Shown here: piece after piece, positions 1 to 64,000 of the stretch
Layout: each line of letters begins with the position of its first letter
Numbering within the stretch: the first letter of the stretch is position 1
Assembly: GCA_017620335.1 (NCBI GenBank)
Contig: JAFZQO010000026.1
Span: forward strand, 1-64,000
From: Bacteroidales bacterium
GTDB taxonomy: Bacteria; Bacteroidota; Bacteroidia; Bacteroidales; UBA932
Length of the DNA: 64,000 bases
Reading direction: 5' to 3'
Program-made: the position numbers and the translations under genes
Notes under the pieces: model-generated
The model's database searches: none
What the model was told of the DNA's origin: nothing
What the model saw: the letters and a program-made list of their open reading frames with translations, nothing else

Positions 1-12
1 CTTGTTAAATCG

Positions 13-32
13 TGCCCCAATAATGCCCCAAT
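13..32. repeat. Tandem 9-bp direct repeat (TGCCCCAAT x2)
   Basis: TGCCCCAAT occurs at 13-21 and 24-32, a period of 11 bp (about one helical turn). It lies in the untranslated leader of a leftward transcript that starts near position 55, so it could be a protein-binding site or leader element of the gene beyond the window edge. Its function is unknown. Confidence 0.4.
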
Positions 33-60
33 TTTGTACAATATTGAGTAACCTCACCCG

Positions 61-91
61 CAAAGATACGCAATAGAAAGCATTCCTGCAA
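61..91 (-). promoter_or_regulatory. Leftward Bacteroidetes promoter at window edge
   Basis: On the minus strand, TTG (89-91) is followed by 20 bp and TATCTTTG (61-68), an exact match to the Bacteroidetes -33/-7 pattern. Transcription would start near 55 and run left out of the window. No start codon lies before the edge, so the gene served is not visible. Confidence 0.65.
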
Positions 92-140
92 GGGTTTGCA
101 AAGGGTGTTCTAGTTGATTTTCGAGCCTCGTCCGCACCGC

Positions 141-177
141 AAAAATGGAGTCCAGTTTTTATCTGGACTCCATTTTT
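141..177 (-). terminator. Terminator hairpin after the sensor-less hybrid regulator
   Basis: There is a perfect 15-bp stem (141-155 with 163-177) and a 7-nt loop, with A5/T5 at the stem ends. It can therefore act in either direction. It lies 33 bp past the stop codon of the leftward regulator gene and most likely ends that transcript. Confidence 0.75.
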
Positions 178-210
178 GTTTGTCACAGCTGCCCGAACTC
201 GCGATCTCTT

Positions 211-1818
211 TTAGTTGTTGAGGCTGTGGATGTACTCGGAGGGGAGGCAGCCGTATTCGTCCTTGAAGTGCTTGGAGAACTGCTTTGGGGAGAATCCTAT
301 GCTCCAGGCGATCTGGGAGACTGAAGTCTCGCCGTTTTCGAGCATCTCCCGGCCCTTCTCGAGGCGGAGTATACGGATGTACTCGAGGGGAGCCTTGCCG
401 GTGAGGGCCATCATTTTCTTGTACAGGCCGCTCCTCGAGATGCCGAGGGTGGTGCACAGGGCATCGATGGTGTATTCGCTTTCCTGAATGTTCTTTTCGA
501 TCTCGGAATTGATCCGGTCGAGGAATTCTCGGTCCTGGCGGCTCATCCTCTGCCAGGATGCGTCGGTGTCGGTGAGGAGGGAAGCCTTGCGCCTCAGCAG
601 CCTTTCTATGCGGAGTATCAGCGACTCGATCCTGAAAGGCTTCTCCAGGGTGTCGTCGGCTCCGGCCTTGAGGTTCTCCAGTCCGGCCTCCTCGCCCTGC
701 AGGGTGGTCAGCAGGATGATGGGGGTATTGGCGTAGCGTATGTCAGCGCGTATGGCGTGGCAGAGCTCGCGTCCGTCCATCTCCGGCATGACCAGGTCGC
801 TGAGAATTAAGTCGAAATCGTTGTCAGCGATCAGCTTGAGAGCCTCCTTCCCGCTTGACGCCTCCACGACGTCGTATCTTCCGGACAGGTTCTCGGTGAC
901 GTAGTAACGGAATGCGGGATTGTCCTCGACGTTCAGTATAAAAGGTCTGCCGGTACGTTCCGTGGCCTTTCCTGAAACGCCTTCGGGTTTGAGGTCGGTC
1001 CTGACGGGTATCGTGACGGTGAAAATGCTTCCCGAAGGGACGTTTTCCGCAACCGCCACGTCTCCGCCGTGCTGTCGGACGTATTGAAGTACTATGTCCA
1101 ATCCCAGGCCGTTGCCGGTGTTTTCCCTTTCGTCTTCCTTGAAATACCGCTCGAATACATGCTGTCTGGCCTTCTCTCCGATGCCCTTGCCGTTGTCGGA
1201 GATGCGGATGACTGCGTTTCCGTTCTCTTCGCGGACTGAAACGTCCACCTGTACGTTTTCACCGGTCCGGCGGTATTTATACGCGTTGGACAGGATATTA
1301 TGGAGGATGCGGCGGAACTGGTCCCTGTCGAAGCATGTCATGACCGGAACCGGACCGGGATCGACGTTAAGGACGTCTCCTTCCCCTCCTATGAGAGAGG
1401 CATATGACCTGCAGATTTCCGTCGTGAATGCGGCTAAGTCTCCATATGCGGGATTGGCTTTGGATGCGCGCATCCTCAACGTCTTGAAATCCAGGAGCTT
1501 GTCCAGTTCGTCCATGTAAAGGCGGGCATTGCGTTCCACTTGTTCCAGTTCCTTGGCCACAGGCTCTCCGGAATGATTCCGCATCATCTGCTCCAATGAA
1601 GTGATGATCATCGAGACCGGGGTCCTCAGGTCATGGCAGAAATTGGTGAAGAAACGCAGCTTGACATCGTCGATGAGCCGTTTTTCGGTCTCCAGCTTCC
1701 GGTAGATCCCATGCAGTTTGTGGAGGTGGAGGACAGAGATGACGATGCAAAGGAGCGCAAGTACGCATAAGATTATAACGAGCGCTGAAATGTTGGTACC
1801 TTGGGGAATGGTATTCAT
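211..1818 (-). CDS. Hybrid histidine kinase/AraC regulator lacking a periplasmic sensor
   Basis: A one-chain two-component regulator at the cytoplasmic membrane, 535 residues from the ATG at 1818. Visible domains in order: one membrane helix (about 9-31), the phosphoacceptor helix with its His near 61 in the motif NFCHDLRTP, an ATPase domain (N box NILSNAYKY near 176, DNGKG and GNGLGL boxes), a receiver with Asp near 341 in SDLVMPEMDG and the conserved Lys in LEKPF, and a C-terminal AraC double helix-turn-helix (about 430-535). Family members normally carry some 700 periplasmic residues (two propellers plus a Y_Y_Y domain) before the kinase; here nothing precedes the single helix. The GTG at 1854 overlaps the -7 box, so the ATG at 1818 is preferred. 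The divergent CE1 esterase is the obvious candidate target. What it senses is unknown. Confidence 0.88.
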   Translation of the reverse strand: MNTIPQGTNISALVIILCVLALLCIVISVLHLHKLHGIYRKLETEKRLIDDVKLRFFTNFCHDLRTPVSMIITSLEQMMRNHSGEPVAKELEQVERNARLYMDELDKLLDFKTLRMRASKANPAYGDLAAFTTEICRSYASLIGGEGDVLNVDPGPVPVMTCFDRDQFRRILHNILSNAYKYRRTGENVQVDVSVREENGNAVIRISDNGKGIGEKARQHVFERYFKEDERENTGNGLGLDIVLQYVRQHGGDVAVAENVPSGSIFTVTIPVRTDLKPEGVSGKATERTGRPFILNVEDNPAFRYYVTENLSGRYDVVEASSGKEALKLIADNDFDLILSDLVMPEMDGRELCHAIRADIRYANTPIILLTTLQGEEAGLENLKAGADDTLEKPFRIESLILRIERLLRRKASLLTDTDASWQRMSRQDREFLDRINSEIEKNIQESEYTIDALCTTLGISRSGLYKKMMALTGKAPLEYIRILRLEKGREMLENGETSVSQIAWSIGFSPKQFSKHFKDEYGCLPSEYIHSLNN

Positions 1819-1853
1819 TGACAAGTCTTGTTTAGTCTGTAGTTTAGTCAGCA

Positions 1854-1861
1854 CAAAATTA
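1854..1861 (-). promoter_or_regulatory. -7 box of the sensor-less regulator
   Basis: TAATTTTG on the minus strand fits TAnnTTTG and lies 35 bp before the ATG at 1818, predicting a leader of about 28 nt. No TTG is seen at the expected -33 distance. Confidence 0.5.
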
Positions 1862-1940
1862 CTTAATGTAGCTTAAGCGCATGTTCCATTTTTGTGCAAT
1901 TTCTATCCCAAATGAGTAATATTAAACAAATGGGAAGTTG

Positions 1941-1987
1941 TTGTATTCGATTGAATACAAGCCCTTTTGTCGATTTTGTGAACAAAA
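1941..1987. promoter_or_regulatory. Two perfect inverted repeats in the regulator/esterase intergenic region
   Basis: TTGTATTC-GATT-GAATACAA (1941-1960) is a perfect 8-4-8 inverted repeat, and TTTTGT-GA-ACAAAA (1974-1987) a perfect 6-2-6 one. They lie between the regulator -7 box and the esterase -33 box, where an operator for the AraC-type output domain or another regulator would be expected. Binding is inferred only. Confidence 0.4.
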
Positions 1988-2046
1988 CTGAAGGGTTTGA
2001 AACATCCGCCCTTTTCTGTTGATCCCCTGTATTCCGCGCCCTCGTA

Positions 2047-2078
2047 TTTGTCCCTTTCGGAGGAAATGACTATCTTCG
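2047..2078 (+). promoter_or_regulatory. Promoter of the CE1 esterase gene
   Basis: TTTG (2047-2050), 20 bp, then TATCTTCG (2071-2078), one mismatch from TAnnTTTG. The ATG follows 30 bp later, giving a leader of about 24 nt. Confidence 0.6.
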
Positions 2079-2084
2079 GGGTGA

Positions 2085-3245
<1,161 letters not shown>

Positions 3246-3253
3246 TCATGATT

Positions 3254-3284
3254 GAGGGCGGCTTTTCGGCCGCCCTCTTTTTTT
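3254..3284 (+). terminator. Rho-independent terminator of the CE1 esterase
   Basis: A perfect 9-bp GC-rich stem (GAGGGCGGC / GCCGCCCTC, 3254-3262 with 3269-3277), a 6-nt loop and a T7 run, 8 bp after the stop codon. Confidence 0.92.
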
Positions 3285-3299
3285 AGTCTGATAGGATTA

Positions 3300-4490
3300 C
3301 TAACGTGAATTGTAAGCCTCGAGGGCCTTTGCCAGCACCTCGAGGGCCTTGCCCAGATCCCCGAGATTGAGTACATAGGCCATGCGGACCTCGTCACGGC
3401 CATCGGCCGGATCGGTGTAGAATCCTGACCCAGGAGCCATCATGACGGTCTGTCCCTTGTAGGAGAAATCCGTCAGGCACCACTTGCAGAAATCCTCGGC
3501 ATCCTCCACCGGAAGGCGCGCCATGGTGTAGAAAGCTCCCATCGGCTTCGGGGAATACACTCCCGGAATCTTGTTAAGGCCTTCGATAAAAAAGTCGCGG
3601 CGGGTGAGATATTCGTCATATACCTGGTCAAGATACGCCTGGGGCGTGCTCAGGGACGCTTCCGCGATGATTTGGCCGATGAGAGGAGGGCTGAGGCGCG
3701 CCTGACAGAACTTCATGACGGCCTCGCGCACGTCCTTGTTCTTGGTGATGAGGGCGCCGATGCGTATACCACACTCGGAATAGCGCTTGGACACCGAGTC
3801 GATCAGGACCACGTTGTTCTCGATCCCCTCCAGGTGACATGCGGAAATATAAGGTTCCTTGGAATAGATGAACTCGCGGTAAACCTCGTCAGAGAACAGG
3901 AACAGGTCGTACTTCTTCACGATATCCCTGATCTGGCGCATTTCTTCCTTGGTATAGAGGTAGCCCGTGGGGTTGTTGGGGTTGCAGATAAGGATCGCCT
4001 TGGTCTTGGGAGTGATCTGCTCCTCGAACTTTTCGACTGGAGGGAGCTTGAAACCGTCGTCTATGGAAGTGTGGATGGGCTTCATCACGACTCCTGCACT
4101 CTGCGCGAAGGCCATGTAGTTGGCATAGGAGGGATCGGTCACGATGATCTCGTCACCGGGGTCCAGGCAGGCCATGTACGCGAACTCCACTGCTTCGGAA
4201 CCGCCGGTGGTGATGATGATCTCGTCCGGACTTAAGTCAATACCGTATTCGGCATAGTATGAGACCATCTTGGCCCGCAGGCTCAGCATCCCCTGGGAAG
4301 GGCTGTACTCAAGTATGGTACGGTCGACGGCCTTCAAGGCGTCGAGACCGCACACCGGAGTCTTGATGTCCGGCTGGCCGATGTTGAGGTGGTAGACATG
4401 TATGCCATGGCGCTTGGCGGCGTCGGCATAGGGGGCGAGCTTGCGTATCGGCGAGCTCTGCATGCTGCTGGAACGTTTCGAAATCTCCAT
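3300..4490 (-). CDS. Class I/II PLP-dependent aminotransferase
   Basis: A 396-residue cytoplasmic aminotransferase of fold type I, aspartate-aminotransferase-like. Visible hallmarks are the Gly-rich cofactor site TTGGSEAV, the substrate/PLP motif NPNNPTGY, SDEVY, and Lys235 in SVSKRYS, which forms the Schiff base with pyridoxal phosphate. Length and motif order match the AspC/DapL-like group, which moves amino groups between amino acids and 2-oxo acids; the exact substrate is not resolved. It is convergent with the CE1 esterase and appears monocistronic. An AAAGGA ribosome-binding sequence sits just before the ATG. Confidence 0.88.
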   Translation of the reverse strand: MEISKRSSSMQSSPIRKLAPYADAAKRHGIHVYHLNIGQPDIKTPVCGLDALKAVDRTILEYSPSQGMLSLRAKMVSYYAEYGIDLSPDEIIITTGGSEAVEFAYMACLDPGDEIIVTDPSYANYMAFAQSAGVVMKPIHTSIDDGFKLPPVEKFEEQITPKTKAILICNPNNPTGYLYTKEEMRQIRDIVKKYDLFLFSDEVYREFIYSKEPYISACHLEGIENNVVLIDSVSKRYSECGIRIGALITKNKDVREAVMKFCQARLSPPLIGQIIAEASLSTPQAYLDQVYDEYLTRRDFFIEGLNKIPGVYSPKPMGAFYTMARLPVEDAEDFCKWCLTDFSYKGQTVMMAPGSGFYTDPADGRDEVRMAYVLNLGDLGKALEVLAKALEAYNSR

Positions 4491-4509
4491 ATCCTTTGTT
4501 TTTCGGATA

Positions 4510-4517
4510 CAAATATA
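4510..4517 (-). promoter_or_regulatory. -7 box of the aminotransferase gene
   Basis: TATATTTG on the minus strand, 19 bp before the ATG at 4490, predicting a short leader of about 12 nt. The -33 element is not recognisable. Confidence 0.6.
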
Positions 4518-4575
4518 TAAAAAATCTACAAAAGGTGAGCGTGTTTTATAATTGCTTGATAATCAATAGATAATA

Positions 4576-4612
4576 CAATTGTCCCCCTCTCAAAAAGGGA
4601 GGGGGACAATTG
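4576..4612 (-). terminator. 14-bp perfect hairpin downstream of tpiA
   Basis: CAATTGTCCCCCTC (4576-4589) pairs perfectly with 4599-4612 around a 9-nt loop. It sits between tpiA and the aminotransferase, 44 bp past the tpiA stop, and most likely ends the tpiA transcript. No long T run follows on the minus strand, so it could also be a repeat or an mRNA-stabilising structure. Confidence 0.55.
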
Positions 4613-4656
4613 CGCTTTTATTTGACTGTCAGTCAGTTGCGAAACACGTCCCTTCC

Positions 4657-5412
4657 TTAGAACGACAGGGCGATGGCGATGAAGTCGTCGGCCTTGAGGG
4701 CCGCGCCGCCGATGAGGCCGCCGTCGATGTCGGGCTGTGCGAAGAGCTCCTTGGCGTTGGAGGGCTTGCAGCTGCCGCCGTAGAGGATGGTGAGATCGTC
4801 TGCTACCTGGGCGCCGAACTCCTCACAGACGACCTTGCGGATGAATGCGTGGATCTCCTCGGCCTGCTCCGCGGTCGCGGTCTTGCCGGTACCGATGGCC
4901 CAGACGGGCTCGTAGGCCACGATGATGCTCTTCATGTCCTCGGCGGTGAAGTTGTAGAGGACATTCTTGATCTGCTCCTCGCAGACGTCGAAATGCTTGC
5001 CGGCCTCGCGCTCGTCGAGGTTCTCGCCGACGCAGAGGATGACCTTCAGTCCGGCACCGAGGGCGAGCTTCGTCTTCTCGACGAGCTTGGCGTCGGTCTC
5101 GCCGTAATACTGACGGCGCTCGGAGTGGCCGAGGATGGTGTATTCGCAGCCTGCGGACACGAGCATGTCGGCGGAAACCTCACCGGTATAGGCCCCCTTG
5201 GCGTGGTCCGCGCAGTTCTCGGCGGAGAGTCCCACGACGGTGCCCTTCACTACCTCGGCGACGGGGACGAGGTGGGTGAAAGGAGTGGCGACGATCAGTT
5301 TCACTTCTGCAGGGACCTCTGCGGACCTTGCGACGACTGCCTTGGCAAGCTCGATGCCTTCAGGAACCGTGGTGTTCATTTTCCAGTTTCCTGCTACGAT
5401 GTTCTTTCTCAT
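4657..5412 (-). CDS. tpiA: Triosephosphate isomerase
   Basis: A 251-residue cytoplasmic glycolytic enzyme interconverting dihydroxyacetone phosphate and glyceraldehyde-3-phosphate. The TIM-barrel catalytic set is complete: Lys11 in GNWKMN, His96 in LGHSERR, Glu168 in [11 protein letters not shown], and the phosphate-binding GGS and GGAALK segments near the C-terminus. Length is standard. The gene is monocistronic and diverges from tyrS across a 100-bp region containing a near-palindromic promoter pair. Confidence 0.98.
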
Positions 5413-5447
5413 AATGCTTATATAAAGGTTTGTTGTTTTCCGTGGAC

Positions 5448-5490
5448 TGCAAATATACTCATTAATCCGGAAATAATGAGTATCTTTGCA
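5448..5490. promoter_or_regulatory. Near-palindromic divergent promoter of tpiA and tyrS
   Basis: A 17-bp inverted repeat (5448-5464 with 5474-5490, 16/17 matches, 9-bp spacer) carries a -7 box in each arm: TATATTTG toward tpiA (5450-5457) and TATCTTTG toward tyrS (5481-5488). Neither arm shows a clear -33 element at standard distance. Confidence 0.7.
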
Positions 5491-5513
5491 TGATTGAAAA
5501 AGACATAATTACG

Positions 5514-6803
5514 ATGAAGAATTTCGTAGAGGAACTCAGATGGAGGGGTATGATACATGATATCACCCCCGGTACGGAAGAAGAACTTAAGAAAGGCCCC
5601 ATGGCCGCTTATGTAGGCATCGACCCTACGGGTGACAGCCTCCATATCGGACATCTGGTCAGCATCATGATACTCAAGCATTTCCAGGCATGCGGCAACA
5701 AGCCTTTCGCCCTCGTGGGCGGTGCCACCGGCATGATCGGCGACCCTTCTATGAAGAGTCAGGAGCGCAATCTCCTCGACGAGGAGACCCTCGCCCACAA
5801 CGTCGCCTGCATCAAGGCCCAGCTCGGCCGCTTCCTGGATTTCGAATCCGACGCCCCCAACAAGGCGGAACTCGTCAACAACTACGACTGGATGAAGGAC
5901 TACACCTTCATCAACTTCACCCGTGACATCGGCAAGCTCATCACCGTCAACTACATGATGTCCAAAGACTCCGTGAAGAAACGCCTCAGCCGCGACTCCT
6001 CCGAGGGCATGTCCTTCACCGAGTTCACCTACCAGCTCCTCCAGGGCTATGACTTCCTATATCTCTACGAGCACAGGGACGTCCATCTCCAGCTGGGCGG
6101 CGCCGACCAGTGGGGCAACATCACAACCGGTACCGAGCTCATCCGCCGCGTGCTCGGAAAGGAGGCCCACGCACTTACCTGCCCCCTCATCACCAAGGCC
6201 GATGGCGGCAAGTTCGGCAAGACCGAAAAGGGCAACATCTGGCTCGACGCCGAGCGCACCACTCCTTACCAGTTCTACCAGTTCTGGCTCAACGTCTCTG
6301 ACGTCGATGCCGAGAAGTACATCAAGATCTTCACCATGCTCGACCGCGAGACCATAGAGCAGGCGATAGCCGCGCACCGCGAGTGCCCCGAGCGCCGCGA
6401 TCTCCAGAGGCTGCTCGCCCGCGAGGTCACGATAATGGTCCATGGAGAAAAGGAGTATGAGAATGCCGTCAAGGCCTCCCAGATGCTCTTCGGCAAGGCC
6501 ACCGCTGACGACCTCCGCAGCCTGGACGAGAAGACTTTCCTGGCCGTGTTTGACGGCGTCCCTACCTTCGACATCGAGCGCGCGAAGCTGCCCATGGGCC
6601 TTCTCGACGCCCTTGCGGTGGAGACTTCCATCTTCCCCTCCAAGGGTGAGGCGCGCAAGATGATCCAGGGCAACGGCTTCTCTCTCAACAAGGAAAAGCG
6701 CAACGACCCCAACGGCCAGCTCACCGAAGCCGACATCATCGACGGCAAGTACATCCTGGCCCAGAAGGGAAAGAAGGACTATTATATCATCAACGTGAAA
6801 TGA
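5514..6803 (+). CDS. tyrS: Tyrosyl-tRNA synthetase
   Basis: Attaches tyrosine to tRNA-Tyr in the cytoplasm. From the ATG at 5514 it is 429 residues, a usual TyrRS length. The class I signature HIGH is at 44-47, the KMSKS-equivalent KFGKT at 233-237, and a C-terminal S4 RNA-binding domain covers roughly the last 70 residues. An in-frame ATG at 5490 overlaps the end of the -7 box (5481-5488), upstream of the expected transcription start, so it cannot be used from this promoter and the ATG at 5514 is preferred. The gene overlaps rbfA by 4 bp (ATGA), so the two are translationally coupled. Confidence 0.96.
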
Positions 6804-7150
6804 TAGACAAGGCACCCAGTACCAGGCAGTTGAAGGTTGCGCGCGAGATCCAGAAGGACATGGCCGAGATCCTGCGCAGCAAGGGCATGGCCGCCTTCGG
6901 CGGCGCCATGGTGACCGTCAGCGAGGTGCGCGTCAGCCCCGACCTGTCAATCGCCAAGACCTACGTCAGCATCTTCCCTTCCGCCAAGGCGGAGGAAGTC
7001 ATGGGCATCCTGAACGACAATGTCCGCACTTACCGCGGCGAGCTGGGCCAGATGGTCCGCAAGCAGCTGCGCATCGTTCCCGAGCTGGTGTTCTACCTTG
7101 ACACCTCCCTCGACTACGCCGAACATATCGAACAACTCCTCAAGATGTAA
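6800..7150 (+). CDS. rbfA: Ribosome-binding factor A
   Basis: A 116-residue KH-fold protein that binds the 30S subunit during 16S rRNA 5'-end maturation. Family features include the N-terminal segment [20 protein letters not shown], the central [20 protein letters not shown] strands and the C-terminal [24 protein letters not shown] motif. It overlaps tyrS (ATGA) at its start, and its stop overlaps the start of the next gene (TAATG), so the three form one tightly coupled operon. Confidence 0.95.
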
Positions 7151-8364
7151 TGAACCTGCCGCTGTTCATAGCCGGTCGTTATCTTTTCGCCAGGAAGTCC
7201 CATAATGTCATCAACATCATCTCGGCGATAAGCGTCATCGGCATGGCTGTGGGTACGGCCGCGCTCATCATCTTCCTTTCCGTCTACAACGGCTTCGACG
7301 CCATCATCCGCAAGTCCCTCAGCGACCTCGACCCGGACTATCTGATTACTCCCGCCAGGGGCAAGACCTTCATTCCGGAAGGGGAGGCCTTCGACTGGGC
7401 CTACGACTGCCCCTACGTGCTCAACATGAGCAGCGTGCTGCAGGAGAACGTCTTCGTCAGTTATGACGGCCGCCAGGGGGTCGCGAAGGCCAAGGGCGTG
7501 GACTCCGTCTATGAGGAGGAGTCCGGCGTGCGGGACTATGTCCGCCAGGGCGAGTTCCTCCTGCACAACGGCACGCTGCCCATGGCCGCCGTCGGCTCGG
7601 GATTCGCTTACAAGATGGGCATAAGCCCCAATTTCCTGGCTCCGCTGGAAATCTGGTTCCCGGATAGGGAGGGAAGCATCTCCCTGACCAATCCCATGGC
7701 CTCAGTGCGTTCGTTGAAGGCCCGTCCATCGTGCGTCTTCTCCATCAATTCCGACACGGACGCATCGCTGATCATCCTTCCGCTGGAAAGCATGCGCAGC
7801 CTCCTGAACCGCCCCGACGGGGTTTCGGGGGTGGAGATACGCCTGGTCCCCGACTGCACCCGCAGGCAGAAAAAGGAGGTTCTGGGCACGCTGCAGGAAA
7901 AGCTGGGTGAGAATTTCGTGGTGCTGGACCGCATACACCAGAACGAGTCGCTGTACAAGATGATGAAATATGAGAAAGCTTCTCTCTTCCTCATACTCGT
8001 GTTCATCATCATTATCATAGGATTCAATATCTTCGGAAGCCTGTCCATGCTTATTATAGAGAAGCAGGAGGATATCGGCACCTTCCGGAGCATGGGCGCC
8101 ACCGATCCGCTCATCCGCCGTTTCTTCGTCCTCGAAGGCTGGATGATATCGCTTCTGGGCCTGGCGATAGGCCTTGTGCTGGGCGTAGCCCTCACGCTCA
8201 TCCAGCAGAAGTTCGGCATTATCCCGATGCCGGGCAACTACCTGGTGTCATCCTATCCGGTGCAACTGAAGGGGAGCGACGTGCTCGTCACATCGCTCAG
8301 CGTGGCCGTGATAGGCTATTTGATAGCTCTGATACCGGTTTCTACCGCTTTTCCCAAACGTTGA
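7150..8364 (+). CDS. LolE/FtsX-type ABC transporter permease
   Basis: A 404-residue inner-membrane permease of the MacB/LolCE type, probably part of the complex that releases lipoproteins from the inner membrane. It has an N-terminal membrane helix (about 25-47, VINIISAISVIGMAVGTAAL), a large periplasmic core of about 220 residues, and three C-terminal helices (about 275-300, 325-350, 370-395). The start overlaps the rbfA stop, matching the rbfA-lolE order common in Bacteroidetes. Its 3' end overlaps the convergent lipoprotein gene by 23 bp. No ATPase subunit is encoded nearby. Confidence 0.85.
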   Translation: MNLPLFIAGRYLFARKSHNVINIISAISVIGMAVGTAALIIFLSVYNGFDAIIRKSLSDLDPDYLITPARGKTFIPEGEAFDWAYDCPYVLNMSSVLQENVFVSYDGRQGVAKAKGVDSVYEEESGVRDYVRQGEFLLHNGTLPMAAVGSGFAYKMGISPNFLAPLEIWFPDREGSISLTNPMASVRSLKARPSCVFSINSDTDASLIILPLESMRSLLNRPDGVSGVEIRLVPDCTRRQKKEVLGTLQEKLGENFVVLDRIHQNESLYKMMKYEKASLFLILVFIIIIIGFNIFGSLSMLIIEKQEDIGTFRSMGATDPLIRRFFVLEGWMISLLGLAIGLVLGVALTLIQQKFGIIPMPGNYLVSSYPVQLKGSDVLVTSLSVAVIGYLIALIPVSTAFPKR

Positions 8365-8983
8365 CTATCTCCCCGATGTACATCGTGTGCACGGTCATCT
8401 CTTCGTACAGGCGCTCCCTGATGTCCTGGGGCATCCTGGCGAGGTCGAAGGGGGCTGAGTAAAGCTTGCGGCATTCGATGGCCAGGCGGCCTTCTGAGAA
8501 GATGGGATTGCCCAGTTCGGTGAACTCCACCGTCAGGCCGGCGTTGGCGCACTTGTCCGGTTCGTCACGCATCGAGTGCGAGCCGATGTACACCAGCGCG
8601 TCCTTGCAGGCCTTGGACGGAGGGAATCCGGTAACGGTGAAATACTGGTTGTCGTCCAACAGTTTCTTCGTGGCACGGTCTCCTGATACATAGACGGTTA
8701 CGACATGCTTGCCCCAGAGCTCGCCAATGCCTCCCCAGGCTATGGTCATGGCATTGTACTGTTTGGCGCTGCCCGTGGCCAGGGCCATCCAGTCCTGCGA
8801 GAAGTTAGCCACTGGCTTCAGTTCCAGGTCCAGCGGATCGACCTTCTGCCAGTTGTGGCCGACCAGGACGCTGTCCGCCTGGGCGGATTCGGCATCCGGC
8901 TCCGCGTTCCTCCTGCCCTTGCAGGAGAAAACGACCGCGGCCACCGCCAGGGCGGCCGCGACGATGATCAGGATGCGTCTCAT
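8342..8983 (-). CDS. Flavin-reductase-like split-barrel lipoprotein
   Basis: 213 residues. A lipoprotein signal ends at Cys21 (AVVFSC), and the remainder resembles the FMN-binding split-barrel flavin reductase family, for example the segment NFSQDWMALATGSAKQYNAM followed by TIAWGGIG. Export of such a domain is unusual, since characterised relatives are mainly cytoplasmic. It is the last gene of a leftward four-gene set with the M6 protease, a small lipoprotein and the C1 peptidase, overlapping the latter by 4 bp. The reaction is unknown; flavin-dependent reduction or simple flavin/haem binding at the envelope are both possible. Confidence 0.7.
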   Translation of the reverse strand: MRRILIIVAAALAVAAVVFSCKGRRNAEPDAESAQADSVLVGHNWQKVDPLDLELKPVANFSQDWMALATGSAKQYNAMTIAWGGIGELWGKHVVTVYVSGDRATKKLLDDNQYFTVTGFPPSKACKDALVYIGSHSMRDEPDKCANAGLTVEFTELGNPIFSEGRLAIECRKLYSAPFDLARMPQDIRERLYEEMTVHTMYIGEIVNVWEKR

Positions 8984-10374
8984 TCTTCAGGAAGGAACAT
9001 GGGATCCCACGCGGGAAGGAGTATGGGCTTCTGGTCGAGCATCTTCATGATGTCTGCGGGCACGTACTTCTTCTCCAGGACAAGGCGGAACATGTACTCG
9101 TTGAACCACTCGTCGGTCATGATGATGTTCCCCTTGTAGCCGGAGGAAGCGCCCCAGCTGTTCTCCACCATCCATTTCTTCGGCTTGCCCGCGGCGTCCA
9201 GGTCGACGGCCTTGAGGGTCATGGCGTGGGATGAGCCGCTGGCGTGGGTCATGATGCGCTGGCGCTTGTCCATTGTGAACTCCACGCCCATGAGCGAGTC
9301 GTAGTCGAAATTGTTCAGGTCGGCGACGCCCTTGCTGCGGTTGAGGAACTTGTTGACGTCGCAGGAGAAGTACATGGCGGTATTGTCCTTGATGGAAGCT
9401 ATGGCCATCTCCTTGATGCGTTCGATGGGGAGGTTGACGTACACCCAGTTCTGGCCGTCATAGACGTGGCGATCATAATCGATTTCATAGACCTTGCCGT
9501 ACTCGCGGGTGGGGTCGTTCATCACCATCACGTAGTTGTTCTCCAGGTCGGTGCCGACGAACTCGTCGTAGAAAGCCTTCGGAGTGTAGGTCTTGCTGCT
9601 CACGAAATTGCCCTTTGAGTCGTAGCGGGCCCACTCGAACTCGGTAGGAGGCACTCCGAGGCAGAGGGCGAGGATGTGATAGACTTCCTTGAGCATGTCG
9701 GTCTTCATGGCGTACACGTCGTCCCTGCGGGTGGCGGCGCGCAGCTTGAGGCCGTCCTGACGGAGGAGGGTCTTCAGCTGGGTGGACATGGCCGAGGTGC
9801 TGTTGGCGCTGAGGGTCTCGGGCATGGCGTCCGCCGGGACCACGCCGTATTTCATGATGAGGTTGGACACGCCGGTGAACTGACCTCCGTCACCGATGGG
9901 GTTGGCGAAGAGCCAGTCGACCTTGCGGTCGGAGAAATCCAGTTCCTTGGTGTCGATCACCCCCTGCAGGAAGAGGTTGGCCTTCTCCAGCTGGTCATAG
10001 AAGAAAAGGTAGTTCTGCGAGAAGGTGAAGTCGCCCAGGTCAAACTTGTCTATCATTTTGGCCCTCAGGACGTTGAGCCCGGAGAAGAGCCAGCAGCGGC
10101 CGGACGACTTCTGGTCCGTGATGCCGCGGGTCTTCACCTCGTCGGAGAAATGCGTGTCGATCATCGCGATGTTGTCGGCGTTCTCCGCCAGCACGGTGAT
10201 GGACGTGGTGTTGAGGGCGTTGCGCAGGGCCTTGTCGGCCGGAGTGCCGGCGTAGCCCTTGCTGATCTCCTTGAGCATCTCGGCCGAAATGCCGCCCCCG
10301 GCGGTCTGGGCGCCCATGCCGGAGGCGAAGAGCAGCGCGGCTGCCGCCGCTGCGAAAAATCTTTTCATTGTCAT
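8980..10374 (-). CDS. Exported C1-family aminopeptidase (bleomycin-hydrolase type)
   Basis: 464 residues, a papain-fold cysteine aminopeptidase of the PepC/bleomycin hydrolase group. The triad is visible: Cys near residue 93 in SSGRCWLFSG, His in GSSHAMT and Asn in VENSWG. Unlike classical PepC it begins with a signal peptide (about 1-22, ending SGMGA), so it should act in the periplasm or at the surface on peptides. A second ATG two codons in (10368) is equally possible. It lies 14 bp downstream of the small lipoprotein gene and overlaps the flavin-reductase-like gene by 4 bp, which implies joint expression. Confidence 0.88.
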   Translation of the reverse strand: MTMKRFFAAAAAALLFASGMGAQTAGGGISAEMLKEISKGYAGTPADKALRNALNTTSITVLAENADNIAMIDTHFSDEVKTRGITDQKSSGRCWLFSGLNVLRAKMIDKFDLGDFTFSQNYLFFYDQLEKANLFLQGVIDTKELDFSDRKVDWLFANPIGDGGQFTGVSNLIMKYGVVPADAMPETLSANSTSAMSTQLKTLLRQDGLKLRAATRRDDVYAMKTDMLKEVYHILALCLGVPPTEFEWARYDSKGNFVSSKTYTPKAFYDEFVGTDLENNYVMVMNDPTREYGKVYEIDYDRHVYDGQNWVYVNLPIERIKEMAIASIKDNTAMYFSCDVNKFLNRSKGVADLNNFDYDSLMGVEFTMDKRQRIMTHASGSSHAMTLKAVDLDAAGKPKKWMVENSWGASSGYKGNIIMTDEWFNEYMFRLVLEKKYVPADIMKMLDQKPILLPAWDPMFLPEE

Positions 10375-10388
10375 ATACTATGTATTGT

Positions 10389-10808
10389 TTATTCCTGTAC
10401 GTGGATCACGACTCCGATCTGCTCCTTGCGGTTCCACAGCCAGAAGCGTCCGGAACGGTCGGCCTTCTTGACATGGAAGGTCAGGTCGCTGCGTGTGACT
10501 ACGTCGCTGCGGTTGGTCCAGGTGATGCTGCCCTTGGCCTTCTGCCCTTCCGCTGTGGGGACAAGGTTGAGGTTGACGCAATAGTAGTCGGACATGTTGT
10601 CCGTGTGCACGCGGAACTCGCATTTCCTGCGGTTGAACGCCGTCTGGCAGGTGAGGGGATCGTACTTGAACACGACCTGTCCCTTCACCCGGAGGTTACA
10701 GTCGGTGGTGTTGACGAATTCGGGGTCCGCCTTCCCTCCTTCGCAGGAGGAGAGGATGAGGCAGCCCAGCAGGGCCGCGAAGATGGTTATGCGGGCTGGA
10801 AGTCTCAT
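10389..10808 (-). CDS. Small lipoprotein of unknown function
   Basis: 139 residues with a lipoprotein signal (Cys22 in LILSSC). The mature part (about 117 residues) is beta-strand-rich, with several Cys residues and no recognised motif. The gene overlaps the end of the M6 protease gene by 4 bp and precedes the C1 peptidase by 14 bp, so it is co-produced with two exported peptidases. A role as a partner, anchor or inhibitor of one of them is a guess from position only. Confidence 0.7.
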   Translation of the reverse strand: MRLPARITIFAALLGCLILSSCEGGKADPEFVNTTDCNLRVKGQVVFKYDPLTCQTAFNRRKCEFRVHTDNMSDYYCVNLNLVPTAEGQKAKGSITWTNRSDVVTRSDLTFHVKKADRSGRFWLWNRKEQIGVVIHVQE

Positions 10809-12931
10809 TTCACTGTGATCTGCTTGGTGATGACGTCTGTGCTGCCGTCCTCGTAGTCCACGACGGCCTTGAGCGTGCCGCTGCCCTGGACGGTATAATA
10901 CCCGGAGCCGTCCGTAGTCAGGACGCTGTCGGAGAACACCCAGTTGACGCGGGCGGCGCCGCGGGCGTTGAAAACGCGCAGCGGCATGCGCCCGCCCCTC
11001 CTGAACGACCCGTCGGAGTTGCGCTCCGCGGAGTTCAGATATATGAACGGATAGCCGTCGGTGTAGTATTTCTTGGTGGTGAAGCCGGCCGTGACGTAGT
11101 TCTCGGGGGAGTCGGGATTATACACCGAGACGGTGTATGACTTGTCCGGTGACAGGCCCTCGAAGGTGTATGAGTAGGAACCGGGCGCATAGGGCTTGAC
11201 GCGGTATACCGTGGCGTTGCCGCCGGCCGGCTTTATACTGATACAGCTCTCCGCGTTGGAGGGACCGGTCATGTTCCAAAGGACTATGGCCGCATCCTGG
11301 AACTCCTCCACCTTCTCGATGGTGAGGGGGCCGGTGATGGAGAAGGTTACGAAAGTGCCTTCCTTCTTTATGCCGGTGATGCCGACCTCGGGCTGGCCGC
11401 CGCTCCACCAGCTCATCGGCGGATTGGAAGAAGCGTTGAAGGCGGTGTGGGTACTGTTAGGCCAGAATACTTGGGAGACGTTCGTGGCGATGGGGACGGA
11501 TTCGACGAGGTCGAAGCAGGGATGGTCCGGATTGGCGTTGGCCTCGTTGTACCACCAGCGTTCGTGGGCGGTGAGGTTCTTCTCCTGCCCGTCGGAATAA
11601 CCGGCGTCGTTGGAGGAATCATCATAGTGGTAGATCAGCATGCCGGAACCGCCGACATACGCGTCCCAGCCTTCCGTAGCGCGGCATTCGAAGAAATAGT
11701 ATTCGCCTCTGGTGTCCGTCTCCGCGATGAAATACCGCTTCTGCGAGCTCAGGGGAGCGAGGGTCTGGCCGCCGAGTTCGAATTCCTCGGCGGTACCCAG
11801 CCCGAGCGTCCAGAGTTCCATGGAGTTGTAGTTCGGCGGGGTGTTGCCGTTGTTGTTGTAGTTGCCGTGGTCCATGAGGCTGGTGGTGCCCCAGACGGCG
11901 TTGCACTGTCCGCCGCTGTCTTCGTAGTCGGTGTCATAGATGTCCATGAGCCCGAGGGAGTGGCTGTATTCGTGGCAGAAAGTGCCTATCGTGGTGAATA
12001 TCTCTTTCCAGGAATCGTCGCGTGAAAGTTCTGTGGAAATGGCGTAGGAATTGATGACCTTGCCATCCAGGCTGAGCCTTATGCCGGCTTCCCTGAGATA
12101 CCACTGGTGGGACCAGATATGGTCCTCACTCGCTCCTTCCGCCTCGTCGTGGCCCGCCACGAAGACGAAGACGTTGTCAACCTCCCCGTCGCCGTTGCAG
12201 TCGAACTGGGAGAAGTCTATCTGAGAGTCCAGCATCTGGCAGGCTTCCTTGACCGCATCTGGAGCCCTCTTGTCTTCTCCTTTGTCGTTATTCTCACCAT
12301 AGTACGCATAGCCGTTGGAAAGGGTTATGACAGGGCTGACAGTGAATTCGAAATCGCATACGCCTTCGAACTGGTCGTTGAAGTAGTCGATGGCGCTGCC
12401 AGAGGCTCCTCCATATGAATAGCCGTGCTGCGTGAGCATGTTCACGAAGCTGTCGCGGCCGAACTTGAACTTGAGATCCTGGAACTGGACGAGGATGATG
12501 ATGCCTTTCATGGTGGAGGAACCGGCCTTGGTGGCCTTGGCGGCGGGGGAGGCGCGGCGGGCGCTGCGCGCGGCGTTTGCCGCTGCGCGCCTCTGCGCCC
12601 CGCGGGCCATAAGTATCCCGTAGGGGATGTTGCGGGACGCGACGGCCGCCGCGGAAGCCCCGTTCGAGGGCGTGACGCGCACGCCGGTATTCCGTTTGAT
12701 CCCCGAGATGTCGTACGCCGCGTAGCACCAGTATCCGTCCGCTCCCTTGGTGACGGCCCTGCCGTCCTCGGTACGGACTATCCTGCAGAACTCGTCGCCG
12801 GAAACGACGATACGGAGTTCCGTGCCGTCAGGTTGGCGCATCGTCACCGCCGTCCCCCTCGCGGGAATGGCATGGACTTGCAGTGTCGCTGACAGAAGGA
12901 ACAGTATGGAGAATATGAACCGTTTTTTCAT
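10805..12931 (-). CDS. Secreted M6-family metalloprotease
   Basis: 708 residues from the ATG at 12931 (an upstream GTG at 12946 adds five residues and is less likely). It has a signal peptide (about 1-22, ending TLQVHA), an N-terminal region typical of Bacteroidetes M6 proteins, and the catalytic zinc site near residue 320, CHEYSHSLGLMDIYD, giving the HEXXHXXGXXD pattern of immune-inhibitor-A-like proteases. The C-terminal third carries fibronectin-III-like beta modules (for example YTFEGLSPDKSYTVSVYNPD). It is first gene of the four-gene leftward set. Such enzymes degrade extracellular proteins; the substrate here is unknown. Confidence 0.9.
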   Translation of the reverse strand: MKKRFIFSILFLLSATLQVHAIPARGTAVTMRQPDGTELRIVVSGDEFCRIVRTEDGRAVTKGADGYWCYAAYDISGIKRNTGVRVTPSNGASAAAVASRNIPYGILMARGAQRRAAANAARSARRASPAAKATKAGSSTMKGIIILVQFQDLKFKFGRDSFVNMLTQHGYSYGGASGSAIDYFNDQFEGVCDFEFTVSPVITLSNGYAYYGENNDKGEDKRAPDAVKEACQMLDSQIDFSQFDCNGDGEVDNVFVFVAGHDEAEGASEDHIWSHQWYLREAGIRLSLDGKVINSYAISTELSRDDSWKEIFTTIGTFCHEYSHSLGLMDIYDTDYEDSGGQCNAVWGTTSLMDHGNYNNNGNTPPNYNSMELWTLGLGTAEEFELGGQTLAPLSSQKRYFIAETDTRGEYYFFECRATEGWDAYVGGSGMLIYHYDDSSNDAGYSDGQEKNLTAHERWWYNEANANPDHPCFDLVESVPIATNVSQVFWPNSTHTAFNASSNPPMSWWSGGQPEVGITGIKKEGTFVTFSITGPLTIEKVEEFQDAAIVLWNMTGPSNAESCISIKPAGGNATVYRVKPYAPGSYSYTFEGLSPDKSYTVSVYNPDSPENYVTAGFTTKKYYTDGYPFIYLNSAERNSDGSFRRGGRMPLRVFNARGAARVNWVFSDSVLTTDGSGYYTVQGSGTLKAVVDYEDGSTDVITKQITVK

Positions 12932-12985
12932 ACTTTGCCCTGTCACAAAAAGTATGCATAGTTACGAAAAAAGGGGGAGAAAAAC

Positions 12986-13027
12986 AAAAAAAGAAAGAGC
13001 CGGTCACCTCACGGCTTCCCGACTCTT
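12986..13027 (-). terminator. Terminator of the histone H1-like gene
   Basis: On the minus strand a 9-bp stem with one G-U pair (13027-13019 with 13003-12995) encloses a 15-nt loop and is followed by a T-rich tract. It lies 83 bp after the histone-like stop, leaving a 3' untranslated region that contains GTTTAGGTT just before the hairpin. Confidence 0.75.
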
Positions 13028-13109
13028 AGACGTGTACTAAAACCTAAACCTATTATATAGATGCAAAAGGTCTTAGAAACGTTGCATTGTCAAATGATTT
13101 TTTTCAAAA

Positions 13110-13286
13110 CTATTTCTTTGCCTCATCGACGGAGACCTTCCTGAATTCCTTGAGGTCCTTCATGAGGTCGAGGGCGACCTTGCGGGCGCGGGCACCGGCG
13201 GCCTTGTTGCCTTTGACTACCTGGGCGCTGGCGTTCTCCTGGAAAACAGCGGCCTCAGCAATGATTTTTTCGACAAGCTCTTTCAT
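13110..13286 (-). CDS. Histone H1-like (Hc1-type) nucleoid protein
   Basis: A 58-residue, Lys/Arg/Ala-rich protein below the usual ORF length cut-off. It begins MKELVEKIIAEAAVF, has the basic alanine-rich core KGNKAAGARARK and ends KEFRKVSVDEAKK. This pattern is that of the short histone H1-like proteins found throughout Bacteroidetes, thought to bind and compact DNA. The reading frame is open from the ATG at 13286 to the TAG at 13110. A promoter lies upstream and a hairpin terminator downstream, so it is an independent gene. Confidence 0.9.
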   Translation of the reverse strand: MKELVEKIIAEAAVFQENASAQVVKGNKAAGARARKVALDLMKDLKEFRKVSVDEAKK

Positions 13287-13355
13287 CTTTGAATAATTTT
13301 GAGGTTTATAATTATGAATTGTAACAGATTCCTTATAGGGGATTGGTTCTTTCGT

Positions 13356-13387
13356 GCAAGATATAAATTATTATCCTCAATTCCAAA
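13356..13387 (-). promoter_or_regulatory. Promoter of the histone H1-like gene
   Basis: On the minus strand TTTG (13384-13387), 20 bp, then TATCTTGC (13356-13363), an imperfect -7 box. The leader would be about 62 nt. Confidence 0.5.
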
Positions 13388-13390
13388 TAT

Positions 13391-13960
13391 TTAAGATTTT
13401 TTTGTATTCAGAAGGTTCATTGCGCGTCCAGGCCCTCCCGTGGCGAACTCCTTTATGCCAGCGATGACGTCCACGCTCAGCTCCCTGATCCTTTCCTTCT
13501 GCTCCTCGTCGATCTCGCCGAGCACGTAATCCACCTGGCCTCCGCGGGCGAAGCCGTTGCCTATCCCTATGCGTATGCGGGCGTACTCCTGGGTGCCGAG
13601 GGCGTCCTCGATGTCCCTGAGCCCGTTGTGGCCTCCGTCGCTGCCCTGCATGCGCATCCTTACCGTCCCGAAGGGGAGGTTGAGGTCGTCGCAGATGACG
13701 ATGATCCTCTCCGTGGGAACGTTCATCTTGTGCATCCAGTAACGGACGGCGTTACCGCTGAGGTTCATATATGTCGAAGGTTTCAGCAGGATGAACTTCC
13801 TGCCCTTGTAGGAGCACTCCGCCACGCTGCCGTAGCGTCTGGTCTCGAAAAGAAGATTGGATGCCTGAGCCCAGGCATCCAATACCATAAATCCCATGTT
13901 GTGCCTGGTCGAAGCGTACTCGGCGCCGATGTTTCCCAATCCGACGACAAGGTAGTTCAT
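13391..13960 (-). CDS. pth: Peptidyl-tRNA hydrolase
   Basis: 189 residues. It releases tRNA from peptidyl-tRNA dropped by stalled ribosomes. Hallmarks are Asn10 in GLGNIG, the catalytic His20 in STRHNMGF, the CDDLNLPFG segment and GGHNGLRDI. The ATG at 13960 is chosen because the family always begins at this point (MNYLVVGLGN) and a GGATCC-like purine-rich site precedes it; the frame stays open upstream only inside rplY. It follows rplY by 25 bp, the common rplY-pth arrangement, and ends against the histone-like promoter region. Confidence 0.96.
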   Translation of the reverse strand: MNYLVVGLGNIGAEYASTRHNMGFMVLDAWAQASNLLFETRRYGSVAECSYKGRKFILLKPSTYMNLSGNAVRYWMHKMNVPTERIIVICDDLNLPFGTVRMRMQGSDGGHNGLRDIEDALGTQEYARIRIGIGNGFARGGQVDYVLGEIDEEQKERIRELSVDVIAGIKEFATGGPGRAMNLLNTKKS

Positions 13961-13985
13961 ACCAGGATCCTCAACAGGCTTCCGG

Positions 13986-14561
13986 CTACTCAGCAGTCTC
14001 CTGAGCCACCATGTTACGCGTAGACTTGACACCGCAGATGATAGTATCCTTGTCGGAGATGACGGAGATCTTGTCGAACTTGAGGTCGCCTGCCTTGATC
14101 TTCTTGTCAAGGGCGAGGGAAGAGATGTCGACGGTAACGTCGTCGGGGAGGTCCTTCATGAGGGCGCTGATGCGGATGAAGCGGGAGTTCTGGGTGAACT
14201 TACCACCCTGCTGCACGCCGATGGAGTGTCCGGTGATGATCACGGGAACCTTGATGGCGATGGGCTTCTCCTCGTTCACGGCCAGGAAATCCACATGGAG
14301 GCAACGGTCGCTCACCGGGTGGAACTGGAGTTCGTGGAGGACGGCGGTGTAGGCCTTGCCATTGTCAAGGACGAGGTCCACGATGTAGGACTTGGGGGTG
14401 TTGGTGAGAGCCTTGAGCTCTTTCTCGTCCACGGTGAAGAGGATGTTCTCCATGCCGAGGCCGTAGAGGTTGCAAGGGACGACTCCCTGCTTGCGGAAAG
14501 CCTTGACGACCGCCTTGTTACCGACCTGGCGGATCTGGCCTTTCAATTCAAAATGCTGCAT
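13986..14561 (-). CDS. rplY: 50S ribosomal protein L25 (Ctc type)
   Basis: 191 residues. It binds 5S rRNA in the large subunit. The N-terminal L25 domain (QHFELKGQIRQVGNKAVVKA, then GVVPCNLYG) is joined to the beta-rich C-terminal domain typical of the longer Ctc/TL5 form. It is cotranscribed with pth. A consensus promoter and an 80-nt leader with two hairpins precede it. Confidence 0.95.
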   Translation of the reverse strand: MQHFELKGQIRQVGNKAVVKAFRKQGVVPCNLYGLGMENILFTVDEKELKALTNTPKSYIVDLVLDNGKAYTAVLHELQFHPVSDRCLHVDFLAVNEEKPIAIKVPVIITGHSIGVQQGGKFTQNSRFIRISALMKDLPDDVTVDISSLALDKKIKAGDLKFDKISVISDKDTIICGVKSTRNMVAQETAE

Positions 14562-14590
14562 TTTTAATACTGTTAAAATGTGTTACTCAG

Positions 14591-14636
14591 CCCCGGACCT
14601 GCCGGGGCCCCATTGCACCAAAAGCCGACGGCTTTT
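14591..14636 (-). promoter_or_regulatory. Two hairpins in the rplY leader
   Basis: Between the predicted start (near 14642) and the rplY ATG there are two compact hairpins: AAAAGCC-GAC-GGCTTTT (14620-14636) and CCCCGG-ACCTG-CCGGGG (14591-14607). A structured leader before a ribosomal protein gene suggests autoregulation or attenuation. No known motif was recognised. Confidence 0.5.
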
Positions 14637-14648
14637 CAAATGCGGGCG

Positions 14649-14679
14649 CAAAGATAGGAAAAAAATTGTTAATCAACAA
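14649..14679 (-). promoter_or_regulatory. Consensus promoter of rplY-pth
   Basis: On the minus strand TTG (14677-14679), 20 bp, then TATCTTTG (14649-14656), an exact Bacteroidetes promoter. Its -33 element lies inside the last codons of the upstream clostripain-like gene. Confidence 0.8.
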
Positions 14680-16012
14680 GTCCCGTGGCCTTGTTCCATG
14701 CAAGATCCTTGTAATGGCTGTCAAGGAAAGATGAACCCATGCTCGGAAGATACATGCTGAAACCGCAGTAAGTGCGGATGGTGAAGCCTCCGTAACCCTT
14801 CAGGAACTCCTCCGTGGCCGCTTTGTAGAGAACGCAGCCGTTGAGGGCGGACTTCAGCGAATTGTGTTCCGCGTCGTCCATCCCGGCATGCACCAGGACG
14901 TCCTCGAGATCATAGAACCAGTGTTTCTGGTAACGGTAATAGCGCTGGACGACGTACGGGTCCAGCTCCTCGAGCCCAGTGGCGTATTTCAGGAAAAGTG
15001 TGCGGCAGATCTCCGCGACCGGCTCAAGCTTCGTGCAGTCGATAAGCGAAATGGTGGCAGCGCGGTCGCTCTTGTCGGCCTTGTCGGCATACTGCTGGAA
15101 GTAGTCGTCCACGACGGCCCGGATATCGGGCTGGGGCCTCTCGAGCAGGAGCCCCACAAGGTTTTTGTAATTGAATCCGTCAGCGAGTATCTCGGTCTGT
15201 GAGAAACCGATCTGGTCACAGACGTCCTTCAACTCATAGGCCACTTCTATGCACCCCATCAGGCAGGCGTCGAAAAGAAGATAATCCAGATGCATCGGGA
15301 TGGCATCCTTGAAATCAAGCAGTTCCAGCTCCGTCGCGACCGATTCAGGTTTATGCATTGTAACACTCTTCGTAAGAGGTTCACCCGGGAGCAATTCTCG
15401 CTCCTCATGATAGAAACTGCCGTCCGGGAAAACGAAAACTGAGGGAACCGCCTTCCGCCCGGCGGAGTAATGAGGTTCAAAATACTCAGGATGTTCATAA
15501 TAACCTGAAGGCAACCATCCGCTGGCGTGGGAAGACAGGACCATGCCATAATGGTCGGATTTGAACAGGCGCTGGATGTCTTGCAAGACGGTCTTCATCG
15601 TTGCCGGGTCGGCCAGATGCGCTGAAGGATAGGTCTTTATCGTATCTGCAACAATCTCGTTCTTCCCGTTCCTGTACAGTCTCCACAGCTTGGGATAGGT
15701 TTCTTTTCCTGAGATTACAGTCCTTTCAATGGTTTCTTTTCCATTGATAACCTTTTTGGTTTTCTGAATAACAGGAAGATGGCTAACAATCAGGAATACC
15801 TTTTTTTCATTCTGTTTAGGGAGATATCCCTCTTTGATACAGTCGATGTCCTCATCAAGATATTTGGCGAGGTTGTTGACCCCTGCGGAATAGAGGATAG
15901 CGACCTGCTCATAAGTGATGTCCTCCGGGTCATCGTGGCCGCACTGGCAACCGCTCACCAGCGAAAAAACCGCGGTGAGTACCAGCAAGACCTTGGCAAA
16001 CATCCTTTTCAT
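14669..16012 (-). CDS. Clostripain-family (C11) cysteine protease lipoprotein
   Basis: 447 residues from the ATG at 16012, with a lipoprotein signal ending at Cys22 (SLVSGC). The C11 catalytic dyad is visible: His162 in SSHASGW and Cys250 in DACLMGCIEVAYEL. C11 enzymes cleave after Arg or Lys, and gut Bacteroidales use them at the cell surface. The frame continues upstream of 16012, but those codons lack a signal peptide and overlap xerD. The gene starts 19 bp after xerD, and a -7 box (16020-16027) lies only 7 bp before its ATG, so it could be leaderless or read through from xerD. Confidence 0.87.
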   Translation of the reverse strand: MKRMFAKVLLVLTAVFSLVSGCQCGHDDPEDITYEQVAILYSAGVNNLAKYLDEDIDCIKEGYLPKQNEKKVFLIVSHLPVIQKTKKVINGKETIERTVISGKETYPKLWRLYRNGKNEIVADTIKTYPSAHLADPATMKTVLQDIQRLFKSDHYGMVLSSHASGWLPSGYYEHPEYFEPHYSAGRKAVPSVFVFPDGSFYHEERELLPGEPLTKSVTMHKPESVATELELLDFKDAIPMHLDYLLFDACLMGCIEVAYELKDVCDQIGFSQTEILADGFNYKNLVGLLLERPQPDIRAVVDDYFQQYADKADKSDRAATISLIDCTKLEPVAEICRTLFLKYATGLEELDPYVVQRYYRYQKHWFYDLEDVLVHAGMDDAEHNSLKSALNGCVLYKAATEEFLKGYGGFTIRTYCGFSMYLPSMGSSFLDSHYKDLAWNKATGLVD

Positions 16013-16019
16013 ATCCCTG

Positions 16020-16027
16020 CAAATATA
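16020..16027 (-). promoter_or_regulatory. -7 box immediately before the C11 protease ATG
   Basis: TATATTTG on the minus strand with only 7 bp to the ATG at 16012, placing the start of transcription at or within a few bases of the start codon. Confidence 0.5.
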
Positions 16028-16031
16028 CGCT

Positions 16032-16916
16032 TTATTTTTCTTTTCCGCGAGGATGGTGTGCAAGAATCGAGCCTTGCCACGAAGAGGAGTCGATATGGGT
16101 GTAGATTTCCGTGGTAAGGATGCTTTCATGCCCGAGCATCTCCTGCACCACTCGCAGGTCCGCGCCGTTCTCTACGAGATGCGTCGCGAAAGAATGTCTG
16201 AAGGTGTGCGGGGAGATGTCCTTGCGCACGCCGGCCAGCATTGCCTGCTTCTTGACCATGTTGAACATCGAGACGCGGCTGAGCTGCCCCCCGCGGAAGT
16301 TCAGGAAGACGAGGTCGTCGCAGCCCCTGGCCGGCTCGGGCCTCGCGCCGAACCAGGCTTCGAGGGCCTCGGCGGCCATTTCCCCCAGCGGAACCAGGCG
16401 TTCCTTGTCGCCCTTGCCCACTATCCTCAGAAAGCCTTCCTTCCGGTGGATCTGGGAGACCTTCAGGTTCACGGCCTCGCTCACGCGGAGGCCGCAGCCG
16501 TACAGGACCTCGAGTATGGCCCTGTCGCGGAGGCCTCCGGGCGTCGAGGTGTCCACGGATGCGATAATCCTGTCGACCTCCTCCACCGAGAGCACTTCGG
16601 GAAGGTAGCGGCCGATCTTGGGCGCGTCCACCCTGTCGCAGGGGTTCTCCTTAATCTCCCCTTCGAGTATCATCCAGTCGAAGAACGAGCGGAAAGCGCT
16701 CAGCAGGCGCGCCTGGGAACGCTTGGAAAGCGTCTCCGAGCGCGCCGACAGGTAGTCGACGATGTCGGCTGACTTCACGGCGGAGGCCTCCAGCCCGCTT
16801 TCCCCGAAGAAGAGCGAGAGGTCGGAGCAGTAGCCCGCCACCGTCTTCGGTGACAGGCCCCGCTCTATCTTGAGATAGTATGCGTAATCCTTAAAGAGCC
16901 GAGTAGTTGCGTCCAT
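16032..16916 (-). CDS. xerD: Tyrosine recombinase XerD/XerC
   Basis: 294 residues. A cytoplasmic recombinase resolving chromosome dimers at dif. It has an N-terminal SAM-like core-binding domain (about 1-95) and a C-terminal catalytic domain with all active residues: Arg144 in CGLRVSE, Lys168 in GKGDK, His237 and Arg240 in SPHTFRHSFATH, His263 in LGHES, and the nucleophile Tyr272 in IYTHI. Length and motifs fit housekeeping XerD/C rather than an element integrase, and no mobile-element genes are adjacent. It overlaps the upstream dipeptidyl-peptidase gene by 26 bp. Confidence 0.9.
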   Translation of the reverse strand: MDATTRLFKDYAYYLKIERGLSPKTVAGYCSDLSLFFGESGLEASAVKSADIVDYLSARSETLSKRSQARLLSAFRSFFDWMILEGEIKENPCDRVDAPKIGRYLPEVLSVEEVDRIIASVDTSTPGGLRDRAILEVLYGCGLRVSEAVNLKVSQIHRKEGFLRIVGKGDKERLVPLGEMAAEALEAWFGARPEPARGCDDLVFLNFRGGQLSRVSMFNMVKKQAMLAGVRKDISPHTFRHSFATHLVENGADLRVVQEMLGHESILTTEIYTHIDSSSWQGSILAHHPRGKEK

Positions 16917-18900
16917 ACTCCAGCATCTGGCCGAGGTAGTCGTCCGTGTATTCCACGACGTAATCCACGATGTTGCCGTCCATGTCGACCGCCGGTATGA
17001 TGTCAGGGTTGATGAATCCGCCGTAAGGCTTGAGCCCCAGCGCGGCGTAGCGCTCCAGGACCTCCTTGTGGAGGACGGGGTCGATGTGCACGGCGTATTT
17101 CTCCACGAGGGCCTTGCCGGCCTCGTAGTCGCCCTCGGACTTGATCCTCTGGACCTCGGCGAGGAGCTCGCCGAACAGGCCCCGCAGGGCTTCGTAGTCG
17201 TTGACGACGAAGTAGGTCTTGCCCTTGCGCACCTTCTTTTCTATCACCTTGTCCTTGAGGCCCTTCACGTAGCACCATTCGGCTATGAGCTTGCGGTTCT
17301 GCATGTGGGCCTCGGTGTTGGGACGTCCGAGCTCGACGCGGCTGAACTGAACCATTAGGCCGTTGCGGATGTAGTTGGAGTACTCGGCCTTGTAGGCCTC
17401 CGGGTCGGGCATGATGCCGAGCTCGACCATCTTCGGGTCGGCGCAGTAGTAAAGGCCGAAGAGGTCGGCGCGGGCCTCTTCGAGGGTGGAACTGTATTCG
17501 CCGAGGGCGTTGGGCGACGTGCCCGGCAGAAGCTGGCCGGAGCCGTGCCCGAGGCACTCGTGCAGGTCGGTGTGGATCTCGTCGGTGATGGTGAGGTATT
17601 TCTTCGCCAACTCGATCTCCTTCTTGCTCCAGGCGAATTCGGTCAGTGTGCTCTTGGGGCACTCCCGGGCCGCATAGTCGTATGCGTGGGTGATGTTGGC
17701 GATGGTGACGCTCTTGGAACCGTGGTCGCGGCGGATCCAGTCGGCGTTGGGAAGGTTGATGCCTATGGGGGTGGAAGGATAGCAGTCGCCCGCGAGGCAG
17801 GCGGCGTTGATGACCTTGGCGCTGATGCCCTTGACATGGGGTTTCTTGAAACGCGGGTCGACGGGGGAGTTGTCCTCGAACCACTGGGCGTTGGCGCTGA
17901 GGATATCGCTGCGCTCGGAAGCCTTGTGGTCCTTGATGTTCACTATCGCCTCCCAGGCGCCCTTGCGCGCGAGCGGGTCGTTGTAGTCCTCGACGAAACC
18001 GTTGACGAAGTCCACGGTGCCGAGGGTGTCCTTCACCCAGAGGATGTTGTACTCGTCCCAGAGCCTGAGGTCGCCGGTGCGGTAGTACTCGACCAGCTTG
18101 GCTATGTACTGCTTCTGCAGGTCGTTCTCAGCGACTTCAGCGGCGGCTTCAAGATATCCGACGATCTTGTCGATGGCCGCTCCGTAAAGGCCTCCGGACT
18201 TCCAGGGGACCTCCCGGACGACACCGTCGTCACCCTTCACGACCTTGGTGTTGAGGCCGTAGGATATCGGGGTGGGGTCGTCGGGATCCGCGATGGAAGC
18301 GTAGTAGCGCTCCACTTCGTCGCGCGTCACGCCGTCGTAGAAATTGACCGCCGAGGCCGCCACGATGTCGGTGTCCGGGTCCGTGGACTTGCGCGATGGC
18401 ATGAAGCCCGGGTCGTAGATGATGTGCATCAGTTCATTGAAATCGCTGTCGCCGGCTCCGGACTCGTGCAGCAGGCTGAGGAAGTACTCCTCGGAGCAGG
18501 CCGGGAAGAACTTGTCCTCGGCGTAGTGATGGTGGATGCCGTTGGAGAAGAAGACCCTCTTGGCGTACACGAGGAAATCCTGGAACTCCTCGCAGCCGCG
18601 GTCTCCCTTATAATTCTCCAGGATTTGTTCCAGCGCCCTGCGGACCCTCAGGTTGTACCTGCCGTTCTGGTCCCAGTAGATGTCGCGGCCCCATTTCGCC
18701 GCCTCGGAGAGGTAGAATACATACTCCTTCTGCTTCAGGCTGAGGTCCTCCCAGCCGTCGATGCGGTAGCGGATGATGCGGAGGTCCGCGAACTCGTCTA
18801 TCTGATACTTGAAGTCACCCTGACCGGCGCCCTGCCGGCATGAAACGAGCGCGAGCGCCGCGCTCCCTGTGATCAAAGCCATCCTTATAATACTTTTCAT
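16891..18900 (-). CDS. Dipeptidyl-peptidase III (M49) lipoprotein
   Basis: 669 residues from the ATG at 18900. It has a lipoprotein signal (ALALVSC). The M49 zinc motif HECLGH (His447, Glu448, His452) is followed by EEARAD near 474, whose Glu is the third ligand. This defines dipeptidyl-peptidase III, which removes dipeptides from short peptides. Animal DPP III is cytosolic; the lipoprotein signal places this one in the periplasm or outer membrane, as in other Bacteroidetes. It diverges from uvrA with nearly touching promoters and overlaps xerD by 26 bp at its 3' end. Confidence 0.92.
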
Positions 18901-18918
18901 AAAGAATATATGTTTAGG

Positions 18919-18945
18919 CAAAGATAGGAAAAATGAGTAAATTTG
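18919..18945. promoter_or_regulatory. Back-to-back -7 boxes of the DPP III gene and uvrA
   Basis: TATCTTTG toward the peptidase gene (18919-18926, minus) and TAAATTTG toward uvrA (18938-18945, plus) are separated by 11 bp. Each promoter's -33 region must overlap the other's -7 box, so two polymerases could not bind together. Confidence 0.7.
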
Positions 18946-18963
18946 CATTTCAATCCTCCGTAA

Positions 18964-21795
18964 ATGGCAGACGACGGCAGCATAATCATCAGGGGAGCAA
19001 GGGTGAACAACCTCAAGGACCTGACCGTGGAGATTCCCCGCGGGAAGTTCGTCGTGGTCACCGGCATTTCCGGCTCCGGCAAGTCCTCACTGGCTTTCGA
19101 CACCCTCTTCGCCGAAGGGCAGAGGCGCTTCGCGGAAAGCCTTTCCTCGTATGCGCGCCAGTTCCTCGGGAGGATGAGCAAGCCGGACGTGGACTCCATC
19201 GACGGCGTGCCGCCGGCCATCGCCATAGAACAGAAGGTCAACACCCGCAACCCCCGCTCGACCGTCGCCACCACCACCGAAATCTACGACTATCTCCGCC
19301 TGGTATTCGCCCGCATAGGGCGCACCTTCTCGCCCGTGAGCGGAAGGGAAGTCAAGTGCAACGGCGTCGCGGATGTGATGTCGTACATCTTCGATGGTAT
19401 CCCGCACGTGGTCTATCTGCTCTCCGACCTGAAATGGAAGGACCGCGGGGACAAGGTGGAGCTGATGCTCCGTCTTAAGGAGGAGGGTTATTCCCGTTTC
19501 TTCTCCGACGGGACGGTGATGCGCATCGAGGATGTCATGAAGTGCTCCGAGACCGGGGATTTCCCGGAGGACCTGTACCTGCTGGTGGACCGCATGAAGC
19601 TGGACGGAGCGGAGCCGGACGCTGACCTCCGGACGAGGATGCTCGCCTCGGCGGACACGGCGTTCGCCCGCGGTGCGGGCACTATGCTCGTGTCCCGCGA
19701 CGGCGAACTCCGCAGTTTCACCGACCGCTTCGAGCTCGACGGGATGACCTTCCACCGCCCGGACGAGTACATGTTCAGCTTCAACAGCCCGCTGGGCGCC
19801 TGCCCGACCTGCGGCGGCCTCGGGAAGATCATAGGCGTGAGCGAGGACCTGGTGGTCCCGGACAAGACCAAGAGCATCTACGACGGGGCCATAGCCTGCT
19901 GGAGAGGCGAGAAGATGGGGTGGTTCAAGGACCATCTCGTAGCCGTCTCCCAGCGCTACGGCATCCCCGTGTTCGAGCCTTACTGCCAGCTGTCGGAGGA
20001 GGTGAGGCGCAAGATCTGGGACGGCGTGCCCGCCGAGAGGGAGGAGGACTCCCTCATCGGCATAGGGGAGTTCTTCAACTGGGTGGAGACGCAGCGGTAC
20101 AAGATACAGTTCAAGTACATGCTCAGCCGTTTCTCCGGCCGTACGACCTGCCCGGACTGCCATGGGAGCCGGCTCCGCAAGGACGCGCTTTATGTCAAGG
20201 TGGGCGGAAAGGACATCAACGAAGTGCTGTGCATGAACGTCGAGCAGGCCATCGGCTATTTCTCGTCCCTGGAACTGGATGCGTATGAACGGACGGTCGC
20301 GGGAGGTCCCATAGAGGAGATCCTCTCCCGCCTGCGCTGCATCGGCGACGTCGGCCTCGGATACCTTACTCTCAACCGCGCCTGCAACACCCTTTCGGGC
20401 GGCGAGAGCCAGCGCATCAACCTCGTGACCGCGCTGGGTTCCTCCCTCGTGGGTTCCATGTATATCCTGGACGAACCCTCCATAGGCCTCCATTCGCGCG
20501 ACACCGACCGCCTGATCGCAGTCCTGAGGCGCCTGCGCGACATTGGCAACACCGTCGTCGTGGTGGAGCACGACGAGGAGATAATACGCTCCGCGGACCT
20601 GCTGATAGACATGGGCCCCCGGGCCGGGGTGAACGGAGGGGAGATAGTCTTCCAGGGCTCCGTGGGCTCCTCCGAGCCTTCGGAGGAGGACTGCGCCCGC
20701 TCGCTGACCCTTCAATACCTTACGGGCCGCAGGCCACGATTCGTGAGGGAGAAGCGCCCCTGGCACTACTCCATCACGGTCAAGGGGGCCATGGAGCACA
20801 ACCTCAAGGACATCGACGTGAAATTCCCCCTCGGGGTCCTGACGGTCGTGACGGGAGTCAGCGGAAGTGGAAAGTCCTCGCTGGTGGGCGACATCCTGTA
20901 TCCGGCCATGTACCGCAGGATCAACGACAGCGGAGACCTGCCCGGCGTGCACCGCGGGCTGGCCGGCAACCTCGACCGCATCTCACGCGTGGAATACGTC
21001 GACCAGAACCCCATAGGCAAGAGCACCCGCTCCAACGCCGTCACCTACCTCAAGGTCTTCGATGACATTCGCAAGCTTCTCGCTGAGCAGCAGTATGCCC
21101 GCATCAACGGTTTCGGCCCCAATTATTTCTCCTTCAACCAGGACGGCGGCCGCTGTCCGGAGTGCCAGGGCGACGGATTCGTCAAGATAGAGATGCAGTT
21201 CATGGCGGACGTGACCATGGTCTGCGAGTCCTGCGGCGGCAAGCGTTTCAAGCCGGACGTCCTGGAGGTCAGATACAACGGGAAGAATATCGACGACATA
21301 CTCAACATGAGCGTGGACGAGGCGATAGCGTTCTTCGCGGCGGGGAAGGAGAATCTGGCGCAGAGCATAGCCCGCAAGCTCCAGCCGCTCGTGGACGTGG
21401 GTCTGGGCTACATCAAGCTTGGCCAGAGCAGCAGCACCCTCTCCGGAGGCGAGAGCCAGCGCATAAAGCTCGCGTACTTCCTCTCCATGAGCGGGTACGG
21501 CGAGGGTATAGACACGAAGAAGATACTCTTCATCTTCGACGAACCGACCACGGGCCTGCATTTCTACGACGTGGAAAAGCTCCTGAAGGCCTTCGACGTG
21601 CTTCTGGCCAAAGGGCATTCCCTCGTCGTGGTCGAGCACAACCTCGACGTCATACGCTCGGCCGACTGGGTCGTCGACCTTGGCCCCGATGCCGGCGACA
21701 AGGGCGGTGAAGTGGTCTTCGAAGGCACTCCGGAGGACCTCGCGGCCCATGGGGAGACGTTCACGGCACAGTATCTCAGGGAATCGGTCAGGTAG
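18964..21795 (+). CDS. uvrA: Excinuclease ABC subunit A
   Basis: 943 residues, the normal UvrA length. This is the damage-recognition ATPase of nucleotide excision repair. Two ABC ATPase units are visible, with Walker [10 protein letters not shown] and GVSGSGKSS and signatures [11 protein letters not shown] and [11 protein letters not shown]. Zinc modules are seen at CPTCGG/CPDCHG and at CPECQGDG with [10 protein letters not shown] Stealth-type gene begins 4 bp after the stop and is probably cotranscribed. Confidence 0.98.
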
Positions 21796-21799
21796 GGAA

Positions 21800-22678
21800 A
21801 TGGACATCGTCATCACTTACGTCGACGGGCTGGACCCGGTCTGGCAGGAGTCCTACCGCTCCTGCGTGGGGGATACTATCAATACCAAGCATTTCCGCGA
21901 CTGGGGTACTTTGAAGTACCTTCTGCGCGGTATCGAAAGGCATCTTCCCTTCATACGCAACGTGTATCTTGTGGTGTCGGGGGAGAGCCAGGTGCCGGAA
22001 TGGGCCGACAGGGAGAACCTGAAGGTCGTCCTTCACCGCGACATCATCCCGGAGCGGTTCCTTCCGGTATTCAACTCCGCTTCGATAGAGATATTCCTGC
22101 ACAGGATTCCCGGCCTCGACCGGGAATTCATATACTTCAACGACGACATATTCCCGCTGCGGGACTGCAGGCCGGAGGATTTCTTCCGGGAAGGCAGGGC
22201 CGCTGCGCATTTCCAGCGTCATCTTTTCGCGGCCGGGATGTACAAGCGCCATTCCCGGAACGGGGACAGGCTGGCGCGCGAGGCGGCCGGACTCGGGCCT
22301 TCGGCCCTGTTCCGGCGCCCGCAGCACGCCTGCACGGCGCTGCTCCGGGAAGTTTTCGAGGAAGTCTGGCAGCTTGAGGCCGGGCGCCTGGAGGCTTCCG
22401 TTTCCCCAGTTCGCAGGGAGGACAACGTCAATTTCAGCGTGTTCGCTGACTATGCCTTCTATACCGGCCGGACATTCCCGCACAGGGTGTCCAACCGTCA
22501 TTTCTCCACCGCCGTAGCCTCGGCTGATAAGGTTTGTACTTTCATCGCCTCGCCGACGTCCGACTTCGCCTGCATCAACGACGTCAACATGCCGGAGGAG
22601 AAGTTCACCGTGTTCCGTGACGCCCTGCTGGAGGCCTTCGGGAAGGCTTTTCCCGGGAAATCCCGCTTCGAGCTTTAA
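21800..22678 (+). CDS. Stealth-type capsular polysaccharide phosphotransferase
   Basis: 292 residues with the four conserved regions of the Stealth family in order: CR1 at the N-terminus (MDIVITYVDGLDP), CR2 (RDWGTLKYLLRGIERHLPF with FIYFNDDIFP), CR3 (PQHACTALLREVFEE) and CR4 (CINDVNMPEE). Family members, such as N-acetylglucosamine-1-phosphate transferases, transfer sugar phosphate to a glycan. The ATG at 21800 is preceded by TAGGGA and lies 4 bp after uvrA; in-frame codons upstream only overlap uvrA. No other polysaccharide genes are near, which is unusual. The 3' end overlaps the convergent fimbrillin-like gene by 4 bp. Confidence 0.88.
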   Translation: MDIVITYVDGLDPVWQESYRSCVGDTINTKHFRDWGTLKYLLRGIERHLPFIRNVYLVVSGESQVPEWADRENLKVVLHRDIIPERFLPVFNSASIEIFLHRIPGLDREFIYFNDDIFPLRDCRPEDFFREGRAAAHFQRHLFAAGMYKRHSRNGDRLAREAAGLGPSALFRRPQHACTALLREVFEEVWQLEAGRLEASVSPVRREDNVNFSVFADYAFYTGRTFPHRVSNRHFSTAVASADKVCTFIASPTSDFACINDVNMPEEKFTVFRDALLEAFGKAFPGKSRFEL

Positions 22679-23991
22679 GGATTCACCACCACTATTACCA
22701 GAAAGCCGTCGTTGACCGGTGGTCCTGCGTCGATGGTGAACATGCCCGTGCCGTTGTCGTGCAGTGTCAGGACCACTCCGTGGCCGTCAGGGTCGATCTC
22801 GTAGGTGTAGATACCCCTCTCCACGTCGAAGTCCAGGTCGTCCCGGTCGATGTATACAGGCGTGTCTTCAGGGTTCACCTCCACCCAGACATGGATCCTC
22901 TCCTCGTTCGTCCCTGTTATATACTGGCCCGGATAAAGCTTGATCCAAGCTTCTCCCACGACCTCCCCGGGACTGACCAGTACATCCGGGTCAGTGCTGC
23001 CCTTGCGGGTGACCAGAAGGCTGTAGGAGTACTTTACATTGCGGCTGAGGCCGTGCGGCCCGGAGGTGTAGCCGAAGCCGTCCTGGTTGACCTCCACGGG
23101 ATAATAATAGGTGACGCCGTCGATGTCCCCCTGCACCACCATGCGGGTGCGGGGACTGCCGGGGCCGTCGTCCGAGGAGTCGTTAGGATAGCAGTAGAGG
23201 TGCACCGGCGCCCAATGTCCCGGCATCACGCTGCGGCTGACCATCTCCGGATGCTTCATGCCGGATATGTATTCCGGGTCCGGGGCGCCGGCATTCTCCA
23301 GCTCGGTTATGCGGAATCCGTCCCTGCGCAGTATCTCGCAGCTTCCTGAGAGATTGGTCAGGTAAACCTGGCAGTTCTCCAGTGTACGGCTGCGGTACCC
23401 ACGGCCGGAGAAATCGACCTTGAGATGGTCCAGGCACACGTCCGTGAGCAGGGGCGTCAGCTGCAGCTGCGTGTATCCGGCGGCGCCCGCGCTGATCTGG
23501 CATTCGCCGCTCATCACCGGGCGCGCCGGATCCTCGTCCTTCAGGTGCCAGATAACGTTCCCGAGCGATTCGTAACTGCGGAATTCGTCCGCGGTGAAGG
23601 CGTGTCCCAGGCAATTGGCCAGGACGACGACAAGCTTGTCCCCCGCGCTGGAGTTGATATCGAGGTAAGGCGTTTCCGGACTGTCGAAACTGCAGTATGA
23701 GTCAAGCCGCCTGATCTCGTCGTCGTTGAAGGTGAACACGTCCAGGCGCGCTATGTCCCCGGATGCGGCTTTCGTGGGATGCTCCGCGGCTGCCAGTACA
23801 TCCGGCAGGAAAATGGTGGTGGATACGGTGTCCTCTGATGAAAAAGGATCGGCGGGCCCGCACGAAACCGTCGTGCCGGCCAGATAAAACAAGCAAATAA
23901 AGACTGAAAGTTGTGCCGGATGCGGCGATTCGGCCCAGACGGGCCTGGACGAACGTCCATTTTGATGTGTAACCGGTGCGAGAGGTTCCAT
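22675..23991 (-). CDS. Fimbrillin-like (FimB/Mfa2 or DUF4906-like) surface protein
   Basis: 438 residues resembling Bacteroidales fimbrial subunits and anchors. It has an N-terminal domain with RLDVFTFNDDEIRRLDSY, then the characteristic segment RNVKYSYSLLVTRKGSTDPD, and a C-terminal repeat-like beta tail. The N-terminus is odd: about 28 polar residues precede the hydrophobic stretch LSVFICLFYLAGTTVSC, whose Cys44 may be a lipid anchor in a weak lipobox. No earlier or later ATG gives a cleaner signal peptide. No other fimbrial genes lie beside it. The assignment rests on general pattern, so the subfamily is uncertain. Confidence 0.6.
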   Translation of the reverse strand: MEPLAPVTHQNGRSSRPVWAESPHPAQLSVFICLFYLAGTTVSCGPADPFSSEDTVSTTIFLPDVLAAAEHPTKAASGDIARLDVFTFNDDEIRRLDSYCSFDSPETPYLDINSSAGDKLVVVLANCLGHAFTADEFRSYESLGNVIWHLKDEDPARPVMSGECQISAGAAGYTQLQLTPLLTDVCLDHLKVDFSGRGYRSRTLENCQVYLTNLSGSCEILRRDGFRITELENAGAPDPEYISGMKHPEMVSRSVMPGHWAPVHLYCYPNDSSDDGPGSPRTRMVVQGDIDGVTYYYPVEVNQDGFGYTSGPHGLSRNVKYSYSLLVTRKGSTDPDVLVSPGEVVGEAWIKLYPGQYITGTNEERIHVWVEVNPEDTPVYIDRDDLDFDVERGIYTYEIDPDGHGVVLTLHDNGTGMFTIDAGPPVNDGFLVIVVVNP

Positions 23992-24049
23992 AGTCCAAGA
24001 TTGAGATTGATCCGTAACCGTGCGGCTTCCGCCGACCTTTGTCCGGAAG

Positions 24050-24057
24050 CAAATCTA
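24050..24057 (-). promoter_or_regulatory. -7 box of the fimbrillin-like gene
   Basis: TAGATTTG on the minus strand, 58 bp before the ATG at 23991, giving a leader of about 50 nt. No -33 element is recognisable. Confidence 0.5.
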
Positions 24058-24142
24058 TGAAAAACTCCCTTCATCAGCCTACAGAAACATATATTTCCCC
24101 GGGGTCCCGCGACCTTTTTATATGTTCCTTATCTTTTTGTAT

Positions 24143-24180
24143 AAAAAAAGTATCCGACCGGAATGCGGTCGGATACTTTT
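24143..24180 (-). terminator. Terminator of the nqr operon
   Basis: A perfect 14-bp stem (24046+100 to 24159 paired with 24167-24180, i.e. 24146-24159/24167-24180), a 7-nt loop and a T7 run on the minus strand, 17 bp after the nqrF stop. Confidence 0.9.
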
Positions 24181-24196
24181 ACGGGTTTTGTGCGGA

Positions 24197-25471
24197 CTAG
24201 CCGCCGAAGTTGTCGTAGAGGACGTTCGCGGGGTCGACGCCGAGCGAATCGAGGAGGTTGTTCACGGAGGAGACCATCATCGGAGGTCCGCACATGAAGT
24301 ATTTGATGTCCTCCGGGGCCTCGTGGTCCTTGAGGTAGGTCTCGTTCATGACGTTGTGGACGAAGCCCGGGGTGTAAGGCACTCCGGCGGCATCCGCGGC
24401 GGGATCCGGGCGGTCGAGGGCAAGGTGGAACTTGAAGTTCGGGAACTCCTTCTCGATCTCGGCGAAGTCCTCGAGGTAGAAGGCCTCGACGAGGGCGCGG
24501 GCGCCGTAGAAGAAGTGGACCTTGCGGTTGGTCCTCATGGTCTTGAACAGATGCATGATGTGGCTCCTGAGCGGTGCCATTCCGGCGCCGCCGCCGACGA
24601 AGATGTACTCCATGTCCTCGGGATCGTCCTTCGGGAGGAGGAACTCTCCGTAAGGGCCGGAGATCATCACCTTGTCACCCGGCTTGCGGGAGAAGACGTA
24701 GGTCGAAGCGATGCCCGGAGGCACTCCGGGGACGAACTTGAACACGCCCTTCGGCTGGGTCCTGTCGAAAGGAGGGGTGGCGATGCGGACGTTGAGCTTG
24801 ATGACGTCCTTCTCGGCCGGATACGAGGCCATCGAGTAGGCCCTGATGGTCGGGACGGTGTTCTTGAACTTCAGGTCCGTTATGCCGTACTTCTTCCAGT
24901 CGCCCATGTAGATGTCGGCCACTCCCATGTCGGAGAAGTCCGCCTCGTACTCGGGGATGTCGATCTGGATGTACTCGCCGCTCTTGAAGTCGATGTGCTC
25001 GCCCTCGGGCAGCCTGACCGTGAACTCCTTTATGAAGGTCGCGACGTTCTCGTTGGAGATGACCTCGCACTCGAGCTTCTTCACGCTGAGAGCGGACTCC
25101 GCGACCTGGATCTTGAGGTTGTCCTTGACCTTGACCTGGCAGCCGAGCCTCCAGTCGTCCTTGATCTGCTTCTTGTTGAAGAAACCGACCTCGGTGGGGA
25201 GGATGGTGCCGCCGCCCTCATGCACCTGGACCTTGCACTGGCCGCAGTTGGCCTTGCCGCCGCAGGCGGAGGGGAGGAATATCTGGTTTTCCGCGAGGGT
25301 GCCCATGAGGTTGCCGCCGGGGGCGACGCTCAGGACCTTCTTGCCGTCGTTGATGTCGATCTGGACGGTGCCCTTCGGGGTGAGCCAGTTCTTGATGATG
25401 AGGAGGATGGCCACCAGGAAGAGGATGACCAGAACCATGAAGATCATGGAAGAAATGATAGTACCTGTCAT
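24197..25471 (-). CDS. nqrF: Na+-NQR subunit F (NADH dehydrogenase)
   Basis: 424 residues, the electron entry subunit of the Na+-pumping NADH:quinone oxidoreductase. It has one N-terminal membrane helix (about 6-28), a ferredoxin-type 2Fe-2S domain with Cys70, Cys76, Cys79 and Cys111, an FAD-binding site (RAYSMASYP) and an NADH-binding site (GGGAGMAPLRSH). Length and order match family members. It is the last gene of the operon, 18 bp after nqrE, with a terminator just downstream. Confidence 0.98.
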   Translation of the reverse strand: MTGTIISSMIFMVLVILFLVAILLIIKNWLTPKGTVQIDINDGKKVLSVAPGGNLMGTLAENQIFLPSACGGKANCGQCKVQVHEGGGTILPTEVGFFNKKQIKDDWRLGCQVKVKDNLKIQVAESALSVKKLECEVISNENVATFIKEFTVRLPEGEHIDFKSGEYIQIDIPEYEADFSDMGVADIYMGDWKKYGITDLKFKNTVPTIRAYSMASYPAEKDVIKLNVRIATPPFDRTQPKGVFKFVPGVPPGIASTYVFSRKPGDKVMISGPYGEFLLPKDDPEDMEYIFVGGGAGMAPLRSHIMHLFKTMRTNRKVHFFYGARALVEAFYLEDFAEIEKEFPNFKFHLALDRPDPAADAAGVPYTPGFVHNVMNETYLKDHEAPEDIKYFMCGPPMMVSSVNNLLDSLGVDPANVLYDNFGG

Positions 25472-25489
25472 AATCTCGTCCTCCTTGCT

Positions 25490-26104
25490 TTACAGTGAAA
25501 TACCCATGAAGGCCATGAAGGCGATGCCCATCAGGCCGACCGTGATGAACGTGATGCCGATGCCCTTGAGGCCGGCGGGGACGTTGCTGTATGAGAGCTT
25601 CTCGCGGATGGCGGCGAGGGCGACGATGGCGAGCCACCAGCCGATGCCGGAACCGAAGGCATATACCGCAGCCTCGCCGATGTTGCCGAACTCGCGCTGC
25701 TGCATGAAGAGCGAGCCTCCGAGGATGGCGCAGTTCACGGCGATCAGCGGGAGGTAGATGCCGAGCGAGGAATAAAGTGCGGGAAGGAACTTCTCCACGA
25801 CCATCTCGACCACCTGTGTGAAGGCGGCGATGACGGCGATGAACAGGATGAAGCTGAGGAAGCTCAGGTCAACGCCTGCGAACTTGTCGCCGAGCCAGGA
25901 CAGCGCGCCGGGCTGGAGGACGAACTTGTTCAGGAGATAGTTCAGGGGAAGCGTGATGAGCAGCATGGCGATCACGGCGATGCCGAGGCCGTTGGCCGTC
26001 TTTACATTCTTTGATACCGCCAGGTATGAACACATACCGAGGAAGTATGCAAAGATCATATTGTCAACGAAGATTGACTTTACGAATAAGTTTATATACT
26101 CCAT
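25490..26104 (-). CDS. nqrE: Na+-NQR subunit E
   Basis: 204 residues and highly hydrophobic, with six predicted membrane helices. It begins [20 protein letters not shown], the standard NqrE N-terminus, and includes a conserved Cys in helix 1 ([11 protein letters not shown]) and another in helix 4 (VNCAILGGS). Together with NqrD these half-channel cysteines bind an iron centre in the membrane. It is spaced 16 bp from nqrD. Confidence 0.97.
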
Positions 26105-26120
26105 ATACGATACGTGTTAA

Positions 26121-26735
26121 CTAGTTTTCCTGGAGATCCTTCTGGATCGATCTCTGGACCCAGATGATGCAGCCGATGAGGATGAGGGCCATCGGAGGCA
26201 GGATCATGAGGCCGTTGTTGGTGTAGCCGAGGGCAGAGAGCACCGGGATCCCGAAGAGGGTGCCGGAGCCGAACAGCTCGCGGAAGAACGCCACGATGAT
26301 GAGGATCAGGCCGTAGCCGACGCCGTTGGCCAGACCGTCGAGGAGGGACGGGATGGGCTTGTTGCCGAGGGCGAAGGCCTCGATGCGGCCCATCACGATG
26401 CAGTTGGTGATGATGAGTCCGATGTAGACCGAGAGCTGCTTGTCCAGAGGGAATGTGGCCTCGAAGGACTTGAGCACCTGGTCCACCAGGATGACCATCA
26501 TGGCCACGACCACGAGCTGGATGATGATGCGCACGCGGTTGGGGATGGTCTTGCGGAGCAGCGAGCAGATGAGGCTCGACATTCCGGTGACCACTATCAC
26601 CGACAGGGCCATCACGAGGGCGCCCTTGAGTTCGACGGTGACTGCCAGCGAGGAGCAGATGCCGAGCACGAGGACGGTGATGGGATTACCCTTGAGAATG
26701 GGGTTCAGGATGGTTTCTTTCAATTTCGCATTCAT
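26121..26735 (-). CDS. nqrD: Na+-NQR subunit D
   Basis: 204 residues with six predicted membrane helices, homologous to NqrE and inserted in the opposite sense. It has the family motifs LGICSSLAVT (helix 1 Cys) and ITNCIVMGR (helix 4 Cys), which supply ligands for the intramembrane iron shared with NqrE. It follows nqrC by 11 bp. Confidence 0.97.
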   Translation of the reverse strand: MNAKLKETILNPILKGNPITVLVLGICSSLAVTVELKGALVMALSVIVVTGMSSLICSLLRKTIPNRVRIIIQLVVVAMMVILVDQVLKSFEATFPLDKQLSVYIGLIITNCIVMGRIEAFALGNKPIPSLLDGLANGVGYGLILIIVAFFRELFGSGTLFGIPVLSALGYTNNGLMILPPMALILIGCIIWVQRSIQKDLQEN

Positions 26736-26746
26736 AACTATTCCTC

Positions 26747-27487
26747 CTATTCTTCAGGGTTCTTGGTAAGGTATGCCTTGTAAGCTCCGAGCCAGACGTT
26801 GATGGCTTCGTCGAGGCCCCTGGAGGTCATCGTAGCGCCCGAGATGGCGTCGATGGCGTTGGCCTTGCCGGCCGGGGCGCCGCCCTTCACGATGCTGAAA
26901 GCGGCCTTGGAGTCATTGAAATCCACGGTCTTGCCCTTGAACTGGGCGCGGAAGGCAGGGTCGTCCTTGATCTTGCCGCCGAGGCCAGGGGTCTCGCTCT
27001 CATGGTCGAAGTAAGCGCCGGCGATGGTCTTCAGGTCGGACTGGAGGGCGATGTAGCCCCAGACCGGCCCCCAGAGGCCCGCTCCGTACACCGGGATGAC
27101 GGATACGCCGTTCTTGAAGATATAGACGGGGACCTTCATGTCCTTGCCGTCCTTGACGTTGTAGTTCTGGGCCTTGAGCTCGGACTTGCCGTAGACGGCG
27201 GCGTCGGCGGCGGAGAGCTCTCCGGCCCTGTTGCCGCTGGCGTCGATGAGAACCGCCTCGGCAATGTTCTGCTTGTAGAAGTCAAGCACGGCCGCGTTGC
27301 CCTTGGCCTGCCACTCGGACTTCTCGCCGAACTGGGCCGCCGTAAGGATCTGGCTGATGGTCTCGGCTTTCTCGTTGGCGTCCTGCTTGGGCTTGAGGGA
27401 CGAGGAGACGAAGGCGAGGATCGCAGCCACCAGTACACACACCACTGTGGTGTATATCACTGTATATACGTTGCTGTTTGTATTCAT
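26747..27487 (-). CDS. nqrC: Na+-NQR subunit C (covalent FMN)
   Basis: 246 residues: one N-terminal membrane helix (about 8-30) and a periplasmic FMN-binding domain. The flavinylation motif SGAT is at 216-219, with Thr219 as the expected covalent FMN site. GLWGPVWGYIAL is also typical. Covalent attachment needs an ApbE flavin transferase, which is not encoded in this window. It is spaced 12 bp from nqrB. Confidence 0.97.
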   Translation of the reverse strand: MNTNSNVYTVIYTTVVCVLVAAILAFVSSSLKPKQDANEKAETISQILTAAQFGEKSEWQAKGNAAVLDFYKQNIAEAVLIDASGNRAGELSAADAAVYGKSELKAQNYNVKDGKDMKVPVYIFKNGVSVIPVYGAGLWGPVWGYIALQSDLKTIAGAYFDHESETPGLGGKIKDDPAFRAQFKGKTVDFNDSKAAFSIVKGGAPAGKANAIDAISGATMTSRGLDEAINVWLGAYKAYLTKNPEE

Positions 27488-27499
27488 ATCCCGATACGT

Positions 27500-28636
27500 T
27501 TAAGCGGCTTTGACAAGTTTGTTCCTGCGGGCGATGTGGCGGTCCGTGACGTACCAGTCGATCATCGGGGCGAAGGTGTTGCCGAGGAGGATGGCGAGCA
27601 TCATGCCTTCGGCGTAGCCCGGATTGAAGAGCCTGATGACGACGCAGACGGCGCCGATGAAGAATCCGTAGATCCACTTGCCGCAATCGGTCTGGGCCGA
27701 CGTGACGGGGTCGGTGGCCATGAAGACGGCTCCGAAGGCGAAACCTCCCATCACGAGGTGGTAGAAGCAGGGGACGTCGGTGCCGCCGCAGAGCTGTGCG
27801 AGGCCGCCCACGAAGAGGGCGCCGAGCACGGTCGACAGCATGATCCTCCAGCTGGCCACTCCTGTCCAGAGCAGTATGATGGCTCCCAGGAGGATGGCGA
27901 TGACGCTGGTCTCACCGACCGATCCGGGGACGATGCCGATGAACATGTCCCAGAAGCCGGTTCCGTACTGGGTGCCAGCGCTAGTAAGGGCGTCCATGCC
28001 GTCTCCGATGAAGGAGAGAGGCGTTGCGCCGGTGGCGCCGTCCACGAGAGCCTCTCCCTTGCGCAGGGCGATCCAGGTCTCGGATCCCGACATGCTGTTG
28101 GGATAGGAGAAGAAGAGGAAGGCGCGGGTGAGCAGGGCGGGGTTCCAGATGTTCATGCCGGTGCCGCCGAAGACTTCTTTGCCGAAGATGACGGCGAAGG
28201 CGACGGCGACCGCGAGCATCCAGAGCGGGACGTCGACGGGGACGATGAGCGGGATGAAGAATCCCGATACGAGGTAGCCCTCGTTCACTTCCTCACCGCG
28301 GATCTGGGCGGAGCCGAACTCGATGGCCAGACCTACGACATAGGAGACGATGAACAACGGGAGGACCTTGAGGAAACCGAACCAGAGGTCGGCCCAGAAA
28401 CGCGGGTCGGCCCCGATGGCGAGGGAGTGCTGATAACCGGTGTTCCACATGCCGAAGAGTGCGGCGGGAACGGCGGCTATCACGGCGATGATCATGATGC
28501 GCTTGAGGTCGACGGCATCCCTGACGTGGGCACCTTTCTTCGTTACGGTACCCGGTACGTGGAGAAATGTCTCGAAAGCGTCGACGGTCGAATGGAGCCA
28601 GTAGAGCTTGCCGCCTTTTTCAAATATCTTGTTCAT
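27500..28636 (-). CDS. nqrB: Na+-NQR subunit B (Na+ channel, covalent FMN)
   Basis: 378 residues with about ten membrane helices. It carries the covalent FMN motif as DGATGATPL, with Thr205 the probable attachment residue, and the family segments EVFGGTGMNIWNPALL and MATDPVTSAQT. NqrB forms the central Na+ path and the quinone-side flavin site. It follows nqrA by 10 bp. Confidence 0.97.
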   Translation of the reverse strand: MNKIFEKGGKLYWLHSTVDAFETFLHVPGTVTKKGAHVRDAVDLKRIMIIAVIAAVPAALFGMWNTGYQHSLAIGADPRFWADLWFGFLKVLPLFIVSYVVGLAIEFGSAQIRGEEVNEGYLVSGFFIPLIVPVDVPLWMLAVAVAFAVIFGKEVFGGTGMNIWNPALLTRAFLFFSYPNSMSGSETWIALRKGEALVDGATGATPLSFIGDGMDALTSAGTQYGTGFWDMFIGIVPGSVGETSVIAILLGAIILLWTGVASWRIMLSTVLGALFVGGLAQLCGGTDVPCFYHLVMGGFAFGAVFMATDPVTSAQTDCGKWIYGFFIGAVCVVIRLFNPGYAEGMMLAILLGNTFAPMIDWYVTDRHIARRNKLVKAA

Positions 28637-28646
28637 ATTACTTTCT

Positions 28647-29993
28647 TTAAGCCATTTCCTTGAGCATCAGGTCTATGCCGTCAGCGATGATGTCCTGTAT
28701 GTAGTTCTTGGACGGGTCGATGAATTCGACGAGGGCGAAATCCTCGGGGAGCACCTCGTAGATGCCGTACTTCTCCATGTTGTCGATGTCACCGGCAAGG
28801 CAGGCCTTGGTCAGATACAGCGGGTATATGTCCATGGGGAGGTACTTGGCGTAGTAGGAGTCAGGCATGACGAACGCGCGCGGTCCGCCGTGGAGGTTGG
28901 TGTCCATGGCCCTTTCCTTGCCCATGAGGCCGAGGCACCAGTTGAAGTAGGTGTGGTCGGCGCTGTACTGGTTGAAGCGGAACGGGCGGGCCCAGCCGAG
29001 AAGTTCGGGCTCGGTGCCTTCCTTGAGCATGGTGACCTGCGTGTCGTAGAATCCCAGATATCCGCCCTCTCCGACGTTGCGGCCGGTGAGGACGTCGCCG
29101 CTGATGATGCGGACACCCTCGGCGTCCACGTAGAACTGCTTGAAGGCGGTCATGGGCGTGCCGGGATATGCCTTGACATAACCGGGGCCGTTGACGGCCG
29201 GGCCGCCGACGGCTACGGTCCTGCGGACATCGTAGCGGCCGGTCCTGAAGAGGCGGCCGATGGCGGCGAGGAGGGCGAGGTTCACGGTCCAGACAGTCTC
29301 GTCCTTGAGGATGGGGCTGATGTGGGAGATCTGCACGCCTACGTTTCCGGCAGGGTGCTTGCCCTTCACCACATGGACTTCCGCGTCACGGAGCTTAGCG
29401 AAAGCGGAGTCGGCGGACTTGACGCAGACGTGGACCTTGGCGAGTTTCGCAAGGGCGCTGACGCCGGCCTGGACCGACGTTGCCTCGGAAGCGAGGGTGA
29501 ACTCGGTGTCCGCGGCGAGGGGAGCGGTGCTGAAAGCGGAGACGAAGATGGCCTTCGGCGTTGCGGCCGGATCGGCCACGATGCCGTAGGGACGCTGGAT
29601 GAAGGCCGCCCACAGACCGCTCTTGAGGAGGATGTCCTTCACGTCGCCGGCGGTGATCCCGTCCCCGGGAACGCCGAAATCGAGGGACTCCTGGACCTCG
29701 TCGGGAGCGACGAGCACTGCAAGCAACTTTCTCTTGTCACCCCTGACCACCTCCTTCACGGTGCCGCTTACGGGCGACGTGACGAGGATGTCGGGATTCT
29801 TCTTGTCGGCCAGGACGGGGGATCCGGCGAGCACCCTGTCGCCCTCGCGGACCAGGAGCCTCGGGTTGAGGCCCTTGAAATCCGAAGGCTGTACGGCTAC
29901 GGTGTCGGGGATTATCGTCCTGCTGACTGCGAGGTCCGGCACTCCGGCGAGGGGAATGTCCAGACCCTTTTTCAAAACGATGTTGTTTGACAT
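28647..29993 (-). CDS. nqrA: Na+-NQR subunit A (quinone-binding)
   Basis: 448 residues and soluble, docking on the cytoplasmic face of NqrB near the ubiquinone/menaquinone site. It starts with the family's KKGLDIPLAGVP motif and contains the NqrA Rossmann-like and SLBB-type segments (for example RKLLAVLVAPDEVQESLDFG). It is the first gene of nqrABCDEF; the six genes are separated by only 10-18 bp. It diverges from uvrD across 74 bp. Confidence 0.97.
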   Translation of the reverse strand: MSNNIVLKKGLDIPLAGVPDLAVSRTIIPDTVAVQPSDFKGLNPRLLVREGDRVLAGSPVLADKKNPDILVTSPVSGTVKEVVRGDKRKLLAVLVAPDEVQESLDFGVPGDGITAGDVKDILLKSGLWAAFIQRPYGIVADPAATPKAIFVSAFSTAPLAADTEFTLASEATSVQAGVSALAKLAKVHVCVKSADSAFAKLRDAEVHVVKGKHPAGNVGVQISHISPILKDETVWTVNLALLAAIGRLFRTGRYDVRRTVAVGGPAVNGPGYVKAYPGTPMTAFKQFYVDAEGVRIISGDVLTGRNVGEGGYLGFYDTQVTMLKEGTEPELLGWARPFRFNQYSADHTYFNWCLGLMGKERAMDTNLHGGPRAFVMPDSYYAKYLPMDIYPLYLTKACLAGDIDNMEKYGIYEVLPEDFALVEFIDPSKNYIQDIIADGIDLMLKEMA

Positions 29994-30031
29994 TATGGTT
30001 TGGTAGTTTGGATATTTACTTTATATCGGTG

Positions 30032-30059
30032 CGAAGATACGCAAATTTTACTAAATTTG
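30032..30059. promoter_or_regulatory. Back-to-back -7 boxes of nqrA and uvrD
   Basis: TATCTTCG toward nqrA (30032-30039, minus, one mismatch) and TAAATTTG toward uvrD (30052-30059, plus), 12 bp apart. The uvrD ATG at 30068 follows its -7 box by only 8 bp, so its mRNA would have almost no leader. Confidence 0.6.
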
Positions 30060-30067
30060 TGGTAAAT

Positions 30068-32740
30068 ATGGAGAACAAAGTGAATGCTATTTTCGAGGGG
30101 CTGAACAGTGAGCAGAGGAAAGCTGTCGCCTGTGTGGAGGGACCGGTGCTGATAGTCGCAGGTGCAGGTTCGGGGAAGACGAGGGTGTTGACGTGCAGGA
30201 TAGCGAATATCCTGGACCACGGATGCGATCCGGAGAGGATCATGGCCCTGACATTCACCAAAAAGGCCGCCGGCGAGATGAAGGAACGCATCGCCGCGAT
30301 GGTGGGGGAGCGCCGGGCGCGCAGGCTTGTCATGGGCACTTTCCACTCCATATTCATCCGCTTCCTGAGGGAGTACTCTGGCCTTCTGGGATATCCTTCC
30401 GCCTTCACCATCTACGACGCCTCGGATTCAGTGAGCGCCGTCAAGGCGTGCATCAAGGACCTGGGTCTCGACGACAAGGTCTACAAGCCGCGCGAGGTCC
30501 TGGCGCGCATTTCGATGGCCAAGAACAACCTCGTGACGGCGGAGGCGTACCGCGCCAATCCCACGCTGGTGATGAACGACACCCATGCGAAGAAGCCGAA
30601 GATATGCGACATCTTCACCATGTATGCGCAGAGGTGCAAGGCTTCGGGCGTGATGGACTTCGACGACATCCTCCTGAACATGAACATCCTGCTCAGGGAC
30701 AGCAGGGAAGCCCTTGAGGACATCGCCTCCCGTTTCTCGTACATCCTCGTCGACGAATACCAGGACACGAACATGGCCCAGTATCTGATTCTGAACCGCC
30801 TGGCGCAGTTCCACCGCAACATCTGCGTCGTGGGCGACGATTCCCAGTCCATCTACGCCTTCCGCGGGGCCAGGATCGAGAACATCCTGAGTTTCAGGAA
30901 GGATTATCCTGAGTGCAAGGTGTTCAGGCTGGAGCGCAACTACCGGTCCACCAAGGTCATCGTGGAAGCGGCCAATTCACTGATTTCCAAGAATGAGAAC
31001 CGCATCCCGAAGGAGTGCTATGCCGTCGGGGAGGACGGGGAGAAGATACGCCTGATCCGCTCCTATACGGAGCAGGAGGAGGCCGTGCTGATCACCAGCG
31101 CGATAATGGACAGGATGCGCGAGGAAAGGGCCGAATACCAGGACTTCGCCATACTGTACAGGACCAATTCCCAGTCCCGCGCGCTCGAGGAGGCGCTGCG
31201 CAGGCGCAATATCCCCTACATGATCTATTCCGGCAATTCCTTCTTCGAGAGGGCCGAGATAAAGGACATGATGGCTTACTTCAAGCTGGTGGTGAACCCC
31301 AACGACGACGAGTCGTTCAAGCGGGCGGTGAACAAGCCGCCGCGCGGGATAGGGGACACCTCGATGGAGGCGCTTGGGGCCGCGGCGAGGGCGCACGGTG
31401 TTTCGCTCTTCAGGGCGGCGTACGCGCCGGACCTTCTGGAACACGGCTTAAGGAACGCGGCCATAGTGAAGATAAGGGCGTTCTGCGACATGATCGGAGC
31501 CCTGGCTTCCAGGGCCATGACCATGGATGCGCTGGACCTGGCGCGCAAGGTCGCGGACGACTCGGGCCTGTACGCTTATTTCAAGGCGGACACCTCGGTC
31601 GAGGGTATGTCGCGCACCTCCAACGTCGAGGAGCTGGTGAACAGTGTCGCGCAGTTCGTCGAGGACCGTCACGCCGAATTCTTCGCCGAATTGGAGGCGG
31701 CGACATCTGTCGGGGGCACTGCCCTCGGAAACCGTGCCACCCTCGGCATCGTAACCGACGATGCTGGTGAGAGAAGAGGAACCTTGGTTTCTCTTCCGAA
31801 GCGCGAGGAGGAAAAAGGCGGAACGTCTTTAACAGGGGGGGACCCAAGCTTGCTTGGGGGGGGTCCTGCGAAGCAGGACGTTTCAGAGGGCAGTGCCCCC
31901 GACGACGAGCCGCCGGTAGTGACGCTCGGGGAGTTCCTGGAAAACATTTCGCTGCTGAGCAGCGTGGACGTGGTGACCGAGGAGGACACCAACAACAAGG
32001 TCGCGCTGATGACCGCGCATTCGGCAAAGGGCCTCGAATTCCCTTATGTTTATATAGCCGGCATGGAGGAGAACCTCTTCCCATCCGGCGGCATGCTCGC
32101 GTCCGCGTCTGACATCGAGGAGGAGCGCCGCCTGTTCTACGTCGCCGTCACGAGGGCCAAGAAGGCCGTCGGCATATCGTTCGCGACCACTCGCATGCGA
32201 AACGGCCGCCACGAGTCAAACGCTCCCAGCCGCTTCATCCGTGAGATCAATCCGAAGTATATAGCCAATCCATTGAACGACAGGGATTTCCGCTCTGTGC
32301 AGGACGATGATGACGATGACTTCAGTGGCTTCGGTTCGCATTTCTTCGGACGGGGAGGTTCTTTCGGCAGGGCTGACTCCTACGGCAGGGGAGGCCGGGA
32401 GGCCGGGCCGCGTGGATCTTCTTACGGACGTTCTTCCGGAGTGACTTTTTTCAAACAGGAAAGGCGGCCGGCTGAAAAGCCGGCGACGGCCGCGCCTGCC
32501 AGGCATCCCGTGGTTCCCGCCGCACCTGCACCCCGCTATGACGATTCCACGTTCGTGCCTTCGCCAATGCGCGACTTCAGCATAGGCCAGCGCATCGAGC
32601 ACAACCGCTTCGGTCCGGGCCGCATCCTGGACATCACCGGAACCTTCCCGGAACTCAAGGCGAAGATAGCCTTCGACGATTACGCGGAGCCGAAGACCAT
32701 ACTTCTCAAATACGCAAAGATGCGTCCGGAGCAGAAATAA
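30068..32740 (+). CDS. uvrD: UvrD/PcrA-type DNA helicase with inserted repeat element
   Basis: 890 residues, a superfamily 1A 3'-5' helicase for repair and replication restart. Visible motifs include the Walker A segment GAGSGKTRVL, the DEYQDTN box, GDDSQSIYAFRGA, the RNYRS motif and the TAHSAKGLEFPYV motif, followed by a Gly/Arg-rich linker and a C-terminal Tudor-like domain (GQRIEHNRFGPGRI). Residues 548-612 are encoded by a 195-bp palindromic element and interrupt the 2B-region loop just before VVTLGEFL. An upstream in-frame start at 29987 overlaps the promoter, so the ATG at 30068 is chosen. Family relatives have a short acidic linker here, so the helicase probably tolerates the insert. 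Confidence 0.95.
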   Translation: MENKVNAIFEGLNSEQRKAVACVEGPVLIVAGAGSGKTRVLTCRIANILDHGCDPERIMALTFTKKAAGEMKERIAAMVGERRARRLVMGTFHSIFIRFLREYSGLLGYPSAFTIYDASDSVSAVKACIKDLGLDDKVYKPREVLARISMAKNNLVTAEAYRANPTLVMNDTHAKKPKICDIFTMYAQRCKASGVMDFDDILLNMNILLRDSREALEDIASRFSYILVDEYQDTNMAQYLILNRLAQFHRNICVVGDDSQSIYAFRGARIENILSFRKDYPECKVFRLERNYRSTKVIVEAANSLISKNENRIPKECYAVGEDGEKIRLIRSYTEQEEAVLITSAIMDRMREERAEYQDFAILYRTNSQSRALEEALRRRNIPYMIYSGNSFFERAEIKDMMAYFKLVVNPNDDESFKRAVNKPPRGIGDTSMEALGAAARAHGVSLFRAAYAPDLLEHGLRNAAIVKIRAFCDMIGALASRAMTMDALDLARKVADDSGLYAYFKADTSVEGMSRTSNVEELVNSVAQFVEDRHAEFFAELEAATSVGGTALGNRATLGIVTDDAGERRGTLVSLPKREEEKGGTSLTGGDPSLLGGGPAKQDVSEGSAPDDEPPVVTLGEFLENISLLSSVDVVTEEDTNNKVALMTAHSAKGLEFPYVYIAGMEENLFPSGGMLASASDIEEERRLFYVAVTRAKKAVGISFATTRMRNGRHESNAPSRFIREINPKYIANPLNDRDFRSVQDDDDDDFSGFGSHFFGRGGSFGRADSYGRGGREAGPRGSSYGRSSGVTFFKQERRPAEKPATAAPARHPVVPAAPAPRYDDSTFVPSPMRDFSIGQRIEHNRFGPGRILDITGTFPELKAKIAFDDYAEPKTILLKYAKMRPEQK
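31709..31903. repeat. 195-bp palindromic (MITE-like) element inside uvrD
   Basis: The ends are inverted repeats: 31709-31726 and 31886-31903 are perfect 18-bp reverse complements, extending to 23/24 matches (31709-31732 with 31880-31903). Inside lie further palindromes: 31773-31796 (10/11 bp arms, TT loop), a CCAAGC/GCTTGG-centred one (31841-31863) and TCCTGC-GAA-GCAGGA (31864-31877 region). The length is 65 codons, starting on codon 548 and ending on codon 612, with no stop. No target-site duplication is obvious. No transposase lies nearby, so it would be a non-autonomous element. Confidence 0.75.
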
Positions 32741-32746
32741 CCTCCT

Positions 32747-34018
32747 TTAGAACAGATAGTTGGTGCCCATGATGAGGCCGAAATGGCCGTCGTCGCGGTT
32801 GATCGGCCGCGCCACTTCGACCGACATGACGAAATTGCGGTTCATGACGAGCTTCAGGCCCGCGCCGTAGCTCCCGTGGAACTTGGTGGCCTGCTGCCAC
32901 GCCTCGCTGCCCCTTCCGGCGCCCAGCCTGAAGGGCGAGACGATGGCCCCGCAGTCGAAGAAGGGGTTGGCGGCGAAGTAGAAGTCCTGATTCTCAAGGC
33001 TGAACAGATGCGTGGGGATGTTGAAGTTGAAAAGCTTCACCCTGGTCTCGAAGTTGCCCCAGACATATCCCTTGCCTATGAAGCGGTTGTACAGGGTGCC
33101 GCGGATGGTATTCTTGTTCCCCAGACCTTCGTTCACGGTCCTGCTGACGATCAGCGAGGTGATGTTCTGGAGGATGTAGAACGGCGGGTCGCCGCTGATG
33201 ATGCCCTGGTAGGCGAGGTGGTATGCGAAGGTCAGACGGTCGTTGTCCAGGATGCCGACATAATGGCGGAAATGCGCGCTGAGGCGGGTGTAGCTGTACC
33301 CGGTGCGGAAGACGTCGGGAGCGACTGTCAGGTAAAGCTCGGACCAGACGCCCTTGGAGGGGATGGTCGTGGCGTTGCGGGTGTCGCAGACCAGGCCGGC
33401 GTTGAACTCCATGACGTTGCCTCCACCGGCCTCGTCGGGCCGTATCACGCCGGAATCGATGTAATGCCTATATAGGGAGTTCCGGGGGTCGTAGTCGAAC
33501 TTGGGATTGACCGTGCCTATCTTGTAGGAGAGGAAATTGACTCCTGCGGCCCATTCAAGCCCTTCGGTGATGGGTCCCATGAAATTGGCAACCGCGCGGA
33601 CGAACTTCCTGTCGATGTCGTAGTATGCCACGCCGTCCTTCCGGTCCAGTGCGCGGTTGACGGGGGTCGCGGAGCCGTTGAACCCGTAGAAATGGTACAT
33701 GGGGTTCATGTTGTACGCAAGGGCTGCGGAGATGCGTATCCCGGGGATGAGGTGTCCCGACTGGTAGGTCAGCTTCATGCTGGTCTGGCCCCTGGTGTAC
33801 CTGGAGACTTCCATTACGGTCTTGTGCCTGTAGTTGGGGAAGATGGAGCCGTCGCCGTAGTCGAAGAGGGTGTAGTTGACTCCGTACTGGATGCCGAGGT
33901 CGTCGTTGTATCCGATCACCGGGTAAGGGACGGAGTTGAAACCATGCTTGACCTTGTCCTGGGCGGAGGCCGCGAAGGACAGCAGGATCAGGGTTATGGC
34001 GGCGAGTGCCTTGTTCAT
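32747..34018 (-). CDS. BamA/TamA-like outer-membrane beta-barrel protein
   Basis: 423 residues with a signal peptide (about 1-19, ending SFAASA). No POTRA domains are present; the mature protein resembles only the surface-antigen (D15) barrel, with the typical DTRNATTIPSKGVW segment, the IRG-containing loop-6 region (NTIRGTLYNRFIGKGY) and a C-terminal aromatic residue (GTNYLF). Such POTRA-less barrels in Bacteroidetes are of unknown function; transport or assembly roles are inferred only. It is convergent with uvrD, with 6 bp between stops. Confidence 0.8.
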   Translation of the reverse strand: MNKALAAITLILLSFAASAQDKVKHGFNSVPYPVIGYNDDLGIQYGVNYTLFDYGDGSIFPNYRHKTVMEVSRYTRGQTSMKLTYQSGHLIPGIRISAALAYNMNPMYHFYGFNGSATPVNRALDRKDGVAYYDIDRKFVRAVANFMGPITEGLEWAAGVNFLSYKIGTVNPKFDYDPRNSLYRHYIDSGVIRPDEAGGGNVMEFNAGLVCDTRNATTIPSKGVWSELYLTVAPDVFRTGYSYTRLSAHFRHYVGILDNDRLTFAYHLAYQGIISGDPPFYILQNITSLIVSRTVNEGLGNKNTIRGTLYNRFIGKGYVWGNFETRVKLFNFNIPTHLFSLENQDFYFAANPFFDCGAIVSPFRLGAGRGSEAWQQATKFHGSYGAGLKLVMNRNFVMSVEVARPINRDDGHFGLIMGTNYLF

Positions 34019-34045
34019 CTTTCCGTACTAATGGTCAAAACCTTG

Positions 34046-34053
34046 CGAAGTTA
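34046..34053 (-). promoter_or_regulatory. -7 box of the BamA-like gene
   Basis: TAACTTCG on the minus strand (one mismatch to TAnnTTTG), 27 bp before the ATG at 34018. Confidence 0.45.
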
Positions 34054-34084
34054 TGGATTTTTCTCGGGATTCCGACAATCGGGG

Positions 34085-34117
34085 CAAAAAATATCCCCGA
34101 AAACGATGTTTCCGGGG
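34085..34117 (-). terminator. Terminator of the Spy-like gene
   Basis: On the minus strand a 10-bp stem with one mismatch (34108-34117 with 34095-34104, 3-nt loop) is followed by ATATTTTTT. It begins 32 bp after the stop codon. Confidence 0.75.
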
Positions 34118-34148
34118 AAATTATCCGTGTGTTTGTGCGGAGAAAGGA

Positions 34149-34535
34149 CTAGAATCCGCCGAATCCGCCTCCGCCGAACTGCTCCCTCATCCTCTTCTGC
34201 TCCTCGGAGTAGGCCTTGTACTGGTCAGCGGTGAGGATCTTCTTGATCTCCTCGTCCTGCTTCTTCATGTTCTCCTGCATCTTTTCCATGTCAGGCATGC
34301 CGCCGCCCTCAAACATCTTGGCCATCTCCTCGTTCTGCTTCTTGAACAGGTCGGTGAGCTTCTTGACCTGGCTGTCGTTGAGCTTGAGGCTCTCCTTCAT
34401 CTGGTCGACGCGCATCTTGACCATCTCTTCAGGATCGAAGTTGAATCCGCCGCCCGGGCCCTGGGCATTGGCCGAGGACATACCGGCGAACAGCATCGCA
34501 CCGGCAGCCATGAGAATCATCAAAAATTTTTTCAT
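34149..34535 (-). CDS. Spy/CpxP-like periplasmic helical protein
   Basis: 128 residues: a signal peptide (about 1-24, ending SSANA), a short Gly-rich stretch, a long charged alpha-helical region rich in Met, Gln, Lys and Glu (about 35-112, containing LKLNDSQVKKLTDLFKKQ and ILTADQYKAYSEEQ), and a Gly/Phe-rich tail (GGGGFGGF). The two L-x-x-x-Q-type motifs are like those of Spy/CpxP and of Bacteroidetes DUF4890-type proteins, which are periplasmic chaperones or stress proteins. Monocistronic, with its own consensus promoter, a leader of about 125 nt and a terminator. Confidence 0.75.
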   Translation of the reverse strand: MKKFLMILMAAGAMLFAGMSSANAQGPGGGFNFDPEEMVKMRVDQMKESLKLNDSQVKKLTDLFKKQNEEMAKMFEGGGMPDMEKMQENMKKQDEEIKKILTADQYKAYSEEQKRMREQFGGGGFGGF

Positions 34536-34666
34536 GATTTGTTGGATTTAGTGTTGTTTTAATAACATGCACCCTCCTTCCGGAAGGATGTCCTATATTA
34601 GACGCAGGAAATGCGCGGAGGTTTAAAACAACCTTGCTTTTTAGCCCGTAAATCCTTTGTCCAGCT

Positions 34667-34698
34667 CAAAAATAGCGATTTTCTATCGAAATTGACAA
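34667..34698 (-). promoter_or_regulatory. Promoter of the Spy-like gene
   Basis: On the minus strand TTG (34696-34698), 21 bp, then TATTTTTG (34667-34674). It would give a leader of about 125 nt containing the 34575-34588 palindrome. Confidence 0.65.
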
Positions 34699-34737
34699 AA
34701 AATGTATGAAAAATTGATATTTTTTTAGGGAAAACCC

Positions 34738-34767
34738 TTGCGAATACAAGTGGAATGATTATTTTTG
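34738..34767 (+). promoter_or_regulatory. Promoter of a candidate small RNA
   Basis: TTG (34738-34740), 19 bp, TATTTTTG (34760-34767). It is the only consensus rightward promoter in the gap and lies over 200 bp from the next coding start. Confidence 0.65.
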
Positions 34768-34774
34768 CAGTGAA

Positions 34775-34845
34775 GTTTTTCATAGTTTAAGTTTAGGTTA
34801 AGTAGCGGGGCGGTCGCAGTGATGCGATTGCCCCGTGAAAATTTT
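34775..34845 (+). ncRNA. Candidate small RNA or transcribed leader with strong hairpin
   Basis: Starting just after a consensus promoter, about 30 AU-rich nt containing GTTTAGGTT (34791-34799) lead into a 13-bp hairpin with two G-U pairs (34806-34818 with 34823-34835, loop GTGA) followed by an A/T stretch. This could be a small RNA of about 70 nt, or the start of a 200-nt leader for the lipoprotein gene at 34971. A U-run is short, so termination is uncertain. Confidence 0.45.
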
Positions 34846-34970
34846 AAATCATCCTACAGATTCTTCCCGCCTGAACGTTTTTTTCGCGCGTCCCCCCCGG
34901 TTCTTATCTTTTTGTATGCCCCGTTTCTCTTTTCTGCATACATTTGGCCGGACTTAAAACTATGTGCGAT

Positions 34971-36041
34971 ATGAAACTCCGTCTCTTGATCCCGGCCGCC
35001 GCGGTCGCCGGCGCCTGTTTCCTCTCCTCGTGCGAGGCCTTCATCCCTGTCCGGCCTTCCGGCCGTCTCCATCTCCATTTCTGCGAGGACGTCTTCCTGG
35101 GCACCCGCTCCGCCTATGACATCCCGGATACCAATGATTTCATCCTGACCGTGCTCGACTCCAAGGGAGGGGAAGTGTACCGTGGAAGGTACGGCGACTC
35201 CCCGGGTTCGATAGACGTCCCGTCCGGGAGTTACACCGTCGTGGCCGTTTCCGGGGAGTTCGAGGCCCCTAAGTTCTCCGCGCCCCAGTACGGCGACCGC
35301 CAGGTAGTGGCGGTCTCTTCCGGATCCGACAGTTACGTCGATCTCATCTGCCGCCAGCTCAACGCAGGAGTGAAACTCAACATCTCCCCTGACTTCCTGA
35401 CGGCCTTTCCCAACGGTTCGCTGCATCTGAAGAGCGAAGACGGGAGGCTTCTCTATGCCTATACGGAAAAGCGTATAGCATACTTCAATCCAGGCAACGT
35501 CTCGCTGATACTCAGCGACGGCGCGACCGACGAGGTCCTGATCACGAGGACCGTCGAGAGCAGGGAGATACTCGTCCTGAACGTCTCCGCCCCTCCGCCG
35601 GGCTCGTCCAGGAAGGGAGTCAGCGTCAGCGTTGACACCACCCGCAACTGGACGGTGGAGGATTTCGTCATAGGACAGGGCGGCAAGGGCGCGACCCCGG
35701 AGACGGCCTACAACGTAGGCCAGGCCCGGGCCGCCGCCGGGGAGGAGGACATCTGGGTCTGCGGGTACATAGTCGGCGGCGACCTCAGCTCGTCAAACGC
35801 GTCGTTCACCCCTCCGTTCAAGTCCAGGACCAACATCGTGCTCGCATCCCGCTCCTCGGTGACTGACAAGTCCTCGTGCCTGTCCGTGCAGCTCCAGAAA
35901 GGGGATATCCGGGATGCCCTCAACCTTGTGGACAACCCGGATATCCTGGGAATGCAGATATTCCTGAAAGGTGATATAGTCGAGGCCTACTACGGTATTC
36001 CGGGCCTCCAGAACATCACCGAATACAAGTTCAGGGACTAA
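34971..36041 (+). CDS. DUF4493/DUF6359-type surface lipoprotein
   Basis: 356 residues from the ATG at 34971, which gives a clean lipoprotein signal (Cys at ACFLSSC); upstream in-frame starts (34944, 34962) only add polar residues. The first part (about 25-215) resembles DUF4493, a putative cell-surface domain. The C-terminal third, from GATPETAYNVGQARA through IWVCGYIVGGD to GLQNITEYKFRD, resembles the DUF6359 OB-fold-like domain. Function is unknown. Its 3' end overlaps the convergent M16 peptidase gene by 4 bp. Confidence 0.72.
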   Translation: MKLRLLIPAAAVAGACFLSSCEAFIPVRPSGRLHLHFCEDVFLGTRSAYDIPDTNDFILTVLDSKGGEVYRGRYGDSPGSIDVPSGSYTVVAVSGEFEAPKFSAPQYGDRQVVAVSSGSDSYVDLICRQLNAGVKLNISPDFLTAFPNGSLHLKSEDGRLLYAYTEKRIAYFNPGNVSLILSDGATDEVLITRTVESREILVLNVSAPPPGSSRKGVSVSVDTTRNWTVEDFVIGQGGKGATPETAYNVGQARAAAGEEDIWVCGYIVGGDLSSSNASFTPPFKSRTNIVLASRSSVTDKSSCLSVQLQKGDIRDALNLVDNPDILGMQIFLKGDIVEAYYGIPGLQNITEYKFRD

Positions 36042-38935
36042 TACCCGAAGATGTCTTCGAGCGTGACCTGCTGCACGGGACCGAGGGTCTTAAGGAAGTT
36101 CAGGTCGAGGCCGGAGGCGTCGCCGAGGATGCCGTACACGTAGGTGCGGTCCTTGACCCATTTCTGCTGGGTCTTGGTGAGGTCTTCAAGGGTGATGTCG
36201 CCGAGCTTCCCGAAGATATATTTGTCCAGGGGCTCCTTGAGACCCAGCTCCTTGGAGTTCAGGTAGCTGTTGAGCACGCTCATGCCGGTGGTCCGCTGGG
36301 TGCGGAGCGTACCCTCGAGCGAGGACATAGCGATGTCGAAGGCTTTCTGAGACTCAGGCATGTTGTTGATGATCTCGTCGAACGCCTCGACAGCGGTCTG
36401 GAGCTTGTCGTTCTGCGATCCGATGCGGGCGTAGAAGCAGTAGGAGTCGTTCCCGTAGGCGGGCGGGTTAAGGTATGCGCTGGCGGAGTATGCCAGTGCG
36501 CGTGCCTCGCGCATCTCCTGGAACACGATGGTGTTCATGCCGCCGCCGAAGTACTCGTTGAACACCTCGATGGCCGGAGCATCCTCGATGACGAACTTCT
36601 CACCCCTGTCGGAGTACTGGATGTAGTTGAACTGGCGTGCGTCGTAAGGGGCGATGATGACCTTGGGCTCGGAAGTGAGAACCTTCTCCGGGTACTTGCG
36701 TACCAGAGGCTCGAGCTCGCCCGCCACGTTATGGTGTTCGGCGAGCAGATTGCGCACCTCGTTCTCGCTCATGGGGCCATAGTACAGCACCTTGTGCTGC
36801 TTGGTCAGCAGGTTCGTGACCTTGGCCAGCAGTTCCCCGGAACTCAGCGCGGCGAGCTGGTCGTTGGTGAGGGTCGTGCTCCTGATGAACTCGGGACCGT
36901 ACATCACGTAGTTGTTGAGGGCGCTGTTGCAGCTGCGCTGGGTCAGCTTGTTGACCGCGCGGCTCTGGAGCATGTCGGCCTTGAGCTCGGTCAGCACTTC
37001 CTCGTCGGCCTCGGCGTTGGCGATGAGGTCCTCCATGATGTCCAGGGCCTTGCCGATGTTCTCGGAGAGTCCGGTCACGGAATAGGAAGTCTGGGCGGTG
37101 GAGGAGCGCAGGGAGTTGGAGCAGGCGAGGGCGTACATCTCGCTCGCGATCTCCTCGGCGGTGCGGGTCTCGGAACCAAGGTATGAGACATAGTCGGTCG
37201 CCAGGGACAGGGCGGGGTCGCTGAGGGCTCCCTCGTCAAAGAGGAACTGGACGGTGGCTATGTCGTTGATGTCGTTGTGCTTGTAGAGGACTTCGATGCC
37301 CGAAGGGAGGGTGAAGACGGACATGTCCTTGTCATAGTCCACGAAGACGGGTTCGATGGGCTTGACCTCGCTCGCCTGGAGCTCTGTGAGGAAATCACTC
37401 TGCTTGTCGCGGTTGGTGGCGATGGGGGTGATCTCCGGGGCGACGATCTTCTCGTTCCTCGGATTGAGGCCGACGCGCTTGTAGGCCACCACGTAGCTGT
37501 TCTCGCCGAGATATTCATTGGCCCAGTCCACGATGTCCTGCTTGGTGACCTTCGAGAAGCGATCGAGCTGCTTCACGTCGTCCTTCCATTCATGCCCTGC
37601 GATGAAGGAGTTGACCATCGACATGGCACGGCTGCTGTTACGCTCGATGGAGCGCATCTGCCGGAGTTTGAAATTGGCCACGCTGGCCTTCACGAGATTC
37701 TCGTCGAAGTCTCCGCTGCGGAGCTTGGCCACGCTGGCGAGAAGCAGGTCGCGAACCTCCTCGAGGGTCTGTCCCTGCTTGGGATAGCCGTCCACGATGA
37801 ATTCGCTGTAGTCCGTACGGGAATAGGCCTGGCTTTCGGCGGCCAGGACCTTCTGCTGCTGGTTGAGGTCGAGGTCTATGATGCCGGCCATGCCGTTGTT
37901 GAGCACGGCGTCGACGATGTCGGCCATCTCGCTCTCAATCACGGCCTCGCCGGGGTAGCGCCATGCTATCATGACGAATTCGGCCTCAGTGCCGAAGACC
38001 TCCTTCTCCACGGGAGCGGTGATGGGCTCCTCGGGTTCACAGCTGAACACCGGGAGGTCCGGGTTGGGCTCCCAGTCGCCGAAGTACTTCTCCACTATCT
38101 TCACGAACTCGTCCGGGTCGAAGTCGCCGGACACGCATATCGCGCAGTTGTTGGGGACGTAGTAGGTAGCCTTCTGCTTCTTGATGGCCTTGATGGAGGG
38201 GTTCTTGAGGTGGTCGGAGGTGCCGATGACGGTCTGGGTGCCGTAAGGATGGTTCTTGAAAAGCACCGAGTCGATCGCCATCATCGCGTTCTCGCTGTCC
38301 TCGTTCAGGTACATGTTGTACTCCTCGTAGACGGTCTCCAGCTCGGTATGGAAGCCGCGGATGACCATGTTCTTGAAGCGGTCGGACTGCACCTTCGCCC
38401 AGTTCTCTATCTGGTTCGAGGGGATGTCCTCGGTATAGCATGTCACGTCGTTGGAGGTGAATGCGTTAGTGCCGATCGCGCCGATGATGGCCATTGACTT
38501 GTCATACTCGTTCGGGATGGATATCTTCGAGGCCTCGTAGCTGAGGGAGTCGATGACGCGGTAGATGGCCCTGCGCTCCGCCGGGTCGGTCTTGGTCCTG
38601 TAAACCTCATAGAGGTCCTCTATCTGGTCCAGGATCGGCTTCTCGGCGGCATAGTCGGTGGTGCCGAGCGATTCGGAGCCCTTGAACATGAGGTGCTCGA
38701 GATAATGGGCGAGGCCGGTGTTGTCGGCCGGGTCGTTGCGTCCGCCCGAACGTACTGCTATGTAGGTCTGGATACGGGGTTCCTCCTTGTTGACGGACAT
38801 GTAGACCTTGAGTCCGTTGTCAAGGGTGTAGATCTTGGTCTTGAGCGGGTCGCCCTTCACGGTCTCGTACTTGTGGCCGCAGGACGAAACGATGACCGCC
38901 AGGGCGGCCATCGCAATGATAAGGATTCGTTTCAT
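36038..38935 (-). CDS. M16 (insulinase-family) zinc peptidase lipoprotein
   Basis: 965 residues forming two tandem M16 halves. A lipoprotein signal ends at Cys19 (VIVSSC). The inverted zinc motif HXXEH is at 77-81 (GLAHYLEHLMFKG) and the third ligand Glu lies in the ETVYEEYNMYL region. The second half lacks the motif, as usual. M16 peptidases degrade peptides up to about 70 residues. It starts 10 bp after the GH43 gene, so it is the last gene of a symporter-GH43-peptidase operon, an unexpected partner for sugar use. Confidence 0.93.
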   Translation of the reverse strand: MKRILIIAMAALAVIVSSCGHKYETVKGDPLKTKIYTLDNGLKVYMSVNKEEPRIQTYIAVRSGGRNDPADNTGLAHYLEHLMFKGSESLGTTDYAAEKPILDQIEDLYEVYRTKTDPAERRAIYRVIDSLSYEASKISIPNEYDKSMAIIGAIGTNAFTSNDVTCYTEDIPSNQIENWAKVQSDRFKNMVIRGFHTELETVYEEYNMYLNEDSENAMMAIDSVLFKNHPYGTQTVIGTSDHLKNPSIKAIKKQKATYYVPNNCAICVSGDFDPDEFVKIVEKYFGDWEPNPDLPVFSCEPEEPITAPVEKEVFGTEAEFVMIAWRYPGEAVIESEMADIVDAVLNNGMAGIIDLDLNQQQKVLAAESQAYSRTDYSEFIVDGYPKQGQTLEEVRDLLLASVAKLRSGDFDENLVKASVANFKLRQMRSIERNSSRAMSMVNSFIAGHEWKDDVKQLDRFSKVTKQDIVDWANEYLGENSYVVAYKRVGLNPRNEKIVAPEITPIATNRDKQSDFLTELQASEVKPIEPVFVDYDKDMSVFTLPSGIEVLYKHNDINDIATVQFLFDEGALSDPALSLATDYVSYLGSETRTAEEIASEMYALACSNSLRSSTAQTSYSVTGLSENIGKALDIMEDLIANAEADEEVLTELKADMLQSRAVNKLTQRSCNSALNNYVMYGPEFIRSTTLTNDQLAALSSGELLAKVTNLLTKQHKVLYYGPMSENEVRNLLAEHHNVAGELEPLVRKYPEKVLTSEPKVIIAPYDARQFNYIQYSDRGEKFVIEDAPAIEVFNEYFGGGMNTIVFQEMREARALAYSASAYLNPPAYGNDSYCFYARIGSQNDKLQTAVEAFDEIINNMPESQKAFDIAMSSLEGTLRTQRTTGMSVLNSYLNSKELGLKEPLDKYIFGKLGDITLEDLTKTQQKWVKDRTYVYGILGDASGLDLNFLKTLGPVQQVTLEDIFGY

Positions 38936-38945
38936 ATTCTTTGCA

Positions 38946-39938
38946 TTAGTCGAGGCCCTCGATGGTTACGATGGTGCCGTCTTCATTGTATTTCAGTTCG
39001 CAGACCTTCAGGCTGCGGAGGCGGTTGATGCCCTTGGAAGGGCCGCTGTCATGGTGGAACAGCCACCATTTCCCTCCGAACTTGACGATCGAATGGTGAG
39101 TGGTCCATCCGAAGACCGGGGTGAGGATGACTCCCTTGTAGGTGAAAGGTCCGTAGGGGTTGTCGCCGATGGCGTAGCAGAGCTTGTGGGTGTCGCCGGT
39201 GGAGTAGCTGAAGTAGTACTTGCCGTTATGCTTGTGCATCCAGCTTGCCTCGAAGAAGCGGCGCTCATTATCCTCGACTTTGATCGGGGTTCCGTCCTCG
39301 TCAAGGAGTACGACGGGTTTGGGCTCCTCGGCGAACTGGAGCATGTCGTGGGCGAGCCTCACGACGCGGCCGGGAATGGCCGGCTGGCCGTCGGCGGGGT
39401 AGGAGGTGCCGCAGTCCTTGGCGAGGTTGTCCTCGTAGCGCTGCAGCTGGCCGCCCCAGATGCCTCCGAAGTACATATAGTACTCGTCGTCATCGTCGTG
39501 AAGGATGGCGTAGTCGATGGAATAACTGCCCCTGATGGGGTCGGGCTCAGCCTTGAAGGGGCCGGTGGGGGAGTCCGACACGGCTACGCCGCAGCGGAAG
39601 ATGTCGGTCTTGTCCTTGGCCGGGAAATACATGTAGTAGCGGCCGTCGCGTCCTTCAACCACGTCGCAGTCCCAGAGCTGGCGGCGGGCCCAAGGGATGT
39701 CCTTGATGTCCAGGGCGACGCCGTTGTCCTTGACGGGCGAGGTCATGGGGTCGTCACCTTCGAGGGACAGGACATGGTAGTCCTTCATGTCGTACTCGCT
39801 GCCGAAGTCGTCGTCAGGGGCGGCGGACTCCCAGTCGTGCGAAGGGTAAATGTAAAGCTTGCCGCCGAACACGTGCACGGAAGGGTCGGCCATGTAGTCC
39901 CCGGGGAAGAGGTATCTTTTCTTGGTTTTCTCTGCCAT
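38946..39938 (-). CDS. GH43-family glycoside hydrolase
   Basis: 330 residues and without a signal peptide, so probably cytoplasmic. It has the five-blade propeller hallmarks of family 43: the catalytic base Asp18 in MADPSVHVFGGKLY, the Asp in SIDYAILHDDDDEYYMYF and the general acid Glu in RFFEASWMHKHNGKYYFSYS. Family activities include beta-xylosidase and alpha-L-arabinofuranosidase. The ATG at 39938 is chosen over a TTG two codons earlier. It lies 21 bp after the GPH symporter gene and 10 bp before the M16 peptidase gene, and close to xylAB, which favours action on imported xylo- or arabino-oligosaccharides. Confidence 0.9.
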   Translation of the reverse strand: MAEKTKKRYLFPGDYMADPSVHVFGGKLYIYPSHDWESAAPDDDFGSEYDMKDYHVLSLEGDDPMTSPVKDNGVALDIKDIPWARRQLWDCDVVEGRDGRYYMYFPAKDKTDIFRCGVAVSDSPTGPFKAEPDPIRGSYSIDYAILHDDDDEYYMYFGGIWGGQLQRYEDNLAKDCGTSYPADGQPAIPGRVVRLAHDMLQFAEEPKPVVLLDEDGTPIKVEDNERRFFEASWMHKHNGKYYFSYSTGDTHKLCYAIGDNPYGPFTYKGVILTPVFGWTTHHSIVKFGGKWWLFHHDSGPSKGINRLRSLKVCELKYNEDGTIVTIEGLD

Positions 39939-39959
39939 AATCAATTGGTATATAGAGGT

Positions 39960-41393
39960 TTATTCTGCAAGGTGCTTCGCCTCGATGGCGGTGTTGATCT
40001 CATCCATGCGCTCGTCGGTGAGCTCGTACTTGCTGATGATCCAGATGGCGAGGAGGAGAAGGATGGCGGGAATCACGCAGACAAGCCAGAGGATGCCCTG
40101 CTCCGCGAGCGGGGTCTGCTTGGCGGCGTCGGCATTGAATCCGACCCAGGCGAGGACGAGGCCCGGAACCACTCCGCCGAGGGCCATGCCGGCCTTGAAG
40201 AAGATGCCGGTGAGGGCGTTGACGATGCCGGAGATACGCTTGCCGGTGGTGTATTCGCCGTAGGAGATGACTTCAGGAACAAGGGCCCACATGTAGCCGG
40301 TGGCGGTGATGATGCCGGTGGACTTGACGAACTGGGCGATGCAGAGGAGCACGAAGTTGGTCTTGAGCGAAGGTATCGACACGAAGGTGTACATCAGCAT
40401 CATGCCGATGATGGCGATGCCCAGGAAGAGGTAGAACATGCCCTTCTTTCCGATTTTGCGCTTGATGGCGGGCACGAGCGGCATGAAGATGAACGCCGGG
40501 ATGGTGCCGAGCCACATGAAGAGGGTGGTGAGGAGCGGCGTGGCGCCCACGTTGAAGGTCATGAAGTATGCGTCGGCGGCGTTGCTGACGGACATCATGG
40601 CGAAAGCGGTGATGAAGAAGAAGGCGACGATGCGCAGGGGCTTGTTGCGCACGAACTCCATCCAGAGGTCGCTGACCTTGACGTTCTCGGACTCCTTGGA
40701 GTCCATGACGACCCTTTCCTTGCACTGCGAGAAGCAGAAGAAGAGGAGGGCGAGGCCGACGAGGGCGAAGATGGTCATGGTGATGAACCATGCGCCTGCG
40801 GCGTCCGGGGTGTTGTACACCGCGGTCATCTTGCCGGTCTGGGGATCGAGCACCTTGGGGGCGAAGATGGCTATGATCAGCGGCAGGGACTTCACGCAGA
40901 GGGCACCGAGGTTGGCCATGAACATGCGGGTTGAAGTCAGGATGGTGATCTCGTTGGTGTCACGGGTGAGGGAGGCGTTGAGGGCTCCGTACGGGACGTT
41001 CACGAGGGTGTAGCACATCGACATGCCGACATAGGTGATGTAGGCGTAGAGGAGCGATCCGCTGAAGCCGTTCCAGAAGCAAAGGATGGCCAGGCCGACG
41101 AGCGGTATGCCGCCCAGGACCAGCCAGGAGCGGTATTTGCCCCATTTGGGGTTGCCCTTGTCGACGATGGTGCCGACCACCGGGTCCCAGAGCACGTCGA
41201 CGAGGCGCACGATGAGGAACATCACGGCGGCGACTTCGGGCTTCAGTCCGAAAACGTTGGTGTAGAAGAAGAGCAGCCAGATGCTGATGGTCTGGTAGAT
41301 GAGGTTCTGGGCCATGTCGCCGGAACCGAATCCTATCCTTTGCAGCCAGCTGAGTTTGTAGAAGCCTTTCGCTTCGGTCTTGATTGCATCCAT
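39960..41393 (-). CDS. GPH-family sugar:cation symporter
   Basis: 477 residues with about twelve membrane helices, of the glycoside-pentoside-hexuronide symporter group (MelB/XynP-like). Typical motifs are LQRIGFGSGDMAQNLIYQ at the N-terminus and RLVDVLWDPVVGTIVDKGNPKWGKYRSW, the signature between helices 2 and 3. Next to GH43 and facing xylAB, a xyloside or xylo-oligosaccharide substrate is likely. It is first gene of a leftward three-gene operon. Confidence 0.92.
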   Translation of the reverse strand: MDAIKTEAKGFYKLSWLQRIGFGSGDMAQNLIYQTISIWLLFFYTNVFGLKPEVAAVMFLIVRLVDVLWDPVVGTIVDKGNPKWGKYRSWLVLGGIPLVGLAILCFWNGFSGSLLYAYITYVGMSMCYTLVNVPYGALNASLTRDTNEITILTSTRMFMANLGALCVKSLPLIIAIFAPKVLDPQTGKMTAVYNTPDAAGAWFITMTIFALVGLALLFFCFSQCKERVVMDSKESENVKVSDLWMEFVRNKPLRIVAFFFITAFAMMSVSNAADAYFMTFNVGATPLLTTLFMWLGTIPAFIFMPLVPAIKRKIGKKGMFYLFLGIAIIGMMLMYTFVSIPSLKTNFVLLCIAQFVKSTGIITATGYMWALVPEVISYGEYTTGKRISGIVNALTGIFFKAGMALGGVVPGLVLAWVGFNADAAKQTPLAEQGILWLVCVIPAILLLLAIWIISKYELTDERMDEINTAIEAKHLAE

Positions 41394-41431
41394 ATTGAGT
41401 GAGATTATTGGTTTCAGTATTTAAATGTTCA

Positions 41432-41439
41432 CAAAAATA
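41432..41439 (-). promoter_or_regulatory. -7 box of the symporter-GH43-M16 operon
   Basis: TATTTTTG on the minus strand, 38 bp before the ATG at 41393. It lies in the 101-bp gap after the hybrid regulator gene, so the operon need not depend on read-through from it. Confidence 0.55.
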
Positions 41440-41494
41440 CTAAATCGAAGCCAATGCACCTTCAATATTTTCAGCAAATCCTTTGGAAATTGAC

Positions 41495-44400
41495 TCATAT
41501 CTCCAGCAGCCTGTCGAGTTCCTCCTTCCTCGCAGGGTCCGAGAACTTCGCCACGAACTCTTTCGGGGACAGCCCGAAGTAGTCCTTGAACGTGCTCGAG
41601 AAGTACGAATGTGTGGAGAACCCCACCTTGTAGGCCACTTCGGAGATGTTCACCTTGTTGTTCACGAGCAGGTATGCGGCCTGCTTGAGGCGTATGGACT
41701 TGATGAACGTTCCGGGGGAGACGCTTATGGTGTCCTTGAGTTTCCTGTTCAGGTGTACGCGGCTCATGCCTATCTCGCGGCTGAGCTCCTCGACGCCGAA
41801 GTCGGGGTCGCCGATGTTCTCCTTGATGGTCTCCACGATGCGCGGCAGGAACTGGTCGTCTGCGGAGGGCATCTTCATCTCCCGGTAGTCGTAGGGGACG
41901 TCGTTGACGTATTTGTTGCGGATGGCCTCGCGGGTGGAGATGACCTTCTGCACGGTCGAACGCAGCAGGTCCATCGGTACCGGCTTCACAAGGTACCTGT
42001 CCGCGCCGCTTTCAGTGCAGCGGCGTATCGTGTCGTCGTCCCACTGGGAGGTGAGGATGAGCACGGGGATGAGGCTCGTGCTGGGGTTGCGCTTTATCTT
42101 TTCGCACAGGTCCGTACCGTCCATACTGCCGCCCGTGAGCAGGTCGGTCACCACGACGTCGGGCAGCGTGCCGACGACCTTGGCCCAGGCTTCGTCCGCG
42201 TCGGAGCAGGTGTCCACGTTGAAATGCTTCCGGAGCTCCATGCCGAGGTAGCTCCGCATCTCTGCGTTCTCGTCCACGAGGAGCAGGCTCTTCCTGGATT
42301 TCAGCACTTTGGCGTCGGTCTCCTCCGGAGGGGTATATGCAGTTTCGTCCTTCACGCCGCCGCCTTCCGCCGCCAGTTCCAGGCGGCGCGACTCCTCGAA
42401 CTCGTTCATCTTGCCGAGGATTATCGAGGCGTTGCGGTACATGATGCCGTAATTCTCCTTGCGGCCGGGGTCGTCGTCGCCTTCCATCAGCACGCGCAGG
42501 GGGGACAGCACCAGGTTGAGCGGGGTCCTGATCTCATGGGAGATGTTGGTGAACATCTGTATCTTGGCCTCCTTGAGCTCGGACTCCTCCTTCTCCTGCC
42601 TGTGCTGGATGCTTTTCCTGCGCAACGAAAGGGCCAGGAATGCCATGCCCGCAAGCGCAGCGGCATACAGCAGGAATGCCCAGAAGGACAGCCACCATGG
42701 CGGGAGCACGCGCACGCCTATGGAACGCTCCGAGAAGTTCTCCCCGTCCCCATCGAAATGCGCCCTGACCGTCAGGGTGTAGCGTCCGTGGGGAAGGTTG
42801 GTATAGGTGGCCGTGCGGTTCTGGGCGGACGCGGTCTTCCAGTCGTGGTCGAAGCGGCCGAGCATGTAGGAATAGCGTATGCGCTCGGGGTTGGTGAACT
42901 CCGGAACGGAATAGTCCAGGGAGAAGGAGTTGGCGGAATAGGGGAGTACGATGCTCTCCGCTTCCATGATGTCCTTGTCGAGGATGTTGGATTCGCTCCC
43001 GGCGACGTATTCCACTTCCTTGTTGGCCACTGTAAGGCGCGTGAACAGGACGGGAGGGACGTCGTGAAGTTCACGGCTCGCCGCCCGGGGGAAGAAGGAG
43101 GTCATTCCCTTCGTGCCTCCGAAGTACAGTTGCCCGCGGCGGCTCTTGAAGATGGCGCCGATGCCGAATTCATTGCCCTGCAGGCCGTCATATTCGTAAT
43201 AGCGTGACATATGTCCGGTCTGAGGGTCGATGCGGGTGAGACCGTATGAAGTAGATACCCAGATGCTTCCGTCATTTCCTTCGAGTATTCCGCTTATCGA
43301 GTTGCTCGACAGGCCGTCCTTCACGGTGAGCAGGGTGGATTCGCCGCTGCTCCGGTCCAGGCGGACGAGTCCCTCGCCCGTCCCCAGCCAGACCGTCCCG
43401 TCCTTGCTTTCGGCGATGGAGTATGTGCGGGTGCTCAACAGTGCAGGGTCCTTGAGGTCGGCCCTGGACAGCTGCCCGGTCTCCGGATCATAACACCAGT
43501 GCCCGTCGAAGGTGGCTATCCACATCGTGCCGGCGCTGTCGAAGGTGATGGAGTTGACCCAGTGGTTTATGCCTTCAGTGACAGTGCCGGTCACGGCCTC
43601 CGAGGACGGGTCGACGATGACGATACCGTTGCCGTGCGTCCCGACGTACAGAATATCTTTCTCCCTGTCGTAATTCAGGCAGTACGTCCTTTCCGTTCCA
43701 ACGCTGGCGTTGTCCCTGAAAGGCTTGAATCCCCTGCCCTCGCGATAGGTGGCGAGACCGTCCATGAAGGTGGCGATCCACAGTGTACCGTGCTTATCCA
43801 CGGTAATGTCCATCACGGAGTCACCGGGAAGGCCGGAGTTGCCGCTGTTGTAGTTGACGGTCCTGCCGTCTCCAGTGATGCAGAATATGCCGCCTCCGTC
43901 ACTGCCCACCCATATCCGGCTCTTTTCGTATTCGCGGAATGCTGAAGTAACGCTGACACCCTCATCTCCGGGGCCCGCTCCGTGGCTCAGTCCATAATGG
44001 CGGAACCCGAACATGGACTGGGGGACTATCATCAGGCCGGTCTGGTAAGCAGACACCCAAAGATTGCCCTGGCTGTCCTCCATCAGGCCGTGAACCTTCC
44101 AGCTGTCAGTATGGTACGGGACGTTGGGGAGGGAAAGGGAGGACAGCGTGCGGGTTTCGGGAGAAAATTGCTTAAGTCCCTGGTTCTCAGTGCCTACGAT
44201 AACCGTCTCCCGGTCCTGGATCGGGAACTGGGAGCAGACCAGCAGCGACATTACCTTGCACTCCTTCGACTCCCTGTCCGCAGGGATGCGGAGACGTCCG
44301 GTCTCCGCCTCGAAGACGAGGATGCCGTAATTCGCCGTCCCGATAATGATGTCTCCGGTGCCCGGGTGCTCGGCAAAAGCCGATACAATGACCTGGCTGC

Positions 44401-45064
44401 GCATCCCAGGCGCGGTCCCTTCCCACATGTCTTCAAGGATGGTCTTGCCGTTGGTGTCATAGACCAGCAGCCCTCCCATTTCGGACGAGGCCCATATCCT
44501 TGACGACGAATCGATGAAGACGGTCTTGAGATGGTCGGAATTGTCAGGGGCGGTGAAACGCCGCCTCATCGCATCATCCGGGACATGTGTGTCGATATCG
44601 AGCAGGTAAAGGCCGAAATCCGACGCCGATACGAGTATCCCGCCCTTCCCCTGTCCGGGAGGAACTTCCTCCAGGCCATAGATGAAGTGTGTCCTGCCGC
44701 TGTCGTCGAGGAGCACGTCGGAGAAGGAATTGGTCTCCGGGTCGAATGTCTGGAGCCCCGTGGACGTGCCCACCCATGTCACGCCCCTGCTGTCTTCCAA
44801 TACCTTGAGCACGAGGTCGCTGCCCAGGGAGCCGGCCCTGTCCTTGTCGTGGTGGAACTCCAGGAAGTTCAGTCCGTCGAAGCGGTACAGGCCGTTGTTG
44901 GTGGCTATCCACAGCATGCCGTTCCCTCCCTGGAACACTTCGTTGATCTGGGTGCTGGGAAGTCCGCTGCCGGAATCGTACAGCCTTGCGTTTTGTGCAT
45001 TAACGACAGTCGACAGTGAAATCAATATCGACAGTATGGGGCTTATTCTGAAAGGATGTTTCAT
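41495..45064 (-). CDS. Hybrid two-component regulator lacking the kinase ATPase domain
   Basis: 1189 residues. It has a signal peptide (about 1-23), two seven-blade periplasmic propellers of Reg_prop repeats (for example WIATNNGLYRFDGL), a Y_Y_Y domain (about 690-775), a membrane helix (about 788-812), a phosphoacceptor helix with His near 841 (FTNISHEIRTPLNL), a receiver from about 925 with Asp near 970 (VVVTDLLTGG), and a C-terminal AraC domain (about 1068-1160). Only about 80 residues separate the His from the receiver and none of the N, G1 or G2 ATP-binding boxes is present; the related regulator at 48203 has about 250. It therefore cannot phosphorylate itself. Position between the symporter operon and xylAB makes these the probable targets. 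Confidence 0.9.
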   Translation of the reverse strand: MKHPFRISPILSILISLSTVVNAQNARLYDSGSGLPSTQINEVFQGGNGMLWIATNNGLYRFDGLNFLEFHHDKDRAGSLGSDLVLKVLEDSRGVTWVGTSTGLQTFDPETNSFSDVLLDDSGRTHFIYGLEEVPPGQGKGGILVSASDFGLYLLDIDTHVPDDAMRRRFTAPDNSDHLKTVFIDSSSRIWASSEMGGLLVYDTNGKTILEDMWEGTAPGMRSQVIVSAFAEHPGTGDIIIGTANYGILVFEAETGRLRIPADRESKECKVMSLLVCSQFPIQDRETVIVGTENQGLKQFSPETRTLSSLSLPNVPYHTDSWKVHGLMEDSQGNLWVSAYQTGLMIVPQSMFGFRHYGLSHGAGPGDEGVSVTSAFREYEKSRIWVGSDGGGIFCITGDGRTVNYNSGNSGLPGDSVMDITVDKHGTLWIATFMDGLATYREGRGFKPFRDNASVGTERTYCLNYDREKDILYVGTHGNGIVIVDPSSEAVTGTVTEGINHWVNSITFDSAGTMWIATFDGHWCYDPETGQLSRADLKDPALLSTRTYSIAESKDGTVWLGTGEGLVRLDRSSGESTLLTVKDGLSSNSISGILEGNDGSIWVSTSYGLTRIDPQTGHMSRYYEYDGLQGNEFGIGAIFKSRRGQLYFGGTKGMTSFFPRAASRELHDVPPVLFTRLTVANKEVEYVAGSESNILDKDIMEAESIVLPYSANSFSLDYSVPEFTNPERIRYSYMLGRFDHDWKTASAQNRTATYTNLPHGRYTLTVRAHFDGDGENFSERSIGVRVLPPWWLSFWAFLLYAAALAGMAFLALSLRRKSIQHRQEKEESELKEAKIQMFTNISHEIRTPLNLVLSPLRVLMEGDDDPGRKENYGIMYRNASIILGKMNEFEESRRLELAAEGGGVKDETAYTPPEETDAKVLKSRKSLLLVDENAEMRSYLGMELRKHFNVDTCSDADEAWAKVVGTLPDVVVTDLLTGGSMDGTDLCEKIKRNPSTSLIPVLILTSQWDDDTIRRCTESGADRYLVKPVPMDLLRSTVQKVISTREAIRNKYVNDVPYDYREMKMPSADDQFLPRIVETIKENIGDPDFGVEELSREIGMSRVHLNRKLKDTISVSPGTFIKSIRLKQAAYLLVNNKVNISEVAYKVGFSTHSYFSSTFKDYFGLSPKEFVAKFSDPARKEELDRLLEI

Positions 45065-45096
45065 TTGTCGGGGCTTTTTTCCGGTTTGTCGTGACG

Positions 45097-45125
45097 CAAA
45101 ATTAACAAAAAAAACCGACTATCAA
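45097..45125 (-). promoter_or_regulatory. Promoter of the ATPase-less hybrid regulator
   Basis: On the minus strand TTG (45123-45125), 18 bp, TAATTTTG (45097-45104), 32 bp before the ATG at 45064. A second minus-strand -7-like box, TATATTTG, is at 45229-45236. Confidence 0.55.
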
Positions 45126-45160
45126 TATTGATTCCGATAATTTATGTAAAAATGGTTACA

Positions 45161-45225
45161 TGTCGGATTTGTATTCAATGTGTCGTATCCGGTCGATTGC
45201 GTAATTGAAAAAGATTGATTCAATT
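45161..45225. promoter_or_regulatory. Repeats in the regulator/xylB intergenic region
   Basis: TGTCGGAT (45161-45168) and TGTCGTAT (45181-45188) form an imperfect direct repeat with 20-bp period, two helical turns, as expected for AraC-type sites. AATTGAA-N9-TTCAATT (45203-45225) is a perfect inverted repeat. Both are candidate operators for control of xylB-xylA; binding is inferred. Confidence 0.35.
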
Positions 45226-45272
45226 TTACAAATATACTGTGGCGGACGCGCTCATTTTTGGAGGAAAATCAC

Positions 45273-45280
45273 TACCTTTA
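45273..45280 (+). promoter_or_regulatory. Weak -7 box of xylB-xylA
   Basis: TACCTTTA, one mismatch from TAnnTTTG, 33 bp before the xylB ATG. No -33 element is at the right distance, consistent with an activator-dependent promoter. Confidence 0.4.
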
Positions 45281-45313
45281 TGCTTCGAATAGATAACACG
45301 TACTCTAATAGCT

Positions 45314-46798
45314 ATGTATTCTTTAGGAATAGACGTCGGATCTTCATCCGTGAAAGTTTCGCTGCTCGACATCGAGAGCGGCAAGTGTATAAGTTCGGCC
45401 ACCAATCCCAAGACCGAGGCCCCCATCAAGTCCCTGGAGAAGGGCTGGGCGGAGCAGGATCCCAGGTCCTGGTGGAATTATCTTTGCGAAGGCGTCCGCG
45501 AGATGGCGGCATCCGGTTTCGACATGGGCAAGGTCGTTTCCATAGGTATTTCCTACCAGATGCACGGCCTCGTGGCCCTCGACAAGGAGGGCACCCCTGT
45601 GCGTGACTCCATCATCTGGTGCGACTCCCGCGCCGTCCCGCTCGGCGCCGAGGCGCTTCAGGCCATCGGATATGAGCGCTGCATGTCCCACCTGCTCAAT
45701 TCCCCGGGCAATTTCACCGCCGCCAAGCTTGCATGGGTAAAGCGCAACGAGCCTGACATCTATGCCAAGATCTGGCGTTTCATGCTTCCCGGAGACTATA
45801 TCGCATTCCTCCTTACCGGCGAAGCCGTTACCACGGCCACCGGCATGTCCGAAGGCATACTCTGGGACTTCGTCGACCGTCGCCGCGCCCATTTCGTGGC
45901 CGACTATTTCGGCATCGAGTCCGATAAGTTCTGTCCCGTCGTCCAGGCCATCGGCATACAGGGTTACACCACAGCCGCCATCCAGGCCGAGCTCGGCATC
46001 CCGACCGGCACCCCTGTTTCCTACCGCGCCGGCGACCAGCCCAACAACGCCTTCTCCCTCGACGTCCTCAACCCGGGCGAGATCGCTGCCACCGGCGGCA
46101 CCAGCGGCGTCGTCTACGGCGTGACGGACGTGCCCAAGGCCGACCCCCAGTCGCGTGTCAACACCTTCCTGCACGTCACCTCCGCCACCGTCAGCGAGCC
46201 GCGCCTCGGCGTGCTGCTCTGCATCAACGGCACGGGCATCATGAACTCCTGGGCCCGCCGCAACATCGCCCCCGACCTCTCCTACGCCGGCATGAACGCC
46301 CTCGCCGCCACCGCCCCGGTGGCTTCCGACGGCCTACTCGTCCTGCCTTTCGGCAACGGCGCTGAGCGCGTCCTGGCCAACCGCAGCACCGGCGCCAGGC
46401 TCGTCGGCATCGACCTCATACGCCACAGCAAGCAGCATATCCTCCGCGCGGTCCAGGAGGGCATCGCCTTCTCCTTCCGCTACGGCATCGACATCATGAA
46501 GGACATGGGCCTGCAGCCTGACGTCATCCGCGCCGGCATGGCCAACATGTTCCTCAGCCCGCTGTTCCGCTCGACGCTCGCCACGCTCTGCGACGCCCGC
46601 ATCGAGCTCTTCGACACCGACGGCTCGCTGGGCGCCGCCCGCGGCGCCGCGCTCGGAGCCGGCATTTACAAGTCCACGGACGAGGCGTTCGCCACGCTCG
46701 CCAAGCTCGACACCGTCGAGCCCGAGGCGGAGTGGAAGCAGCCTCTCGAGGTTGCCTACAGCCGCTGGAAACAGGAAGTAAACAATTCACTTAAATAA
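45314..46798 (+). CDS. xylB: Xylulokinase
   Basis: 494 residues, a cytoplasmic FGGY-family kinase phosphorylating D-xylulose to xylulose-5-phosphate. Visible are the N-terminal phosphate loop [15 protein letters not shown], the substrate region [12 protein letters not shown] with WCDSRAV, the catalytic Asp in the GDQPNNAFS segment, and the ATP-binding GGTSGV and [11 protein letters not shown] segments. Xylulose specificity is supported by xylA 25 bp downstream in the same transcript. Confidence 0.95.
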
Positions 46799-46823
46799 AT
46801 CCAATCAACTTTTACATTCAATT

Positions 46824-48137
46824 ATGGCAGTTAAAGAGTACTTCCCCGAGATCGGAAAGATTCCTTTCGAGGGCAAAGAGTCCAAGAATCCCCTTGCATT
46901 CCATTACTATGACCCTGAGCGCATCGTCTGCGGCAAGCCCATGAAGGACTGGATGAAGTTCGCCATGGCTTGGTGGCACACCCTCTGCGCGGAGGGCGGC
47001 GACCAGTTCGGCGGCCCCACCAAGTCGTTCCCCTGGAATGACGCCGAGTGCCCGATCTGCAAGGCCAAGCAGAAAGTCGACGCAGGTTTCGAGATCATGC
47101 AGAAGCTCGGCATCGGCTACTACTGCTTCCACGATGTCGACCTTGTCGACGAGGCCGCTACCATCGAGGAGTATGAGGCTAACCTCAAGGAGATCGTCGC
47201 TTACCTGAAGGAGAAGCAGGCCCAGACCGGCATCAAGCTCCTCTGGGGCACCGCTAATGTCTTCGGCCACAAGCGCTACATGAACGGCGCCTCCACCAAT
47301 CCCGACTTCGACGTCGCCGCCCGCGCCATGGTCCAGATCAAGAACGCCATGGACGCCACCATCGAGCTCGGCGGCGAGTGCTACGTCTTCTGGGGCGGCC
47401 GCGAGGGCTACATGAGCCTCCTCAACACCGATATGAAGCGCGAGAAGGAGCACATGGCCACCATGCTCGGCATGGCCCGCGACTATGCCCGCGGAAAGGG
47501 CTTCAAGGGCACCTTCCTCATCGAGCCCAAGCCGATGGAGCCTACCAAGCACCAGTATGACGTCGACACCGAGACCGTCATCGGTTTCCTCCGCGCCCAC
47601 GGCCTCGACAAGGACTTCAAGGTCAACATCGAGGTGAACCACGCCACCCTCGCCGGCCACACCTTCGAGCATGAGCTCCAGTGCGCTTCCGACGCCGGCC
47701 TCCTCGGCTCGATCGACGCCAACCGCGGCGACTATCAGAACGGCTGGGACACCGACCAGTTCCCGATCGACCTCTTCGAGCTCACCCAGGCCATGATGGT
47801 CATCATCAAGAACGGCGGTCTTGTCGGCGGCACCAACTTCGACGCCAAGACCCGCCGCAACTCCACCGACCTGGAGGACATCATCATCGCCCACGTCAGC
47901 GGCATGGACATCATGGCCCGCGCACTGCTCGTGGCCGCCGACGTCCTCGAGAAGTCCGAGCTGCCCAAGATGCTCAAGGAGCGCTACGCTTCCTTCGACG
48001 CCGGCATCGGCAAGGAGTTCGAGGATGGCAAGCTCACCCTCGAGCAGGTCGTCGAGTATGCCAAGACCAAGGGCGAGCCCAAGGCCACCAGCGGCAAGCA
48101 GGAGCTCTACGAGACCATCGTCAACATGTACATCTAA
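46824..48137 (+). CDS. xylA: Xylose isomerase
   Basis: 437 residues, a metal-dependent TIM-barrel enzyme converting D-xylose to D-xylulose. Hallmarks are the His-bearing FHDVD segment, the metal-ligand Glu in [33 protein letters not shown] and the C-terminal metal site with [10 protein letters not shown]. Length fits the long class II form typical of Bacteroidetes. It follows xylB by 25 bp and is followed by a strong terminator. Confidence 0.98.
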
Positions 48138-48170
48138 TCGTTTGAATTAGATTATTTTTCACTTTGTGCG

Positions 48171-48201
48171 GCGGCCGTCCCGAAAGGGGCGGCCGCTTTT
48201 T
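48171..48201 (+). terminator. Terminator of xylB-xylA
   Basis: An 11-bp GC-rich stem with one G-U pair (48171-48181 with 48186-48196), GAAA loop and T5, 33 bp after the xylA stop. Confidence 0.9.
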
Positions 48202-48202
48202 C

Positions 48203-51200
48203 TCAGACTGCGCTTGGCGGTATACCGAACTTGTTCTTGAACGAACGGGAGAATCCCGTAAGCGTGGCGAATCCCACCTTGTACGCGACTTCGCTGATGT
48301 TGAAGTCGCGGGTCTTGAGCAGCTCCATAGCCTTGTTGAGGCGGTAGTTGGTCAGGAAGGCCTGGGGTGACTGGCCGGTGAGGGCCTTAACCTTTGAGAA
48401 GATGCTCGTGCGGCTCATGCCCATCTCCATGGACAGGCCTATGACGCCGAACGCCTCGTCGTCGAGGTGGGAGTCTATGATGCGGTAGCACTTGTCCAGG
48501 AAGACCATGTCCTGCTGCGACAGGGAGTTGTCCTCGACGGGCTCCTCCGAAGAGGAGGTGCGGTCCGCGAGCAGGCTCTGCAGGCGATGCCTGCCGGCTA
48601 TCAGGTTGCGGACCAGCGCGATGAGGTAGGCAGGGTCGAAAGGCTTTCCGAGATATCCGTCCGCACCCAGTTCGAGGCCGTGGATCTGGTTCTCCATGTC
48701 CGCCTTCGCGGTGAGCAGGATGACCGGGATGTGGCAGAACTCGGGATCGTTCTTGATCTCCTTGCAGAGCGTATATCCGTCCTTGTACGGCATCATAACG
48801 TCGCTGATGATCAGGTCCGGGGTGCTGATGCGTATGCATTTCCACGCCTCCTCGCCGTCTCCGGCCATGGTCACCTTGTAGTCCTCGCGCAGGAATCCGC
48901 GGATGTACTCCCTCATGTCGGGATTGTCCTCCACCACGAGTATGTGGATGTCTCCCGTACTGGCCTGTGCGGCTGCGGGTGCCACCGCCTCCTTCTGCCC
49001 GTCTCCGGGTTCCTGCCAGATGTTGGCATCGTCGAAGTCATGCTTGCTGCAGGGGAAGTTGAAGGTGAAGACTGAACCCATGGGGTCGTTGGCCCTCACC
49101 GTGATTTCGCCCTTGTGGAGGTGGGCGAGATGTTGGGCGTAGTTGAGGCCTATGCCGAAACCTGAGGGCAGAGCGCCGCCCACCTGCTCCCCGACACGCT
49201 CGTAGCGGTCGAAAATTCGCGCCATCTTGTCGGGCGAGATGCCGATACCCGTATCGGCTACGGTGATGGAGGCCCTGCCGCCCTCAACGCCGGCCCGGAT
49301 GTCGATTTCGCCGTGTGCGGGCGTGTATTTCACAGCGTTGCTCAGGAGGTTGAAGACTATCCTCTCGACCTTCTCCCTGTCGCAGTAGGCGACCAGTCCG
49401 GCGGGGATGGAGGTCGTTACGCGCATGTCCTTCTGGCTGAACATATACTCGAAGTTGTCCAGCATCTTGCGGAGAAGGACCGAAAGGTCCGTGCGCATGA
49501 CCGACAGGCTGTCGAGCGTGTCCCTGGACCGGCTGAAGTGCAGCAGCTGGTCGGTCAGGCGCACCATGCGCTCGGCGTTGCGGTCGACGATGTCCACGAG
49601 CTCCCGCTCCTTGTCGCCCAGCGACTCGTCGCGCGATAGCTCCTTGACGGGCCCGTAAATCAGCGAGAGGGGAGTGCGGAACTCGTGCGAGACGTTGGTG
49701 AAGAAGTTCGTGCGCTCCTGGCTGATCTGCTCGGAGAGGGCCCTTTCCTGCTCGGAGAGCTCCAGTTTCTCCCTGTTCATCTGCGACTTGAGGTACAGCC
49801 TCATGCCGAAATAGAGGGCGGCCAGGAGCAATGCGAGGTAGAGCAGCAGCATGGGCCAGGCCAGCCATGCGGAAGGCTTGATGCGGACGTGGCGGACAAG
49901 TTCCTCGCCACCCCAGCTTCCGTCGGACTGCAGCACCCTCACCCTGAAGGTATAGCGCCCGCTCCGCAGGCCGGAGTACCCGGCGCGGAGTTGTTTCCCC
50001 GCCGATATCCAGTCCTTGTTGTATCCTTCCAGCTTGAACTGGTAGGCGGGCATAAGGGCCGGATTGTAATTCTTTCCGGAGAAGTAGAACACGATCTGCC
50101 TGGCGTCATGCTTAAGCACGAGCGGGTCCGGGACGTCGCGCATCATGGTCGTACCGTTGATGACGACGCCGTCGAGGTTGAGTGGTATCTCAGGCTCGTC
50201 CGAACTGAAGTCAGCCGGGAAGAAGAAGAACATGGAGTGCGTGCCGAAGACTGCCGTGCCGTTCTCGGTGACGGCGAGGCTGTTGGTGTTGTTGCGGACC
50301 GGTTCCTGTTCGGGATTGTTCAGGATCATCACTGTTTCCCCTCCGTCCGAGATGCGTATGAAGTCGAAGCGGGACGAGGCCCAGATGTTGCCGTTCCTGT
50401 CGCCGGAAATGGACTGTATGGTCCTGTCCACGTCCTTTCCTCCGAGGTCTATCTGGCGGCTCTTTCCGGTCTGCGGCGAATGGTGCCATATCCCAGAATG
50501 GCGGGTACCTATCCACCAGTCCCCGTTCTCGTCCTCCCAGATGCAGCTGGGTTCGGGTATTTCGGCCTCCAGCGGGTAGAAGCGGAAGTCGTCGTCCAGG
50601 AACCACACCGCGTCGTCGGCCAGGAAATAGACCTTTCCCGAACTGAACTGGCCGCAGAACCAGAACTCCGGATGCGGCGAGACGGCTATCTCCTCGCGCC
50701 TCCCGTCGGTGGTGAAGCGCGATACGCCCCCGCTCTGCAGCAGGCAGACGTTGCCGAAGGCATCGTCCCAGATACATACGGTGGGTTCGATGGGCCAGGT
50801 ATCCTCCAGCACCATGCGGTCGGGCTCCATGGAGTAGCGCCTGAGCTGGTCGTAGTCGTACTGGATCCAGAAGTTGCCGCGGCGGTCCCGAAGGGTGATG
50901 CCGAGCTTGCCGTTGCCGTCGAGACCCTTGCCCTCGATGGGTCTGAAGGACCCCGAACCTATATGCTGGCGGAAGATGACCTTGTTGGTAACTACCATGA
51001 TGTAACCGTCTCCCAGCAGGTAGAACATGTTGAGGGCGCTGTCCGAGGAATATTGCGCGGGGCGCCTGAGGCTGTATTCGTCCTTGTGGCGGTAGAGGTT
51101 GACCGGCTCCTTTCCGTCCTTGCTGATCCAGAGGTTGTCGTTCGTCAGCAGGGCCGTGCAGGAATGGACGTTCGAAAGGGACTCTTCCTCCCAGTCCCTT

Positions 51201-52006
51201 TCCAGGCCGTTCTGGGTAAGCTTGAAAATGCCCTCGTTGCGTAAGCCCACATAAGTGTCTCCGTCGTGGGAGCACATCATGACCACGGCCTTGCCGGCGG
51301 TCTCGCGTGCGAGTTCAGTGGGAAGGCTCACCGGCATGCCGTCGTCGTCATAGCACAGGATGCCGTTGTCCGTATATATGCAGACCCCGCCGTCGGGGCG
51401 TGCGAAGAGGCCCAGGATCTCCCTGTCGGCCATGTGGAACTCACGCAGTACGCGGAAGCCCTCGTCCAGGACGGTGATATAGGAGGAACTGGTGTTATGG
51501 ATCCAAATATGCCGGTCTGCGGAAACTATGAAGGTGTTGTAGAGCAGTCTCCTGTCAAGATATACCGGCTGCACGGCACCAGTCGCCTTGTCAGCCGTGA
51601 AAAGACCCTCGCGCGTGGAGAAAATAAGATGTCCGGTATCCCAGTCGGCGACCTGGCTCACCCGGTTGGTGCGGACCTTGAATCCCGGGTCCATCCTGCC
51701 GTTGCGGACGAGGCTTATCCCGGATCCGTTGCCTATCCATAGCCTTCCGTCGGCGTCGGAGCATATAGCACTGACGAAATCGTCGGGGAAGCCGTTGTCA
51801 TCCTGGTAATAGACGACATAGCTGCTGCCGTTGTACCGGTTCAGGCCGCGTACGGTTCCTATCCATATATTGCCGTCGGCATCTTCGGCTATGCCCGTCA
51901 CGTTGGGACTTGACAGCCCGGCCTGGCTCGGTTCGGGAGAAGAATAAACCTGGGCCCGGATGAGAGCGGGCAGCAGCAGGAGGAGGAAAATGGACAATCT
52001 TTTCAT
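48203..52006 (-). CDS. Full-length hybrid two-component regulator of the SusC/SusD locus
   Basis: 1267 residues from the ATG at 52006, with a signal peptide (about 1-20, ending LIRA). The periplasmic part has two Reg_prop propellers and a Y_Y_Y domain (about 620-700). Then come a membrane helix (about 712-735), His near 770 in FFTNVSHEFRTPLSL, an ATPase domain with N box (NLLSNAVKYTP, near 889), ADTGIGI and GFGIGLNYA boxes, a receiver with Asp near 1069 (ISDVMMPYKDG) and a C-terminal AraC domain. All functional parts are present. It diverges from the susC-susD genes and probably activates them on binding an oligosaccharide. The -7 box is 8 bp before the ATG, so the mRNA may be leaderless. Confidence 0.94.
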   Translation of the reverse strand: MKRLSIFLLLLLPALIRAQVYSSPEPSQAGLSSPNVTGIAEDADGNIWIGTVRGLNRYNGSSYVVYYQDDNGFPDDFVSAICSDADGRLWIGNGSGISLVRNGRMDPGFKVRTNRVSQVADWDTGHLIFSTREGLFTADKATGAVQPVYLDRRLLYNTFIVSADRHIWIHNTSSSYITVLDEGFRVLREFHMADREILGLFARPDGGVCIYTDNGILCYDDDGMPVSLPTELARETAGKAVVMMCSHDGDTYVGLRNEGIFKLTQNGLERDWEEESLSNVHSCTALLTNDNLWISKDGKEPVNLYRHKDEYSLRRPAQYSSDSALNMFYLLGDGYIMVVTNKVIFRQHIGSGSFRPIEGKGLDGNGKLGITLRDRRGNFWIQYDYDQLRRYSMEPDRMVLEDTWPIEPTVCIWDDAFGNVCLLQSGGVSRFTTDGRREEIAVSPHPEFWFCGQFSSGKVYFLADDAVWFLDDDFRFYPLEAEIPEPSCIWEDENGDWWIGTRHSGIWHHSPQTGKSRQIDLGGKDVDRTIQSISGDRNGNIWASSRFDFIRISDGGETVMILNNPEQEPVRNNTNSLAVTENGTAVFGTHSMFFFFPADFSSDEPEIPLNLDGVVINGTTMMRDVPDPLVLKHDARQIVFYFSGKNYNPALMPAYQFKLEGYNKDWISAGKQLRAGYSGLRSGRYTFRVRVLQSDGSWGGEELVRHVRIKPSAWLAWPMLLLYLALLLAALYFGMRLYLKSQMNREKLELSEQERALSEQISQERTNFFTNVSHEFRTPLSLIYGPVKELSRDESLGDKERELVDIVDRNAERMVRLTDQLLHFSRSRDTLDSLSVMRTDLSVLLRKMLDNFEYMFSQKDMRVTTSIPAGLVAYCDREKVERIVFNLLSNAVKYTPAHGEIDIRAGVEGGRASITVADTGIGISPDKMARIFDRYERVGEQVGGALPSGFGIGLNYAQHLAHLHKGEITVRANDPMGSVFTFNFPCSKHDFDDANIWQEPGDGQKEAVAPAAAQASTGDIHILVVEDNPDMREYIRGFLREDYKVTMAGDGEEAWKCIRISTPDLIISDVMMPYKDGYTLCKEIKNDPEFCHIPVILLTAKADMENQIHGLELGADGYLGKPFDPAYLIALVRNLIAGRHRLQSLLADRTSSSEEPVEDNSLSQQDMVFLDKCYRIIDSHLDDEAFGVIGLSMEMGMSRTSIFSKVKALTGQSPQAFLTNYRLNKAMELLKTRDFNISEVAYKVGFATLTGFSRSFKNKFGIPPSAV

Positions 52007-52014
52007 AACTGATA

Positions 52015-52022
52015 CAAATATA
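52015..52022 (-). promoter_or_regulatory. -7 box of the full-length hybrid regulator
   Basis: TATATTTG on the minus strand, only 8 bp from the ATG at 52006. The upstream in-frame start at 52036 would lie behind the promoter and is rejected. Confidence 0.55.
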
Positions 52023-52028
52023 CTCATT

Positions 52029-52080
52029 TTTAACATTCCGCATATCCCACTGTCGATTGGGTTGTGCCGTTTAACATCCG
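52029..52080. promoter_or_regulatory. Direct repeats between the hybrid regulator and susC
   Basis: TTTAACATTCCG (52029-52040) and TTTAACATCCGG (from 52070) share TTTAACAT with 41-bp spacing (about four helical turns). The second copy is about 50 bp before the susC -7 box. These are candidate sites for the AraC output domain. Confidence 0.4.
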
Positions 52081-52127
52081 GAATACAAATGTATTTATCG
52101 TGCGCTTCGAGTGTGCGTAAAAGGAAC

Positions 52128-52135
52128 TACCTTTG
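52128..52135 (+). promoter_or_regulatory. -7 box of the susC-susD operon
   Basis: TACCTTTG, 51 bp before the susC ATG, giving a leader of about 45 nt. The -33 region has no TTTG at standard distance, as expected for an activated promoter. Confidence 0.65.
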
Positions 52136-52186
52136 CAATACACTGAAAACGTTTTATTACCAATATTAACCAAATCAACGATCAAG

Positions 52187-55100
52187 ATGAACAAAACCAA
52201 TCTTATCAAACGCGTGGCAGTGGTATTCTGCGGACTCGTCCTCAGCCTCACCGCCTTCGCGCAGAACCGCATCGTCAAGGGCGTGGTTCTCGATGACACC
52301 GACCAGGGAGTCATCGGAGCGGCAGTCATGATCAAGGGCACCACCACCGGTGTCGCCACCGACGTCGACGGCAAGTTCGAACTGTCCTGCGCCCCCACGG
52401 ACATCCTCGTCATCTCCAGCGTCGGTTACGACGAAGTGGAGGTCACTGTCGGGAACCAGACCGACATCACCGTCCGCCTGAACATCTCCTCCGAACTCCT
52501 TGACGACGTCGTCGTCATCGGTTACGGTACCACCCGCGCCAAGAACTTCACCGGCTCGGTCGACGTCATGAAGACCGCCGATTCGCCGGTCGCCGACCTG
52601 GGTCTCAACACTGTTTCCGACATGATCCGCGGCCGTATGTCCGGTGTCGTGATGGGTGCCGAATCTCCCACCGTCGGTAGTAACGCCAGCATTCGCGTCC
52701 GCGGCCGCCGTTCCATCAACTCCACCAGTTCCGCCCCGCTCCTCGTCGTCAACGGCGTCATCTTCACCGGCAACCTCGAGGATATCGACCAGAACTCCAT
52801 CGAGTCCATCAGCGTCCTGAAGGATGCCACCTCCCTCGCCGCCTACGGCTCCAAGGCCGCCAACGGCGTCATCATGATTACCCTGAAGAAGGGCCAGGAG
52901 GGCAAGCCGGTCATCAATTTCTCGACCTCGCACCAGTTCTCCCAGCCTTCTTTCAGGCCGCGTTTCCTCTCTCCTGAGAACTACATCAAGTACCGCAACG
53001 CCAAGAAGGGAATCGAGGACCTCACCAACACCAACTGGATGAACTTCCTTGAGGAGGCCAACTACAAGGCCGGCAAGACCACCGACTGGTATGACCTCGT
53101 GACCCGCACCGGCTACACCCAGAATTACAACCTCAGTTTCTCGGGCCGTACGCAGAACTCCAACTATTATGTCGCTCTCGGCCGTTCCGACCAGAGGGGT
53201 ATCGCCGTGGGCAACAATTTCGCCCGCAACAACGTTTCGATGAATCTCAGTTCCAAGATTACGGAGAGCATCGAGATAGGCGCCAACATGGCTTATACCA
53301 ACAATGTCGACAACTCTGTCGCCGTTTCCACCTCGACCAAGAACTCCCCTTACATGGAGCCTTACCTTCCTGACGGAAAGACCATCCGCTACTATGTCGA
53401 GGGTGTCAACGCCTCCTCCACCAACCCGCTGTGGACCGAGGGCCGTGAGAAGGACAACCGCCGCTTCAACCTTAACCTCGGCGGCTATGTCAGCGTCAAC
53501 ATCCCCTGGATCGAGGGCCTCAACTACCGCTTGAACGCCTCTTACACCAAGGTCCAGTCCAAGAACTACAGCTTCACCCACGAGAACAACACCGTTGCGC
53601 TGCTCGTCAACGACTGGGATGGTCTCGGCCAGACCTCCGACTACTGGAACCTCGCCAGCGCCAACGGCTCCACGAGCTATTCTCTCAGCGAGAACTGGGT
53701 GATCGACAACATCCTCAGCTACACCCGCGCCTTCGGCCAGCACTACGTCAACGGCTCCCTCGTTTACACCCGTGACAGCGCCGAATCCACGAGCGACAGC
53801 ATGACCGGTACCGGTTTCACCACCGCCGGCAACACGCTTCTCAGCTGGTACGGCCTCGGTGACGCCGACGCCAAGTCACTCGGCAGCCCGACCTACTCGC
53901 TCCACACCGACGTGGGTTACCTCGCCCGTCTGATTTATTCCTACAGGGATACCTATCACTTCAACGCCTCCTTCCGTCGCGATGGTTCCTCCGTATTCGG
54001 TGCCGAGCATAAGTGGGGCAACTTCCCCGCCTTCGGCGCTGCCTGGACCGTCACCAACGAGGACTTCATGAAGGGCATTACCTGGCTCGACTTCCTCAAG
54101 CTCAAGCTTTCCTGGGGTAAGAACGGTGCCCAGACCCTCTCTCCTTACGGCACCCTGTCCACCATCGCCCTTGCCAAGGGTGGTCAGATTCCGAATTATT
54201 ATGGCGGTACCACCCATTGGGGCCAGAAGCTCGCCACCTTGGGTAATCCTACCCTCGCATGGCAGACTACCACTTCCTGGAATGGCGGTTTCGAGGCCGA
54301 CTTCATAAAGGGTCGCATTCACGTCGATGTCAACGCCTACGTCTCCAAGACCACAGACCAGATCTTCGACCGCAACATCCCGGTCATGACCGCCGGTATC
54401 ACCACCCAGAAGGCCACCATGGGCCGCGTGGACAACAAGGGTTTGGAAATCAACTTCAACACCGTCCCTGTCAAGACCGCAGCCCTCACATGGAACTCCG
54501 ACTTCGTGTTCACCCTGAACCGCAACAAGATCGTCGACCTCTACGGCGACGGCCAGGATGACCTCACCAAGAGCCTCTTCATCGGCTATCCGATCAATAC
54601 CATCTACGGTTACCGCAATCAGGGCATATTCCAGGACGGAGCCCATGCAGGCCAGCCCATCTTCCTCACCGCTGACGGGCAGGAGACCGACAACCCTTCC
54701 GCTGACGACCGTCAGATTCTCGGCTACACCGATGAGAATTTCCGCCTTTCCTGGGCCAATACCTTCAGGTATGGCAACTGGCAGCTCTACTTCCTCTTCC
54801 AGGGTATCTTCAGCGGCGGCGGATATGGTCTTGCCAACAACACCTTCGCTTACTCCACATACGACACCACCGAGGCCGTCAGTGCTTTCGACATCCCGTT
54901 CTGGACCAAGCAGGAGCCCAACAACACCTATCCGAAGCCTAACTACAGCGACGGCAAGTATGCGGTGTACAACCCTTACGGCCATGTCCGTCTGCAGGAC
55001 CTCTCGCTCTCCTATAACCTCAGCAAGATCGCCAACAAGATCGGCGTCAAGAGCGCCCGCTTCACCCTCTCTGGCAGGAATCTCTTCTACATCGCTCCCA

Positions 55101-55189
55101 AGTGGAAGCTGAGCGACCCTGAGAACCGCAGCGGTAACGGAATCGGTATTCCTCGTGCCGTCACCCTTGGTCTCAATGTCACCCTCTAG
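52187..55189 (+). CDS. SusC-like TonB-dependent outer-membrane receptor
   Basis: 1000 residues from the ATG at 52187. It has a signal peptide (about 1-24, ending TAFA), a carboxypeptidase-D-like regulatory domain (RIVKGVVLDDTDQGVIGAAV), the SusC plug motif region beginning DDVVVIGYGT, then SIRVRGRRSIN and SISVLKDATSLAAYGSKAANG, and a C-terminal 22-strand barrel ending in an aromatic/hydrophobic strand (LGLNVTL). It imports oligosaccharides with the SusD partner encoded next. There is no N-terminal STN/anti-sigma signalling extension, consistent with control by the hybrid regulator. Confidence 0.96.
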   Translation: MNKTNLIKRVAVVFCGLVLSLTAFAQNRIVKGVVLDDTDQGVIGAAVMIKGTTTGVATDVDGKFELSCAPTDILVISSVGYDEVEVTVGNQTDITVRLNISSELLDDVVVIGYGTTRAKNFTGSVDVMKTADSPVADLGLNTVSDMIRGRMSGVVMGAESPTVGSNASIRVRGRRSINSTSSAPLLVVNGVIFTGNLEDIDQNSIESISVLKDATSLAAYGSKAANGVIMITLKKGQEGKPVINFSTSHQFSQPSFRPRFLSPENYIKYRNAKKGIEDLTNTNWMNFLEEANYKAGKTTDWYDLVTRTGYTQNYNLSFSGRTQNSNYYVALGRSDQRGIAVGNNFARNNVSMNLSSKITESIEIGANMAYTNNVDNSVAVSTSTKNSPYMEPYLPDGKTIRYYVEGVNASSTNPLWTEGREKDNRRFNLNLGGYVSVNIPWIEGLNYRLNASYTKVQSKNYSFTHENNTVALLVNDWDGLGQTSDYWNLASANGSTSYSLSENWVIDNILSYTRAFGQHYVNGSLVYTRDSAESTSDSMTGTGFTTAGNTLLSWYGLGDADAKSLGSPTYSLHTDVGYLARLIYSYRDTYHFNASFRRDGSSVFGAEHKWGNFPAFGAAWTVTNEDFMKGITWLDFLKLKLSWGKNGAQTLSPYGTLSTIALAKGGQIPNYYGGTTHWGQKLATLGNPTLAWQTTTSWNGGFEADFIKGRIHVDVNAYVSKTTDQIFDRNIPVMTAGITTQKATMGRVDNKGLEINFNTVPVKTAALTWNSDFVFTLNRNKIVDLYGDGQDDLTKSLFIGYPINTIYGYRNQGIFQDGAHAGQPIFLTADGQETDNPSADDRQILGYTDENFRLSWANTFRYGNWQLYFLFQGIFSGGGYGLANNTFAYSTYDTTEAVSAFDIPFWTKQEPNNTYPKPNYSDGKYAVYNPYGHVRLQDLSLSYNLSKIANKIGVKSARFTLSGRNLFYIAPKWKLSDPENRSGNGIGIPRAVTLGLNVTL

Positions 55190-55216
55190 TCCCGTTCACC
55201 TAATCAAGCATAAGAT

Positions 55217-57085
55217 ATGAAAGCATATAAATACATCTTCGCCTTCATGGCTTGTGTAGCCGCCGTCTCCTGTGTTTCCGACGAGGAGTTCCTTGCCGAG
55301 AAGCCCAAGGCCCAGCTCACCATCGCCAATGCATATGATTCCAGCGACCAGGTGCTCAATACGCTCCTGACCGGCTACTACGAGTTCGAAGAGCTCTACT
55401 TCCCCGGATCCATGGGTCAGGGCCTTGCCTACAATACCCACACCGGTACCGATATGACCGACAACAAGTATCAGCTTGGTGCCAACCAGCACATGAGCAA
55501 CTTCACCGCTGCCTGGTCTACCACTTCTTCCCTGCCCAAGGGCCTTTGGGACAAGTTCTACAAGGTGATTTCCTACGCGAACCTCGCCATCAGCAAGCTG
55601 GATGAGGTCAGCTGGTCCAGCGACACCGACAAGAAGCGTGTCGAGGGTGAGGCCCGTTTCCTTCGCGGCTTGTCCTACCTTCGCCTCGCTGAACTCTTCG
55701 GCGGCGTCCCCATGGTCGTCGAGTACACCGAGACCCCTAACTACGCTTATGACCGTGCCTCCCGTACGGAGACCTATAACTTCGCCATCGAGGACCTGAA
55801 GGCCGCTTTCGACATCCTTCCTTGGAATGTCTCCGCTGAGTACGGAAGGGCTGGCAAGGGTGCCGCCGGAATGTATCTCGCCGAGGCCCTGCTTGCCCGC
55901 GGTGTCGAGGAAGGCGATAAGAAAGCCGACTTTGACCAGGCCGCCTCGTTTGCCCAGGAAGTCATTGACCACCATCCGATGATGACCCAGCGCTTCGGTG
56001 TCCGCAACATCGGCGCTACTGGATCAAACCATGGCATTCCCAACGAGGACCCGGACGGGAATGTCCTGACCGACCTCTTCGTTGCCCAGAACATCATCAG
56101 CGCCCAGAATACCGAGGCCATCTGGATCATGGTTTCCGCTCCCGACTACAATACATTCACCGCCAATGGAGGTTCTTTCTTCAGCCCGAATCCCGGCGGC
56201 CGCCGTTGCAACACCCTCGGCTTCACCCCGGCCCTTCAGGACTACCTCTGGGCAGATGAGTATAAGGAGCCCGGTGCGGCTTCCGGCCCTTGGAAGGCTT
56301 TCTCCGCCAAGTACGGCGGCGAGATGTCCCCGCCCAGCCACGGCGGTACCGGTTGGGCCCAGAGCACCCCGACCTGGTATGCTTCCTATACCATGTGGGA
56401 CAACGAACACAACAACGGTTCCCTCGGACAGGACCTCCGTTACATCGAGGACGTGACCGTCAAGACCGAGTTCATGTGCTGCGACGACAAGCACTCCCTG
56501 TATGAGCAGAAGGTCGGCTGGAACCACATCGACCGTTCTACTCCGGACCTCTCGGGAATCTTCTTCCCGATCTGGTACAAGGAGACCCCGTTTGACGCCT
56601 GGGATTACGATCCCAATGATCCCGGTTTCTCCTGGTTCGGCAAGTACATCAATTTCTACCGTTCCAAGTATGCCGCCCGCACTCCGGAAGTCTACTTCCT
56701 GCTTGCGGAGGCCAAGCTCCGTGGCGGTGACGTCACCGGCGCAACCGCTGCCATCAACGCAGTCCGTGCCCGTGCGAATGCCAAGCCTTTCAGCACCGTG
56801 GACATCGACATCATCCTGGACGAGCGCGGCCGCGAGCTCCTTTACGAGGAGTTCCGCTGGGCTACCTTCCTTCGCATGAAACCCAACGAGTGGAAGAAGC
56901 GCATCTACGACCACGGAATGTATTCCGCCCGTACCGGAACCGATCCCGCAACGCTTTATCCGAACACCCGCCGCTGGGCTGAGGATACCGGCGAGATCAA
57001 GTTCAACCTCTGGCCCATCCCTCAGACCTACATCGACCTGAACACCGGTTCTGACGGCCTGTACCAGAACGACGGTTGGAAATAG
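55217..57085 (+). CDS. SusD-like glycan-binding lipoprotein
   Basis: 622 residues. A surface lipoprotein (Cys19 in VAAVSC) forming the lid of the SusC transporter. The SusD/RagB fold is indicated by the N-terminal TPR-like helices (KARFLRGLSYLRLAELFGGVPM-like segment near 150) and the C-terminal helical motifs, EVYFLLAEAKLRGGDVTGA and LDERGRELLYEEFRW. It lies 27 bp after susC and is followed by a hairpin terminator before the esterase genes. Confidence 0.95.
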   Translation: MKAYKYIFAFMACVAAVSCVSDEEFLAEKPKAQLTIANAYDSSDQVLNTLLTGYYEFEELYFPGSMGQGLAYNTHTGTDMTDNKYQLGANQHMSNFTAAWSTTSSLPKGLWDKFYKVISYANLAISKLDEVSWSSDTDKKRVEGEARFLRGLSYLRLAELFGGVPMVVEYTETPNYAYDRASRTETYNFAIEDLKAAFDILPWNVSAEYGRAGKGAAGMYLAEALLARGVEEGDKKADFDQAASFAQEVIDHHPMMTQRFGVRNIGATGSNHGIPNEDPDGNVLTDLFVAQNIISAQNTEAIWIMVSAPDYNTFTANGGSFFSPNPGGRRCNTLGFTPALQDYLWADEYKEPGAASGPWKAFSAKYGGEMSPPSHGGTGWAQSTPTWYASYTMWDNEHNNGSLGQDLRYIEDVTVKTEFMCCDDKHSLYEQKVGWNHIDRSTPDLSGIFFPIWYKETPFDAWDYDPNDPGFSWFGKYINFYRSKYAARTPEVYFLLAEAKLRGGDVTGATAAINAVRARANAKPFSTVDIDIILDERGRELLYEEFRWATFLRMKPNEWKKRIYDHGMYSARTGTDPATLYPNTRRWAEDTGEIKFNLWPIPQTYIDLNTGSDGLYQNDGWK

Positions 57086-57104
57086 TTTGATTTTCAATTG
57101 ATTT

Positions 57105-57138
57105 GAGGTGGCGGCGCATGTCTGCCACCTCATTTTTT
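57105..57138 (+). terminator. Terminator or attenuator between susD and the esterases
   Basis: GAGGTGGC (57105-57112) pairs with GCCACCTC (57124-57131), an 11-nt loop, followed by A and T6. It ends 10 bp before the next start codon, so it may lower expression of the esterases relative to susCD. Confidence 0.8.
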
Positions 57139-57147
57139 CGATTCACT

Positions 57148-58560
57148 ATGAAAAAGATCCTTTTTGTCGCTTCCCTGTTCCTTCTCGCCGTTTCGTGCGC
57201 CGAGAAGAACCCTGTCCTCGAGATCGAGGGCGGAAAGGTACAGGGCGTGGAGTCCTCCACACCCGGAGTACTTGTCTATAAGGGCATCCCGTTCGCGGCG
57301 CCGCCGGTCGGCGACCTGCGCTGGCAGGAGCCTCAACCCGTGGAGCCCTGGGAGGGCGTGCTGGTCGCCGACACCTTCAGCGCCCCCGCCGTCCAGACTC
57401 CGCATACTCCCGGAGGCTATACCCCTGAGTTTTTCTTCGACGGCGATCCCGAGTTCAGCGAGGACTGCCTTTACCTGAATGTCTGGACGCCCGCGGCCGG
57501 CAAACCGGCCAAAAAGCTTCCCGTCACGCTGTGGATCCACGGCGGCGGTTACACCGCCGGCTGGGGCTTCGAGCCCGAGATGGACGGCGAGGAGTGGGCG
57601 AAGCACGGGGGAGTGCTCGTGACCTTCAACTACCGCCTCGGCATCTTCGGCTTCTTTACCCATCCCGCCCTCTCCGCAGAGAGCCCGCACCACGTGTCCG
57701 GCAACTACGGCATGCTCGACCAGATCGCCGCGCTGAAGTGGGTCAAGGCCAACATCGCTGCCTTCGGTGGCGATCCTGACAACGTCACCATCATGGGACA
57801 GAGCGCCGGTGCCATGAGCGTCCAGACGCTCGTGACCTCGCCCCTTTCCAAGGACCTCATCAGCGGGGCCATCATCCAGAGCGGCGGGGGAGTGACCGAC
57901 GCGCCGGCGCTGGGCGGCTCGCCGCTCGCGGCTTCCGAGGCCTCCGGCCAGGCCCTCATGGACTGGGCCGGCTATGACACGCTGGAGAAGATGCGCGCCG
58001 CCTCCACCGAGGAGATTTTCAACCTCGCCAACCGCTACCGCCAGGAGACCGGACAGTTCCTGCGCGTGGGCACCAGCCCCGTCGTCGACGGCTACGCCTA
58101 TCCCGAGACCTTCGCCCAGGCGGCCCGCGCCGGACGCATCTCCGACGTCCCCTACATGATCGGCTCCACGCTTGACGACATGGGCATGCTCGCCAACGGC
58201 ATCGACGGCTTCTGCTTCCTCCGCGAGGACGCGGGCAAGGACGCTTACGCGTACCAGTTCGCCCGCAGGCTTCCCACGGACGGCCGCGAGGGCGTCCTGC
58301 AGGGAGCCTTCCACTCCTCGGAGCTCTGGTTCATGTTCAAGTCGCTGCGTTTCTGCTGGCGTCCGTTCACCGAGGGCGACTATGACCTCGCCGAGGAAAT
58401 GATCACGCGCTGGACCTATTTCGCGAAGTACGGCAACCCCAACAAGCCCGGCGACAACTCCTGGACCCCATTCACCCGCGAGAACCCCAAGTACATGGTC
58501 TTCAAGCTCGGCGAAGACGGCAAGGTCGCTTCCGCCATGGGTGACCGTCTGGAACCTTGA
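57148..58560 (+). CDS. Type B carboxylesterase lipoprotein
   Basis: 470 residues with a lipoprotein signal (LLAVSC, Cys18). A type B carboxylesterase (CE10-like) alpha/beta hydrolase: opening motif GKVQGVESSTPGVLVYKGIP, EDCLYLNVWTPA, oxyanion-hole HGGGYTAGWG, nucleophile Ser in IMGQSAGAMS, and likely catalytic His in FHSSELWFMF near the C-terminus. Family members hydrolyse carboxylic esters; within this locus an acyl decoration on a glycan is a reasonable substrate. The ATG at 57148 gives the only signal peptide; earlier in-frame starts lie in the terminator. Confidence 0.9.
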   Translation: MKKILFVASLFLLAVSCAEKNPVLEIEGGKVQGVESSTPGVLVYKGIPFAAPPVGDLRWQEPQPVEPWEGVLVADTFSAPAVQTPHTPGGYTPEFFFDGDPEFSEDCLYLNVWTPAAGKPAKKLPVTLWIHGGGYTAGWGFEPEMDGEEWAKHGGVLVTFNYRLGIFGFFTHPALSAESPHHVSGNYGMLDQIAALKWVKANIAAFGGDPDNVTIMGQSAGAMSVQTLVTSPLSKDLISGAIIQSGGGVTDAPALGGSPLAASEASGQALMDWAGYDTLEKMRAASTEEIFNLANRYRQETGQFLRVGTSPVVDGYAYPETFAQAARAGRISDVPYMIGSTLDDMGMLANGIDGFCFLREDAGKDAYAYQFARRLPTDGREGVLQGAFHSSELWFMFKSLRFCWRPFTEGDYDLAEEMITRWTYFAKYGNPNKPGDNSWTPFTRENPKYMVFKLGEDGKVASAMGDRLEP

Positions 58561-58588
58561 GTGATATGATTTGAACCTTGAGTGATAT
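58552..58588 (+). repeat. 16-bp tandem duplication of the esterase gene's 3' end
   Basis: GAACCTTGAGTGATAT at 58552-58567 (spanning the stop codon) is repeated exactly at 58573-58588, a 21-bp period. It looks like a small local duplication. Confidence 0.7.
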
Positions 58589-58600
58589 AAATTGTACCAC

Positions 58601-58645
58601 AGAACGGAAAAATCGTTTTCACGAACGTTTTTCCGTTCTGTTATT
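58601..58645 (+). terminator. Terminator after the type B carboxylesterase
   Basis: AGAACGGAAAAA (58601-58612) pairs with TTTTTCCGTTCT (58628-58639), with an inner CGTT/AACG extension, followed by GTTATTTTG. The remaining bases to the next gene at 58764 show no clear promoter; TAATTTTA near 58687 is a weak -7 candidate. Confidence 0.75.
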
Positions 58646-58763
58646 TTGTTGTTCTGATGTTAAATCATTGTGCAGGATTGTCGCATAATTTTAAGGTTTC
58701 AACTAAAGTTGATACCTTGGTAAAACGATTTAGCAAACTGGCCAACAGACAATGCAGCCTTTT

Positions 58764-60035
58764 ATGAAACGAGTCATCCTGTTCGTCGCCGTCGTTCTGA
58801 CGGCAGCCGCCTGCGGCCGCCCGCAGGCCGAGGTCGAGAAGATAGACCTCTTCACTTCGGTAGGTGATACCGGCATGATCGTCGATGCGATCGAGATCAC
58901 CGTCGCCAACCCCGCCTCCCTCCGTGGCCTGACCGCCGCCGACTTCGACCTGACCGGCAACGCCAGCGGCGCGTTCATCGACCCGGCGACCGGCGCCGCT
59001 CCCGAGGAGTACGCCGACGACGGCATCGTCCTTTCCCGCAATGGCCGCAAGCTCCGCATCGACGCCACGCCGTTCAATCTCGCCGGCAAGTCCGAGGGCT
59101 TCTTCAGGCACATCCCCTGGGAGCTGACCTGCAGCGCCGACTCCGCCCTCAACGTCACCGCCGCCAAGGCTGACGAGAGGCACATCGCCGTCCTCGACGA
59201 CTGCATCACCGGCAGCTTCACCTTCGCCGGCCTCACCCGCGAGTACATGCTCCACCTCCCCAAGGACGCCGACGGCAACTACATCCCCAACGTCCCCCTC
59301 ATGGTCTGGCAGATCGGAGGAGGGGAGTACGACAGGGACCTCATGACCGCTGCGACCGCCAACCGCTGCCTCGTCTCCCTCGCCACCGAGGGCGTACCCT
59401 GTGCAGCCCTGATGTTCGCCATCGCCAATCCCAACTACTCCTACAGCGCTTCGCTGTTCCCCGAGAAGATAGAACTGATAGACCGCAACAACGCCCTCCA
59501 GATGGCTTTCATCGATACCCTCATCGAGGAAGGCAAGGTCGACGGGTCGAAGCTCTTCTGCGCCGGCGCCTCCAGCGGCGGCGGTTGCACCATGCGCTTC
59601 ATGATGCAGTTCCCCGACCGCTTCAAGGCCGCCATTCCCTGCTGCCCGATGGATCCCATCGTCCCCATCCACCAGGTACAGGAGAAGTATGAAGGCCAGT
59701 TCGCCGATGACCTTGAGAAGGCCTTCCAGGGCGATGTGTACAAGTGGAACGGCACCGACATGGCCCTTGCTCCCATCGACACCAAGACCTTCGTGGAGCT
59801 CCCCATGTACTTCGTGCACGCCTCCTCCGACCAGACCTGCAAGATCGCCAGCTCCTATTCCTATATCGAGGCCCGCAAGCGCCTCGGCGCCACCCAGGAC
59901 AAGCTCCGCGTCTATTCCGACGAGGATCTGGCGGAGTACGGCCTCCCTCCGATGATCGCCCACTTCTCCTGGGTCCCGCTCCTCGACGACTACTCCGAGG
60001 ACAGCGTGATGCGCTGGATGATAAACCAGTTCTAG
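58764..60035 (+). CDS. Exported alpha/beta-hydrolase (PHB-depolymerase/CE1-like esterase)
   Basis: 423 residues from the ATG at 58764, with a lipoprotein signal (LTAAACGR). An N-terminal beta domain (about 25-150) precedes an alpha/beta hydrolase: EYMLHLPKDA, oxyanion region VWQIGGGEYD, nucleophile Ser in AGASSGGGCTM, acid Asp in HASSDQT, and His in IAHFSWVPL. This matches Bacteroidetes esterases grouped with polyhydroxybutyrate-depolymerase-like/feruloyl esterases. It is the second of three consecutive esterase genes. Substrate not determined. Confidence 0.82.
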   Translation: MKRVILFVAVVLTAAACGRPQAEVEKIDLFTSVGDTGMIVDAIEITVANPASLRGLTAADFDLTGNASGAFIDPATGAAPEEYADDGIVLSRNGRKLRIDATPFNLAGKSEGFFRHIPWELTCSADSALNVTAAKADERHIAVLDDCITGSFTFAGLTREYMLHLPKDADGNYIPNVPLMVWQIGGGEYDRDLMTAATANRCLVSLATEGVPCAALMFAIANPNYSYSASLFPEKIELIDRNNALQMAFIDTLIEEGKVDGSKLFCAGASSGGGCTMRFMMQFPDRFKAAIPCCPMDPIVPIHQVQEKYEGQFADDLEKAFQGDVYKWNGTDMALAPIDTKTFVELPMYFVHASSDQTCKIASSYSYIEARKRLGATQDKLRVYSDEDLAEYGLPPMIAHFSWVPLLDDYSEDSVMRWMINQF

Positions 60036-60078
60036 GAAGACAATATTTTATTCACTTTATACAAAACCAATTCAAACA

Positions 60079-61242
60079 ATGAAACGTTTATTTATTTCCA
60101 TTGCCTTCTGCCTGGCTGCCATCTGCTCGATGCAGGCCCAGGAGCTCGCAAACTTCAACTTCGGCGGCCGTCAGCAGCCGGTCATCTCCCCGGAGATCCA
60201 GGGGGACAGCGTCACCTTCCGCTTCCGCGCCGACTACGCCACCTACGTGAAGCTCAGCGGGTCGTGGATGCCCAATCCCTATGGTGACAGCATCGACATG
60301 TTCCGCGGCGCCAACAACGTCTGGTCCGTCAAGCTCCCTCTCCCTTCCCCGGAGATCTACACCTACAATTTCATCGTTGACGGCGTGTCCGTGAACGACC
60401 CCCAGAACATCCTCGTCCAGCGCGACGGCACCCGCTTCCTCAACATGCTCCTCGTCCCCGGCGAGCGCACTGAGAACTACAGCGAGGCCAACCAGCGTGG
60501 TACCGTGAGCCACCCGTGGTATGACAGCGCGGTCCTCGGCATCAACCGCCGCCTGACCGTCTACACCCCTTACGGCTACGAGAACAACCCCAAGAAAAAG
60601 TATCCCGTCCTCTATCTCCTCCACGGAGCAGGTGGTGACGAGGAGGCCTGGATCTCCATGGGCCGCACCGCCCAGATCCTCGACAACCTTATCGAGAAGG
60701 GTCTCGCCGAGCCCATGATCGTCGTCATGCCTAACGGCAACGCCAACCAGCAGGCCGCTGTCACCCTCAACATCCCCAACAAGCCTCAGCCCCAGATGGA
60801 CCGCAATGCCATGCAGAGCATGAGCGACCGTCAGAGGAACAGCTACGTCGTCAGCCTCTGCGAGGAGATCGTCCCCTTCATCGAGAAGAACTACCGCGTC
60901 ATAGCGAAGCCTGAGGCCCGCGCCATCGCCGGTCTCTCCATGGGCGGCGGCCACACCATCACCGCCTCCATCATGTATCCCCAGATGTTCGACTACATCT
61001 GCCCTCTCTCCGCTGCCGGCAGCGCCACTCCCGAGCAGATCGCCACTCTCAAGAAGGCCGGCGTGAAGCTCTACTTCCTTGCCTGCGGCGACGAGGACTT
61101 CCTCTTCGAAGGCTCCAAGACCCTTGACAAGGCCCTCACCGAGCAGGGCCTCGACCACATCTTCTACGTTTCCGGCGGCGGCCACGTCTGGGCCAACTGG
61201 AGACTCTACCTGAACACCTTCGCCCCGATGCTGTTCAAATAA
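60079..61242 (+). CDS. Secreted CE1-type esterase with E-set domain
   Basis: 387 residues: signal peptide (about 1-20, ending SMQA), an E-set/CBM48-like domain (about 40-130, VTFRFRADYATYVKLSGSWM), then a CE1 hydrolase with LLHGAGGDEEAW, nucleophile Ser in AGLSMGGGHT, acid Asp in ACGDEDF and His in SGGGHVWANW. It is typical of feruloyl esterases from xylan-use loci and paralogous to the gene at 2109. It lies 43 bp after the previous esterase and 48 bp before the second susC. Confidence 0.88.
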   Translation: MKRLFISIAFCLAAICSMQAQELANFNFGGRQQPVISPEIQGDSVTFRFRADYATYVKLSGSWMPNPYGDSIDMFRGANNVWSVKLPLPSPEIYTYNFIVDGVSVNDPQNILVQRDGTRFLNMLLVPGERTENYSEANQRGTVSHPWYDSAVLGINRRLTVYTPYGYENNPKKKYPVLYLLHGAGGDEEAWISMGRTAQILDNLIEKGLAEPMIVVMPNGNANQQAAVTLNIPNKPQPQMDRNAMQSMSDRQRNSYVVSLCEEIVPFIEKNYRVIAKPEARAIAGLSMGGGHTITASIMYPQMFDYICPLSAAGSATPEQIATLKKAGVKLYFLACGDEDFLFEGSKTLDKALTEQGLDHIFYVSGGGHVWANWRLYLNTFAPMLFK

Positions 61243-61290
61243 TAGGATTTTACCATAAACCTATATATTATACCATTTAACCATTTTATT

Positions 61291-64000
61291 ATGATGAATG
61301 TCAATCTCAAGCGGCTCGCCACTGTGCTCTGCGGACTCGTCCTTGGAGCGTCGGCGCTGCTTGCACAAAACACGATCACGGTGAAGGGAACCATCCTCGA
61401 TCCGGACAAGCAGCCTGTGATCGGTGCCGCCGTCATGCAGTCCGGCACCACGAACGGTGCTTCCACGGACCTCGACGGTAATTTCACCCTCACCGTCCCC
61501 ATGGGTGCGGATCTCGTCGTTTCCGCCATCGGATACGAGACCCTGCAAATCAAGGCCACTTCATCCACGCTGAACATCACGCTGGCTGAAGAGTCCACCG
61601 AACTCGATGAGACGATCGTCGTCGGTTACGGTACGCAGAAGAAAGCGTCCCTGACCTCCGCCATCACCAACATCCAGTCCGAAGACATCACCGCCACCAA
61701 GCAGACCAACCTCACCTCCGCCCTCCAGGGCAAGGTTCCCGGCCTGCAGATCCGCCAGCAGTCCGGTGCGGTCGGCTGGTTCGACGATGAACTTTCCCTC
61801 CGCGGCTACGGCGAGCCTCTCGTCATCATCGACGGTGTCGCCCGTACTTCCAAGAGAATCAACTACTGGGGCTGGGCCACGGATAACAACTCCGCCAGCG
61901 CCGCCCTCGCCGAACTCAACCCTGAGGACATCGAGAGCATCTCCGTCCTGAAGGACGCCTCCGCTTCCATCTACGGTCTCGGCGCCCAGAACGGTGTCAT
62001 CCTCGTGACCACCAAGAAGGGTCAGATCGGCCGTCCTTCCATCACCTATTCCAACACCCTGACCTACGGTGTGCCTACCGCCCTCCCGAAGGAGACCGAC
62101 ATCGCTACCTACATGGAGGCCTTCAATGAAATGTACCGCAACGTCCGCGGCGGCACCGCCAAGTTCACTGCCGACGAGATCGCTTCCTTCCGCAACGGAA
62201 GCTATGAGGACAACCACTTCAGCTGGTACGACGCCATCTTCAAGGACCACACCTTCAGCCAGGTGCACAACTTCTCCCTGCGCGGAGGAAACCAGGCCAC
62301 CCAGTATTACGTGAGCGCCAACCTCACCAACCAGGACGCCATCTACCGCGCTGACACCGGTGACTACCACCGCTACGGTCTCACGGCCAACTTCACAACG
62401 AAGCTCACTGAGAACCTCACCTTCACCTTCATGACCAACATCAACGTCACGGATCAGGAGATGCCTCCGGCAAACACCACCCAGAACGCGATGTACTATG
62501 GTTTCCTTACCGAGCGTTCCATCCAGGCCACCCTGCGTGACGACCCCAACAAGTTCGTCGATCCGGGTGGGGAGCACCGCAACCCCGTGGGTCTGTTCAC
62601 CTCTTCCGCCGCCGGCTCCAAGAAGGACTGGGGTATCGTCTTCCGCAACAACGCCGACCTCAAGTACGACGCTCCCTGGCTCAAGGGTCTCTCCTTCCAG
62701 GGTTCAGTTGCATATGACGTGACGAGCCGTATCGGATCCACCCTATCCCTGCGCTTCCCTCTCTATGATTTCACGACCGGAGAGCTCGCTACCTACAACC
62801 CTGACCAGAACCAGTATCAGGAGTCATGGAACCAGATGCTGAGGTACTATGGCCGTTTCCAGGTCAACTACAATACCACCTTCGCCCAGGACCACCACTT
62901 CGGTGCAACCTTTGCGACTGAGGCGACCATAAACAAGAACCGTAGCATCGGTGCTTCCCGTTATTACGGAGACTTCTACACCCACGACATCATCAACCAG
63001 GGCGACAGCGCCCAGGACAGCAACAGCGGTGACCGCAGTTCCAGCGCTGATGCGGGTTATGTCGGCCGTATCAACTACGACTACAAGGGCAAGTACCTCG
63101 TGGAGGTCATGGGCCGTTACGACGGTAATTACCGTTATGCTCCCGGCCACCGCTGGGGCCTTTTCCCGTCCTATTCCCTCGGTTGGCGCATCTCCGAGGA
63201 ACCTTTCTTCAAGGCTGTTTTCCCGAAGATCAACAACCTCAAGTTCCGCTGGTCCGACGGCTTCACCGGACGTCCCCAGGGCAACGCCTATGCCTATCTC
63301 TCCGGCTTTACCAACAGCGGCAACTATATCTTTGACGACGGCGGCCAGATCCCCGGTTTCGCCAACCACAGCCCCGCTGAGACCATCATCTCCTGGGCCA
63401 AGGTCCGCATGATGGACTTCGGTTTCGACATGGAAGTCTGGAACGGCCTCTTCGGCGCCACTGTCGACTGGTTCTGGAGGAGGACCTCCGGCATCGCCGC
63501 CAATTCCCTGGCCTCGGTCCCGAACTTCCTCGGCATCAACCTCCCTCAGATGAACCTCAACGCTGACGAGAACGTCGGTATCGACCTTTCCCTGAGCCAC
63601 CGCAACAGGATCGGCGACTTCAACTACCGCGTCGTCCTTAACGGCACCTTCTCGCGTTATCGCGCAACCTATCAGGAGACTGAGAAGACGAAGCAGTACT
63701 ATTCCGCCGCCCATTACTACTCCAGCCACATGATAGGCCGTTGGAGCAACGCCCGCAGTTCCAGCATGTACTACTGGCTGCCCGGCAATCCCCAGTTCAC
63801 CAGCTGGAACGAGATCAACGACTACAACATCTACTACGGCGACATGGAGAATATGCGTCCCGGTATGTACATGATCGAGGACCGCAACGGTGACGGCTCC
63901 ATCACCTCCGACGATATGTACTATACCTGGTCCGAGACCAACGCCCCGCTGCAGTTCGGTCTCGTCTTCTCCGGAAGCTACAAGCACTTCGACTTCAACA
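61291..64000 (+). CDS. Second SusC-like TonB-dependent receptor (cut by window end)
   Basis: At least 903 residues; the frame is open to the last base, so the C-terminus is missing. Signal peptide (about 1-25, ending ALLA), regulatory domain NTITVKGTILDPDKQPVIGA, plug segments DETIVVGYGTQKK, SLRGYGEPLVIIDGVAR and SISVLKDASASIYGLGAQNG, then barrel strands. It differs clearly from the first SusC, implying a second substrate or chain length. ATG at 61291 or 61294 is possible. A SusD partner would be expected just beyond the window. Confidence 0.95.
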   Translation, partial: MMNVNLKRLATVLCGLVLGASALLAQNTITVKGTILDPDKQPVIGAAVMQSGTTNGASTDLDGNFTLTVPMGADLVVSAIGYETLQIKATSSTLNITLAEESTELDETIVVGYGTQKKASLTSAITNIQSEDITATKQTNLTSALQGKVPGLQIRQQSGAVGWFDDELSLRGYGEPLVIIDGVARTSKRINYWGWATDNNSASAALAELNPEDIESISVLKDASASIYGLGAQNGVILVTTKKGQIGRPSITYSNTLTYGVPTALPKETDIATYMEAFNEMYRNVRGGTAKFTADEIASFRNGSYEDNHFSWYDAIFKDHTFSQVHNFSLRGGNQATQYYVSANLTNQDAIYRADTGDYHRYGLTANFTTKLTENLTFTFMTNINVTDQEMPPANTTQNAMYYGFLTERSIQATLRDDPNKFVDPGGEHRNPVGLFTSSAAGSKKDWGIVFRNNADLKYDAPWLKGLSFQGSVAYDVTSRIGSTLSLRFPLYDFTTGELATYNPDQNQYQESWNQMLRYYGRFQVNYNTTFAQDHHFGATFATEATINKNRSIGASRYYGDFYTHDIINQGDSAQDSNSGDRSSSADAGYVGRINYDYKGKYLVEVMGRYDGNYRYAPGHRWGLFPSYSLGWRISEEPFFKAVFPKINNLKFRWSDGFTGRPQGNAYAYLSGFTNSGNYIFDDGGQIPGFANHSPAETIISWAKVRMMDFGFDMEVWNGLFGATVDWFWRRTSGIAANSLASVPNFLGINLPQMNLNADENVGIDLSLSHRNRIGDFNYRVVLNGTFSRYRATYQETEKTKQYYSAAHYYSSHMIGRWSNARSSSMYYWLPGNPQFTSWNEINDYNIYYGDMENMRPGMYMIEDRNGDGSITSDDMYYTWSETNAPLQFGLVFSGSYKHFDFN

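What the first reader, a model, noticed from the sequence alone, without database searches (positions are those of the whole stretch)
31709..31903. In-frame palindromic, MITE-like element inserted in the uvrD helicase gene
Seen directly: 24-bp terminal inverted repeats (23/24), several internal palindromes, total length exactly 65 codons in phase 0, no stop, located between the 2B-region helices and VVTLGEFL where relatives have a short linker. Known analogy: Rickettsia palindromic elements can insert in-frame in proteins and be tolerated. Inference: a mobile palindromic repeat selected to be translatable, here in a Bacteroidales repair gene.
Basis: partly seen in the sequence, partly recalled or inferred. 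Interest (0 to 1): 0.85.

Follow-up and report, generated by a model that had tools for sequence, protein, structure and literature searches.

The report
In-frame palindromic repeats in Bacteroidales genes
A folded, palindromic repeat has spread through a large group of gut Bacteroidales and sits, without breaking the reading frame, inside many of their housekeeping genes, so these proteins seem to have grown by absorbing selfish DNA.

Summary
The uvrD insert is one copy, with a private 75-nt extra, of a dispersed ~125-bp element: 18 copies in this genome, found in 84 of 101 sampled genomes of the genus. All 13 copies of the window's subtype lie in conserved genes, stop-free, 7 along and 6 against the gene, in four reading frames. 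Across four related genomes, 34 of 37 testable copies keep the codon frame and are open. A ~70-nt core (hairpin, pseudoknot, two hairpins) is conserved; the ~25-bp arms are copy-specific but stay complementary (22 of 23 pairs change on both sides). Copies persist at orthologous sites; orientation differs in 9 of 21 same-site pairs. In the genus, RAYT-like HUH transposases accompany the element (75/84 versus 3/17), unlike a DDE control; four genomes outside it have the element without them. Best explanation: a non-autonomous, probably HUH-mobilised palindromic element tolerated as translated linkers, working like Rickettsia palindromic elements and intragenic REPs without meeting either definition. 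Mobilisation is inferred; no clean insertion junction was found.

The parts
30068..32740 (+). Host gene: uvrD/pcrA helicase, 890 aa, with in-frame insert
   Evidence: ORF; PcrA/UvrD NCBIfam and Pfam matches; no internal stop
31709..31732 (+). 5' arm of P1 (copy-specific inverted repeat)
   Evidence: compensatory arms among copies
31734..31749 (+). Core hairpin P2 (GTGCC/GGCAT) with loop CCCTC (31740-31744) forming the 5' strand of the pseudoknot
   Evidence: conserved in copies; pseudoknot pairs covary in 2 of 5 positions in 60 copies
31755..31829 (+). 75-nt extra private to this copy (25 codons), with its own hairpin, between TAAC repeats
   Evidence: absent from all other copies; no other match in the genome
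31833..31837 (+). 3' strand of the pseudoknot (CAGGG here; GAGGG in most copies, so 4 of 5 pairs in this copy)
   Evidence: sequence; alignment
31843..31858 (+). Core hairpin P3 (CCCAAGC TT GCTTGGG)
31863..31879 (+). Core hairpin P4 (GTCCTGC GAA GCAGGAC)
31880..31903 (+). 3' arm of P1
31706..31906 (+). Whole element as found by the covariance model R1, which was built without this copy
   Evidence: 100.1 bits, E 4.9e-19, the only match in the window

Best explanation
A non-autonomous palindromic DNA element of about 125 bp that spreads as a folded single strand and is tolerated inside proteins. It has a conserved four-helix, pseudoknotted core closed by a long stem whose sequence is free to vary. 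SHOWN: dispersed copies; common structure; in-frame location in unrelated housekeeping genes; vertical retention at orthologous sites; varying orientation at the same site; statistical link to RAYT-like HUH (Y1) transposase genes within the genus. INFERRED: (1) a RAYT-like transposase recognises the folded core as single-stranded DNA and pastes it elsewhere; (2) selection removes copies that break a gene, leaving copies in linkers with a length that keeps the frame; (3) the insert is translated as a linker or loop; (4) the arms stay complementary because palindromes are copied against themselves during replication (quasipalindrome template switching), or because a paired stem is needed for mobility; (5) copies are finally lost by deletion, leaving remnants.
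For: 18 copies in the genome; 84 of 101 genus genomes. 13 of 13 subtype-A copies stop-free in host frame, host families named by HMM. 34 of 37 testable copies keep the mismatch-periodicity frame on both sides and all 34 are open. Arms: 22 of 23 pairs changed on both sides in a MAFFT alignment of 12 copies, 0 of 500 shuffles as high; 23 of 23 in 60 copies, though that alignment was fitted to the model. Core identity 0.95 against flanks 0.76 in 30 same-gene pairs. Orientation opposite in 9 of 21 reciprocal same-site pairs, 6 of 11 sites. Y1_Tnp present in 75 of 84 element-positive and 3 of 17 element-negative genomes (Fisher 8e-9), 39 of 42 against 0 of 6 in good genomes; DDE_Tnp_1 control 28 of 84 against 8 of 17 (counted). 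The six Y1 proteins scanned have REP-associated tyrosine transposase NF047646 as best NCBIfam match. Remnant in G081 M16 gene and near-complete loss in G170 uvrA.
Against: No element beside the 20 Y1 loci examined, apart from one weak partial match. Four of four genomes outside the genus that carry the element have no Y1 match. Nine of 84 element-positive genomes lack Y1, and phylogenetic non-independence was not corrected for. The Y1 proteins are below NCBIfam's curated cut-off. No clean insertion junction or target duplication could be read. G.T against A.C cells in P1 (25 to 16, p 0.21) show no significant strand bias, so single-strand folding of one strand is not shown. Translation and mobility were not observed. 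No viral contig carried the core pattern.
Confidence: 0.6

Rival explanations
1. A domesticated DNA site with a host function (protein-binding, recombination or chromosome-organising site) that is kept at fixed places, independent of orientation.
For: Retention at orthologous sites in four genomes and a core more conserved than its flanks; orientation indifferent.
Against: 17 of 101 genus genomes have no match and copy number runs from 1 to 32 (the search scored at most 35 candidates per genome, so both are approximate); losses and remnants occur; only 5 of 295 genomes of the order have it; a host site would gain nothing from lying inside essential enzymes.
Confidence: 0.15
2. A structured RNA acting in the host mRNA (cis-regulator or ribozyme).
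For: Strong covariation and a pseudoknot; wobble pairs exceed A.C in P3 (12 to 1).
Against: 6 of 13 copies are antisense to the host gene; no Rfam family at E<=1 on the element in 11 loci and none at gathering threshold in 20 loci; copies sit mid-gene or between genes.
Confidence: 0.08
3. An intron-like or ribosome-bypassed element that never reaches the protein.
For: Location in conserved enzymes, some essential in model bacteria (recalled).
Against: 34 of 34 frame-keeping copies are also stop-free in the host frame, which splicing or bypassing would not require; both orientations occur.
Confidence: 0.04
4. An ordinary lineage-specific linker of UvrD, palindromic by chance.
For: Lies in a length-variable linker.
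Against: 18 dispersed copies with one structure; shuffles never fold as well.
Confidence: 0.01

Closest known systems
Rickettsia palindromic elements (RPE; passages in PMC10969869 and PMC3733652)
   Same: Palindromic, about 100-150 bp, dispersed, in-frame in many unrelated genes; truB is a host in both (PMC3733652 section 15).
   Different: Different phylum; no common encoded peptide (four frames), whereas the review says each RPE encodes a conserved peptide; arms not conserved between copies; sequence not compared with RPEs.
Intragenic REPs / BIMEs with RAYT transposases (Di Nocera 2013, PMC3733652: abstract, section 15 and passages)
   Same: Found inside replication and repair genes including uvrA and uvrD; genome-level link with Y1 transposases; inverted pairs of copies in G476.
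   Different: REPs are 20-40 bp with GTAG or CGTC tags; here ~125 bp, four helices and a pseudoknot, no conserved terminal tag, no adjacent RAYT found.
TnpAREP subclasses 2.4 and 2.6 of Bacteroidetes (PMC6006769: section 25 and passages)
   Same: The paper reports Bacteroidetes TnpAREP genes flanked by 'atypical secondary structures' with copies elsewhere (2.6), and a YIxNNP motif for 2.4; several of our Y1 proteins read YIxNNP (by eye).
   Different: Our Y1 genes are not flanked by the element; no sequence comparison with those structures was possible, so identity with them is open.
MITEs (review PMC10969869, passages)
   Same: Short, non-autonomous, terminal inverted repeats.
   Different: Terminal repeats differ in sequence between copies; no target-site duplication seen.

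Membership tests
Rickettsia palindromic elements | Dispersed palindromic repeat of ~100-150 bp | tested here: met
Rickettsia palindromic elements | In-frame insertion in unrelated protein genes | tested here: met
   13 genes; 34 of 37 frames kept
Rickettsia palindromic elements | Conserved encoded peptide | tested here: not met
   four frames on both strands among 13 copies
Rickettsia palindromic elements | Sequence relationship to a described RPE family | not tested
   no RPE sequence was compared
REP (GTAG/CGTC) repeats | 20-40 bp palindrome with GTAG or CGTC end tag | tested here: not met
   length 113-130 nt in the 29 genus loci listed; ends copy-specific, by inspection
REP (GTAG/CGTC) repeats | RAYT gene flanked by the repeat (REPtron) | tested here: not met
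   20 Y1 loci (+-1.5 kb): one weak partial match only
REP (GTAG/CGTC) repeats | Co-occurrence with RAYT-like Y1 transposases | tested here: inconclusive
   75/84 against 3/17 in the genus, but 0 of 4 element-bearing genomes outside it
MITE | Conserved terminal inverted repeats shared by copies | tested here: not met
   arms of different sites about 0.59 identical, same site 0.72; exception: G476 copies share arms
MITE | Target-site duplication at an empty/filled pair | tested here: inconclusive
   apparent empty sites are losses, remnants or too diverged
Known Rfam RNA family | Match on the element | tested here: not met
   11 loci, E<=1; 20 loci, gathering

The most novel reading that the evidence does not exclude
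A new class of mobile element: a pseudoknotted, four-helix nucleic acid whose core is the only fixed part, with a self-renewing palindromic stem of arbitrary sequence. The stem is kept complementary in each place by template switching, so every copy carries its own arms, and the core can be flipped or exchanged in place. It is moved by RAYT-like HUH enzymes and has become a standing source of new linkers in repair, tRNA-modification and core metabolic enzymes of a dominant gut lineage.
Probability: 0.3. Interest if true: 0.85.

Novelty: new variant of a known kind. Interest (0 to 1): 0.72.

Why it matters
In-frame palindromic repeats in proteins have been a curiosity of Rickettsia and of scattered REP cases. 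Here is a much larger natural experiment: 84 of 101 sampled genomes of one genus, many copies each, orthologous insertions to compare, and a candidate enzyme. It makes three old questions testable: how palindromes move, why they are tolerated in enzymes (often repair and tRNA-modification ones), and whether palindrome arms covary by selection or by self-templated repair. It also warns that strong covariation in arms is not by itself proof of a functional RNA.

Tried and rejected
Inverted duplication of the target. In uvrA, G170 looked like an empty site and its left flank matched one arm of G081, which suggested that insertion copies a flank in reverse. I rejected this: G170 is close to G081 (about 94% in places) and G000 and G081 share the insertion, so G170 is a loss at a TCC microhomology.

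Target duplication of ~100 bp, suggested by overlaps, was rejected after realignment (overlap of about 10 bp, and 219 extra bases). A third test, at a gene I took by eye for recG, was uninformative.

Splicing or RNA function in the mRNA: rejected for orientation and frame. Strand bias of wobble pairs: not significant in P1. Concerted evolution of cores: only a weak signal (P3-P4 identity 0.80 same genome against 0.77 neither, 0.84 same site; no significance test), so I do not claim it. Viral contigs: the core pattern has no exact match. Rfam: nothing on the element. Literature: searches list no paper that, from titles and abstract starts, describes this element; papers not in the library were not searched.

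Weak points: R1 and R2 searches over more than 40 genomes used stricter filters and scored few candidates per genome (35, 12), so copy counts and absences are approximate. One search pairs include displaced copies (dnaX G170, ribF and mtaB G000) and the contig-end copy uvrD G170; the count of 21 leaves these out.

Full report
What was claimed and what is there. The arms, the length in whole codons and the absence of stops are as stated. The segment folds far better than any of 200 shuffles, as DNA or RNA. The host is a PcrA/UvrD-type helicase.

It is a repeat family. A nucleotide search of the window's own genome gave several further places, all matching only the parts q5-46 and q122-192. Reading eight to eleven copies showed why: a core of about 70 nt is conserved, while the outer arms are inverted repeats whose sequence differs from copy to copy. 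The window copy has a 75-nt extra inside the core (31755-31829) that is found nowhere else in the genome. A covariance model (R1) built from 12 copies without the window's own finds the window copy at 100 bits as the only match in the window, and 18 copies in the genome (a 19th row is the reverse strand of one of them).

Structure. P1 is the arm stem; P2 is GTGCC/GGCAT; its loop CCCTC pairs with GAGGG downstream (pseudoknot); P3 and P4 are hairpins. In a sequence-only alignment of 12 copies, 22 of 23 P1 pairs show changes on both sides and 94% of all pair cells are standard, against 78% in shuffles, with 0 of 500 as high. In 60 copies 23 of 23 P1 pairs and 2 of 5 pseudoknot pairs change on both sides (that alignment was fitted to R1 and leans towards it). 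Pseudoknot versions CCCTC/GAGGG and CCCGT/ACGGG occur. In P1, G.T cells (25) do not significantly exceed A.C cells (16), so the data do not say which strand folds, and are compatible with palindrome self-correction in double-stranded DNA.

Where it sits. Of the 18 copies in this genome, 13 share the window's core subtype (A) and 5 a second subtype (B). All 13 A copies lie within genes recognised by curated families: UvrD/PcrA, UvrA, DnaX, AtpG, shikimate kinase, IspE, TilS, RibF, MtaB, TruB, Fmt, TrmB and an M16 peptidase. None has an internal stop; 7 lie along and 6 against the gene; four reading frames are used. If frame were random, 13 of 13 would have a chance of about 1 in 1.6 million. 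The five B copies have no convincing gene across them, and the one tested by codon periodicity (C51, its G170 counterpart too) lies between frames. B-like copies in other genomes can be in-frame: near the C-terminus of UvrD in L053, L054, L062 and L067, while L070 is empty there.

Frame test by evolution. For copies in four related genomes (G000, G081, G117, G170) I asked on which codon position mismatches pile up in the 210 nt on each side. Of 57 copies, 16 had too few mismatches and 4 weak periodicity. Of the remaining 37, 34 have the same frame on both sides, and all 34 are open across the element; 3 differ (two are the B copies just named, one lies at a contig end). An earlier run with 520-nt flanks was noisier because flanks ran past gene ends.

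Empty sites, age and orientation. In the uvrD linker, 75 of 77 aligned relatives lack the element and 2 carry it, one of them in the opposite orientation. Between the four genomes, 21 pairs of copies are at the same site by a reciprocal criterion (75-210 nt between flanks in both directions); in 9 of 21 the orientation is opposite, at 6 of 11 sites. So the insertions here are mostly old and inherited, and orientation changes either by inversion in place or by re-insertion; I cannot tell which. In 30 pairs in the same gene (displaced ones included) the P2-pseudoknot core is 0.95 identical and the flanks 0.76, with unrelated orientation controls near 0.6. Arms at the same site are more alike (0.72) than arms elsewhere (0.59), so arms belong to the site. 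Remnants and losses exist.

Distribution. 84 of 101 sampled genomes of the genus, 42 of 48 good ones, have at least one match, up to 32 listed (with stricter filters). Beyond it, only 5 of 295 genomes of the order including the window's own. One of them, G476, has copies with identical arms and inverted neighbouring pairs, which looks recent. The genus name is not given; relatives' titles say rumen and gut Bacteroidales, three of them Candidatus Cryptobacteroides, so membership near that genus is an inference.

Who moves it. PF01797 (Y1_Tnp) occurs in 75 of 84 element-positive and 3 of 17 element-negative genomes (Fisher 8e-9); among good genomes 39 of 42 against 0 of 6. The control transposase family PF01609 shows 28 of 84 against 8 of 17. 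Six Y1 proteins scanned have the REP-associated tyrosine transposase model as best NCBIfam match, below its curated cut-off. Against this: no element flanks the 20 Y1 loci examined except one weak partial match; the four genomes outside the genus lack Y1 by Pfam and by a profile of ten genus proteins; with that profile one element-negative genome, G076, does show weak matches that Pfam missed, and G229 has one by both; kinship was not corrected for.

Relation to what is known. In-frame palindromic elements are known from Rickettsia, and intragenic REPs in repair genes, uvrA, uvrD and truB among them, from Di Nocera and colleagues 2013 (PMC3733652, section 15 read; passages of PMC10969869). Bacteroidetes TnpAREP genes with 'atypical secondary structures' repeated elsewhere are reported in PMC6006769 (section 25 and passages read); the present element could be related to those, which I could not test. 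The element fails the stated marks of REPs and MITEs and the common-peptide mark of RPEs, but works in the same way, so I file it as a new variant of a known kind.

Noticed in passing
window 31755-31829: The 75-nt extra in the uvrD copy is itself in phase (25 codons), holds a hairpin and is flanked by TAAC on both sides; it looks like a second insertion into the element.
   Followed up: partly
L245, L249, L253, L257, L259, L261-L264 (G476): Copies with identical arms, sometimes as inverted pairs and in larger composite repeats, reminiscent of BIMEs; the best place to look for insertion junctions.
   Followed up: partly
L206:3931-4054 (G081) and L070:13559-13683: Subtype-B copies in the same gene (taken by eye for recG, not tested by HMM) in two species, empty in G000 (L243); G081 has about 82 further extra bases beside it.
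   Followed up: partly
G000 C1, C41, C5, C13, C36, C43, C51, C52, C54: The window's genome has ten matches to RAYT-like proteins; those on C41, C43 and C36 lie 3-8 kb from element copies, perhaps by chance.
   Followed up: no
L036 uvrD linker: A 68-aa linker, longer than in other empty relatives, without a model match; perhaps a decayed copy.
   Followed up: no
L168 uvrA linker (G232): Short stretch resembling the P2-pseudoknot part read backwards; perhaps a remnant.
   Followed up: no
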